From: Desulfobacula sp.
GTDB lineage: Bacteria; Desulfobacterota; Desulfobacteria; Desulfobacterales; Desulfobacteraceae
Assembly: GCF_030611305.1 (NCBI RefSeq)
Contig: NZ_JAUWQB010000023.1
Location: forward strand, 1-45,696
Length of the DNA: 45,696 nucleotides
Reading direction: 5' to 3'
Shown here piece by piece: positions 1 to 45,696 of the stretch. How positions within the stretch are numbered: position 1 is the stretch's first letter; each line of letters begins with the position of its first letter. Both the position numbers and the translations under genes were made by a program. The notes under the pieces were generated by a model. It ran no database searches, was not told the DNA's origin, and saw only the letters and a list, made by a program, of their open reading frames with translations.

Positions 1-60
1 GGGACAACTCGATCATAGAGTAACATGAGTCGTACAGATGGCAAAGCCTCTGCACTCTGA

Positions 61-84
61 CCTGGCCCTGAGGGCCAGGGTTTT
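61..84 (+). terminator. Rho-independent terminator of an upstream gene
   Basis: A perfect 8-bp GC-rich stem (CCTGGCCC at 61-68, GGGCCAGG at 72-79) encloses a 3-base loop and is followed by G and TTTT. The T-run lies on the + strand, so it most likely ends a forward transcript entering from the left. Bases 1-60 are stop-rich in all forward frames and show no recognisable gene end. It also lies just past the stop of the minus-strand gene at 101 but has no T-run in that direction. Confidence 0.75.
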
Positions 85-100
85 CACATTAGACTAAAGC

Positions 101-1363
101 TTATTCTGTTGTATTCTGTTTTCCCTCCACTGGATCTATCGTACTTTGAGACTCATCAAACAGGGTGGGTTGATCTTTTTCAATAAACTTGATGAAGACA
201 ATATCATCTATTACATCTGAAATCTCCAATCCGAAAGAATCAAAGGTTTTCAGCATGAGTGCATCGGCAAACTGAGACGGTTTCCCTTTATAAAAAACTT
301 GCATAACCGCATAGTTTGACCCCAGTTCTTTGGGCTGCATGTTCTCAATCCTGGGCATTTGTTTAAATCTTTGCTTTAATGCGATAAACCTGGGCAGAAA
401 ATTCTCCCCCTCTATTATGATATCAAAGGCATGCTCTGTTCTCAGATTCTGTGCCCAGTATGCATCAATTTTTTCACTCAGATCCTTGGCTGACAGGTTG
501 GCGGCCTTAACAATTGCATTTATATTTCCCTGCTTGTCCATATCGCTTTTTACCGTAGCCTCTACCTGTGATGTAATGACGTTTTCTCCGGTTTCAAGGT
601 TGTATCCTTCCAGATTGATTTTCGCATTAAAGGTTTTTTCTTCACCCATACGGTTGATGGCTTCTGACGAGCTTGCTTTCCCAAACACAATCATGTCGGC
701 TTTCATTTCCCTGCCAAGATCCTTGGCAGCAGCAATATCATAGATAGCATCAAACGTAATATTATAGAAAGATGGATCGGGACGCTCCACGTCATTTCCT
801 GTAACAATAAATCGATCCTGAAGCATTTTGCTGATAATAATTTGTTCTGCAAGAGACTGGTAAGGTATTGGATTATTTCCCCACCAGTATTTAGGCAGAA
901 GATCCGATGGGGTCTTTTCCGCGATAAAAAACAGAATCACGGGTTTATCATGGTTGGCATTGAGTATTCTGGCATCGGTCAGTGTCTTTTCAAGCAGCTT
1001 GATATCCACTTTGGATTCCACACCCACAAGATAATGGCCTTTGTTTTCAATTCCGCCAAGAACGCGGTACGTAATAATGTAGTCCGATGTATGGGAGAGT
1101 ATCTGATTGTAAAAAAAATCAAGATTGGATGCAAAAACATGTCTTGATAAAAGTTTAACAACGGCATTTTGAACCGCAAGATCGAGAGCGTCTGATACTG
1201 CCTTCTGCTCGGCCTGCTGGATATTATGATTGATAACCTTTCTTTTGCCTGCGGTCACACCGGTTAATACATCAGAACGGTTGGCTGCAAATGATTGCCC
1301 GGATATGAATATGATACCGATGAATAAAACAATGAAGCCGATAGCTGGCGTTTTCTTAAACAT
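101..1363 (-). CDS. Secreted FlgT/CsgG-like protein of unknown role
   Basis: A 420-residue protein with an N-terminal signal peptide (hydrophobic stretch at residues 8-26, cleavage expected near SFA-AN). The segment after it (about residues 30-120: many Ala and Gln, then a run with ILSHTSDYI and a GVESKV strand) resembles the N-terminal domain of the flagellar protein FlgT. The middle (about 140-300) resembles the CsgG-like fold shared by FlgT and penicillin-binding-protein activators. It is probably periplasmic or outer-membrane-associated. It is the last gene of the htpG-rimO-polyprenyl synthase run, starting 5 bases after the upstream stop. There are no flagellar genes nearby, so a flagellar role is not supported by context. 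The family call comes from sequence feel, not from a search. Confidence 0.6.
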   Translation of the reverse strand: MFKKTPAIGFIVLFIGIIFISGQSFAANRSDVLTGVTAGKRKVINHNIQQAEQKAVSDALDLAVQNAVVKLLSRHVFASNLDFFYNQILSHTSDYIITYRVLGGIENKGHYLVGVESKVDIKLLEKTLTDARILNANHDKPVILFFIAEKTPSDLLPKYWWGNNPIPYQSLAEQIIISKMLQDRFIVTGNDVERPDPSFYNITFDAIYDIAAAKDLGREMKADMIVFGKASSSEAINRMGEEKTFNAKINLEGYNLETGENVITSQVEATVKSDMDKQGNINAIVKAANLSAKDLSEKIDAYWAQNLRTEHAFDIIIEGENFLPRFIALKQRFKQMPRIENMQPKELGSNYAVMQVFYKGKPSQFADALMLKTFDSFGLEISDVIDDIVFIKFIEKDQPTLFDESQSTIDPVEGKQNTTE

Positions 1364-1368
1364 CCTTC

Positions 1369-2352
1369 TTATACCTTTCTTTCAATGGAATAATCTGCGA
1401 TCAGACACAAAAGCTGTTTAGATTCAGAGTCTCCAAAACCATCCAGGCATGCCTTTGCTTTTTTTACATGACCTTGTGCTCTTTTTCGGGTATATTCGAT
1501 TCCCTTATACGCATATAATTTTTCTTTTAATTTTTCAAACTGATCCGGATTGAACTCTACTGCTGATATGGCATCCTGCATCCACGCCTTATCCTCTGGA
1601 GATGCGTTGGCAAGGCTGTGGATCAGCGGCAGGGTCAGCTTTCCTTCCCGTATATCTGCGCCTGGATTTTTTCCTAAGTCTTGGGCACTTGCCGTGTAAT
1701 CTAAGAGATCGTCAGCCATCTGAAAGGCCATTCCTAAATGAAACCCGTATTGATTCAGCGCATCTTCTTTTTCTTTTTCTACCTTTGCAAGGATGGCCCC
1801 GCACTGGCAGGCCCCCTGGATCAAAACGGCTGTTTTTCTTTCAATGACTTTAAGGTATTCTTGTTCAGAAAGATCAAGCTTTCCTTTTTTCGTCAATTGG
1901 TCTATTTCCCCCTGGGACATATCCCGGGTAATTTTCGCAATAACTGAGATGATATCCGGTTCTTTTGCTTTTGCTGCAATATCAAGGGCGCGGGCCATAA
2001 GGAAATCTCCTGTCAGCACAACTTTGGGAGCAGACCATTTTGTGTGGGCAGCTTTTTTACCACGCCGGATATCTGCTTCATCCACTACATCATCATGTAA
2101 AAGGGAGGCGGCATGAAGATATTCAAAAATAATGGAAAACTGAATTTCAAAGCCAGTGTTATAACCGCAAAGCCTTGCACTGTGAATCATCAGAAGCGGT
2201 CTCAGCCGTTTTCCGCCGCTGAAAAGAAGGTGGGAAGCAATCTCTTTAACAAGCTCCAGATTAGGATTCAAGAGATGCTCAAGGGCAATTTCTACCTTTT
2301 CCAGATCCGTTGCCGCCCTTTTAATGATTCTTTGTTTTAACCCTTTTGTCAT
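1369..2352 (-). CDS. ispB: Long-chain polyprenyl diphosphate synthase
   Basis: A 327-residue trans-prenyltransferase that extends allylic diphosphates with isopentenyl diphosphate, supplying quinone side chains. Both aspartate-rich motifs are intact: DDVVDEAD at residues 87-94 and DDLLD at 213-217. GGKRLRP at 46-52 binds the homoallylic substrate. The residues 4-5 positions before the first motif are small (Ala/Ser) rather than aromatic, which in this family favours long products (an inference here). Its ATG overlaps the rimO stop as ATGA, suggesting translational coupling. The symbol ispB is by family similarity; the chain length is not determinable from sequence alone. Confidence 0.9.
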   Translation of the reverse strand: MTKGLKQRIIKRAATDLEKVEIALEHLLNPNLELVKEIASHLLFSGGKRLRPLLMIHSARLCGYNTGFEIQFSIIFEYLHAASLLHDDVVDEADIRRGKKAAHTKWSAPKVVLTGDFLMARALDIAAKAKEPDIISVIAKITRDMSQGEIDQLTKKGKLDLSEQEYLKVIERKTAVLIQGACQCGAILAKVEKEKEDALNQYGFHLGMAFQMADDLLDYTASAQDLGKNPGADIREGKLTLPLIHSLANASPEDKAWMQDAISAVEFNPDQFEKLKEKLYAYKGIEYTRKRAQGHVKKAKACLDGFGDSESKQLLCLIADYSIERKV

Positions 2353-3689
2353 GCAATCTCTCCGGCAATATCATATTCAAACGCATCTGTAATTCTTACA
2401 TTAACCATGGTACCTATTTCAAGCCCATTAGCATAAATAAATGTAATCCCGTCCACCTCCGGAGCCTGGAACATGGTTCTGCCAATGTACACACCGGGTT
2501 CCGGATTTTCTTCAACAAGGACTTCAAAAGTTTTGCCCAATAATTTTTCATTCACTGTTTTTGAAATTTTGGCCTGGGCTGCCATGATCATGTCATGTCT
2601 TTGTTCTGCAATATCGTAAGGGATATGATCTTTTAAAAGATGGGACTTAAGATCCTCTGAATCAGAATAGGTGAATACACCCAAATGGTCAAATCTAATA
2701 TCCTCAATAAACTTCATCACTATGTTGAAATCCTCTTCAGACTCACCTGGGAATCCCACAATAATAGTGGTTCTTAAAACAGCTTCGGGATCAATCTTCC
2801 TGATGGTTTTAAAAAGCGCATAAAGATCTTCATTAGTATAAGGCCGTCCCATTTTTTTGAGTATATTCGAAGAGGCATGCTGGATGGGGACATCATAGTA
2901 AGAACAAATGTTTTTATGCTTTTTTACAGCCTGCATGACCGGTTCTGTCAATGAATTGGGATGGGTATATAAAAACCGTATCCAGACATGTGTTCTGACA
3001 CGCTCCTTTCCCAGGGTGTCTGCCAAAGATGTAAGAACGTGTTCAAACCCTGTTTTATCTTGAAAATCCTGACCATAATCGGTGGTATTCTCAGCCGTCA
3101 GGATAATCTCTTTGACATCCCGGGAGACAAGATCTTTGGCTTCCTTGCAGATATCATACTTTGGTCTTGACCGCTGGGTACCTCGAAGTTTAGGGATAAT
3201 ACAATAGGTGCACTTCCGGTTACATCCTTCTGACACTTTGATATAAGCATAAGAACCCGTGATCAGCTCTCTTTGGAAGGAAAGGTCCTGGAACGGCCTT
3301 TTGTTGGGATCAGGAAAAAGGATTAAGGGTTTGATTTCTTCGTTCTCAACGGCTTCCACAATCTGATCAATAGCGGCGGTGCCTAAAAACGCATCCACTT
3401 CAGGCAGGGTGGCAACAAGATTCTCATCATCCTTATACCGCTGGGCAAGGCATCCGGTGGCGATAAGCTTTTCACATTTTCCTGTTTCCTTGAATTTTGC
3501 CATTTCCAAAATAACATCAACAGCCTCATCAGAGGCTGTTGATATAAATCCGCATGTGTTGACAATAATCACCTGGGCAAGGGTTGGATCATGCGTTATC
3601 ATGTGACCTGCCCCTACAAGCTTCCCCAGCATGATTTCGCTGTCAACCTGGTTCCTTGAGCATCCAAGGGTCTCAAGGAAAGTGATCAT
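2349..3689 (-). CDS. rimO: Ribosomal protein S12 methylthiotransferase RimO
   Basis: A 446-residue radical SAM methylthiotransferase that adds a methylthio group to an Asp of ribosomal protein S12. The N-terminal UPF0004 domain has three cluster cysteines (C10, C46, C80). The radical SAM motif CNRKCTYC gives C156, C160 and C163, and a TRAM-like domain occupies the last 65 or so residues. RimO rather than MiaB is suggested by the N-terminal [13 protein letters not shown] signature and overall length. It overlaps htpG upstream and the prenyl synthase downstream by ATGA on both sides, so the three genes form one translationally coupled unit. Confidence 0.93.
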
Positions 3690-5608
3690 ATTGCCTGGGT
3701 CATAAGGTCTCCCAGTTGTTTGGAAAATCTTGAAGGATTATCCAGTTTGCCGCCTTCACTGATGACAGCAATATCAAACAGAAGATCACTATAATCTTTT
3801 AAAACCGGGTTGGTGGTGTCGGTCTCAAAAATTTCTTTCATCTTGCCCATAACAGGATGGTTGACATTGACTTCCATCACCCTTTTCTGATCCGGTGTTT
3901 TCTGACCCGAAGCTTTCATGATTTTTTCCATGTAAGCACTCATGCCATAATCATCGCCGGACAGACAGGAGACAGAATCTTTAAGCCTGTTGGATACCAC
4001 CACATCCTTGACCTTTTTTTCAAGCTTTCCTTTAAGAAAGGACAGGAGAGCCGAGTATTCATTTTTCTTTTCATCATCCACTTCTTCAAGATCAAGATCC
4101 CCTTTCTCCGCACTCTTAAGTTTCTTTTCCTTATACTCGGGCAGAGACTGGGTGACCCATTCATCAATGGGATCTACCATTAAAATGACTTCATAATCCT
4201 TTGCTTTCAAGGACTCAAGCAAAGGAGAGTTCATTAAGGATGTCAGACTTTCACCAGTCAGATAATAAATCTCTTTCTGGTCTTCTTTCATATTTTCAAT
4301 ATAGTCGTCCAGAGTGACATATTTACCGTCTGACTTGGTGGTCTTATATCTTAAAAGAGATGCCAGCCTTTCCTTGTTTTCAAAATCCGTGGGGATACCG
4401 GCTTTCAGGGCCTGGCCAAACTCAACATAGAATTCTTCGTACTTTTCTTTTTCCATACCTTCCAGCGCGGAAAAAATCTGTTTAACAAGGTTTTTCTTAA
4501 TATTTCTGACCAGGCGGTCTTCCTGGAGAATCTCACGGCTCACATTAAGGTTTAAATCCGGCGCATCCACAACGCCCTGAACAAACCCAAAATATTCCGG
4601 CAAAAGCTCCTTGCAGTCATCCATGATAAAAACGCGCTTGCAATACAGCTGCATCCCATGCTTTCTTTCCGGTCTGAACAGATCCATAGGCGCCTTGGAA
4701 GGCAAATACATCAAGACATCATATTCGGTTACTCCCTCAAACTTTTTATGAATAGTTTCCAGCGGTTTGTCCCAGTTGTGGCTGATATGTTTGTAGAACT
4801 CTTCATGCTCTTCATCGGTCACATCCTCTTTGGCTTTTGACCAGATGGCTTTTCTGGAGTTCAGGGTTTCATCTTTCCTGACTTTTTTGAAGGTATCACC
4901 AATGGGTTTGCCTTTTGAATCTTTAATGATCTCATTTTCAGGAATGGGCTCACTTTTTTCAACATTCATGATGACAGGATAAGTCACAAAATCAGAATGT
5001 TTTTTCACAATATGCTGGATGGTGTATTCTTCTGTAAAATCCTGATCACCGTCTTCAGGATCTTTCAAATTAAGTATAATTGTTGTGCCGCGACTTTCTT
5101 TCTCGATCTCCTGAACAGTATAAGATCCTTTCCCGTCCGATTCCCATCTGACACCCGATTCTTCACCCGGTGCCTTTGTATCGAGCCTGACCTTGTCGGC
5201 AACAATAAATGCCGAGTAAAATCCAACACCAAACTGGCCGATCAGTTCAGGTGACAATGTGTTTTCTTTTTTGGAATTTTCCACGACTTTCATAAATGCA
5301 GCCGTGCCTGACTGAGCAATGGTCCCGATATTATCATTAACCTCATCAAAGGTCATTCCAATCCCATTATCGGAAATCTCGAAAGTCTTATTCTCAGAAT
5401 CAAGGGTAAGACGAATATGATAATCATTATCATCGACAAACAGATCCGGATCTGTCTGTTCTTTGAATCTTGCCTTGTCAATGGCATCAGAAGCATTTGA
5501 AATCAGCTCCCGTACAAATATTTCCCTGTTGGAATACAGAGAATTGATGATCAGGTGCAAGAGTTGCTGCACCTCGGTTTTAAACTTACGTGTTTTTTTT
5601 GTTCCCAT
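3686..5608 (-). CDS. htpG: Molecular chaperone HtpG (Hsp90)
   Basis: A 640-residue cytosolic Hsp90 of full family length. The N-terminal GHKL ATPase carries [12 protein letters not shown] (Mg/ATP-binding Asn), DNGIGM, and a glycine-rich lid with [11 protein letters not shown]. The middle domain contains the [11 protein letters not shown] catalytic-loop segment, and the C-terminal dimerisation domain lacks the eukaryotic MEEVD tail, as in bacteria. A good ribosome-binding site (AGGAG) lies about 5 bases before the ATG. It is the first gene of the coupled htpG-rimO-ispB run. The AT-rich 127-base gap upstream separates it from the transporter and is the natural place for its promoter, but I could not identify a clear heat-shock promoter. 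Confidence 0.97.
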
Positions 5609-5735
5609 GTTTACTCCTGTTCTTTGTTTTTTTAATTATTAAAATAAATTATTTTTTTATAATAATTGTAGCAAAAACCAAAATGTCAAGGTATGCCAGG
5701 GGAATTTCAGCGTCAATAAAGGTTTTGTAAACGTA

Positions 5736-6641
5736 TTATTTTTTAAATCTTTTTAACAGCCGACCGTCAATAAAGATCAATCCCATAAAAATTAATGCCA
5801 TGCCGGCAAAAACATTCCATCCAGGCGTTTCTCCCAGCACCATCATTCCCAGGAATATAGCACTCACGGGAATTAAAAAGGTGACCAGCAAGATATTGGT
5901 GGCTCCTGCCTTGGACAGTACATGAAAATAAATAATATAGGCCAAAGCTGTTGAAACGGCGGAAAGCCCGAAAAGAGCAGCCCATGTCACAAGTGCGGGG
6001 TCAAGGGTGAATGGCCGTTCGATGATAAATGCCAAAGGAATCATCATAATGGTAGAGCCTGTCAGCATTCCTGCTGACACAACCACAGGGTCAAACTCCT
6101 TGAACCTGCGACCAAAAATAGCTGCAATAGCATAGAGCAGAGCTGCACCCAGCACAGCGGTCTGACCCGCGATCTTCATTCCAACACCGCTTAAGGCTTC
6201 TATGCCAATCAGAACCGCTACACCCATCCATCCGAATAAGACGCCTGCCAGCCTGTTTGTTGTCAGCGGTTCGTCTTTTGTTAAAAAGTGGGCAAGAATC
6301 ACACTGAAAACAGGCGTCGTCGCATTTAAAATAGCTGCCAGGCTTGAATCAATATATTTTTGTCCCCATGTGATAAGACTGAAGGGGATCACATTATTCA
6401 GCATACCAATGGCCAGAAATGCTCCCCAGATACCAAGATTTTTTGGCATTTCACGTCCCGTAAGGCGAACAAATCCCAAGAGGAGAAAGGCGGCAAATCC
6501 CACCCGGCATAGCACAATGGTCAAAGGTGTCATCCTTTTTACAGCAATCTCTACAAAGAAAAAAGATGCCCCCCAGATAATTGAAAGAATGATGATGAGA
6601 AACCATAGTCTGGCCCCCATAACCTTATTCATATTTTCCAT
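5736..6641 (-). CDS. EamA/DMT-family inner-membrane transporter
   Basis: A 301-residue protein with about ten hydrophobic helices arranged as two EamA repeats (first about residues 12-145, second about 160-293). Characteristic sequences are WGASFFFVE early in the first repeat, NATTPVFSVILAHF in helix 4 and GATNILLVTFLIPVSAIFLG in the second repeat. Members export metabolites or amino acids; the substrate cannot be read from the sequence. AAGGA precedes the ATG by a normal distance. It is monocistronic or reads into htpG, as no terminator hairpin is visible between them. Confidence 0.9.
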   Translation of the reverse strand: MENMNKVMGARLWFLIIILSIIWGASFFFVEIAVKRMTPLTIVLCRVGFAAFLLLGFVRLTGREMPKNLGIWGAFLAIGMLNNVIPFSLITWGQKYIDSSLAAILNATTPVFSVILAHFLTKDEPLTTNRLAGVLFGWMGVAVLIGIEALSGVGMKIAGQTAVLGAALLYAIAAIFGRRFKEFDPVVVSAGMLTGSTIMMIPLAFIIERPFTLDPALVTWAALFGLSAVSTALAYIIYFHVLSKAGATNILLVTFLIPVSAIFLGMMVLGETPGWNVFAGMALIFMGLIFIDGRLLKRFKK

Positions 6642-6872
6642 TCTGTATTTTCCTTTTTAAAACCAAAAGCGGTTTATAGCTTTTACAATAAGACAAACCA
6701 AATTAATAAACTAAATTAATAGATTTAGCCACCCGAATCTTGCGATTTAAAAACCTCCCGGATCATATTTATTAAAATGTTTAATCAAAGAGGACTTGAA
6801 CCAAATCAACACATTGAATTTTTTGACAATACCTGCTATTAATTGGCTTTAATTTTTAAGGAATCTGATGAT
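6642..6872. promoter_or_regulatory. Divergent intergenic region between transporter and radical SAM gene
   Basis: A 231-base AT-rich gap between divergently transcribed genes. It must hold promoters for both directions. I see no convincing operator, riboswitch or RNA gene in it. The forward gene's ribosome-binding site (AAGGA, 6858-6862) is within its right end. Confidence 0.4.
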
Positions 6873-7742
6873 ATGCATTATGAAGGTATGATGATAAGGC
6901 CGCCAAGTGAGGCCGATAGTATTTTATTACAGGTCACTTTAGGCTGTTCCCATAATAAATGTACATTCTGTGGCACATTCAGGGAAAAACGCTTTAATAT
7001 AAAAAAAGATGATGTGATCTTTAAAGATATAGAATTTGCCAGAAAACACTGTAAAAGGCAGAACCGGGTGTTTATCTGTGATGGAGACGCCATGATCATT
7101 CCCCAGAAAAGACTGGTCAATATTCTTAAACAGATAAAGGAGCGGATTCCCTGGGTGGAAAGGGTTGGCCTGTATGCCAACACCAAAAGTATTGGCATGA
7201 AAACCGATGAACAATTAAAAGAGCTGCATGACCTGGGAGTTAAAATCGCCTATATGGGTCTTGAATCAGGGGATGATCAGATCTTAAAGGAAATTAAAAA
7301 AGGTGCTGATTCCGCAAAAATGATCAAAATGGGAAAACGGGTTAAACAAGCCGGCATTCAGCTGTCTATCACTGTTCTTCTCGGTCTTGGAGGACGGGAA
7401 AGATCTAAAATCCATGCCAGGGAAACCGGAAGGGTTCTATCTGCCATTGACCCGGATTTTGTGGGGGCGTTAACCCTGATGCTGGTACCGGGTACCGAAC
7501 TCAACGATCAGCATGAAAAGGGGGATTTTGAACTCATCAACCCGGAAGAAATGCTTGAAGAACTGGGATTGATGATCGCCTCTACCCATCTTTCAGACGG
7601 GCTTTTCCATGCAAACCATGCATCCAACTATCTTCCCATCAGGGCAAAACTGCCCCAGGAAAAAGAAAAAACACTTGAACTGATATCACAGGCGCTCAAA
7701 GGAAAGGTGGAGCTTAAGCCGGAATTCATGAGAGCCTTGTAA
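6873..7742 (+). CDS. Radical SAM protein of unknown substrate
   Basis: A 289-residue protein (from the ATG at 6873) with the radical SAM CxxxCxxC motif, CSHNKCTFC, about 25 residues in, a GxG-like segment (LESGDDQ) and a TIM-barrel-like continuation. It resembles the Elp3/coproporphyrinogen-oxidase-like radical SAM group but has no extra N- or C-terminal domain. A longer frame begins with TTG at 6843, but AAGGA at 6858-6862 is correctly spaced for the ATG at 6873, so that start was chosen. The next gene (transketolase) follows by about 30 bases. No substrate is inferred. Confidence 0.85.
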   Translation: MHYEGMMIRPPSEADSILLQVTLGCSHNKCTFCGTFREKRFNIKKDDVIFKDIEFARKHCKRQNRVFICDGDAMIIPQKRLVNILKQIKERIPWVERVGLYANTKSIGMKTDEQLKELHDLGVKIAYMGLESGDDQILKEIKKGADSAKMIKMGKRVKQAGIQLSITVLLGLGGRERSKIHARETGRVLSAIDPDFVGALTLMLVPGTELNDQHEKGDFELINPEEMLEELGLMIASTHLSDGLFHANHASNYLPIRAKLPQEKEKTLELISQALKGKVELKPEFMRAL

Positions 7743-7773
7743 CATAAATTGAATGACACAGGAGAAACAAACA

Positions 7774-9777
7774 ATGGCCCAAGCCAAAACAAATCTTGAT
7801 CAATTAACCGTCAGCACAGTCAGAACCCTTTGTATGGATGCGGTTCAAAAAGCAAATTCCGGACATCCGGGTGCACCTATGGGCTTAGCGCCTGCAGCAT
7901 ATGTTTTGTTCAAACGCTTTTTAAAACACAACCCCAAAAACCCGGCATGGATCGACAGGGATCGCTTTGTTATGTCCGGAGGCCATGTCTCTTCTTTGCT
8001 TTACAGCCTTCTCTATCTTATGGGTTATGGCCTTGAACTTAGTGATCTGAAAAACTTCAGACAATGGGGTTCCAGAACCCCGGGACATCCTGAACGCGGA
8101 GATACCCCGGGTGTTGAAACCACAACCGGTCCTTTGGGCCAGGGAATTGCCAATGCTGTGGGCATGGCCATTGCAGAATGTCATCTGGCAGCCAGATTCA
8201 ACATGAAAGAAAAAGAACTTATCAACCACCATACCTATGTGATGTGCGGTGATGGGGATCTCATGGAAGGGGTTGCCCTTGAAGCGATTTCCCTTGCAGG
8301 ACACCTTGGACTTGGAAAACTGATCTGCCTTTACGATGACAATTCCATTACCATTGAAGGAAAAACAGACATTTCATTTACAGAAGATGTGAAAGCAAAA
8401 TTTGAAAGCCAGAACTGGCATGTGGTCACGGTTGAAGACGGCAACGACCTTGCAGAAATCCAGAAAGCCATCCAGGCAGGCAAAGATGCTGTTGCAAGAC
8501 CGACACTGGTACAGATAAAAACGCATATTGCCTATGGCAGCCCCAACAAACAGGACTCTTCCGATGCCCATGGCGCACCCCTTGGAGTGGACGAAATTAA
8601 GCTGGTTAAGCAGTTTTATGGAGTACCGGATGATAAGGATTTTTATGTACCCGAAGAGGTATTGGAGAACTGTAGAAAAGCCCTGATATATGGAGAAGGG
8701 TTTGAACAAAGCTGGCAGGACATCTTTAACGACTATAAAACTGAATACCCGGAACATGCTGACAAGTTTGTTGATGCTGTCAGCGGCTTTTTAACTGAGG
8801 GCTGGGATGCAGATATTCCTCAATTCGATCCTGAAGACGGACCCATTGCCACACGGGCTGCATCGGGCCAGGTACTCAATGCCATTGCTGACAGTCTACC
8901 TGCATTAATGGGGGGATCTGCCGACCTTGCACCGTCAAATAAAACTTATCTTAACAATTCAACCGAGTTTCAAAAAGATGCCTGGGAAGGACGAAATATT
9001 AGATTTGGCGTTCGTGAACATGCCATGGGTGCCATCATGTCAGGTATGTATCTTCATTCCGGCATCCGACCCTATGGCGGGACTTTCATGGTTTTTGCCG
9101 ATTATATGCGCCCGGCCATCCGTATGGCATCATTAATGAAACTACCGCTGATTTATGTGTTTACCCATGACAGCGTTGCTGTGGGCGAAGACGGACCCAC
9201 CCATCAGCCGGTTGAACACCTGGCATCGCTGCGGGCTATTCCGGGTCTTACCGTTGTAAGGCCGGCCGATGCCAATGAGACGGCTCTTGCCTGGAAACAG
9301 GCTTTAAAAACTATTGATTCACCCACCGCATTGATACTAAGCCGCCAAAAACTGCCCACCCTTGATGTATCCCGGCGGGACGGCGAATTTAATTATGGAG
9401 CGTATACAGTCAAAAATGTCATGGACCCGGATATGATTCTCATTGCCACTGGTTCCGAAGTCCATATCTGCGTTGAGGCAGCCGATACACTTGAAAAAGA
9501 TCACAACATCAAAGCTGCCGTGGTATCCATGCCGTCCTGGGAACTCTTTGAAAAGGCCCCTGCATCCTACAGGGAAAGAATTCTGCCGTCCGGTGTGACA
9601 AAAAGAATGGCTGTTGAAGCAGGAATTTCCATGGGATGGGAAAAATACACAGGCCAGGAAGGTAAAACCATCGGCATTGATAAATTCGGTGCTTCAGCAC
9701 CCGGCGAAACCGTACTCAAGGAGTATGGATTCTCCCCGGAAAATATCGTTAATAACGCGCTTGATCTTTTAAAATAA
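7774..9777 (+). CDS. tkt: Transketolase
   Basis: A 667-residue thiamine-diphosphate enzyme that moves two-carbon units between sugar phosphates in the pentose-phosphate pathway. The N-terminal domain has SGHPGAPMG and the diphosphate motif GDGDLMEG followed about 30 residues later by DDNSITIEG. The middle domain has GVREHAMGAI with the catalytic Glu and HDSVAVGEDGPTHQP. The C-terminal domain is complete. An ATG at 7753 is in frame, but AGGAG at 7760-7764 is 9 bases before the ATG at 7774, which fits a ribosome-binding site and family length. A hairpin follows the stop. Confidence 0.97.
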   Translation: MAQAKTNLDQLTVSTVRTLCMDAVQKANSGHPGAPMGLAPAAYVLFKRFLKHNPKNPAWIDRDRFVMSGGHVSSLLYSLLYLMGYGLELSDLKNFRQWGSRTPGHPERGDTPGVETTTGPLGQGIANAVGMAIAECHLAARFNMKEKELINHHTYVMCGDGDLMEGVALEAISLAGHLGLGKLICLYDDNSITIEGKTDISFTEDVKAKFESQNWHVVTVEDGNDLAEIQKAIQAGKDAVARPTLVQIKTHIAYGSPNKQDSSDAHGAPLGVDEIKLVKQFYGVPDDKDFYVPEEVLENCRKALIYGEGFEQSWQDIFNDYKTEYPEHADKFVDAVSGFLTEGWDADIPQFDPEDGPIATRAASGQVLNAIADSLPALMGGSADLAPSNKTYLNNSTEFQKDAWEGRNIRFGVREHAMGAIMSGMYLHSGIRPYGGTFMVFADYMRPAIRMASLMKLPLIYVFTHDSVAVGEDGPTHQPVEHLASLRAIPGLTVVRPADANETALAWKQALKTIDSPTALILSRQKLPTLDVSRRDGEFNYGAYTVKNVMDPDMILIATGSEVHICVEAADTLEKDHNIKAAVVSMPSWELFEKAPASYRERILPSGVTKRMAVEAGISMGWEKYTGQEGKTIGIDKFGASAPGETVLKEYGFSPENIVNNALDLLK

Positions 9778-9796
9778 CAAACCTTAAGTAGCATCT

Positions 9797-9834
9797 AACC
9801 CGGTGCCAAAAATTCTTTGGCTCCCGGGTTTTAA
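9797..9834 (+). terminator. Hairpin terminator after transketolase
   Basis: AACCCGGTGCCAAA (9797-9810) pairs with TTTGGCTCCCGGGTT (9816-9830) with one bulge, followed by TTTT. It ends 15 bases before the next ATG, so it either terminates transketolase transcripts or attenuates the downstream YjbQ-type gene. Confidence 0.65.
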
Positions 9835-9849
9835 AAAAGGAGGCAGAAT

Positions 9850-10236
9850 ATGCAGATCAGTGTTAAAACAAACGCAAGAACCCAGATGGTCGATATCACT
9901 TCCCAGGTTCAAAATGCTGTAAAAGAATCCAAAATAAAAAACGGCCTTGTCCATGTCTTTTCCATGCACACCACCGCCGCGATCACCATTAACGAAAATG
10001 CAGATCCTGCCGTTGAAACAGATATTCTAAATACCATCAACAAGGTGATCCCCTGGGATGATCATTTCAAACACATGGAAGGCAATTCTGCCGCGCACAT
10101 AAAGGTCAGCCTGTTCGGCCCTTCCGAAACCATACCTTTGGAAAACGGCTCTCTTGTTCTTGGCACCTGGCAGGGTATTTATTTCTGTGAATTTGACGGC
10201 CCCAGAAACCGGCGGGTGAATATTAAAATCCTCTGA
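9850..10236 (+). CDS. YjbQ/UPF0047 family protein
   Basis: A 128-residue single-domain protein of the YjbQ (UPF0047) family, shown by FSMHTTAAITINENADP, the HMEGNSAAHIK segment with conserved His residues, and the terminal GTWQGIYFCEFDGPR. Some members have weak thiamine-phosphate synthase activity, but the physiological role is unsettled. AAGGAGG immediately upstream is a very strong ribosome-binding site. It follows transketolase, a thiamine-diphosphate enzyme; the pairing is suggestive only. Confidence 0.9.
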   Translation: MQISVKTNARTQMVDITSQVQNAVKESKIKNGLVHVFSMHTTAAITINENADPAVETDILNTINKVIPWDDHFKHMEGNSAAHIKVSLFGPSETIPLENGSLVLGTWQGIYFCEFDGPRNRRVNIKIL

Positions 10237-10437
10237 TGATTAATCAAATCATTATGAATATAAAATTTATGTTGCCTGTCAGAAAGTTCCTTCCTACCCA
10301 GATAGTTGTCAAATTGCAGTGATAATTATTGTGGTATTTTAATCATCATGATTATTCATTATTAATGGCGTTGGTAAGGTCATGATTCAAAAAACCATAC
10401 AAAAGTCCAACAAAAAAATGCTGCGGGAGGTGAAATT

Positions 10438-11313
10438 GTGCATATAGATAAATCTGCAGAGAATGCCATATGGATAGAAAAAACAATAAAAGATTTCATT
10501 GAAACCTCGCCTGAAAACACATTAAAAAATCAAAACAATGATAAAGCCTTTGAAATGCCGCTGGTAGGGTTTTCAAGAGGAGACGATCCTTTATATGAGG
10601 CGTATAAAGATCATGTGGGGCCGTTCTACTTAACACCTTTGGAAATATTTACTGTTACTTTCAGGGATTTTGGCATAAAGGCTGAGGAACTGACGGTCAT
10701 TAGCTGGATTCTGCCGCATAATAATGCCACCAAGGCCGATAACCGAAAAGAAAAATTTTATCCTGCTGAAAGATGGGCGAGAGGGCGCATTTTTGGTGAA
10801 GAAACCAATGAAATCCTCCGAAAACATGTTGTGACATCTTTGGAGTCAGGAGGATACAGGGCAGTCGCCCCTGTACTCACTCCCCAATTCAGCATAAGAA
10901 TCTCGCCAAAGTACGGATATGCCTCTACCTGGTCTGAACGACATGCAGCTTATGCATCAGGACTTGGAACATTCGGCCTTTGTGACGGGCTTATCACTCC
11001 CTTAGGCAAGGCAATGCGTACAGGCTCCATTATTGCCCAAATTCCGGTTTCTCCCACGCCAAGACCTTATAAAGATCACCATGAATACTGCCTCTTTTTT
11101 ACCAAAGGCGTTTGTGGAAAGTGCATATCCAGATGTCCTGCAGGAGCTATCACTGAAGCTGGAAAAAATAAAGAATTGTGCTATAAACACCTTGTTCCTG
11201 TTACCAAGGATTATGTGATATCAAACTATGCCCTTGACGGATATGGCTGAGGTCTCTGCCAGACAAAGGTTCCTTGTGAATCTAAAATCCCAAAAGAACA
11301 GGACGTTAATTAA
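10438..11313 (+). CDS. QueG-like 4Fe-4S protein with in-frame TGA (candidate selenoprotein)
   Basis: The frame opens with GTG at 10438 after a GGGAGG ribosome-binding site. It runs 270 codons to TGA at 11248, then continues in the same frame for 20 more codons to TAA at 11311-11313. The C-terminal part carries CGKCISRCP (first 4Fe-4S cluster), a later Cys in ELC, and then, across the TGA, YG-[TGA]-GLCQTKVPCES. Epoxyqueuosine-reductase-type double-cluster proteins have YGCxxC here, so the TGA replaces the first cysteine of the second cluster. Selenocysteine insertion is one explanation; a fresh nonsense mutation is the other. The N-terminal 200 residues match the QueG-like fold only loosely and no cobalamin or queuosine role is asserted. 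Confidence 0.75.
11248..11250 (+). other. Candidate TGA recoding site
   Basis: This TGA lies at a conserved cysteine position of a ferredoxin cluster motif and the downstream coding sequence is intact. Sixteen bases after it is a small hairpin: ACAA (11263-11266) pairs with TTGT (11274-11277) around AGGTTCC, which has G in the second loop position. The spacing matches bacterial SECIS elements, but the stem is only four pairs, so structural support is weak. Confidence 0.45.
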
Positions 11314-11361
11314 AAATTGGCTTATAACCCTTTATTGAAGATTTGAATATAGGACTGTATT

Positions 11362-12255
11362 ATAAAAATTGCTACTATTCTACTTGATGGACAAGAAGTT
11401 GCCGGTATTATAACAGATTATGGTTGCTTACCCATACCTTTCATTAATGAGCGATTTAATAAAAATTGGCCGCATGATTTATTCAGCATACTTGCTGAAG
11501 AAAGATTGGAAGAAATAAAAAAATGGTTTTATCAAAACAGTGACGTTTTAACTCAAGAATTAAAGGAAATCTCTATCCTGAAAAAAAAGATCCGGTTTGC
11601 ACCTCTGTATCGTCGACCGAGAAAAATTTGGGGAATTGGTTTAAATTATAAAGCTCATGCGGAAGACCTTTCTGAAAAAGTACCTGTCTCAGAACCTGCG
11701 AGTTTTATGAAGCCCGATACCGCGATTATTGGTCATCAAGATACAATAAAAATCCCGATACTATCAGAAAAAACTACAGGAGAAGCAGAACTCGGACTGA
11801 TTTTTGGAAAAAAGTGTAAAAATGTGAGGCGGGATGATTGGCGTTCTGTTCTCGCTGGAGTCACAACGATTATCGATATGACAGCAGAAGATATTCTAAA
11901 AAGGAATCCTCGAAATTTAACACAATCCAAAAGTTTTGATTCCTTTTTTAGTTTTGGGCCAATTTTATATACAATTGAAGAAATAAAAGATGTATTCAGT
12001 TTCAAAGTCCAAACAATTATCAATGGTAAATTACATGCCGAAAACACTGTTGCAAACATGACATTTCCACTCGATTTTTTAGTTGCGTATCATTCACAAA
12101 TCATGACGATGCTTCCAGGAGATATTATTTCAACCGGGACACCTGGAGCAGTACCATTAAAAAATAGTGATATTATTGAATGCCGTATTAGTGGCTTCCA
12201 ACCGCTAATAAATCATGTCATTGATTTAAAATTAAAAAAAAGAGGTGTTTTATGA
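11362..12255 (+). CDS. Fumarylacetoacetate hydrolase family protein with non-standard start
   Basis: The C-terminal part clearly belongs to the FAH family: GIGLNYKAHAED, ASFMKPDTAI, the metal-binding EAELGLIFG, SKSFDSFFSFGP and GDIISTGTPGAV. Members hydrolyse or decarboxylate beta-diketo acids. Homologous-looking sequence continues upstream of the first usable TTG (11506) to about 11362, where KIATILLDGQEVAGII begins. The codon in the expected Met position is ATA, with AGG eight bases upstream and no ATG, GTG or TTG between the preceding stop (11350) and 11506. Full length would be 297 residues, normal for the family. It is more AT-rich than its neighbours. It ends with ATGA overlapping a broken DUF2235 gene. 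Confidence 0.7.
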   Translation: MKIATILLDGQEVAGIITDYGCLPIPFINERFNKNWPHDLFSILAEERLEEIKKWFYQNSDVLTQELKEISILKKKIRFAPLYRRPRKIWGIGLNYKAHAEDLSEKVPVSEPASFMKPDTAIIGHQDTIKIPILSEKTTGEAELGLIFGKKCKNVRRDDWRSVLAGVTTIIDMTAEDILKRNPRNLTQSKSFDSFFSFGPILYTIEEIKDVFSFKVQTIINGKLHAENTVANMTFPLDFLVAYHSQIMTMLPGDIISTGTPGAVPLKNSDIIECRISGFQPLINHVIDLKLKKRGVL

Positions 12256-12305
12256 TTAAAAGAATTGCTGTTTGTGCAGATGGTACATGAAATCGTCGTG
12301 CATAA
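12252..12305 (+). pseudogene. 5' remnant of a DUF2235 hydrolase gene
   Basis: The frame starts at the ATG overlapping the FAH stop and reads MIKRIAVCADGT, then TGA, then NRRA and TAA. DUF2235 alpha/beta-hydrolases begin with KRIxVxxDGTWN, so the TGA sits at the Trp codon and the rest of the gene is gone. ATGA overlap shows it was once coupled to the FAH gene. Only 18 codons remain, so the assignment rests on one short motif. Confidence 0.45.
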
Positions 12306-12321
12306 AAATATTATGGATGAT

Positions 12322-12389
12322 TACCGGTATAAATTATCAACAACCTATCAAAATGCCCATATTACTACTTTCACCGATATCACGGGGAC
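12322..12389 (+). repeat. Diverged partial copy of the rlpA SPOR domain
   Basis: These 68 bases match the reverse complement of 15210-15277, inside rlpA, at 58 of 68 positions (47 of the first 50). Translated, they give YRYKLSTTYQNAHITTFTD against YRYKLSKTYQNAHITTFTD in RlpA. No start, no preceding rlpA domain and no extension are present, so it is a gene fragment in inverted orientation about 2.8 kb from its partner. The recD2 stop codon lies within it. Confidence 0.85.
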
Positions 12390-14530
12390 ATCAATTTTTG
12401 TTTAAGGCCTGAGAGACGTAAAGCGGTTTTATTATTATTCAGCGCCATCTTAAGGGCTTTTGAAGACCCTACAATGATCACCAGGTTTTTCCCCCGGGTC
12501 ATGGCCGTGTATAAAAGATTTCTTTGCAACAGGGGAAAATGGGCGGTTGTCAGTGCAACAATGACAGCTGCATACTCACTGCCCTGGGATTTGTGGACGG
12601 ATATGGTATAGGCCAGGGTGAGTTCATCCAGTTCCAGGATATCATATTCAACGATGCGGCCGTCATAATCCACCAGAACACGGCTTTTGGATTTAATGAC
12701 TTCATGAACGATACCGATATCCCCGTTAAACACATCTTTTTCATAATTGTTTTTCAGATGCATGACCTTGTCATTGGGTTTAAATATGATGCCCCCGGCC
12801 TCTATGCCGCCCCTGGATTGATTTAATACCCTTTGAAGCTGCTGGTTCAGATTAATGGTACCGGCCTGCCCCCGATGCATGGGAGTTAAGACCTGTATTT
12901 CATCAATGTGGGGAAATGCTTTGGGCACCCGTTTTGAACAAAGCTCGAGGATGGTCTCCACCACTTTTTCAGATTCCCGGTTCTCAATAAAATAAAATTC
13001 TGACAATTCACCCGACTTAGCTTTCTGAAAATCCGGCATCTCTCCGTTCCGGATTTTGTGGGCATACATGATAATAGGGCTTTCCTTGGCCTGCCTGAAT
13101 ATATTTGTTAAAGAGAAGACTTTTACTCGATCAGATTCAATAATATCAGACAATACATTGCCGGGGCCCACAGAAGGAAGCTGGAATGTATCGCCCACAA
13201 GTATCAGGTTTGCACTTACCGGCATGGCTTCAATGAGCCGGTACATGAGCAGGGTATCCACCATTGAGGCTTCATCCACAACCAACACATCCAACTCAAG
13301 GGGATTGGCAAAATTTCTCTCAAATGTCTGGTTTTCATAGTCAAATCCCAAAAGCTTGTGCAGGGTAAAGGCCTTTTTTCCTGTTACTTCGGAAAGGCGC
13401 CTGGCAGCCCTTCCTGTGGGGGCACTCAACGCCACCTTTAGATCCTGCCATCTGTAGACCGCACACAATGCCCGTATCAGGGTTGTTTTTCCGGTTCCCG
13501 GCCCCCCTGTGATCACAACAATTTTTTCATGCAATACATTATTGACAACACTCAATTGTTCTGTGGATAATTTTATGGCAAGATTTATCAGCACTTTTTC
13601 AAGGATTTGATCTTTGTTGATTTGCCGAGAAATTACAGACATGGATAAAATGGCTTTCATCCTTGATGCAATACCTGATTCAGCCCTGTAAAGCCTTGAA
13701 AGATAAACTTTTATATCATCTTCATCCGGTTCCGTCCTTACTTCCTCCAAATCAATCAATGCTTCCAGCGCCTGCTCAAATTTATCCGGTTCCACACCTG
13801 ATGTTTTTGAACATAATTTGAACAATTCTTTTTTTAATGTATAAACATGCCCCTCTTTTTCAGATAACAAAATCGTGTGGACCAGGCAGGCCTGAAGACG
13901 GTTTTCATCATCTTTTTTGCCCCCTGCTTTCATGGCAATCATGTCTGCTATGGCAAACCCGATCCCGGGAAGATCCTTTGCAATGGCATAAGGATTCTGC
14001 TGCAAAATGTTCAGAGTTTCAGGACCATAGATTTGAAGAATAGTGGCGGCATGATACACGCCCACATCATTTTCCTGGAGGAATTGCATAACCCTTCTAA
14101 CTGCATGGTGCTTGTTCCAGGCCTGCTCAATGAGTTTTTTCTTGGCCTCTCCGATTCCGTAAATTTTTTTTAGTTTCTCAGGTTCGTTTTCAAAGATATC
14201 CAGAGTTCTTTCTTCAAACTGATCCACTATTTTATCGGCCAGTGATTTACCGATTCCTTTAATCATGCCCGAGCCAAGATATTTACGAATCCCTGAAACC
14301 GTGGCAGGCAAAACAACCTTATAAACTTCTGCTTTAAACTGGTCTCCATATTTGGGGTGCGTGGTCCATTTCCCTGAGACCTCAAGGCTTTCACCTTCAA
14401 ACACCCCGGCAAGATGACCCACAATGGTGACAGGATCACTGATTTTAGCGATCCGAAGTTTCGCAACCGTATAATGGTTGTCCTGATTCTGATAGGTCAG
14501 TCGGTCTAAAATGCCTTTGATGGTGATCAT
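12380..14530 (-). CDS. recD2: RecD2-type ATP-dependent DNA helicase
   Basis: A 716-residue superfamily 1B 5'-3' helicase. The N-terminal OB-like and helix-hairpin-helix region (to about residue 200) contains GSGMIKGIGKSLADKIV and GIGFAIADMIAMKAG. The motor has Walker A GGPGTGKTT at about 342-350, VVDEASMVD (motif II), GDTFQLPSVGPG (motif III) and the C-terminal YTISVHKSQGSEY and NLLYTAMTRGK motifs. This is the RecBC-independent form; no recB or recC is nearby. Its start is one base after the gmhB stop. The last residues (LMSP and stop) are encoded by the rlpA-like repeat, implying a rearranged 3' end. Confidence 0.93.
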   Translation of the reverse strand: MITIKGILDRLTYQNQDNHYTVAKLRIAKISDPVTIVGHLAGVFEGESLEVSGKWTTHPKYGDQFKAEVYKVVLPATVSGIRKYLGSGMIKGIGKSLADKIVDQFEERTLDIFENEPEKLKKIYGIGEAKKKLIEQAWNKHHAVRRVMQFLQENDVGVYHAATILQIYGPETLNILQQNPYAIAKDLPGIGFAIADMIAMKAGGKKDDENRLQACLVHTILLSEKEGHVYTLKKELFKLCSKTSGVEPDKFEQALEALIDLEEVRTEPDEDDIKVYLSRLYRAESGIASRMKAILSMSVISRQINKDQILEKVLINLAIKLSTEQLSVVNNVLHEKIVVITGGPGTGKTTLIRALCAVYRWQDLKVALSAPTGRAARRLSEVTGKKAFTLHKLLGFDYENQTFERNFANPLELDVLVVDEASMVDTLLMYRLIEAMPVSANLILVGDTFQLPSVGPGNVLSDIIESDRVKVFSLTNIFRQAKESPIIMYAHKIRNGEMPDFQKAKSGELSEFYFIENRESEKVVETILELCSKRVPKAFPHIDEIQVLTPMHRGQAGTINLNQQLQRVLNQSRGGIEAGGIIFKPNDKVMHLKNNYEKDVFNGDIGIVHEVIKSKSRVLVDYDGRIVEYDILELDELTLAYTISVHKSQGSEYAAVIVALTTAHFPLLQRNLLYTAMTRGKNLVIIVGSSKALKMALNNNKTALRLSGLKQKLMSP

Positions 14531-15088
14531 CTAAATCTTCACATTCTTGATGATCCAAAGGGCGGTTTCATAAAGATCCGATCCGATAAAATCAGGCGTG
14601 ATGCCTTTTTGATAAAGCTGGTGCTCTGCCTTTAATCCATTGCCTGTTTTGACCAGCAAAGATTTCGAGCATCCTGCATTGCGTGCGCATTCAATATCTT
14701 TTGCACTGTCCCCCACCATGCAGGAGCGAGCAAGATCAATCCGGTATTTTTTTTGGGCCTCAAGGATCAGCCCTGGTTTTGGCTTTCTACAGGAACAACA
14801 CTCTTCCGGGGTATGGGGACAAAAGAAAACATCTTTGATGTCTCCACCCGCCTTTTTAACACCATCTTTCATTTTTTTAAAAATAATATCCAAAGCTTTC
14901 CGGGTGGCCATCTTTCTGCCGATCAAAGACTGATTGGTGATCACAATGACATGAAAACCATTTTTACAAAGAAGGGCGATCGCCTCAGGACTTTTGGGGA
15001 TAAACTCAAACTCTGATTCATTTTTAACATATTCAGAAGAATCTATATTAATGACTCCATCCCGATCCAGAAAAACGATATATCCCAT
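14531..15088 (-). CDS. gmhB: HAD phosphatase, heptose-1,7-bisphosphate phosphatase type
   Basis: A 185-residue HAD-superfamily IIIA phosphatase. The nucleophile motif FLDRDGVIN starts at residue 5, the Ser/Thr motif is VITNQS, and the zinc loop CPHTPEECCSCRKPKPGL is typical of GmhB and histidinol-phosphatase relatives; GDSAKDIECARNAG supplies the last Asp. GmhB dephosphorylates D-glycero-manno-heptose 1,7-bisphosphate for the LPS inner core. No other heptose genes are in the window, so the exact substrate is inferred from family only. It is sandwiched between rlpA and recD2 with 12 bases to rlpA. Confidence 0.85.
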   Translation of the reverse strand: MGYIVFLDRDGVINIDSSEYVKNESEFEFIPKSPEAIALLCKNGFHVIVITNQSLIGRKMATRKALDIIFKKMKDGVKKAGGDIKDVFFCPHTPEECCSCRKPKPGLILEAQKKYRIDLARSCMVGDSAKDIECARNAGCSKSLLVKTGNGLKAEHQLYQKGITPDFIGSDLYETALWIIKNVKI

Positions 15089-15100
15089 AATTTATTTTCT

Positions 15101-15901
15101 TTATTCTGCAACTGCAAAGGCACTGCCAAAGCCTTGTGCGATGATTTTTTCACTGAACCTTATGGCATCCTTCAAATTGGTAAACCTGCCGATTCTCACC
15201 CGGTAAAACGTCCCCCGGTCGTCCGTAAAAGTAGTAATATGGGCGTTTTGATAAGTTTTTGATAATTTATACCGGTATTTTTCTGCATTGGCTTTGATCT
15301 GGAATGCCCCCACCTGGATCGTGAGGTTGCCTTTCCAGTAATCAACGGGTTTAAAGGCAATAGGATCTTTTGTTTTCTTGGAATATGATGTGGCCCTTCC
15401 AAGGGCGGTTACCCTTACCTTTGCTGTTCCGGAGCCTGCGATCCCGATACGTTTTGCCCCGGTGTAAGAAAGGTCTATGATCCTCCTATAAACAAACGGG
15501 CCGCGGTCATTAATCCTCACCACAATCTTCCGGTTGTTTTCAAGATTATGGACACTGACCCAGGTATTCATGGGTAGTGTTTTATGAGCGGCCGTCATGG
15601 CGTGCATGTTGTAAATTTCACCATTGGAAGTTTTTCTTCCATGAAACTTTTTGCCGTACCAGGATGAAATCCCGGTCTGGACAAATCCGGTGGCACTGGC
15701 AATCGGAGTATATTGAACCCCTTTTATTTTATAGGGCCTCTGAGTTGCAGGGCTTTTTTGTCCGGTGGATACCGATGGACTTGTTTTATATGTTGATGAT
15801 TTCGAGGGCGGGATATGGGCTTTCTTATATGGGGTATCAAGAGTGCTTGCGCAACCGAAAAGGGCCAGTGAAAACAATATCATGATCTGGGTTCTGAACA
15901 T
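15101..15901 (-). CDS. rlpA: RlpA-like septal peptidoglycan lipoprotein with SPOR domain
   Basis: A 266-residue lipoprotein: signal helix followed by the lipobox LFGC at about residues 14-17, placing Cys17 as the lipidated residue. A low-complexity Ser/Thr/Lys linker leads to the double-psi beta-barrel (about 75-165) with GISSWYGKKFHGRKTSNGE, then a C-terminal SPOR domain (about 185-262) that binds denuded septal glycan. RlpA proteins act at the division site and some are lytic transglycosylases; the barrel shows the conserved Asp in NDRGPFV and the HGRKT loop. A fragment of its SPOR domain is found inverted at 12322-12389. Confidence 0.92.
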   Translation of the reverse strand: MFRTQIMILFSLALFGCASTLDTPYKKAHIPPSKSSTYKTSPSVSTGQKSPATQRPYKIKGVQYTPIASATGFVQTGISSWYGKKFHGRKTSNGEIYNMHAMTAAHKTLPMNTWVSVHNLENNRKIVVRINDRGPFVYRRIIDLSYTGAKRIGIAGSGTAKVRVTALGRATSYSKKTKDPIAFKPVDYWKGNLTIQVGAFQIKANAEKYRYKLSKTYQNAHITTFTDDRGTFYRVRIGRFTNLKDAIRFSEKIIAQGFGSAFAVAE

Positions 15902-15928
15902 ACAAAGATTACTCCATAATATCCAACA

Positions 15929-18283
15929 TTATCGGTCAAGCGCTAATTCTAATACATCTTTCATTTTATCAACAAAATAAAAATCAATGGAATCTCTTAT
16001 ATAATCCGGCACGTCCTCCATATCTTTTTGATTCCATAACGGCAGGATAAGCTTCTTGATTCCTGCCCTGTGTGCTGCGATAACCTTTTCCTTTATTCCG
16101 CCCACCGGCAGAATTTCTCCTCTAAGCGTAATCTCTCCACTCATGGCCAGACGCTTTTTCACAAGCCGTCCCGTCATCAAAGAAGTAAGACAGGTCAACA
16201 TGGCCACACCGGCAGAAGGACCGTCTTTGGGGATAGATCCTTCAGGCACATGGATATGGAGATCATGATTGCCAAAAAAAGATTCATCCACTTTTAATTT
16301 TTTTGCGTTGGCCCGGATAAAACTTAAGGCCGTGCTGGCAGATTCCTTCATGACATCCCCAAGCTGTCCTGTTAAGGTAAGCCCTTTTCCGCCTTTCATG
16401 GCCACAGCCTCAATAAAAAGAATCTCTCCGCCATAGGGTGTCCAAGCAAGCCCGATAACTACCCCGGGCTTCTCTATCCTCAAGACCAGATCCGGCATAT
16501 TGGGGGCTGGCCCCAAATATTCATGCAGATCTTTTTGTCCCACAACCAGGATGTTGGCTTCTCCTTCAGCAATCTTGCTTGCAACCCCCCTGCACACAGA
16601 TCCGATATGCCTCTCCAGATTTCTTAAGCCGGATTCCCTTGTATATCCTGAAATGATCTTTTTAACCGCACCGGACGTAATTTTAATCTGGGTCGCATTA
16701 AGGCCGTTGGCTTCCCTTTGCCTGGGAATCAAATATCGTGTGGCAATTTTTAATTTTTCTTCTTCCGTATAACCGCTCAGTTCCAAAATTTCTATCCTGT
16801 CCCGCAGGGGTGCAGGAATCGTATGAAGTACATTTGCTGTGGTTAAAAACATTACATCGGAAAGATCAAAAGACACATTCAGGTAGTGATCTGAAAACGA
16901 GAAGTTCTGCTCCGGGTCCAGGACCTCCAGGAGGGCGGAAGAAGGATCGCCATGATAGGATGAATCCATCTTGTCTATTTCATCCAGCATGAACACGGGA
17001 TTTTTTGTGCCGGCTTTTCTCAAATGCTGAATAATCCTTCCCGGAAGCGCACCCACATAGGTCCTTCTATGGCCCCTGATTTCAGCTTCATCACGAACCC
17101 CGCCCAGGGAAATTCTGACAAACTGTCTGCCCAGGGCTCTCGCAATGGATCTGCCAAGGGATGTTTTTCCAGTTCCGGGAGGGCCTGCAAAACAGAGAAT
17201 CGGGCCTTTGGAGTCATCTTTCAATTTTCGAACAGCCAGATATTCAAGAATTCTTTTTTTGGGCTTTTCAAGGCCATAATGATCATTGTTCAGTATTCTT
17301 CTTGCCTCTTTAATGTCGAGATTGTCTTTAGATCTCTTATTCCAGGGTAATGATGTCAGCCAATCCATATAGGTTGAAGCCACTACATATTCAGAAGATG
17401 ACGGATGCATTCTTGACAGGCGCCGCAACTCCCGTTCCGCTTCTTTCTGTGCCTCTTGCGGCAACTTCTTTTCTTTAATTATAGCCTGGTATTCTTTTAT
17501 CTCAACACTTTCGTCTTCTGTTTCACCCAGTTCTTCCTTTATGGCTTTCAACTGCTGACGAAGATAGTATTCCCGCTGCTGCTTATCCATATCTTCTTTT
17601 ACCTGGCTCTGGATTTTGGAGCCCATTTCAAGGATCTCCAATTGGTCATTTACCAGCCGGGTCACTTTTTTCAAGCGTTTAGTGACATCCAAAAGTTCGA
17701 TAACTTTCTGCTTTTCTTTGACAGGAGCATTGATGGTGGAGGCCACCATATCCGCAAGAACATTGGGTTCCTGCAATGATTTGATCATATGACCCATTTC
17801 TGAGGGAAGCCCCGGAGACAGCTCTACAATTTTCTTATACTGTTCAATAATATTGGCCATCAAAGCTCTGTTTTCTTTGTTTTTGCCAGCATTTTTGCTT
17901 TCCATGACACCAATTTTGGCCTGCATATATTTTTTGTCCTGGAGGAACTTTATGACCCTGAAACGGTTTAATCCCTGTATTAAAAGCTGGGCTTTATCAT
18001 CTTCCATTTTGGACATTTTTAAAATAACGGCCACTGTGCCGATCCGATAAAGATCGTCTGCCGTATGTTTGGAATCAATATCAGATCGCTTGGATAATAG
18101 CAGTCCCAGCATTCGGTTTCCGGACATGGCCTCATCAATCAGCTCGACCGCTTCGTTTTGAATCAATACCAGGGGCAACACCATTTTAGGGAAAAGATTG
18201 GTGTCAACAATGGGAAGAATGGGAATGATGTCCGGGATATTATCTGATGTTATATTGCGTGGAGGATGCCTGAGATCATCCAT
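15929..18283 (-). CDS. lon: ATP-dependent protease La (Lon)
   Basis: A 784-residue hexameric AAA+ serine protease. The N-terminal substrate-binding LON domain covers about residues 20-210, followed by a coiled-coil (MDKQQREYYLRQQLKAIKEE). The AAA module has Walker A GPPGTGKTS at about 366 and Walker B VFMLDEIDKM. The protease domain carries PKDGPSAGVAM with the catalytic Ser near 690 and the partner Lys about 43 residues later (in GIKEKVIAAHRAG). All motifs are intact. It lies between hsp20 (31 bases upstream) and rlpA, a stress-related pairing. Confidence 0.97.
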   Translation of the reverse strand: MDDLRHPPRNITSDNIPDIIPILPIVDTNLFPKMVLPLVLIQNEAVELIDEAMSGNRMLGLLLSKRSDIDSKHTADDLYRIGTVAVILKMSKMEDDKAQLLIQGLNRFRVIKFLQDKKYMQAKIGVMESKNAGKNKENRALMANIIEQYKKIVELSPGLPSEMGHMIKSLQEPNVLADMVASTINAPVKEKQKVIELLDVTKRLKKVTRLVNDQLEILEMGSKIQSQVKEDMDKQQREYYLRQQLKAIKEELGETEDESVEIKEYQAIIKEKKLPQEAQKEAERELRRLSRMHPSSSEYVVASTYMDWLTSLPWNKRSKDNLDIKEARRILNNDHYGLEKPKKRILEYLAVRKLKDDSKGPILCFAGPPGTGKTSLGRSIARALGRQFVRISLGGVRDEAEIRGHRRTYVGALPGRIIQHLRKAGTKNPVFMLDEIDKMDSSYHGDPSSALLEVLDPEQNFSFSDHYLNVSFDLSDVMFLTTANVLHTIPAPLRDRIEILELSGYTEEEKLKIATRYLIPRQREANGLNATQIKITSGAVKKIISGYTRESGLRNLERHIGSVCRGVASKIAEGEANILVVGQKDLHEYLGPAPNMPDLVLRIEKPGVVIGLAWTPYGGEILFIEAVAMKGGKGLTLTGQLGDVMKESASTALSFIRANAKKLKVDESFFGNHDLHIHVPEGSIPKDGPSAGVAMLTCLTSLMTGRLVKKRLAMSGEITLRGEILPVGGIKEKVIAAHRAGIKKLILPLWNQKDMEDVPDYIRDSIDFYFVDKMKDVLELALDR

Positions 18284-18313
18284 TATAGTCTGGTTCCTTT
18301 TGGAATCTATGGC

Positions 18314-18766
18314 TTAAATGAAATCCAGGGAAACATTTCGTTTGCTCTTAATATTTTTACTGAACAGTTTTCCCAAAGTAAGCTCCAAAAATCCATTTAA
18401 AAATGTGGCGGATACTTTTTCGACATCAATAATATTTGGCAGATACAGGACTCGCTCAAACTGTCCGAATTGTATTTCTGCAAGCCTGTATGTGGCTGTC
18501 TGGTCCTGATGATTACTTTTCCTGCTTCCTGACATCTTGACGGCTTTGTTACTCACTTCAATAACAATATCTTCTTTTCTTACACCTGCTATCTCAGCCT
18601 GGATAATAATCTCACTTCTTGTTTCAAATATATCCATCTGAGGTTTCCATACCCGTTTTGAAAAACAGAACATGGGATTGACAGAATGAAACATCTCTTC
18701 AAAAGATTTTTCTTCAGTAGATTGTGTTTCAATATTATCTCCAAACCGAATTTTTATGTGTTTCAT
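18314..18766 (-). CDS. Small heat-shock protein (Hsp20/alpha-crystallin)
   Basis: A 150-residue protein with an alpha-crystallin domain from about residue 38 to 135 (MDIFETRSEIIIQAEIAGVRKEDI, later LPNIIDVEKVSATFLNGFLELTLGK). Such proteins hold unfolding clients in oligomers for refolding. The family-typical C-terminal I-x-I tail is not obvious. It is immediately upstream of lon on the same strand, so the pair is likely one transcript. An AGGAG-like site (rc of CTCCT at 18772-18776) precedes the ATG. Confidence 0.92.
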   Translation of the reverse strand: MKHIKIRFGDNIETQSTEEKSFEEMFHSVNPMFCFSKRVWKPQMDIFETRSEIIIQAEIAGVRKEDIVIEVSNKAVKMSGSRKSNHQDQTATYRLAEIQFGQFERVLYLPNIIDVEKVSATFLNGFLELTLGKLFSKNIKSKRNVSLDFI

Positions 18767-19015
18767 ATAAAACTCCTGATGATGCTGTTAAATCGATCAT
18801 CTGATGATTCGATGAGAATACCATTTGAGTCAGATATTGTAAAGCTGTATTATAAAGACTATTTCACAAAAAACATGCGGGCCTGCCCTTTAAATAATAA
18901 AATATATTGAAATGAGTTCCTGTGAATGGTAAATGCATTTTCTATACTATATATTTTTTTTATTTAACTGTTAAGTATAGCAAACTTTTTTTAACAATAT
19001 TACGGCAAGAAAATA
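18767..19015. promoter_or_regulatory. Divergent gap between hsp20 and lnt
   Basis: A 249-base AT-rich region between divergent genes. It should contain the hsp20-lon promoter (minus) and the lnt promoter (plus). I could not find a good sigma-32-type or inverted-repeat heat-shock element. Short open frames here lack coding character and were not called. Confidence 0.35.
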
Positions 19016-20596
19016 ATGACTGTTAAAAATAATAATATTTTTTTGCTCAAATACTTTCCCGCATTGATAAGCGGCACGGCTTTAACGCTCTCTTTCCCCA
19101 AGACAGGACTCTCATTCCTTGCTTTTTTTGCCCTGATTCCGTGGCTTGTATCCATCCGGTCGATGACATCAAAAGAGTCTTTTTATAGCGGTTTTATTGC
19201 AGGATTTTTCTTTTTTTTAACCCTTATTTATTGGGTTGTCCCGACCATACATGTATATGGCGGACTTCACCCGGTTCTTGCAATTTCCACACTCATCCTT
19301 TTATGTTTCTACCTTGCTCTATATCCGGCGATTTTTGCCTTTCTTTTAAAAAAAATAGATCAGAAATCCTGTTTTGCTCCAATATTTGCATCCTGTCTCT
19401 GGACAGGTCTTGAGTATATCAGAACATATGCATTCACAGGTTTTTCATGGGGGATTTTGGGATACAGCCAGTATTTAAATCTTTCATTGATTCAAATTGC
19501 TGATTTTTCAGGAGTTTATGGGGTATCCTTTCTCATTGTTCTCATCAATTATCTTCTGGCAGTCATCTGGATGACGGTGGTCAAAAAAAATCTGCAAAAA
19601 AAAATATTCCTCCCGGTTATTTATACTATCATCCTGATTGCAGGAGCTCTTTTTTATGGCAGCCAAAAAATCAACTCCGTTGATTCTCAAATTGAAGCGG
19701 CACAAAAAACAACCATTTCTATTGTTCAGGGCAATATTAAACAGGATTTGAAATGGAATGATGCATTTAAGACCCGGACTATAGAAAAATATATCCTTCT
19801 TTCCCGTGCTGAATCCAAAAGGACTGGTTCAAAAAAGGCTGACCTTGTGATATGGCCGGAAACTGCTCTGCCATTTTATTACGGGTTTGACAGGCAGTTG
19901 TCAAACCAGGTGGATCAATGTGTGCGGTCATTAAAAACAAACTTTCTGATCGGAAGCCCTGCATTCAAGTCTGATGAAAATCAGATCAAGTTTTACAATC
20001 GGGCTTACATGCTGAACCGGTTTTCCATTGTTACAGGAACCTATGATAAACACCACCTGGTACCGTTCGGAGAATATGTTCCCCTGGGGGACTATCTGAC
20101 ATTTTTAGGGAAAATCACTGCCCAGGCAGGAAACTTTTCCATTGGCGATAAAACATTTAAACCCCTGGAATTCAATAATCATAACCTGAAGGTCACACAC
20201 AAAACAGGGGTGCTCATCTGCTTTGAAATTCTATTTCCATCCATTGCATCCAAATTTGTAAAAAACGGGGCTGATATCCTCACCACAATTACCAACGATG
20301 CCTGGTTTGGGCATACATCGGCTGCTCAGCAGCATTTTTCCATTGCTGTATTCCGATCTGTTGAGAGCCGCAGAACCATAGCAAGAGCTGCGAACACAGG
20401 GATTTCAGGCTTCATCGATCCAAAGGGGAAAATTCTTGAAACAACCTCCTTGTTCACAGACCAGGCCATTACTCGACAAGTCCCTGTCCTAAAACAAATC
20501 AGTTTCTATACAAAATATGGGGATATTTTTGCCATCAGTTCAATCGTTGCAATCTGCTTTGCTTTTATGTTAAAAGGGTTTAGAAAAAAAGTTTAG
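19016..20596 (+). CDS. lnt: Apolipoprotein N-acyltransferase
   Basis: A 526-residue inner-membrane enzyme that adds the third acyl chain to lipoproteins. Six or so N-terminal helices (to about residue 215) precede a periplasmic nitrilase-fold domain and a final helix near the C-terminus. The catalytic triad is visible: Glu in VIWPETALPF, Lys between the DKHHLVPFGEY and the downstream loop as in the family, and Cys in GVLICFEILFPS. The start has only a weak ribosome-binding site. It is followed by prfB after 11 bases. RlpA and other lipoproteins in the window would be substrates. Confidence 0.93.
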   Translation: MTVKNNNIFLLKYFPALISGTALTLSFPKTGLSFLAFFALIPWLVSIRSMTSKESFYSGFIAGFFFFLTLIYWVVPTIHVYGGLHPVLAISTLILLCFYLALYPAIFAFLLKKIDQKSCFAPIFASCLWTGLEYIRTYAFTGFSWGILGYSQYLNLSLIQIADFSGVYGVSFLIVLINYLLAVIWMTVVKKNLQKKIFLPVIYTIILIAGALFYGSQKINSVDSQIEAAQKTTISIVQGNIKQDLKWNDAFKTRTIEKYILLSRAESKRTGSKKADLVIWPETALPFYYGFDRQLSNQVDQCVRSLKTNFLIGSPAFKSDENQIKFYNRAYMLNRFSIVTGTYDKHHLVPFGEYVPLGDYLTFLGKITAQAGNFSIGDKTFKPLEFNNHNLKVTHKTGVLICFEILFPSIASKFVKNGADILTTITNDAWFGHTSAAQQHFSIAVFRSVESRRTIARAANTGISGFIDPKGKILETTSLFTDQAITRQVPVLKQISFYTKYGDIFAISSIVAICFAFMLKGFRKKV

Positions 20597-20607
20597 GAGA
20601 AATCAAA

Positions 20608-21697
20608 ATGAATTCGGAATTAAAACAAAATATCCAAGCCATATATACCAAAGCCGAAAAACTCAAGGAGTATCTTTGACCTCCCTGTAAAACAAAAGCG
20701 CCTACGCGAACTTGAACATATTATCTCCCAAAAAGAGTTCTGGAACGACTCAGATAAAGCCACCGGTCTTTTAAAAGAGAGAACTTCTCTTTCAAATCTT
20801 CTGGAAACCTGGGAAAGCATTTACAAAGACATTGAAGATGCGGAAGTCCTTCTGGAACTTGCCCATGAAGAATCGGATAAAGAGAGTGAAAAGGAAGTGG
20901 CTGTCCTTTTATCAGCACTTGAGAAAAAAATTAAAAAATTCTCTATTCAGATCACCCTTGACGGTGAAGACGATGCAAGAGATGCCCTTGTTTCCATCAA
21001 TGCCGGTGCCGGTGGAACAGATTCCCAGGATTGGGCTGAAATGCTGTTTCGCATGTACACCCGATGGATTGATAAAAAAGGATATAAATATCAAATCATT
21101 GATTATCAGCAAGGGGAGGAGGCCGGAATTAAAGGGGCAACCCTTCGCGTTTCCGGGGAAAACTGCTACGGGTTTATGAAAGTTGAATCCGGAGTTCACC
21201 GCCTTGTCAGGATTTCACCCTATAATGCGAGTGGAAAACGCCATACATCATTTGCATCCGTATTTGTCTATCCTGAAATAAAAGATGAAATTAAAATCGA
21301 CATTGATGAATCAGATCTGAGAATTGATGTGTACCGGGCCAGTGGTGCCGGTGGACAGCATGTGAACAAAACCAGCAGCGCGGTCAGAATCACCCATCTT
21401 CCCACTGGAGTGGTGGCTCAGTGCCAGCAGGAATCCTCTCAGCACCGCAACAAAGAGATTGCATTTAAGGTTTTAAAATCAAGGCTTTACCAGATTGAAA
21501 AGGAAAAACAGAATAAAAAAATGCAAACTCTTCACGATGGTAAAGATGATATTGCCTGGGGAAGCCAGATCAGATCCTATGTTCTTCACCCCTACAGGAT
21601 GGTTAAAGATCATCGAACGGATTTTGAAATGGGTGACGTGGACAGGGTTCTAAATGGCGACCTGGACCTTTTTATTGAAGGAGTTTTACTCTCATAA
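20608..21697 (+). CDS. prfB: Peptide chain release factor 2, made by programmed +1 frameshift
   Basis: RF2 recognises UGA and UAA stops. A short zero-frame ORF starts at ATG 20608 (TAGGAG site just upstream) and reads 23 codons to TGA at 20677-20679. The rest is in the +1 frame from 20678 to 21697, giving 362 residues, normal for RF2. The join is the known autoregulatory slippery site (see separate entry). The peptidyl-hydrolysis motif GGQ is present in SGAGGQHVNKT. The stop-recognition tripeptide reads SPY (in VRISPYNASGKRHTSF) where RF2 usually has SPF. The downstream HD gene starts 4 bases after the stop. Confidence 0.96.
20662..20680 (+). promoter_or_regulatory. prfB: prfB programmed +1 frameshift site
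   Basis: The sequence CTCAAGGAGTATCTTTGAC has the canonical elements: an internal Shine-Dalgarno-like AAGGAG, three bases, then CTT-TGA-C. Slow termination at UGA when RF2 is scarce lets the ribosome slip +1 on CUU and continue in the RF2 frame. Confidence 0.96.
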
Positions 21698-21701
21698 AAA
21701 A

Positions 21702-22250
21702 ATGGACCCGCTCTTCATCATTGAAAGATTTTATACGCCCGGTACAAAACTTCACCAGGTTCTTGTTGAGCACAGTCAAATTGTCACTAAAAAAAGTCTT
21801 GAAATCGCCCGCAATCTGATTCATCTGAACCCGGATCTTGACTTTATTAAAGATGCTGCCATGCTGCATGATATCGGCATCTATCTGACCCGGGCAGAAT
21901 CTATTGGTTGTAATGGTGAAGCGCCTTATATCTGTCATGGATACCTCGGGCGAATGCTTCTGGATGAACAGGGACTAACCCCTGAATACGGCCTTGTCTG
22001 TGAGCGGCATACGGGTGCGGGAATTACAAAAGAAAATATCATATCAAACGGCCTTCCGCTGCCCAAAAGAGATATGGTACCCATCAGCCTCGAAGAAAAA
22101 ATTATCTGTGCTGCAGACAAATATCACTCTAAAAATCCGAAACATGCCGATAAAAAAATAACCACGATTCAAATCATTGAAGAACTCGAAAAAATAAACA
22201 AAAATCATGCACAAAGATTTTCAGGCTGGGCTGAAGAATTCAAGTTGTAA
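21702..22250 (+). CDS. HD-domain phosphohydrolase
   Basis: A 182-residue HD-superfamily protein. The metal-binding residues fit H...HD...D: His in VEHSQIVT, HD in AAMLHDIGIY, a second His in ICHGYLGR and Asp in AADKYHSK. Such enzymes hydrolyse nucleotides or related phosphate esters; the substrate is unknown. The frame is open from an ATG at 21654 inside prfB, but MDPLFIIERFYTPG beginning at 21702 looks like the natural N-terminus. The GAAGGAG at 21677-21683 is too far for either start, so initiation is probably coupled to prfB termination 4 bases upstream. Confidence 0.8.
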   Translation: MDPLFIIERFYTPGTKLHQVLVEHSQIVTKKSLEIARNLIHLNPDLDFIKDAAMLHDIGIYLTRAESIGCNGEAPYICHGYLGRMLLDEQGLTPEYGLVCERHTGAGITKENIISNGLPLPKRDMVPISLEEKIICAADKYHSKNPKHADKKITTIQIIEELEKINKNHAQRFSGWAEEFKL

Positions 22251-22329
22251 TCATCAGTCCCTTCAGCTTGCAATTGCCTCTAAGAAGGAATTTCCCGGTC
22301 TCCTTTAAAACAGAAAACCCTTTTATTTG

Positions 22330-22352
22330 TTTGACATCTTAAATAATTATTA
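22330..22352 (+). promoter_or_regulatory. Possible promoter of the PurF-like gene
   Basis: TTGACA, a consensus -35, occurs in the gap after the HD gene and is followed at ordinary spacing by AT-rich TTAATT/TAATTG, a weak -10. It implies separate transcription of the PurF-like gene. Coordinates are approximate. Confidence 0.35.
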
Positions 22353-22418
22353 TTAATTGATCGTATTTGGTATGGAACGGGGAGATGATCAACTTTTAAA
22401 AAATGGAAGAGAGATATT

Positions 22419-23822
22419 ATGGGCGGTTTTTTCGGTTGCGCTTCTAAAAAAGCATGTAATAAAGAACTTTTTTACGGAACAGATTATCTGTCACATCTGG
22501 GAACCAAACGCGGTGGTTTGGCTAGTGTGGATAAAAAAGAATTTTATCGATCAATTCATAATCTTGAAAATGCGTATTTCAGATCAAAATTTGAGCCGGA
22601 TATTGACAGCCTGGTCGGGAATATGGGGATAGGAATTATTAGCGATACAGATTCCCAGCCTATTATTATTCATTCCCACCTTGGAAAATTTGCTGTAGTC
22701 ACTGTCGGTAAAATTTCAAATCTTGAAATCCTCGCCCAGGAAGCATTTTCGAAAAATATTCACTTTGCTGAAACAAGCCAGGGCGAGATCAACCCTACAG
22801 AGCTTGTGGCAATTCTGATTTGTCAGAAAGGATCTTTTGAGGAAGGAATTTTAAACGCCCAGACAAAGATCAAAGGGTCCTGCTCTATGCTGATTTTAAC
22901 AGATTCCGGGATCTATGCTGCCAGAGATCGGTTGGGGAGAACCCCCATTGTGATAGGGAAGCGTGAGGACGCCTATGCAGCGAGCTCCGAATCCAATGCG
23001 TTTTCAAATCTCGGTTTTGAAGTCGAACACTATATTGGTCCCAATGAAATTATCCTGATAACACCCGAGGGTATCGAACAGGTTCAGCCGCCAGGTGAAG
23101 CCATGCAGATCTGCTCATTTTTATGGGTGTACTACGGATATCCGGTATCGTCCTATGAAGGGATCAATACGGAACAGGTCCGGTATAAATGTGGGGCAGC
23201 TCTCGCAAAAAGGGAAACAGAAAAAGCGGATTTCGTAGCGGGTATCCCTGACTCCGGTATTGGACATGCCATAGGGTTTGCCAACGAAAGCCACCTCCCC
23301 TACATGAGACCCTATGTGAAATATACGCCTACCTGGCCCAGAAGCTTCATGCCCCAGAGCCAGGAAATGAGGGATCTTGTGGCCCGGATGAAGCTGATTC
23401 CTGTCAAAGAAATTATCCAGGGAAAGCGTATCATATTCTGCGACGATTCAGTCGTAAGGGGGACCCAGCTAAAGGATAATACCCAAATTTTATATGAATA
23501 CGGTGCAAAAGAAGTTCATATGAGAATTGCCTGCCCATGCCTCATCTATCCCTGTGAATTCTTAAATTTTTCAACATCCCGGTCAACCCTTGACCTGGCT
23601 GGCCGGAAAGCCATTTACGAAATTGAAGGAATCGAAGATACGGATCTGACAGACTATGCCATGGATGGATCGGAAAAACATTCGGCCATGCTCGGCAGAA
23701 TCATAGACCGGTTAATGCTTACCAGCATCCGGTACCAGAAACTGGATAACCTGGTCAAGGCCATCGGTCTTCCAAAAAACAGACTTTGCACACATTGCTG
23801 GGATGGATCAGGTTATTTTTAA
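22419..23822 (+). CDS. Amidophosphoribosyltransferase-like protein (PurF paralogue)
   Basis: A 467-residue protein with the two-domain layout of PurF: an N-terminal Ntn-type glutaminase-like domain (about residues 1-230) and a phosphoribosyltransferase domain with the PRPP loop IIFCDDSVVRGTQ at about 337-350. True PurF begins CGxxG with Cys as nucleophile; here it reads MGGFFG, so the nucleophile is replaced by Gly. The C-terminal LCTHCWDG segment is in the position of the PurF C-terminal cysteines. It probably cannot use glutamine and may use ammonia or another amine. A GGAAGAGAG stretch precedes the ATG. No other purine genes are nearby. Confidence 0.85.
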   Translation: MGGFFGCASKKACNKELFYGTDYLSHLGTKRGGLASVDKKEFYRSIHNLENAYFRSKFEPDIDSLVGNMGIGIISDTDSQPIIIHSHLGKFAVVTVGKISNLEILAQEAFSKNIHFAETSQGEINPTELVAILICQKGSFEEGILNAQTKIKGSCSMLILTDSGIYAARDRLGRTPIVIGKREDAYAASSESNAFSNLGFEVEHYIGPNEIILITPEGIEQVQPPGEAMQICSFLWVYYGYPVSSYEGINTEQVRYKCGAALAKRETEKADFVAGIPDSGIGHAIGFANESHLPYMRPYVKYTPTWPRSFMPQSQEMRDLVARMKLIPVKEIIQGKRIIFCDDSVVRGTQLKDNTQILYEYGAKEVHMRIACPCLIYPCEFLNFSTSRSTLDLAGRKAIYEIEGIEDTDLTDYAMDGSEKHSAMLGRIIDRLMLTSIRYQKLDNLVKAIGLPKNRLCTHCWDGSGYF

Positions 23823-23847
23823 TACAGGAACAAGGATATAAAATAAG

Positions 23848-25419
23848 GTGAGTAGCATCAGTACAGATACAAAGATTGGCGACAAACAAGACACCCTGAC
23901 GGCCATACACGATTGTATTCCCCTTCTGGAAAAGATTGCGGACCGATCCGAACTTCTGGCGTACTTGCCGGAGTCCGAACGGATTGCTCTGATCACTGCG
24001 GCCGGAAAAATATCCCGGCCAGACAAAGAGGAAATTAAAAAGCGGAACAAGGACAGAAAGCAGCAAAAACGGTTGGCCATTGTGAAAAAAGAACGCCGAC
24101 TGAGGGCGGCCACAGGAATCCGGAGGGCCAGGGAAACCGATGTCTTTACCGCTCCCCGGCAAATTTCATTTGACAACAGAGAAACCGACAAACAAGATAA
24201 CACACAAAGACTGGAAACACCGCGCAACTGCTATGTGTGCAAAGCCGAATTTACGCAGCTCCATCATTTCTATGACACCATGTGCCCGGAATGTGCAGCC
24301 TTAAATTATCAGAAACGCTTCCAGGCTACCTCCTTAAAAGGACAGGTGGCCTTGATCACAGGCTCCCGGCTCAAGATCGGATACCAGGCCACCTTGATGA
24401 TGCTTAAGGCCGGTGCAAGGGTGATTGCCACCACCCGTTTTCCCAAGGACTCAGCCTTACGATTTTCCAGGGAACCGGACTTTTCCGACTGGGGCCAAAG
24501 GCTCCAGATTTACGGGCTGGATCTTCGCCACACCCCCAGTGTAGAGCTTTTTACCGATTATATCAGGGAAACCTATCAGCGCCTGGATATTCTCATCAAC
24601 AATGCTGCCCAGACCGTCCGGCGGCCGCCCGGGTTTTACGCCCATCTCATGGAAAATGAAACAAGACCGGTGGCTGACTTGCCAATGGATGCCCAGACCC
24701 TTTTAGGACAGTACCAGACCTGTCTTTCCCGGCTGGAATACGGGCAGGCAAAAAATGTGGGCACAGAAAAAGCCATGCCCGTCACCTGGAACGGCACAGC
24801 CCCGGGGGTGGGATTGCGCATGTCCGCCCATCTGTCCCAGATTCCCTATTCCTATGACCATTCCCTGGATGTGCCCGAGGTCTTTCCCGCAGAAAAACTG
24901 GATGCCGACCTCCAGCAGGTGGACCTTAGGAAAACCAATTCCTGGCGGCTGAGGCTGGGGGAGATCCAGACCTCGGAAATGCTGGAGATCCAGCTGGTCA
25001 ATTCCGTGGCTCCTTTTGTCTTGTGCAATAGGCTGGCGGATTTGATGAAACAAAATTACACAGGACAAAAACACATTGTCAATGTCTCGGCCATGGAAGG
25101 CAAGTTTCTGAGATTTAAAAAAGGCAGTCGCCACCCCCATACCAATATGGCCAAGGCCTCCCTGAACATGCTCACCCATACCGCAGCCAGTGATCTGGCC
25201 AAATACGGAATTTTTATGAATGCCGTGGACACAGGCTGGGTCACGGATGAGGATCCTGCCATCCTGGCCACGCTCAAACAGGACCGCCATGATTTCCAGC
25301 CACCGCTTGATATTGTGGATGGAGCGGCAAGGATCTGTGACCCGTTTTTCCACGGCATCCTGACCAAAAAACACTGGTGCGGCAAATTTTTAAAGGATTA
25401 TTTCCCCATCGACTGGTAG
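23848..25419 (+). CDS. Zinc-ribbon short-chain dehydrogenase-like protein
   Basis: A 523-residue protein, about twice a normal SDR. Residues 1-120 are charged and helical. A CxxC...CxxC zinc-ribbon-like motif follows at about 128-153 (CYVCKAEF to CPECAAL). A Rossmann domain starts at about 169 with [13 protein letters not shown] and contains LINNAAQ and NVSAMEG. The catalytic YxxxK motif is instead TNMAK (in [10 protein letters not shown]), so the Tyr is missing although the Lys is present. A roughly 80-residue insertion lies between NNAAQ and the later strands. It starts with GTG at 23848, 25 bases after the PurF-like stop. It appears more GC-rich than its neighbours. Substrate unknown. Confidence 0.8.
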
Positions 25420-25506
25420 GCGGCGGGCAGCATAAGAATACTTATATTGCGAATTTTTTTCTACTTTAATTTTGGTGAAATTTCAGTTTAATAAAAAGGT
25501 TGTCCA

Positions 25507-25941
25507 ATGGACAAGATCTCTTCAATAGCAGTACTCGGAACTTTTGTCGCCAAAGTAAGTGCGAGGCTTGTTTATGAACATGTCAATCTTATTGTTGAAA
25601 ATCAGCTTGATATTAAAAAACAAAAAAATGCAAACGGGGGATTGATTTTGATGAAATATTAGTTTAAAAGTTGATGAAATAAAAACACTTCTTGAGCTTA
25701 CGCTCTTATTTCAGCATTGAAGATGTTCAGACTTTGGAGTCCACCGTACAACAAGACCATAGATATTCATTCATCTTTTGCTTTAAATATGAAGCCGTAT
25801 ATGGATGGACACAAAAATTAAATTTGAATTTCGTATCTGAATTATAAAAGGTCTACTACATGCTTCGACAGGTCTCAAAGATATTATGCGATTTGTTGAA
25901 TGTTTGGGGAGTTATGAAGAATTAAAACAAGGAATACAATG
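25507..25941 (+). pseudogene. Decayed small gene upstream of a membrane-protein gene
   Basis: An ATG at 25507 opens 51 codons (MDKISSIAVLGTFVAKV, to TAG at 25660). Coding-looking stretches continue in other frames: LKVDEIKTLLEL near 25664, SIEDVQTLESTV from 25713 to TAA at 25845, and LLHASTGLKDIMRFVECLG from about 25853 to TGA at 25939-25941, which overlaps the next gene's ATG as ATGA. The simplest reading is one gene of about 140 codons broken by at least two frameshifts. I do not recognise the family. Alternatively only the 51-codon ORF is real. This accounts for most of the 519-base gap; 25420-25506 shows nothing. Confidence 0.35.
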
Positions 25942-26736
25942 AAAACAATTTCGAAGATTTTTCAAGAATTATATTTTCCAACGAATAAAAACTCAAAATT
26001 AAACAATGAAAACAAGCGGAAACGGGTATATTTCCTTACAGCCACATCTGTTGCTGTACCGCTACTCCTTGCATTCGGTTTTTCTCATCTAATGATTGGC
26101 GGAGGTTTGAAAGATGCATGGGCTAACTTTCTAACTGCTGGAATCCTTATTGTAGTTTTTCAGATTCTAAGAAAAGCAGAAAATGACGAAACTCCATATC
26201 GAATAGCCACAACAGCTATCACGTTTCTTTTTTTATACAATGTTGCATCGGGATTATACAATGGAGCAGACATTTTATGGCTGTATATATATCCAATGAC
26301 AGCCTTGTTTCTTTTAGGCAGTAAGGAAGGAATTGTCTGGAGCGGTTTGATGATGGGAACGGCTTTTGCGATGATACAATTCCCAGGAGTATTAAATGTT
26401 TTTGATTATTCCACCGACTTCAAGACACGGTTTATCATTTCCATGTTGGTTGTTACCTTTTTCTCATGGCTGTTCGAATCCCTTCGGCAACATTTTTATG
26501 AACGATTACAGAATCAGAAAATCGAACTTGAAGCTGCATTTACAAAAATTAAGACTTTGAGCGGGATGATCCCGATCTGTGCATCCTGTAAAAAAATCAG
26601 AGATGATTCTGGATACTGGAATCAAATCGAATCTTATATACAAAAACATTCAGAAGCAGAATTCAGCCATGGGATCTGTCCAGAATGTGCAAAAAAATTA
26701 TATCCCGACTTGGATCTAGATGAAAATATCGGGTAA
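25939..26736 (+). CDS. Six-helix membrane protein with CxxC...CxxC tail
   Basis: A 265-residue protein with six predicted helices from about residue 30 to 185, a short helical linker (RLQNQKIELEAAFTKIKTLSG), and a tail with PICASCKKIRDDSGYWNQIE and HGICPECAKKLYPD. This tail, two CxxC pairs around a WxxIExY motif, recurs at the ends of bacterial signalling proteins such as PAS/GGDEF and response-regulator proteins, and probably binds a metal. Here it sits on a sensor-like membrane domain with no output domain. Its function is unknown. The gene is AT-rich. Confidence 0.7.
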   Translation: MKTISKIFQELYFPTNKNSKLNNENKRKRVYFLTATSVAVPLLLAFGFSHLMIGGGLKDAWANFLTAGILIVVFQILRKAENDETPYRIATTAITFLFLYNVASGLYNGADILWLYIYPMTALFLLGSKEGIVWSGLMMGTAFAMIQFPGVLNVFDYSTDFKTRFIISMLVVTFFSWLFESLRQHFYERLQNQKIELEAAFTKIKTLSGMIPICASCKKIRDDSGYWNQIESYIQKHSEAEFSHGICPECAKKLYPDLDLDENIG

Positions 26737-26780
26737 AGACTTTAAATGCATAGTTCGATACATTGGAACTCAAGAAGGGG

Positions 26781-27611
26781 TCAGTTCACTGAAACAAGAT
26801 CAAAGATAACACTTCCGATAAACACTTTTACCTTTATTCTCACGGGGATCTTTCTATCATCTGCCGTGACCCAGAGTTTTACCGTGGGATTTTCACTCTT
26901 TTTAAACACGCCTGAAAAATGATTGATCTGAGGGACAAGCAGATACGTATCAAAGGTTCCCGAGGGTACGGTGATTTTTTCTTTTTTAATCACCCTGGCT
27001 TTTTGCATGAAATATTTTTTCCCATCCGTCACCGGGAAGGACAGGTTCTGATCGGCTTTAAAATCTAAGGTTCGCATTTTATAAAAGGCTGAAACCGGGC
27101 CAAATGTCTTCAAAGGAATCTTGATTGGGTCTCTTTTTTCGCCGAAGTTGGAATAGGCGGCTGTTTTCTTTTCCCAGTCAAAGTGAACAATCACCTCTCT
27201 TTTATCTTTACCCGATTGTTTCTTCTTGTGTAAAAGAGACCGGGTGAACGCTAAATCAGTAAATCCTTCCAGCCGGTCCCTGATTTTGTAAAGCAGATCA
27301 ATATGTCGATTTGACTTTACATCAAGTAAAAAATGATATGCTTTTTCCCCATCGATAGTTGTAAAAGGAAGAACCTTGAAATTTGCTTCTCCAGCCTTGA
27401 TCATTTCCCAGCTGACGGTGTATTTGATTTCTTCACCAATAAAAAACGGCAATACCTTTTCTCCTGCATAGCTGAAAAATGTAAAAAAAAACGAGGCTCC
27501 CGTCAGAATAATAATAAAAAAATACGCGCGTGAAATTCTAATGCATTGCTTCTGCAATGGATACCGTCCTGTCACCCAGTATATTGACATAGCTTGCCAT
27601 TTCATTGTCAT
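26781..27611 (-). CDS. DUF3108 periplasmic or outer-membrane-associated protein
   Basis: A protein of up to 276 residues. After a hydrophobic signal segment (YFFIIILTGASFFFTFFSYA) come beta-rich sequences typical of DUF3108: GEEIKYTVSWEMIKAGEANF, then LLYKIRDRLEGFTD and PSGTFDTYLLVPQI. Function of the family is unknown; it is usually secreted. The frame extends 74 bases into the gapdh gene, and no start codon exists between the gapdh stop and the signal segment. ATGs at 27611, 27605 and 27590 are possible, so the true start is uncertain. It is probably cotranscribed with gapdh. Confidence 0.75.
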   Translation of the reverse strand: MTMKWQAMSIYWVTGRYPLQKQCIRISRAYFFIIILTGASFFFTFFSYAGEKVLPFFIGEEIKYTVSWEMIKAGEANFKVLPFTTIDGEKAYHFLLDVKSNRHIDLLYKIRDRLEGFTDLAFTRSLLHKKKQSGKDKREVIVHFDWEKKTAAYSNFGEKRDPIKIPLKTFGPVSAFYKMRTLDFKADQNLSFPVTDGKKYFMQKARVIKKEKITVPSGTFDTYLLVPQINHFSGVFKKSENPTVKLWVTADDRKIPVRIKVKVFIGSVIFDLVSVN

Positions 27612-28788
27612 ACCATCCGTAAATCACAGACTGGGTAACCTGGATACTGGTGACCTGGTCTTTGATCGTGTCCAGTATGTTTTTGTCAATCCCGCGCACA
27701 TGTTCAAGGTTGATATTAATGGCCCCGGTACGCGTATGGGTTTCATGGCCTTCAATAACAGCGGCAGCCCTTGGTGTTCCGATAATATCAGAGGAGACAT
27801 TCTGTTTATCCGTGTACATCAGGTATCCGTTTGTATTGACCTTTACTGCATTTTCATAAATCGAATTAATCATGTCCCTTCGAATCGGCTTTTTATTCAG
27901 TTCTTCCTGGAAATTCATCACCAGAATAATCAAAGAACCTGTTGCTGTAGGGATTCTGACAGATTCTGCGATAAATCCGATGGTCGACATTTCCGGGATA
28001 ACCAGCTGTAATGCTTTTGCCGCCCCGGTTGTGGTCAGAATAATGTTATTCATGATGGACCTGTTTTTTCTCAGATCCCTGGCACCTGTTTTTGGCAATC
28101 GGTCCAGCACCTGTTGCGATCCTGTGGCAGCATGCACAGTTGCCATGGACGCGGAAAGGATTCTCTCAACACCGAAATAATCCAGCAGCGGCTTTATCAT
28201 ATGGGACAGACAGGTGGTTGTACAGGATGCATTGGAAATAATATTATGTGTTAGCGGGTCATAATCTCCATCATTAATCCCCATGACGGTTGTCACGGCA
28301 TCTTCAGGCATTGTCACACCCTCTTTGAGTTTAAAAGGGGCAGAAGTGATCACTTTTTGAGCACCCGCTTGAATATGCCCCCGAATAGAGCCTCTGGCTG
28401 CCTCTGCTCCAAGGGAAGGATCTAAAAACCGGCCGGTTGTATCCATTACAATTTTGGCGTTATTTTCAGCCCATTCAATCTCTTTTGGATTTCTGTAATT
28501 TTGTAATATCTTTACTTTTACACCATTGATATTCAAGGACGAGCTGGCCTCATCCACATCAGTGATAACCGACTTTGCCTGATATCCATAAAGAAACGAA
28601 TCCAGTCGCCCGTAGCTTGAATCTCTTTCAATATAATGAATAATGTCTTGAAAAGATTCGCCCACCTCACGGCCCACATTGATCACAATCGTATCAAAGT
28701 ACTTTCTACCGGCATGATGCCATAAAGAAAGCTTTCCTATTCTTCCAAGTCCGTTAATTCCAAGAGTTCTAGAAGCTTTTGTACTCAT
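27538..28788 (-). CDS. Glyceraldehyde-3-phosphate dehydrogenase, long form
   Basis: A 416-residue GAPDH, longer than the usual 330-340. The N-terminal NAD fold begins INGLGRIGK (11-19). The active site is intact: NASCTTTC with Cys189 and TVHAATGS with His219. The adenosine-binding region reads VINVGRE where NAD-specific enzymes have an Asp (ND) followed by a small residue, so NADP use is possible (inference). Extra residues lie mainly in the first 130 residues and the C-terminal half. It shares a transcript with the 1390-residue PPDK-like protein upstream (27 bases). Confidence 0.9.
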   Translation of the reverse strand: MSTKASRTLGINGLGRIGKLSLWHHAGRKYFDTIVINVGREVGESFQDIIHYIERDSSYGRLDSFLYGYQAKSVITDVDEASSSLNINGVKVKILQNYRNPKEIEWAENNAKIVMDTTGRFLDPSLGAEAARGSIRGHIQAGAQKVITSAPFKLKEGVTMPEDAVTTVMGINDGDYDPLTHNIISNASCTTTCLSHMIKPLLDYFGVERILSASMATVHAATGSQQVLDRLPKTGARDLRKNRSIMNNIILTTTGAAKALQLVIPEMSTIGFIAESVRIPTATGSLIILVMNFQEELNKKPIRRDMINSIYENAVKVNTNGYLMYTDKQNVSSDIIGTPRAAAVIEGHETHTRTGAININLEHVRGIDKNILDTIKDQVTSIQVTQSVIYGWYDNEMASYVNILGDRTVSIAEAMH

Positions 28789-28815
28789 ATATTTCCTCTT
28801 TTCACTGTCTTTTAT

Positions 28816-31800
28816 TTAATTGGCTTTAATTGCGCCTTTATATACTGATCCTTTTTGACCGTTAATACTGATATAATCACCAGTGACCATTTTAACGCCA
28901 TTGAGCATACACTCTTTTTCGGGTTCATTGCAAACAAGATTTTCGCACCCGACCACACAGGTTTTGCCAAGATTATATGTCACCACCGCAGCATGGGAGG
29001 TGAGTCCTCCCCTGGCCGTCAGAATTCCGTCAGCCGCATCAATTTCCAGGATATCATCCGGTACTGTATCGTTCCTTAATAAAATCAATCGGGTATCCGG
29101 ATCACTCTCCCGAAATGCTTCGATTTCTTCCAGGGTAAAAACTATTCTGCCGCTCATGGCGCCACCACTGACTCCGATCCCCTGAGCAAGATACGCCTTT
29201 TCAAGAACTTCCGGCTTTGCATCAAAATCCACAATCTTCTTTCTGCTCCTTAAGGACATCTCCCTTGCCTGAAGGATAAAAAGATCTTCTCTGGTTTCAC
29301 CTTCAAAGGTAAACTCGATTTCCTGGGGGTTCCATCCCTCATCATAAACCAGGCGATGCACCACTTTTTTCAATTGCAAATATATGTGAGGAAAGCTTTC
29401 TTCAAGGCTTATCTTTGAATCCCGTTCTTCCAGCTCTCTTTGAACTTCTGAAATAGGAAGGGTTTTTACAAGCCCTGATACAACATCTTCTCCCTGATTG
29501 CCAATGGTAAAATCCCCCCAAAGCCGTATCGTATCTCCTGGAAGCCTGGGGCTATGGCTGAACACAACACCTGATCCTGACTGCCTGGACAGGTTTCCAA
29601 ATACCATGGACTGAACCGTTACAGCAGTACCCCAGTCATCGGATATCCCCATTATTCGCCTATAGTCCTTCCCTCTTTTGGATTCCCAGGAGGAAAAAAC
29701 CTGATCAATGACCAGAAACAACTGATCAATGGGAGACTCAATCAGTTCAACCCCGGAATCAAGTAATAATTGTTTATAGGCAATAGCAACGGATTTCATC
29801 TGGTCACCGGAAAAATAACGCTTAAGCTCAATACCATACTCTTGTTTTTTTGAATAAATGATATGATCAAACTCATCTCTTTTGATCCCAAAAGCCATCC
29901 CATATCCTTGAATAAACCGCCGATAGCTGTCCCATGCAAACCATGGATTTCGGCTTATCTTTGCGATGCTTGCCGCAATTTCCTCGTTAAATCCCACATT
30001 CAAAAATGAATCAAGCATCCCTGGCTGTGAAATGGAAGAACCGCTCCTGACCGATAACAGCAACGGATTTTTAGGATCTCCAAAGCTTTTTTGGGTGTGC
30101 TTTTCAAGATTGCCCACCATCTTTGCCACATACTTCTTGAAATTGATGTTTGCCGGCTTGTAATGATTGATGATTTCACGACATTTAAAAACTTCTGTGG
30201 TAATAATAAATCCTTCCGGGACTGCTACTCCTAGTTTTTTTAATTTGATCAGGTTTAATCCCTTGTTCCCCAAAAATATAATATTATTGCCAATGGAATC
30301 TGAACTGCCGACTTCAATGACAGAGCATTTGGGATCATAATTTAACAGCCGGCTTAAATGGCTTTGCGAAAGTTTTTCAGATTGCTGAAACAGGGTGTGC
30401 AAAATCCGGTTCAAAAATACATCCATCTGCTGAAGCCCGAGGGAAGTTGCAATCCGGTCCATGAAAAAGATCTCGGCCACTCGCTGATCCAGCTTTGAAT
30501 TTCGCTTTTTGGACCCATTGGGCAGATATTTTTTAAGGATCTGATCCTTTCCAAGTCTGGATTCTATCTGAAATAAATTACTGGAATGAATATTGTTGAA
30601 ATGATCATTGATGATATCAGCGATGGCCTTTGTAAATCCTTTAAAAATATCCAGATACTGGGTAAATGAACAGGTTCTGATGTCCACGGAGAATTTCAAA
30701 AAATCCATCTGGACATCCAATTGGGCAGATGCAATTCCATCCAGTTCGAATGCTGTCCTGAACAGGTTCAGGATTCTGTAAATCCGTTTAAACGTAGCCT
30801 TTGTGATCACTTGAAGATCAATGCCGTTGATCAGTTCTTCGAACATCACATTCAGAATGCTTTCAACCCTCAGAGTCAATCCCAGAGCATCAAATTTTGC
30901 TTCATTGTAACTGCCGTACATGGACGGGATATCAACGGCAAAGTGGCGTTTATAATAAATCGCCTCATTGGCCTCATATATCCTGTCCGAAAGAATTATT
31001 TTTTTTAACTCTTTCATGTAGGCAAGAAAAATCAGGATCTTACTTTCCAGATTTTTCTCTTCAAGCGCAGCAACAAGCTTTTGGGTATCAGGCAAATTTT
31101 CAGACTTGAACGAGGACAAATATTTTTTAAATTCCAGGTTATCGATTCGGTATTTTTGGTTTAAGAGCCTGTAGAATCCAAAAATCATTTTCACCCTTGA
31201 CCGGTCAAGATCTGAAACCCCATTAACTTCATTAATCAAATTGAAAATAGCCTCTTCCGTATAGATCAAATAGTCCTTTGGAAGCGACATGTCCTTTGAT
31301 TCAAGGTGATTGAGAATAATTCTCGGCCCGTCAATAAATGGTCCTGACTCTTTAATTTCCTGATAAATTGATGGGGGAACATAAGACTCAAGCTTTTTTT
31401 TGTTCCCGGTCTTCCAGAAAAGAATCACTTCCTGGATAAAATCCACGCTCCTGCTCGAGCTTTCGATATGGCATTGTTTTCTTAAAAAATGGATTAACCG
31501 GTCCTTTCTATGACAGGCCTCGTCCAAACGAGTGGAAATATCCCGAAGATGACCTTCCGCACCGATTTCATTAAAAAAAGCCGGTAATAACCTTGAAAGC
31601 TGTTTTACCAGATTAAAAACCGGCGCAATATCTGAATTTAAAAATTTTGTAATGTCTCTTGAGAACAGATCCGTATCCTTGATAAAAATTCCGCCGATGG
31701 ACAACGATATGATCAGTGCAGAGAAGAGCCGTCTCGACTTTTTTGGATGCTGCCCGATCAGGTCGAGAAACACCCGGATGTTTTTCACATGGACCGAATT

Positions 31801-32988
31801 GCTCTTTATCTGCCAGTCCTCGCCGGTCCCTTCAATCATTGGAAACTGAAATCCATGATCAACCGCCATGTCTATAAAATGGTTGATAAGCACTATTTTC
31901 GATGTCTTGTAAACTGCCTCCCCGATTTTATGGATACAGTCCAGAACGGTTTCAGGGTATTTCCCCTTATGCTCTTTGAGCAGCGAAAAAGTCTGGTTGA
32001 CGATGTTGATATCTTTTTTAAAATCCTTATCACCGATAAGGTGAGTAAGGGTGCTGTTAATATCCCGCAGGGCCTGAACATGGATAGTAGAAAGTCCCGG
32101 AATATGAATAATATAAAAAAGAAAGGTCAATTTAAGGTGGAAGCCTCCCGTGTCATCGCCACTCCCGGTCATTATTTTTTGAGGTACTGCCCAAACCCTG
32201 GTGACAAAATCATGGTAGCCCACAAGATGTATCAATTTTTGGGTTGCTCTTCGGGGTTCTTGATTCAAGGTTTGAATGAGACCTTCAAGCGTTTTTCGCC
32301 ACTTCAATATATTGTTATGGGAAACCTCTTTTAATATACACTTTAACCCATCATCAAGCTGATTTACATCCATACTCTGGCCAATCCAGGAAATCGGTTC
32401 TTCCTGTTTCAGCCAGTAATCAAACGAATATTCATAAAATTTTACCAGAAAGCAGTTTACCGACTTGAAAATCGCTGCATCACCCTTAAGGCTGCCTAAC
32501 AGGTTTCTTGCAATTTTATCCGGCTGGTAATAGGATCTGACAAAAAAATAAAAGTCTTTGCCTTCATAGGATTCAATTTTTACGACCGCCTTTTCAATAA
32601 CCGGAAGAAACCGATCAAGTTCCTGTTCAGCTTCTTTGATAATATGCTGTAAAAACAGCATCAAATTATCAGCCGCACTTGTTTTCACTTTTAAATTTGA
32701 ATCTGCCTCAAAGGACTCCAAAAAAATATCAATAAAAAGCTCCATGGCTTTATCCCCTTTTGGATGAGGCTTGTACAAATAGAAATATTGAAGGGAAAAA
32801 TGCCTGGCTTCGCTGACGATAAACTCCCAGTTTTTATAGGGATGGGACAGCTCTTTTAGAAAAATGTTCATCCTGTTTAAGATCCCGACATAAGATGAAA
32901 CTATATCCAGGAAAACCTGATATTTTGAGTCAATGATAACATCAACTTTTGTGTCGGATAAATTCACCTCTAGGGCTTTGGACTTCAC
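28816..32988 (-). CDS. Giant PPDK-like ATP-grasp/phosphohistidine protein
   Basis: A 1390-residue cytosolic protein. The last 480 residues contain a pyruvate-phosphate-dikinase-type ATP-grasp domain (from about 905: NKGLNLIKLKKLGVAVPEGF, then LLSVRSGSSISQPGMLDSF and WGTAVTVQSMVFGN) and a swivelling phosphohistidine domain with TARGGLTSHAAVV near 1325 (catalytic His). There is no C-terminal PEP/pyruvate TIM barrel. The first 900 residues are helical, without recognised domains. ATP-dependent phosphotransfer via the His is likely; the acceptor is unknown. It precedes gapdh on the same strand. Confidence 0.85.
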   Translation of the reverse strand: MKSKALEVNLSDTKVDVIIDSKYQVFLDIVSSYVGILNRMNIFLKELSHPYKNWEFIVSEARHFSLQYFYLYKPHPKGDKAMELFIDIFLESFEADSNLKVKTSAADNLMLFLQHIIKEAEQELDRFLPVIEKAVVKIESYEGKDFYFFVRSYYQPDKIARNLLGSLKGDAAIFKSVNCFLVKFYEYSFDYWLKQEEPISWIGQSMDVNQLDDGLKCILKEVSHNNILKWRKTLEGLIQTLNQEPRRATQKLIHLVGYHDFVTRVWAVPQKIMTGSGDDTGGFHLKLTFLFYIIHIPGLSTIHVQALRDINSTLTHLIGDKDFKKDINIVNQTFSLLKEHKGKYPETVLDCIHKIGEAVYKTSKIVLINHFIDMAVDHGFQFPMIEGTGEDWQIKSNSVHVKNIRVFLDLIGQHPKKSRRLFSALIISLSIGGIFIKDTDLFSRDITKFLNSDIAPVFNLVKQLSRLLPAFFNEIGAEGHLRDISTRLDEACHRKDRLIHFLRKQCHIESSSRSVDFIQEVILFWKTGNKKKLESYVPPSIYQEIKESGPFIDGPRIILNHLESKDMSLPKDYLIYTEEAIFNLINEVNGVSDLDRSRVKMIFGFYRLLNQKYRIDNLEFKKYLSSFKSENLPDTQKLVAALEEKNLESKILIFLAYMKELKKIILSDRIYEANEAIYYKRHFAVDIPSMYGSYNEAKFDALGLTLRVESILNVMFEELINGIDLQVITKATFKRIYRILNLFRTAFELDGIASAQLDVQMDFLKFSVDIRTCSFTQYLDIFKGFTKAIADIINDHFNNIHSSNLFQIESRLGKDQILKKYLPNGSKKRNSKLDQRVAEIFFMDRIATSLGLQQMDVFLNRILHTLFQQSEKLSQSHLSRLLNYDPKCSVIEVGSSDSIGNNIIFLGNKGLNLIKLKKLGVAVPEGFIITTEVFKCREIINHYKPANINFKKYVAKMVGNLEKHTQKSFGDPKNPLLLSVRSGSSISQPGMLDSFLNVGFNEEIAASIAKISRNPWFAWDSYRRFIQGYGMAFGIKRDEFDHIIYSKKQEYGIELKRYFSGDQMKSVAIAYKQLLLDSGVELIESPIDQLFLVIDQVFSSWESKRGKDYRRIMGISDDWGTAVTVQSMVFGNLSRQSGSGVVFSHSPRLPGDTIRLWGDFTIGNQGEDVVSGLVKTLPISEVQRELEERDSKISLEESFPHIYLQLKKVVHRLVYDEGWNPQEIEFTFEGETREDLFILQAREMSLRSRKKIVDFDAKPEVLEKAYLAQGIGVSGGAMSGRIVFTLEEIEAFRESDPDTRLILLRNDTVPDDILEIDAADGILTARGGLTSHAAVVTYNLGKTCVVGCENLVCNEPEKECMLNGVKMVTGDYISINGQKGSVYKGAIKAN

Positions 32989-33195
32989 AAAATATCCTTT
33001 CTTTATTCACAACCGGTTAAACATCTTTGTCTAAACTTGAATATTTTACCACTTTGATGGGTATTTTCAATGGTCTTTATGAGTTTTAAATATTTCTTTA
33101 TCCGCTTCCATGGCTGTCGCCTTTTTTTACCGTTTTTTATTTCTATTTTTATTCTATTTTTATATAATAAATTTTTAAAACTGGAAAAAATACGT

Positions 33196-33972
33196 ATGAA
33201 ACTCAAATGGCTTGGAACTGCAGGATTTGAATTTAAAACAGGAGACCATGTGTTTCTTGTTGATCCCTACCTGTCCAGAAATCAAAAATCCTGTCCAAAG
33301 CAGGAAATAACGCCTTCTGATATTAAAAAAGCGTCCCAAATTTTTATCTCCCAGGGCCATTTTGATCATATCCGGGACGTTCCCCAAATAGCGTTACAGA
33401 CAAACGCCGATATTTATTGCTCAAGAGTTGCGGCGAAATTCTTAAAAAACCAGCAGGTAAATACACGACAGATTAATCCCGTTCTTACTGATAAAAAAAC
33501 AGTCCACCTGCAAAATTATACGGCCCAGGCCTTTTTCAGTGAACATATTAGGTTTGACAAAAAACTTGTCGTCTCTACCTTTCTAAAAATAAACATTGCC
33601 TTGTTTAAATACCTTCCTCTTTTTCGACGATTTCCATGCGGCCAGGTTTTAAGCTGGCGCTTTTACATTGAAGATAAAATTATACAGTTTTTTGGCAGTG
33701 CCGGATCATCTTCGGAAGAGCTCAAAAAAATTGGAAAGAAACCAATTGATATCCTGCTGCTTCCATTTCAGGGGCACTCAGATATTTGTCAAATCGGCCT
33801 GAACTATGTAAAATATCTCAACCCCAAGATTGTCGTTCCCCATCACCATGACGATTTTTTCCCTCCCATATCAAAAACCATCGATATCAGACCATTTGTA
33901 GAAAAAATAAAAAAAGAACATAAAAACACAACCGTTATTATTCCAAAAATAAATGAAGTCTTATCCCTGTAA
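33196..33972 (+). CDS. Metallo-beta-lactamase-fold protein with altered metal motif
   Basis: A 258-residue UlaG-like metallo-beta-lactamase-fold protein. It begins MKLKWLGTAGFEF with VDPYLSR, as in this family. The metal motif reads SQGHFDH instead of THxHFDH, so the first His is Gln, and the later GDxG position reads FGSAGSS. The C-terminal IVVPHHHDDF provides other His residues. Catalysis is therefore uncertain. A longer in-frame ORF starts at 33070, but ATG 33196 with an upstream GGA and the family N-terminus were preferred. It is 66 bases before the M24 peptidase ATG. Confidence 0.78.
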   Translation: MKLKWLGTAGFEFKTGDHVFLVDPYLSRNQKSCPKQEITPSDIKKASQIFISQGHFDHIRDVPQIALQTNADIYCSRVAAKFLKNQQVNTRQINPVLTDKKTVHLQNYTAQAFFSEHIRFDKKLVVSTFLKINIALFKYLPLFRRFPCGQVLSWRFYIEDKIIQFFGSAGSSSEELKKIGKKPIDILLLPFQGHSDICQIGLNYVKYLNPKIVVPHHHDDFFPPISKTIDIRPFVEKIKKEHKNTTVIIPKINEVLSL

Positions 33973-34038
33973 CCCATTGAACATGGTGTTTATGTTTTTT
34001 CGTTGAACAACAACAACATTTCATGTATTTTTTCCTTG

Positions 34039-35334
34039 ATGGAGTTTGATTCAACATATCAGACTGAATATGAATCTTTAAAAGAAATTTTAATAGAAAT
34101 GACCCAATACCCGTTTGACCCGACACCTAAGACAGAAATCATTGCCAGGATAAAAGCCGTGCAAAAGCAAATGGCAGCCCTTCATCTGGACGCCCTGTTT
34201 TTAACCCATAAACCGGACATCTATTATTTTTCAGGCACTGCTCAGGATTGCTATCTCTATATCGAAAAGGATCATGATCCTGTTTTGTTCGTAAAACGGT
34301 ATCTACCCCGGGTTCAACAAGAGACGGCTCTTAAAAACATTGAGCCCATTGACTCCATAAAGGATATCCCCAAATTAATTGAACGCTGCTTTAAAAAACA
34401 TCCAGGCTCCTGCGGCCTTGCTTTTGACGTAGTGCCGGTAAAAGATTTTCATTTCTATAAGGCCCTTTTTAAAAACACCCATTTTGTTGACGGATCCCCC
34501 GTGATTGAAGCCTGCAGGCAGATAAAGTCTTCCTGGGAAATCGAACAGATGAAAAAAGCCGCCCTTGTTTCAAAGCAGACCTTTGACTTTATGGAGGAAA
34601 ACATTAAACCTGAAATTTCGGAAATGGACTTTTGCGGCATGTTTGAAGCTTATTCAAGAACACTGGGCCATTCCGGGAAACTTTTAACCCGCCATTACCG
34701 CCTGGAAGGATTTCCATTTCATCTGATGAGCGGCAAAAACGGCGGAATTCCGGGTGCCCTGGATTCCCCCTTATGCGGCACAGGAACCTCAAATGCCTAC
34801 CCCTATGGTGCTGGTCCCAAGCTGATCAAAGCAAACGAACCCATCCTGATTGATTTTGGTACGGTTATAGACGGCTATCATATGGATGAATCCAGAATGT
34901 TTGTCATTGGAAAACTGCCGGACAGGGCAGAGGACGCATCCAAAGCTTCCATAGAAATCCTGTATGCGCTTTTAGACAGGATGAGGCCGGGCGTATCCAT
35001 GGGTGAAATATTTGAAACAGCCGTTACTATTGCAAAAAAATTAGGTCTCGAAGATCAATTTTTAGGGCTGCCGGGCTTAAAATCAAAATTTATCGGCCAT
35101 GGAATCGGGCTGGAACTTGTGGAAAATCCCATACTTGCCAAGGGTAAAAAAACACTTTTAAAACCCGGGATGGTCTTTGCTGTTGAGCCAAAATTCATAT
35201 TTAAACATCAATTTGCCGCAGGTATTGAAAGTGTTATTCATATCACAGAAAATGGCAGTCAGTTTTTAAGTATGACTGAAAATAAAATTTTCTCATATCA
35301 CAGAAAATGGCAGCGAGTTTTTAAGTATGACTGA
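34039..35334 (+). CDS. M24-family metallopeptidase (Xaa-Pro dipeptidase-like)
   Basis: A 431-residue cytosolic peptidase-fold protein. The N-terminal creatinase/prolidase domain (to about 180) precedes a pita-bread domain whose five metal ligands are all visible: Asp in LIDFGTV, Asp in GYHMDESRMF, His in GHGIGLE, Glu in FAVEPKF and Glu in GIESVIHI. Removal of N-terminal residues before proline is the family activity; the substrate is unknown. ATG at 34039 was chosen over TTG at 34003; neither has a strong ribosome-binding site. The last 13 residues come from a frame-shifted tandem duplication of the preceding sequence. Confidence 0.85.
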   Translation: MEFDSTYQTEYESLKEILIEMTQYPFDPTPKTEIIARIKAVQKQMAALHLDALFLTHKPDIYYFSGTAQDCYLYIEKDHDPVLFVKRYLPRVQQETALKNIEPIDSIKDIPKLIERCFKKHPGSCGLAFDVVPVKDFHFYKALFKNTHFVDGSPVIEACRQIKSSWEIEQMKKAALVSKQTFDFMEENIKPEISEMDFCGMFEAYSRTLGHSGKLLTRHYRLEGFPFHLMSGKNGGIPGALDSPLCGTGTSNAYPYGAGPKLIKANEPILIDFGTVIDGYHMDESRMFVIGKLPDRAEDASKASIEILYALLDRMRPGVSMGEIFETAVTIAKKLGLEDQFLGLPGLKSKFIGHGIGLELVENPILAKGKKTLLKPGMVFAVEPKFIFKHQFAAGIESVIHITENGSQFLSMTENKIFSYHRKWQRVFKYD

Positions 35335-35335
35335 A
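35238..35335 (+). repeat. 43-bp direct repeat, period 55, at the 3' end of the peptidase gene
   Basis: Bases 35238-35280 and 35293-35335 match at 41 of 43 positions. The 55-base period is not a multiple of three, so the second copy is read in a different frame, giving SYHRKWQRVFKYD at the C-terminus in place of the first copy's HITENGSQFLSMTE. Confidence 0.9.
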
Positions 35336-35358
35336 CCCGGCACACCTTGTGCCGGGTT
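35334..35358. terminator. Bidirectional hairpin between convergent genes
   Basis: A perfect 10-bp stem, AACCCGGCAC (35334-35343) with GTGCCGGGTT (35349-35358), encloses ACCTT. It lies between the ends of the M24 gene (+) and cooS (-). Neither side has a long T-run, so its strength as a terminator is uncertain. Confidence 0.6.
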
Positions 35359-35372
35359 GAGATATCATCAAA

Positions 35373-37328
35373 TTAAAATACCAGTTCGCGCCGGTTTGAC
35401 ATGCCTACAAGGGTTCTTTCCCTTGCCTTGTCAATACCGAGCTGTTTTCGTTTCTTGTCAATATGGGCGATCATCATCCCGGCGATTTCAATTGGATCTT
35501 TAGCCGTTCCCCATTTTCCATACCCCTGTTTTTCAAGGCCGTCAAACAGAAGATTATGAAATTTTGTCTCTTTGATGGACGGGAATCCAATGCCAAAAAC
35601 CGTATATACTCCTGAGGCCACAAAATACTGGCCAATGGCCAATGCCTTTTCACTCATCCATTCAGGCGCACATCCGGCAACGGGAAGGTCTGCGATACTG
35701 TTTCCAAGACCGCCGGCTTTTACCATGGCTGATGCTGCAATGAGAATCCTTGTGTTGTCCACACAGGACCCCAGGCCCAGGACAGGCGGCATGCCGACGG
35801 TTTCACAGACTTCTGCAAGCCCGGGTCCCGCGAGGGAAGCGGCTTCCGGGACAAGAAACCCTGCCTTGGCAAGGGATATTTGTGAGCATCCGGTTTGAAG
35901 TACCAAGACATCATTTCGAATCAATTCCTTAACCAGTTCAATATGAATGGAATCCTGTTTCACTTTTGGATTTGTACATCCGACAACACCTGCCACTCCG
36001 CGGATTCTTCCATTAATGATATTTTCGTTCAAAGGAGAATAACTGCCCCTGAAGCTTCCACCCAGCATGTATTCAATATATTCATGGGTAAACCCGTGAA
36101 CACCGGTCTGGATCTGTTTTGGAATTTCTATGGGCATTTTCCTTGTGGCATATCTTGCAATGGCCTTTGAAAGAACCTCGTCTGTACAAATCCTTGGATC
36201 ACGTTCGTCAAATTCAATATGGGTAGCCCCTTCAATATGAGCCCTTGGGTTTGTGGTAATCAAATGGGTATCATAACATTTTGCCACTTCTGCCAGTCCC
36301 TGTTTAATGCACTGAATATCAACCACCATGGCATCCACGGCACCGGTAACAATAACGGCTTCTGTTGATCCGAAACTGCCGGCATGGGGAACCCCGTGAC
36401 GGGACATCATTTCTGCACCGGAACAGCACATGCCGACAAGATTAATCCCCTCGGCACCCTTGGCTTTTGCTTCTTTTATGAAAAACGGATCATTTACCGC
36501 CATCAGCATACCTTCAAACATGGCAGGTTCATGGCCATGTACAATAATGTTCACATGGTCTTCCTTTAAAACTCCCATATTCACATCTGCAAGGGTTGGA
36601 GAAGGGGTCCCAAAAATGATATCTGAAAGCTCTGTCGCCACCATGGAACCGCCCCATCCGTCAGCAAGGGCCGTCCTGGAGATCTGCTTCATCAAATTAT
36701 TATAATCCTGATCACATCCGATGTGGGTCCGACTCATGAGTTCCATCACTTCAAGCATGGCCCCCCTGGGCATGACACCTTCTTTTCTCCACAACTCTCG
36801 GGTCGCCTTGGGTGCCCGTTTTGTAAAGGGCATTTCACCTTCAACACTGGAAAATGTTTTTTCAAGTTCATCACAAAGCTCTTTTGCAACCTCCAGAACC
36901 TCTTTGCCCTCAACTTCAATACCAATGGATTTAGCAACTCTTTCAAGCTTGATGGTGTCATCAATGGTAAAGTCCTTGACCTTACCGTCAATAATACCTC
37001 TGAATAGTCCAAGAATATGCCTTCCGTGATCATTGTGGGAAGCTGACCCTGCTGCCACGTTTCGTCCGAAATTTCGTGCCATGATCGTATCAATGGTTGC
37101 ACCGCAAACCCCCACTTTTTTATAGGGATCTTTCGGGTTTAACCGGCAAGGGCCCATATAACAATGTTTACAACAGGCAGATTCCACACCGATGGGACAA
37201 GGTTTCATTTCATACCCGCGGTCAAGATCCAGCTTAACACCATCTCTCCTGGCTTTTTCAAGCATCTGCTGAGTGGCTTCACACATGGTGCGATCCTTAG
37301 CGCTCACCATTGTTTTTTCTTTCCTCAT
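35373..37328 (-). CDS. cooS: Nickel-dependent CO dehydrogenase catalytic subunit
   Basis: A 651-residue anaerobic CO dehydrogenase that oxidises CO to CO2 at a Ni-Fe-S C-cluster. The N-terminal cysteines fit clusters D and B: C44, C52, then C53, C56, C61 and C75 (PCPIGVESACCKHC onwards). Later HGHEPAMFEG, GMCCSGAEMMSRHG, GVVGCTNPKVKQD and QTGCSQISLAKAG carry C-cluster ligands. ATG 37328 was preferred over an upstream in-frame ATG because AAGGAGAG lies just before it. No cooF, cooC or acetyl-CoA synthase genes adjoin, so the electron acceptor and role (detoxification or energy) are open. Confidence 0.95.
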   Translation of the reverse strand: MRKEKTMVSAKDRTMCEATQQMLEKARRDGVKLDLDRGYEMKPCPIGVESACCKHCYMGPCRLNPKDPYKKVGVCGATIDTIMARNFGRNVAAGSASHNDHGRHILGLFRGIIDGKVKDFTIDDTIKLERVAKSIGIEVEGKEVLEVAKELCDELEKTFSSVEGEMPFTKRAPKATRELWRKEGVMPRGAMLEVMELMSRTHIGCDQDYNNLMKQISRTALADGWGGSMVATELSDIIFGTPSPTLADVNMGVLKEDHVNIIVHGHEPAMFEGMLMAVNDPFFIKEAKAKGAEGINLVGMCCSGAEMMSRHGVPHAGSFGSTEAVIVTGAVDAMVVDIQCIKQGLAEVAKCYDTHLITTNPRAHIEGATHIEFDERDPRICTDEVLSKAIARYATRKMPIEIPKQIQTGVHGFTHEYIEYMLGGSFRGSYSPLNENIINGRIRGVAGVVGCTNPKVKQDSIHIELVKELIRNDVLVLQTGCSQISLAKAGFLVPEAASLAGPGLAEVCETVGMPPVLGLGSCVDNTRILIAASAMVKAGGLGNSIADLPVAGCAPEWMSEKALAIGQYFVASGVYTVFGIGFPSIKETKFHNLLFDGLEKQGYGKWGTAKDPIEIAGMMIAHIDKKRKQLGIDKARERTLVGMSNRRELVF

Positions 37329-37578
37329 ATGTCTCTCCTTATTTTTAAATTTTCTCCTGGTTGCAGTTATTTTGGAACATAGCAATCTTTACACAACACC
37401 ATAATAGTAATACATTGTGGTACTTTGTAAAGTTTAATTAAAGAATGTTTTTGGGGATTATTCCAAATTTTTTAACCATTAAGACTGTGATGGCTTCTTG
37501 AGGAAAATTATTGACGGGAATTAAAAAACCCAAACACCTGGAGAAATCAAATCATACAGGCGTTTGAGGTGACAATGG

Positions 37579-38325
37579 TTAACCAATTGATTCGATTGAT
37601 GCAAATCTTGGTTCGTGTAAGGGAATGAGGATATCTGCTTCTTTTTGAACCTGTTTCATAATATCATAGGCCCTGTAAACATCCACATGGGTTCCGGGCG
37701 GAATTACGTCCATTTCCATGCCTTTAATTTCAGGTGGCGGGTTAAAATTTTCATCAATCACACAAAACCCTGTGATTGCAGCGGTTCCCTTTTGTGTTTC
37801 AATATAAACCGTTAGCCCGCCTTTTGTATGAACAGGGGTATGTTTGACACGAATACCTTTTAAGATTTCACAATCTTCTTTAATTATTTTAATTTGATTG
37901 TTTTCTTCAATATCATCAATATAGTCTTCCAGATATCGGTAATCGAGAGGGTGGGGATTATGAATAGACTCAAGTTCTTTTTCATGGATATAAAATCTGG
38001 CATTTTCACATTTATAATCATTTTCACAATGATCCATATGAAGGTGGGTATGAATAACAATATCAATATCCAATGGGGTTAAACCATGTTTTTCAAGTCC
38101 CTTTTCAAAGGTAAAAATTTTACCGCCAATGGCATCTTCCCTGTCCTTTGACAAGATTGGGCTCATCTCCCCTGTATCCACGAGAATGTTTTTATCGCCA
38201 CCTTTTATCACCCATGTATAAATGGGAATAGTATATTGCTCACCCTGACCATATTGATAGGTCATCATGCTTTTATCAAAAACTTTTGTTCCCATGACAA
38301 TAGGATGAATGGTGTATTGTGCCAT
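37579..38325 (-). CDS. AHL-lactonase-like metallo-beta-lactamase hydrolase
   Basis: A 248-residue cytosolic metallo-beta-lactamase-fold enzyme. The dinuclear metal motif HTHLHMDH is intact (H94, H96, D98, H99), with a further His in VKHTPVHTKGG and an Asp-containing GFCVIDEN region, plus a C-terminal His in LIPLHEPRF. It resembles N-acyl-homoserine-lactonase-like enzymes (AhlD/AiiA type). Members also act on other lactones or esters, and no luxI/luxR genes are present, so quorum quenching is not claimed. It is just downstream of the ABC transporter ATPase on the same strand. Confidence 0.82.
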   Translation of the reverse strand: MAQYTIHPIVMGTKVFDKSMMTYQYGQGEQYTIPIYTWVIKGGDKNILVDTGEMSPILSKDREDAIGGKIFTFEKGLEKHGLTPLDIDIVIHTHLHMDHCENDYKCENARFYIHEKELESIHNPHPLDYRYLEDYIDDIEENNQIKIIKEDCEILKGIRVKHTPVHTKGGLTVYIETQKGTAAITGFCVIDENFNPPPEIKGMEMDVIPPGTHVDVYRAYDIMKQVQKEADILIPLHEPRFASIESIG

Positions 38326-38337
38326 GATATTTTTGAT

Positions 38338-39069
38338 CTACAAAATCTGTTTTAAAAAAAGCTTTGTCCGGTCGTGGTCAGGATTGACAAAGAAATGTTC
38401 CGGGGTTCCTTCTTCAACGATCCTGCCTTCATCCATAAAAATGACCCTGTCCCCCACTTCCTTTGCAAATCCCATTTCATGGGTGACACAAACCATTGTC
38501 ATGCCTTCTTTTGCAAGGGTTTTCATAACATCCAGAACTTCACCGATCATTTCAGGATCAAGGGCAGATGTGGGTTCGTCAAACAGCATAATCTTGGGAT
38601 CCATTGCAAGCACTCTTGCAATTGCCACGCGCTGCTGCTGCCCTCCTGAAAGGTTTGCAGGGTGTGCATGGGCCTTATCCCCGATGCCAACCTTTTCAAG
38701 AATGGCCATGGCTTTTTTCTCAGCCTCTTTCTTACTCCTGTTCCGGACCAGTTTCTGGGTAATGGTAACGTTCCCAAGGATGGACAAATGGGGAAACAGG
38801 TTAAAGGACTGGAACACCATTCCCATCTCAGCCCGAACCTTATTGATATCGGTCTTTGGATCAAAAATATCCACACCATCCACGAGGATCTGACCTTTCT
38901 CTGCTGTTTCCAGGCGATTCAGACATCTTAAAAAAGTGCTCTTTCCCGAGCCTGACGGCCCGATCACAACCACCACTTCCCCGGCTTCAATTTTATTTGA
39001 AACATCCACAAGGGCTTTGACCTCATGGGGGACGTAAAATGTTTTATATATATTATTTACTTCTATCAT
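38338..39069 (-). CDS. Polar amino-acid ABC transporter ATPase
   Basis: A 243-residue ATPase of the GlnQ type. Walker [10 protein letters not shown], the signature [16 protein letters not shown], Walker [12 protein letters not shown] and the switch His (VTHEMGF) are all intact. The frame extends upstream, but ATG 39069 forms an ATGA overlap with the permease stop (39066-39068) and matches the family N-terminus ([11 protein letters not shown]). It energises import with the permease and binding protein immediately upstream. Specificity class (Gln/Glu/His/Arg-like) is inferred from similarity only. Confidence 0.95.
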
Positions 39070-40082
39070 TTTGTTGCAGTCCTCCGTTCCAGATATTGTA
39101 CACACATGGAAAGTGTAAAGGTCATGAGCAGGTAAAGTATGGCGCACAGAATCCATAATTCAAATGCCTGAAGACTTGTTGTAATACCTTCACGGGTTGC
39201 CTTGGTCAACTCCCTGATGGCAATCATGCCAAGAAGGGATGAATCCTTTATCAGATTGATAAACTGTCCTGCCAAAGGAGGCAGGATGGTTTTCAATGCC
39301 TGGGGAAGGATAATATGGTACATGCATTGAAAATAGGTCATGCCGCCTGATCGAGCGGCTTCCACCTGGCCGGGATGAATAGCTCCAATTCCTGCACGGA
39401 CTATCTCAACCACATAGGCTCCGGTAAAAACAGAGAGCGCTGCAATACCATACCATTCCGGATCAATAATACCGAATCCATTCATGGATAGAAGTTTATT
39501 AATCGTGGTCCCTAAGACAAAATAGGCAATCATGATCTGTACCAGCAAAGGAGAACCTCGAATGATTTCCACATAGGTAATGGCTGTCCATTTAAGAATC
39601 GGGGTGTCTGACACTCTGGCCACACCTCCGATAATCCCCAGAAGAATCCCTAAAATGGTTGAGATAAAACTGATTTTCAGGGTAGTCCATAAACCTATTG
39701 CCAGAAGACCCGGCTTCCAACCACCTTCATATTCGGCTATTATGTCTCCCGGAGAAGTAAAGTCCCCCTCATCAAACTCAAAGGAGCCTTTAGGAACCGT
39801 ATATGTTTTATCACCAAGATCATCCGTGATGGTTAAATCAAACTTGTCTTTATTTGCTTTAATTTCTTTTACTTCACCGTTGGAGTCTGCATAAATGGTC
39901 ACTGTTTCTATATACATAAAATATTTGGGTGCTTTATACCATCGCCACTGATACTCCACAGTAACAGTTGCATAATATACCGCCCCCATCACCAGCAGCA
40001 TCAGTGCAATAAACCCTGATACTGAGGACCAATAGGCAGTCGGATTACTTAACCTTTGGATGTTGGATATTTTTGAGTCCAT
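39066..40082 (-). CDS. Amino-acid ABC transporter permease with periplasmic insertion
   Basis: A 338-residue inner-membrane permease. Residues 20-43 form a first helix; about 85 mostly hydrophilic residues (VEYQWRWY to YEGGWKPG) then lie outside before the normal five-helix HisM/GlnP core starting [10 protein letters not shown]. The EAA loop is [25 protein letters not shown]. The inserted segment between the first helix and the core is not usual. ATG 40082 was preferred to the TTG four codons earlier; AAGG lies 13 bases upstream. It partners the ATPase (ATGA overlap) and the binding protein, from which it is separated by a terminator hairpin. Confidence 0.88.
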
Positions 40083-40116
40083 CTGTTTTATCAAGCCTTA
40101 AATTTTACAAAAATTT

Positions 40117-40152
40117 AAAAAAAAGGCCGACAAGAAAACTTCCTGTCGGCCC
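40117..40152 (-). terminator. Internal terminator between binding protein and permease genes
   Basis: On the minus strand GGCCGACA pairs with TGTCGGCC around an 11-base loop and runs into eight T residues. It lies after the binding-protein gene and before the permease gene, so partial readthrough would make more binding protein than permease, as is common for such operons. Confidence 0.75.
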
Positions 40153-40176
40153 CCATAAAACACTATGTTCAAATGA

Positions 40177-40998
40177 TTATTCTGCTACCTTGTCAAACCA
40201 GTCAGAGTTTTTTAACCATTTATCATATGATCTTTGCCACAGTCCGTCACCTTTATATTGACGCAAGAAATTGTTCAGGTAATTCATAAAGTCAGGATCA
40301 CCTTTTCTGATGGCCATTGCAAGAGGTTCATAGGTAAAAGGTGTGCTAAGTGCAATAGTTTTACCCGCGCCATGTTGACCCTGCATTTTTTCAATGAAAG
40401 GAAGGTCGTATATCAGTGCATCTACATTTCCCTGAATAACTTCCATAGCTGCTTCTGCTTCTGCTTCATAGGATTTGTACTGTGCTCTTGGGATCAGTCT
40501 CTGGGCAGCCTGTTCCCCGGTGGTTCCAAGTCTTGAAGTAATGATATATTTTGGATCATTCAGATCTTTGTAGGATTTAATTATGCCTTCATGTTTTTTA
40601 TTCAAAAGAATAGCCTGTCCGACAACAATGTAAGGATTGGAAAAGTTGATCTGAAGGTTTCTGGACTGGGTAATGGTCATACCACCAATGATAATGTCAA
40701 ATTTATCAGTCACAAGAGCCGGAATAATACCATCCCATGCTGTGTTCACAGGAACAAATTTTACGCCCATTGATTTGGCAAGCGCTTTTGCCATATCAAT
40801 GTCAAATCCCATGAAACTGCCATCTTTACTGGTCATTTCAAACGGCAGGTAGCCGGATTCAAAGCCAACTCGAAGCTGTTTACTTTTAAGAATTGTTTCA
40901 ATAGTCGATTTTTTGGCCAGTTCAATATCATCTGCAAACACAGGTGCTGATACTAAAAGAAAAGCCATTGCAAACAATGTGATTAATACTTTTTTCAT
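40177..40998 (-). CDS. Periplasmic amino-acid binding protein
   Basis: A 273-residue family 3 solute-binding protein. The signal peptide occupies residues 1-22 (MKKVLITLFAMAFLLVSAPVFA), so the mature protein starts near DDIELAKK. Family signatures are LRVGFESGYLPFEM, GFDIDMAKALAKSMG and DGIIPALVTDKFDIIIGGMTIT. It is the first gene of the transporter unit and is followed by a terminator. An Arg in GTTGEQAAQR and Asp pattern fits polar or amino-acid ligands. The start has an AGGAGGGGAGAG ribosome-binding site. Confidence 0.95.
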   Translation of the reverse strand: MKKVLITLFAMAFLLVSAPVFADDIELAKKSTIETILKSKQLRVGFESGYLPFEMTSKDGSFMGFDIDMAKALAKSMGVKFVPVNTAWDGIIPALVTDKFDIIIGGMTITQSRNLQINFSNPYIVVGQAILLNKKHEGIIKSYKDLNDPKYIITSRLGTTGEQAAQRLIPRAQYKSYEAEAEAAMEVIQGNVDALIYDLPFIEKMQGQHGAGKTIALSTPFTYEPLAMAIRKGDPDFMNYLNNFLRQYKGDGLWQRSYDKWLKNSDWFDKVAE

Positions 40999-41226
40999 CT
41001 CTCCCCTCCTACGTTAAAGTTTGACTTATCTTGGCAGCCTAAAATTTTTATTTTGGCAACCCGTTTAAAAGTCATGATTAAAAAACAAAACCCTGTTTCA
41101 AATAAGACTAATATGTAGCACAATCATTTGAAATGGCAAGACTTATTCCAAAAAAGGGTTTGTTTATTTTAAAACCCGCCTATTTATTTTCTTGACTTTT
41201 ATATTAACTTTTTAATAGTCGTTACT

Positions 41227-41256
41227 TTGGCAGTAACAAGCTGGTGTTAATATATT
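41227..41256 (+). promoter_or_regulatory. Possible promoter giving a near-leaderless transcript
   Basis: TTGGCA (41227-41232) and TATATT (41251-41256) are 18 bases apart. Initiation about 7 bases later would start the RNA within 3 bases or so of the ATG at 41266, where no Shine-Dalgarno is visible. The -35 overlaps the inverted repeat GTTACT/AGTAAC (41221-41237), a possible operator. The rest of the 267-base gap from 40999 shows nothing else I recognise. Confidence 0.3.
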
Positions 41257-41265
41257 TTTATTCAA

Positions 41266-41886
41266 ATGAAGACAAATCTGACAAAGCCTCACAATTTAAA
41301 AATCCTGACTGTATCGGATTTTGTTGACAAATCATTGACTCAAATGGTTGAAGACAAAACTCTTGAGCCTGTGGATCTGATTGTCTCCTGTGGTGATCTG
41401 GATCCGGAATACCTCTCGTTTTTAAGGGACAGGCTTGATAAACCTCTCTTTTATGTAAAAGGCAACCACGATATCCGTTACACGCCGTCCAACCCTGTGG
41501 GGTGTGAAAACATTCATGCAAAACTTATCCGATTCAAATCTTTGAATATCATGGGTCTTGATGGTTCCATATGGTACAATGGCGGTGTGAATCAATACAC
41601 GGACAGGGAAATGAAAAAAATCATCTCTGGCATGTGGTTTTCCATCTGGCGGAAAGGCGGTATCCACATAGTGGTCACCCATGCACCGCCAAGACATATT
41701 CATGATGCCGAAGATCGTTGCCATATGGGGTTTGACAGTTTTGTCAAATTAATAGACAAAAGAAAACCAGATTATTTTATCCATGGTCATACTCACAAAG
41801 AGTTTAAAACCCACTACGACAGAATCACAACGGTGAACTCGACAAAAGTGATTAACACCTGTGGATTCACCTTTTTAGAGGTCTAA
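41266..41886 (+). CDS. Metallophosphoesterase
   Basis: A 206-residue calcineurin-type phosphoesterase. The metal motifs are VSCGDLD, VKGNHDIRY, THAPPRHI and IHGHTH; the first DxH block is degenerate at the N-terminus (VSDFVD). The substrate could be a nucleotide, phosphodiester or protein phosphate. Start is at ATG 41266 without a visible Shine-Dalgarno. The ParB-RAM gene follows by 2 bases, so the two are certainly cotranscribed. Confidence 0.85.
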   Translation: MKTNLTKPHNLKILTVSDFVDKSLTQMVEDKTLEPVDLIVSCGDLDPEYLSFLRDRLDKPLFYVKGNHDIRYTPSNPVGCENIHAKLIRFKSLNIMGLDGSIWYNGGVNQYTDREMKKIISGMWFSIWRKGGIHIVVTHAPPRHIHDAEDRCHMGFDSFVKLIDKRKPDYFIHGHTHKEFKTHYDRITTVNSTKVINTCGFTFLEV

Positions 41887-41888
41887 CC

Positions 41889-42974
41889 ATGATAAATTTT
41901 TTAAAAAATTTTTTTTCATCAAAAGAAGACGATGATGAAAACCATATCAGCTCTTTTAATGAACAGCAGGAAAAGGAAGAAGATGTTGAGTTCATTGATC
42001 ATGGGGTTATAACCGTTGATCTTGAAAAAATTATCGGCAGCGTGGGAAAATATTATGATTTTGACTCCCATTTCAGGCCTAAAAAGCATGTATCAAGTAA
42101 AAGATTTACCGATATCAAAAAGGCCATGCGTGAAGGAAAATCTCTGCCCCCGATAAAACTCTATCAAATCAGGAATGATTATTTTGTCTTGGATGGAAAC
42201 CACAGGGTCGCGGCAGCAAAAGAGCTGGGACTGTTTGATATCCAGGCAAAGGTTGTTGAATTGCTTTCAGCAAAAAACACCATGGAAAACCTTTTATATA
42301 TTGAAAGAAAAAAGTTTTACGAAGAAACCGGGCTGCCTGAAAAAATAGATCTGACAGAGGTTGGAAAATACAATTATTTAGAAAAGCAGATTAAAAAACA
42401 TGAAAATCATTTGGCCAATATATCCGGTAAGAAAACCGATTTTAAAAAGGCTGCCAAAGATTGGTACAATACGATTTATACCCCTTTAACCACGATAATA
42501 AACAATGGAGCGTTACCCAAATATTTCCCCAAAAGAAGTGTTGCCGATCTTTACACCTATATTGTCTATCATCATTGGGAGAGAACCGCCAACAGGCGAT
42601 ATGGTATCGGCATTGACCGGCTGATCCCCAGGAGCATGGAAGCCTTCAGGGCTGCCATGCTTGAAAAAAGCACGCCTGACTATCCTGAAATGAAACGAAC
42701 CATTACAGCCTTTATTATGATTAATATCAACACATCAACTGAAATGAATGTCATCAATAAATTATTCGCCCTTGATGAAGTCCAGGAGGTTCACTCGGTT
42801 CACGGAGCTATTGATATTCTTGTAAAAATCGTCCTGAAAAGAGATTTTCTGGCATCTGATGCTGAGATCATTGCGGAATTTGTGGATCAACGGATACGGC
42901 GAATCAGCGGGATAAACAGGACACAAACCATTATTCCCGGAATTTCAAAGGTTAAAGAAGGATTTATCTATTAA
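41889..42974 (+). CDS. ParB-fold and RAM-domain fusion protein
   Basis: A 361-residue protein with an acidic N-terminus, a ParB/sulfiredoxin-like domain (about 40-125) with PPIKLYQIRNDYFVLDGNHRVAAAKELG, a helical middle (about 130-270) and a C-terminal Lrp/AsnC-type RAM domain (about 272-350) with FIMINI...EVQEVHSVHGAIDILVKIV. It lacks a helix-turn-helix DNA-binding domain, so it is neither a chromosome-partitioning ParB nor an Lrp regulator of normal build. RAM domains usually bind amino acids or small effectors; ParB folds may be CTP- or nucleotide-binding. It is probably coupled to the adjoining phosphoesterase. Confidence 0.72.
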   Translation: MINFLKNFFSSKEDDDENHISSFNEQQEKEEDVEFIDHGVITVDLEKIIGSVGKYYDFDSHFRPKKHVSSKRFTDIKKAMREGKSLPPIKLYQIRNDYFVLDGNHRVAAAKELGLFDIQAKVVELLSAKNTMENLLYIERKKFYEETGLPEKIDLTEVGKYNYLEKQIKKHENHLANISGKKTDFKKAAKDWYNTIYTPLTTIINNGALPKYFPKRSVADLYTYIVYHHWERTANRRYGIGIDRLIPRSMEAFRAAMLEKSTPDYPEMKRTITAFIMININTSTEMNVINKLFALDEVQEVHSVHGAIDILVKIVLKRDFLASDAEIIAEFVDQRIRRISGINRTQTIIPGISKVKEGFIY

Positions 42975-43017
42975 GATTCGTCCAATGAAGATCTGACAAC
43001 GGGCAAATACGGTCTGA

Positions 43018-43365
43018 TCAGCTTTTTTCAAGAATAAAAAGCCCGATCAATATATGATCCTGGTGCTTTCCAAGCTCAGGATCTGAGATATGTTTTATTT
43101 GCGTTCGATGGGATACTGGATTGCGCGTTGCCTCCTCCGGATAATATTTCATGTCCAACACATCCCCTGCCTTGATATGATTAAGCACTTTGGAATCTTT
43201 TCGGACCATTATGCCAAATCCTTTTGAAGAAAAATCCCTTAGCTTGAAATGATAAGCTATTTTATTATTTCCGGGTATAAATTCAACACTGGCATTTTCC
43301 CGGCTTTTTGTTCTTGCTTCACTCCGTAAATTCATTTTTTTCGTATGGTCAGGATCATTTTTCAC
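43018..43365 (-). CDS. PilZ-domain protein, candidate cyclic-di-GMP binder
   Basis: A 115-residue protein: RSEARTKSR (about 14-22) and DFSSKGFG (about 43-50) match the RxxxR and (D/N)xSxxG motifs of PilZ domains. It is a single domain, probably a receptor acting on partners unknown. No diguanylate-cyclase gene is in the window. It is convergent with the ParB-RAM gene. Confidence 0.75.
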   Translation of the reverse strand: MKNDPDHTKKMNLRSEARTKSRENASVEFIPGNNKIAYHFKLRDFSSKGFGIMVRKDSKVLNHIKAGDVLDMKYYPEEATRNPVSHRTQIKHISDPELGKHQDHILIGLFILEKS

Positions 43366-43438
43366 TGATATTTAAACTCCTTTCAAAAAAAAGGTATCAT
43401 TAATTTTAATGATCTTTTTTTATCAAGAAATCAATACC

Positions 43439-43927
43439 TTATTTAGTACGGCGCCTTTTTTTATTCTTTTTCTCAAGTTCCAGCAAATTCTTTTTTACCT
43501 CAAGTCCGCCGCCAAAACCGGTCAGGCTTCCGTTTTTTCCAATAACCCGGTGGCAGGGTACAATTATTGAAACCGGATTTTTCCCGTTTGCCATACCAAC
43601 AGCCCTTGATGCATTGGGATTTCCGATTCTTTTTGCAAGATCACCATATGATATGGTTTCTCCATATGGAATTTTTACAAGTTCCTGCCAGACCTTTTTC
43701 TGAAAATCTGTGCCCTGAACATTCAATTCAAGATCAAACCTTGTCAGTTCCCCCTTAAAATAGGCCTCAAGCTGATCTATGGCTTCTAAAAATAATTCCT
43801 CTTTATAAATCCAGTCTTTTTCAGGTTCGATCCTTGTCTTTCCAAGGGGGAAATGAAGGCTTTCAAGCAATTCTCTTCCGCTTAATAAAAGCTTTCCTAC
43901 AGGGGATTCAAAATAGCAATAATACAT
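43439..43927 (-). CDS. ogt: Methylated-DNA--protein-cysteine methyltransferase (Ogt type)
   Basis: A 162-residue suicide DNA repair protein that takes an alkyl group from O6-methylguanine to its own cysteine. The active-site sequence IIVPCHRVIG has Cys125, and the helix-turn-helix recognition region precedes it (GETISYGDLAKRIGNPNASRAVGMA, with the Arg finger). The N-terminal domain (YYCYFESPVGKLLLSG) is typical. Size fits Ogt rather than Ada. Ends with a basic tail (KKNKKRRRTK). Confidence 0.95.
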   Translation of the reverse strand: MYYCYFESPVGKLLLSGRELLESLHFPLGKTRIEPEKDWIYKEELFLEAIDQLEAYFKGELTRFDLELNVQGTDFQKKVWQELVKIPYGETISYGDLAKRIGNPNASRAVGMANGKNPVSIIVPCHRVIGKNGSLTGFGGGLEVKKNLLELEKKNKKRRRTK

Positions 43928-44008
43928 TTTATCTCCTTTATCGAATTATTTAATAACCATGAAGAACATGGCTTTCTCATTAATACAAATTTGCCATATT
44001 GAAAATAT

Positions 44009-45334
44009 TTAATTTAGCAGCACTTGTTTTCCATTTAAAAACAATTTTCCATCCCTGGTTTCAGCTTTATGGATCACATTATCCCCCTCTTTTAAAAACA
44101 GGCCGGTCTGCATTCCATAATATACGGGAGAAAGCAGCATGGGATTGTCGCCAACCAGTTTATAAGGCAAACTGACATCGGATTTGAGAGAAAAAATATC
44201 AAGAGCCGCTGCCGGTTGAAACATGATGGGAACAAACTGGGCCATGGTCATATCTTTTTTAAGAGTTAATGTGACATCACCTTTAATATTTCCCTGGGGC
44301 AATTGGGCTCTTACATCTGAAATTTGAATTTCAAATCCTTTTTTTAAAAATTTCTCATATGCCCCAAGCAGTTGGAGTCCAATTGATGCCATCTGTTTTT
44401 CAACAATCTTTTTTATTGTATCGGGATGCCTTTGCGCCGCGGCAATTTCCTCCATGGCATCTTTCAATACCTGTGAATATAACTTCATAACTGCTTCATA
44501 TCCCCGGGCATCAATCCCGTTTATACTGATTCTGGAAAAGACATCCTTAATCCGGCCTTGCCCGGCCGTAATGCTGCCTATACCATATCCCATTCCAACG
44601 GATAATACATTTTTTGGTTTGTCAAAATTCAATGTATAATCACATTTCAAATTCGCCATTTCAAAAGGATCTTTGCCTTGCTCTGCCTTAATATTTTCAA
44701 CGCCAAAAGAAGCCTTGCCATCCCAGATATATGTGGAAACCTTTTCCCTTTTTAAATTAAGCCAAGCGTTATCCATGCTTAATTTCCCCGGAACCGAGTA
44801 CCCTGCCCAGGTCATTTCAGAAAAGATATTGTTCAGCCCCTTACCAAGCGCGACAACCATCTGCCCTGGCTTTATTTCAATAACATCTTTACCATCTTTA
44901 AATGAAAACGCATCCAACACAATTGTTGATTCAATATCGCCTGAAAGTTTATATTCAGTTTTAATATCAAGGGGATTTTTTCCGTCCAGTTTATTGTTCA
45001 CAAAATCTATGAACCATTTGTTTTTCTCCAGACTTGTTTTTGATACAATACTTAAAAAACCATGATCTGCACGGTCTATAAATACAATTTCATCAACCCC
45101 ATATAATGACTTTAAGGTCCCCAGTTTAATTTTCCATTCAATCTGGGAATAGGAAAAATTTCTGTCATATTGCCCAATTTCAACAAAAATATCAGATCCT
45201 TTTTCTGCATGACTCTGATTGATCTCATCAAAAGATTGTTTTACGATTTTCTCCATCATAAGACCGCTGAACAGAGGTGTTCCGGCACCAGCCAATATGA
45301 GGATCAATACAACCGCAAAAATAATTTTTTTCAT
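44009..45334 (-). CDS. YdgA/DUF945 family protein
   Basis: A 441-residue protein with an N-terminal membrane anchor (residues 3-24) and a beta-rich periplasmic body. The order of SRNFSYSQIEW-type, GxxE and ADHGFLSI segments, and the C-terminal DVTLTLKKDMTM and KLFLNGKQVL, fit the YdgA family of DUF945, whose function is not well defined. It has no clear partner here. The start (MKKIIFAVVLILILAG) is well supported by the hydrophobic helix. Confidence 0.75.
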   Translation of the reverse strand: MKKIIFAVVLILILAGAGTPLFSGLMMEKIVKQSFDEINQSHAEKGSDIFVEIGQYDRNFSYSQIEWKIKLGTLKSLYGVDEIVFIDRADHGFLSIVSKTSLEKNKWFIDFVNNKLDGKNPLDIKTEYKLSGDIESTIVLDAFSFKDGKDVIEIKPGQMVVALGKGLNNIFSEMTWAGYSVPGKLSMDNAWLNLKREKVSTYIWDGKASFGVENIKAEQGKDPFEMANLKCDYTLNFDKPKNVLSVGMGYGIGSITAGQGRIKDVFSRISINGIDARGYEAVMKLYSQVLKDAMEEIAAAQRHPDTIKKIVEKQMASIGLQLLGAYEKFLKKGFEIQISDVRAQLPQGNIKGDVTLTLKKDMTMAQFVPIMFQPAAALDIFSLKSDVSLPYKLVGDNPMLLSPVYYGMQTGLFLKEGDNVIHKAETRDGKLFLNGKQVLLN

Positions 45335-45389
45335 GTCTGGTCCTTGTCTTATCTTTTTTATCTAATCTGGATTCTTAAATTGCCTATAA

Positions 45390-45590
45390 TCAAAAGAATT
45401 TAAAGTCAAGATATTTCCAGATATTATAAAATTGCTCAAATCCAAAGAGATTCAACACCTCTGGTGGAATTCCTTTTAGACAAACCCCGAAGCAGTTACC
45501 AAAAATACCGGCTGACAAATAAAGGGGTGTTGGTAAGGTAGTTTCAGTAATATTAATTTTACTTTTTTGATAATATTTTTTATAAAACAT
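45390..45590 (-). CDS. Small hypothetical protein, doubtful
   Basis: A 66-codon ORF preceded by AAAGGG at a plausible distance. The sequence (GIFGNCFGVCLKGIPPEVLNLFGFEQF) has no motif I recognise. It is short, Phe-rich and in an intergenic area, so it may be noise. Confidence 0.25.
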   Translation of the reverse strand: MFYKKYYQKSKINITETTLPTPLYLSAGIFGNCFGVCLKGIPPEVLNLFGFEQFYNIWKYLDFKFF

Positions 45591-45640
45591 CTAACCCTTT
45601 AAACCAGTGCGATGCGATTTTTTTCTATTGGAGTTAGATC

Positions 45641-45696
45641 ATGCCGATAACAGACAATAAAAATTATCCTTTTTCTTTTTCCATGATAGACATTAA
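45641..45696 (+). CDS. Partial forward gene cut by the window edge
   Basis: ATG at 45641 follows TTGGAGTT at ribosome-binding distance and opens MPITDNKNYPFSFSMIDI without a stop to the edge. Only 18 codons are visible; the family is not recognisable. The right-edge truncation is not biological. Confidence 0.45.
   Translation, partial: MPITDNKNYPFSFSMIDI

Follow-up and report, generated by a model that had tools for sequence, protein, structure and literature searches.

An in-frame TGA at an invariant cysteine of a QueG/reductive dehalogenase-like gene in Desulfobacula: a plausible, unproven case of selenocysteine insertion

A QueG/RdhA-like gene with an in-frame TGA

The window, i.e. the whole stretch of 45,696 nucleotides of Desulfobacula sp. 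DNA that was analysed (contig NZ_JAUWQB010000023.1), contains a gene that starts with GTG at 10438, has an in-frame TGA at codon 271 (11248–11250) and ends with TAA at 11311–11313. The features of this gene are as follows.

10438..11313, + strand: QueG/RdhA-like gene, 291 codons and the TAA when the TGA is read through, identified by homologues, profile matches and fold matches
11248..11250, + strand: codon 271, an in-frame TGA where homologues invariably have cysteine (UxxC if read as selenocysteine, Sec)
11251..11310, + strand: the 20 codons that follow the TGA, among them cysteines 274 and 280 as well as the invariant G272, V278, E281 and P285

Reading through the TGA would yield a product of 291 residues with the C-terminal end ...DGYG-U-GLCQTKVPCESKIPKEQDVN. 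The sequence-only reading of this DNA, which had pointed to the TGA and to an intact continuation of 20 codons, was right on both counts, and the remaining cluster cysteines are indeed present in the continuation.

The window protein matches Fer4_16, TIGR00276 (QueG) and TIGR02486 (reductive dehalogenase) only weakly, always below the cut-off. A search of the PDB with a 60-member profile retrieved a reductive dehalogenase (8q4h, 1.2e-7) and QueG (5d08, 1.2e-5), with YGCGLCQT aligned opposite YGCDTCQT of QueG, and an AlphaFold model of the window protein (pLDDT 96.5) retrieved QueG and reductive dehalogenases in Foldseek with a probability of 1.00, albeit with high rmsd. These profile and fold matches place the protein in the B12-plus-two-[4Fe-4S]-cluster superfamily, the fold and cysteine layout of which it displays. 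It looks like a member that is neither QueG nor RdhA proper, and belongs to an uncharacterised family in the QueG/reductive dehalogenase superfamily, with a B12 site predicted from its fold.

Eight cysteines fitting two [4Fe-4S] clusters (positions 218, 226, 229, 233, 248, 271, 274 and 280) are invariant in an alignment of 60 rows drawn from 99 nearly full-length loci, from which repeats and the TGA copies of the sister species were excluded (59 rows plus the window protein). At position 271, all 59 other rows have Cys, as had been claimed for the homologues at the outset. In Streptococcus thermophilus QueG, the ligands of the cluster adjacent to B12 are given as Cys194, 210, 236 and 239 (PMC4646009); by motif, position 271 would correspond to Cys236, and alignment to QueG suggests that it is a cluster ligand. 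An in-frame UGA at a Cys of homologues, in conserved flanks, is one of the marks of a selenoprotein gene, and it is found here. Among random single-base nonsense mutations of the Cys-coding relative L004, changes of Cys to TGA made up only 5–7% of all cases and 16–24% of those yielding TGA. Neither the window gene nor its sister-species copy has a further stop or a frameshift.

Distribution of the TGA codon

A search of genome contigs returned 18 loci with homologues of the window protein. One of them (L003, from a Desulfobacula MAG, isolate Grevelingen), which belongs to a separately assembled sister species and is 97% identical, has the same TGA; its sequence is identical to that of the gene in genome G037, the sister genome hereafter. 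Sequencing error is unlikely because this second genome shows the same codon. The next relatives, L004 (90% identical, genome G201) and L005 (83%, genome G777), both have TGC at the site. The sequence-only reading had taken TGC or TGT in close relatives as a sign against Sec, and by that rule the finding counts against it, although selenoproteins normally do have relatives with Cys at the site.

Codon by codon, 106 loci were read, several of which repeat one genome and one of which is a distant paralogue: the site is TGC in 75, TGT in 25 and TGA in four, while two fall short of it. The four TGA loci are the window genome (G000) once and the sister genome three times. In the family, 28 of 86 genomes have a match (E<=1e-60); for the order the figure is 25 of 389 (E<=1e-115) and for the phylum 111 of 395 (E<=1e-50). 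Among the genomes with matches at these thresholds no TGA was seen at the site beyond the two already known, those phylum genomes whose locus was not read individually being judged from the stops flagged in the match listing. The comparison of homologues thus bore out the sequence-only reading in part: TGA recurs in a second species and Cys stands elsewhere, but the TGA is confined to two sister genomes, and among other Sec-using organisms one sister species only has a TGA homologue.

A genome considered as an independent TGA lineage (G675) had been flagged with one TGA, but its aligned gene is free of stops and reads TGC at the site, and three others flagged with TAG or TAA (G489, G407 and G481) have no stop inside the tblastn alignment.

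Among the other genomes of the genus, 25 in number, the sister genome has the same gene, 13 have relatives that are 52–56% identical and the remaining 11 lack a match at E<=1e-60. The 90% identical gene L004 lies in another family and in a different neighbourhood. The gene has likely been transferred horizontally, since it is patchy within the genus and has so similar a copy in another family and another neighbourhood.

Selection between the two TGA genomes

Between the window and the sister genome, 19 codons of the gene differ, 12 synonymously and seven non-synonymously, and none of these lies in the 84 conserved columns (90% or more). In neutral simulations of 19 random changes (10,000 runs, transition biases 1–8), the probability of seven or fewer non-synonymous changes was 0.001–0.009, and that of this outcome together with no stop and no change in the 84 conserved columns at most 0.0001 (10,000 runs); in 5,000 simulations, seven or fewer with no stop occurred in 0–0.2%. 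Two of the seven non-synonymous changes affect columns that are 86% conserved. The synonymous to non-synonymous ratio of 12:7 resembles those of recD2 (76:35) and gmhB (20:10), the other neighbours showing 4:2 (yjbQ) and 2:1 (tkt, 118 codons). The gene is therefore under purifying selection between the two genomes, which makes a long-dead gene unlikely. This test presumes that the TGA was already present in their common ancestor and draws on 19 changes between two genomes, which leaves its verdict provisional. It weakens the nonsense mutation, raised from the start as a real alternative, without removing it. After the TGA, three codons differ (two synonymously, one non-synonymously), too few for constraint to demonstrate that the tail is translated.

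The next gene, encoding an FAA hydrolase (11362–12255), has a full-length frame that starts with ATA in the window and with ATG in the sister genome. It nevertheless shows nine synonymous and eight non-synonymous differences (probability of so few non-synonymous ones 0.007–0.047), so a possibly damaged gene can still show constraint, which tempers the selection argument. In contrast to the TGA, which is found in both genomes, the ATA is found in the window only.

Several features of the neighbourhood may be recorded here. A 56-bp inverted copy (12322–12377, 91% identical to 15222–15277, a piece of an RlpA-like frame at 15101–15901) sits between the FAA-hydrolase gene and recD2, and is present in the sister species too. 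From 9424 to 12300, a stretch that holds the end of tkt as well as yjbQ, the QueG-like gene and the FAA-hydrolase gene, the window and the sister genome are about 98% identical, while in recD2 (in 12380–14530) the synonymous change per codon is more than double that in the QueG-like gene, a divergence contrast for which recombination is a possible cause.

Selenocysteine machinery and UGA-reading tRNAs

The four sel genes, the presence of which the sequence-only reading had made a check on its proposal, are all found in the window genome: selA (599.6 bits), selB (349.2 bits) and selD (369.7 bits), with one match each above the cut-off, and selC as a tRNA-Sec (76.5 bits, above the cut-off) whose anticodon is UCA and whose CCA is preceded by G. 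This genome also contains at least five standard selenoprotein genes with an in-frame TGA (SelD, FdhA and three FlpD genes), which served as controls; a fourth TGA-flagged FlpD match (L106) was omitted, its TGA being the last codon of the match. A tRNA-Sec above the cut-off is likewise present in the genomes of the Cys-coding L004 and L005, so Cys there is not simply due to loss of the pathway. The genome of L005 is deposited as Chloroflexi and may be a mixed bin.

In Desulfobacterales, an opal-reading selC* tRNA-Cys with a UCA anticodon has been described together with an extra SelB and CysRS (PMC7609411). In the window genome, a search with RF00005 gave at least 37 tRNA matches, one of them below the cut-off, the scoring having covered 150 of 228 candidates; some expected tRNAs, e.g. 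Ile with a GAT anticodon, are missing among the matches listed. In the loci of these listed matches ARAGORN named no UCA anticodon, the one UCA tRNA found being the tRNA-Sec, which came from a separate search, and a single SelB match exceeds the cut-off.

The region downstream of the TGA

The bacterial SECIS model asks for a hairpin 16–37 nt after the UGA, with a G in loop positions 1–2 and a minimum free energy of -7.5 kcal/mol or below (PMC13188914). Three features of the post-TGA region bear on it.

11263..11277, + strand: four-pair hairpin ACAA-AGGUUCC-UUGU, candidate SECIS, with its loop 16 nt past the TGA and G as second loop base, too unstable for the model
11267..11283, + strand: minimum-energy hairpin AGGUUC-CUUGU-GAAUCU, -3.9 kcal/mol, with no G in loop bases 1–2
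11263..11286, + strand: codons 276–283, identical at every base in the window, the sister genome, L004 and L005, the longest such run of the gene

No element conforming to this model, as given in PMC13188914, was found after the TGA with either contiguous or bulged stems. The four-pair hairpin, already pointed out in the sequence-only reading as lying at SECIS distance, exists and has the spacing and the G of the model, but its energy is about 0 kcal/mol (best -0.4) and it is at chance level: under the same rules, 33 mechanically picked open frames of the window contain 164 ordinary Cys codons, and 128 of these have an equally good or better hairpin behind them. The five control genes reach -7.5 to -13.2 kcal/mol with bulged stems and -6.6 to -13.2 with contiguous ones; the weakest, the FlpD control of L101, is above the limit under the contiguous-stem rule (-6.6) and at it under the bulged-stem rule (-7.5), and the best hairpin of the FdhA control differs between the two rules. 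Since 35 of the 164 ordinary Cys codons also have a hairpin behind them that reaches -7.5, the test is not very specific, and the TGA site lies in the poor part of the distribution. Folding of three stretches of the window compared with shuffles points the same way, with z values of -0.49 to 0.56.

The letters of the four-pair hairpin are identical in the Cys-coding L004 and L005, so there is no sign of a SECIS having arisen with the TGA. The identical run of codons 276–283 around it (permutation P 0.005 for its place and 0.048 if eight such codons in a row may lie anywhere) does not fit the simple absence of a SECIS; it might reflect an RNA-level constraint predating the TGA, or chance. Atypical elements are known to occur in some established selenoprotein genes (PMC13188914).

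How the TGA may be read

The locus carries the marks of a selenoprotein gene that are independent of SECIS and lacks a SECIS that fits the model. Sec insertion at codon 271 is plausible and unproven, and we regard it as the single most likely reading, at about an even chance, ahead of a dead gene and of a functional truncation. SelB and the Sec-tRNA would decode the UGA, and Sec would take the place of one cysteine of the corrinoid-adjacent cluster, where, by analogy, it would bind the iron-sulfur cluster next to B12. The replacement of Cys by Sec that was initially proposed is thus supported in part: the invariance of the cysteine, the TGA in two species, the machinery and the selection on the gene speak for it, and the missing SECIS, the chance-level hairpin and the hairpin letters shared with two Cys-coding relatives speak against it. 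As no SECIS was found, against expectation, the signal must be weak or atypical if Sec is inserted. More tentatively, at somewhat under an even chance, the gene may found a new selenoprotein family, a B12-type QueG/RdhA-like reductase with Sec as a ligand of the corrinoid-proximal [4Fe-4S] cluster and an atypical, weak SECIS the letters of which are shared by Cys-coding relatives.

The foremost of the rivals, although in our view unlikely, is an ordinary nonsense mutation in a gene that has been dead since the common ancestor of both species, or only recently, with decay yet to come. It would account for the missing SECIS, and it is in keeping with a gene that is dispensable in many relatives (see the family genomes above), with the 56-bp fragment of another gene that lies, as an inverted copy, just downstream and with the FAA hydrolase, which has lost its ATG in the window and remains constrained, so that the statistic can outlive recent damage; yet it would have to place the TGA on an invariant Cys, as random nonsense seldom does, leave both copies with no other lesion and still show purifying selection between them. 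Ranking next, and also unlikely, is that the TGA is a true stop and that a protein of 270 residues without cysteines 271, 274 and 280 still works. This explains the selection on codons 1–270 together with the missing SECIS, and the changes in the tail are too few to prove constraint there. However, all eight cluster-fitting cysteines are invariant in 59 homologues, and two of the three that would be lost belong, by analogy to QueG (PMC4646009), to the B12-adjacent cluster, so the redox chain would be cut. Least probable of all, and quite improbable, is that, with no canonical SECIS needed, Cys or some other residue is inserted at the UGA, by a selC*-type opal tRNA-Cys or by near-cognate readthrough: precedent for selC* exists in Desulfobacterales (PMC7609411), but no UCA anticodon was named in the loci of the tRNA matches listed, the one UCA tRNA found is tRNA-Sec, with G, not U, before its CCA, and there is one SelB above the cut-off. 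Because the tRNA list is incomplete, this reading is disfavoured only.

Should Sec insertion be the correct reading, the QueG/reductive dehalogenase superfamily would join the selenoproteins, with selenium placed at the cluster from which B12 receives its electrons. The gene would then allow UGA recoding to be tested where no bacterial SECIS is recognisable, in a host whose five control selenoprotein genes have normal ones. Otherwise, the locus is instructive as a false positive, having passed the criteria that do not depend on SECIS.

Comparison with known systems

QueG (PDB 5d08, 5t8y and 5d6s; TIGR00276) is ranked first by Foldseek (E 1.4e-6, TM 0.48 by query length, rmsd 7.7). The profiles match across the C-terminal half, YGCxxCQT included, and a cysteine layout for two clusters is common to QueG and the window protein. 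However, the window protein is shorter, its last motif is C-x2-C-x5-C where QueG has C-x2-C-x3-C, and its score of 17.2 bits falls below the cut-off of 200 of TIGR00276, and hence outside that equivalog; 19 of the 60 members of the alignment match TIGR00276 at E<=1e-5, the best at 1.4e-8. RdhA/PceA (PDB 8q4h and 4ur0) gives the best profile match (1.2e-7) and a Foldseek TM of up to 0.59 by query length with rmsd >7, but the window protein is much shorter and scores 17.3 bits against the 160.35 required for TIGR02486.

A QueG/RdhA-type family is absent from the selenoprotein table of 2026, which has 119 families or subfamilies by the count of the paper itself (PMC13188914), and no QueG- or RdhA-like selenoprotein is announced in the titles or abstract openings listed by searches of the open-licence PMC literature; a Desulfobacula-like genome has been credited with 34 putative selenoproteins, the supplementary list of which could include one (PMC8318568). 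Sec has been proposed in ferredoxin-like iron-sulfur proteins, namely HgcB, NF005503 and the FDH3 beta subunit of deep-Sep (PMC13188914, PMC12013277), and SECIS-like structures were reported for the new deep-Sep cases (PMC12013277). Although these proteins belong to other families, none of them named as QueG/RdhA-type, they have in common with the window protein a predicted Sec in an iron-sulfur protein.
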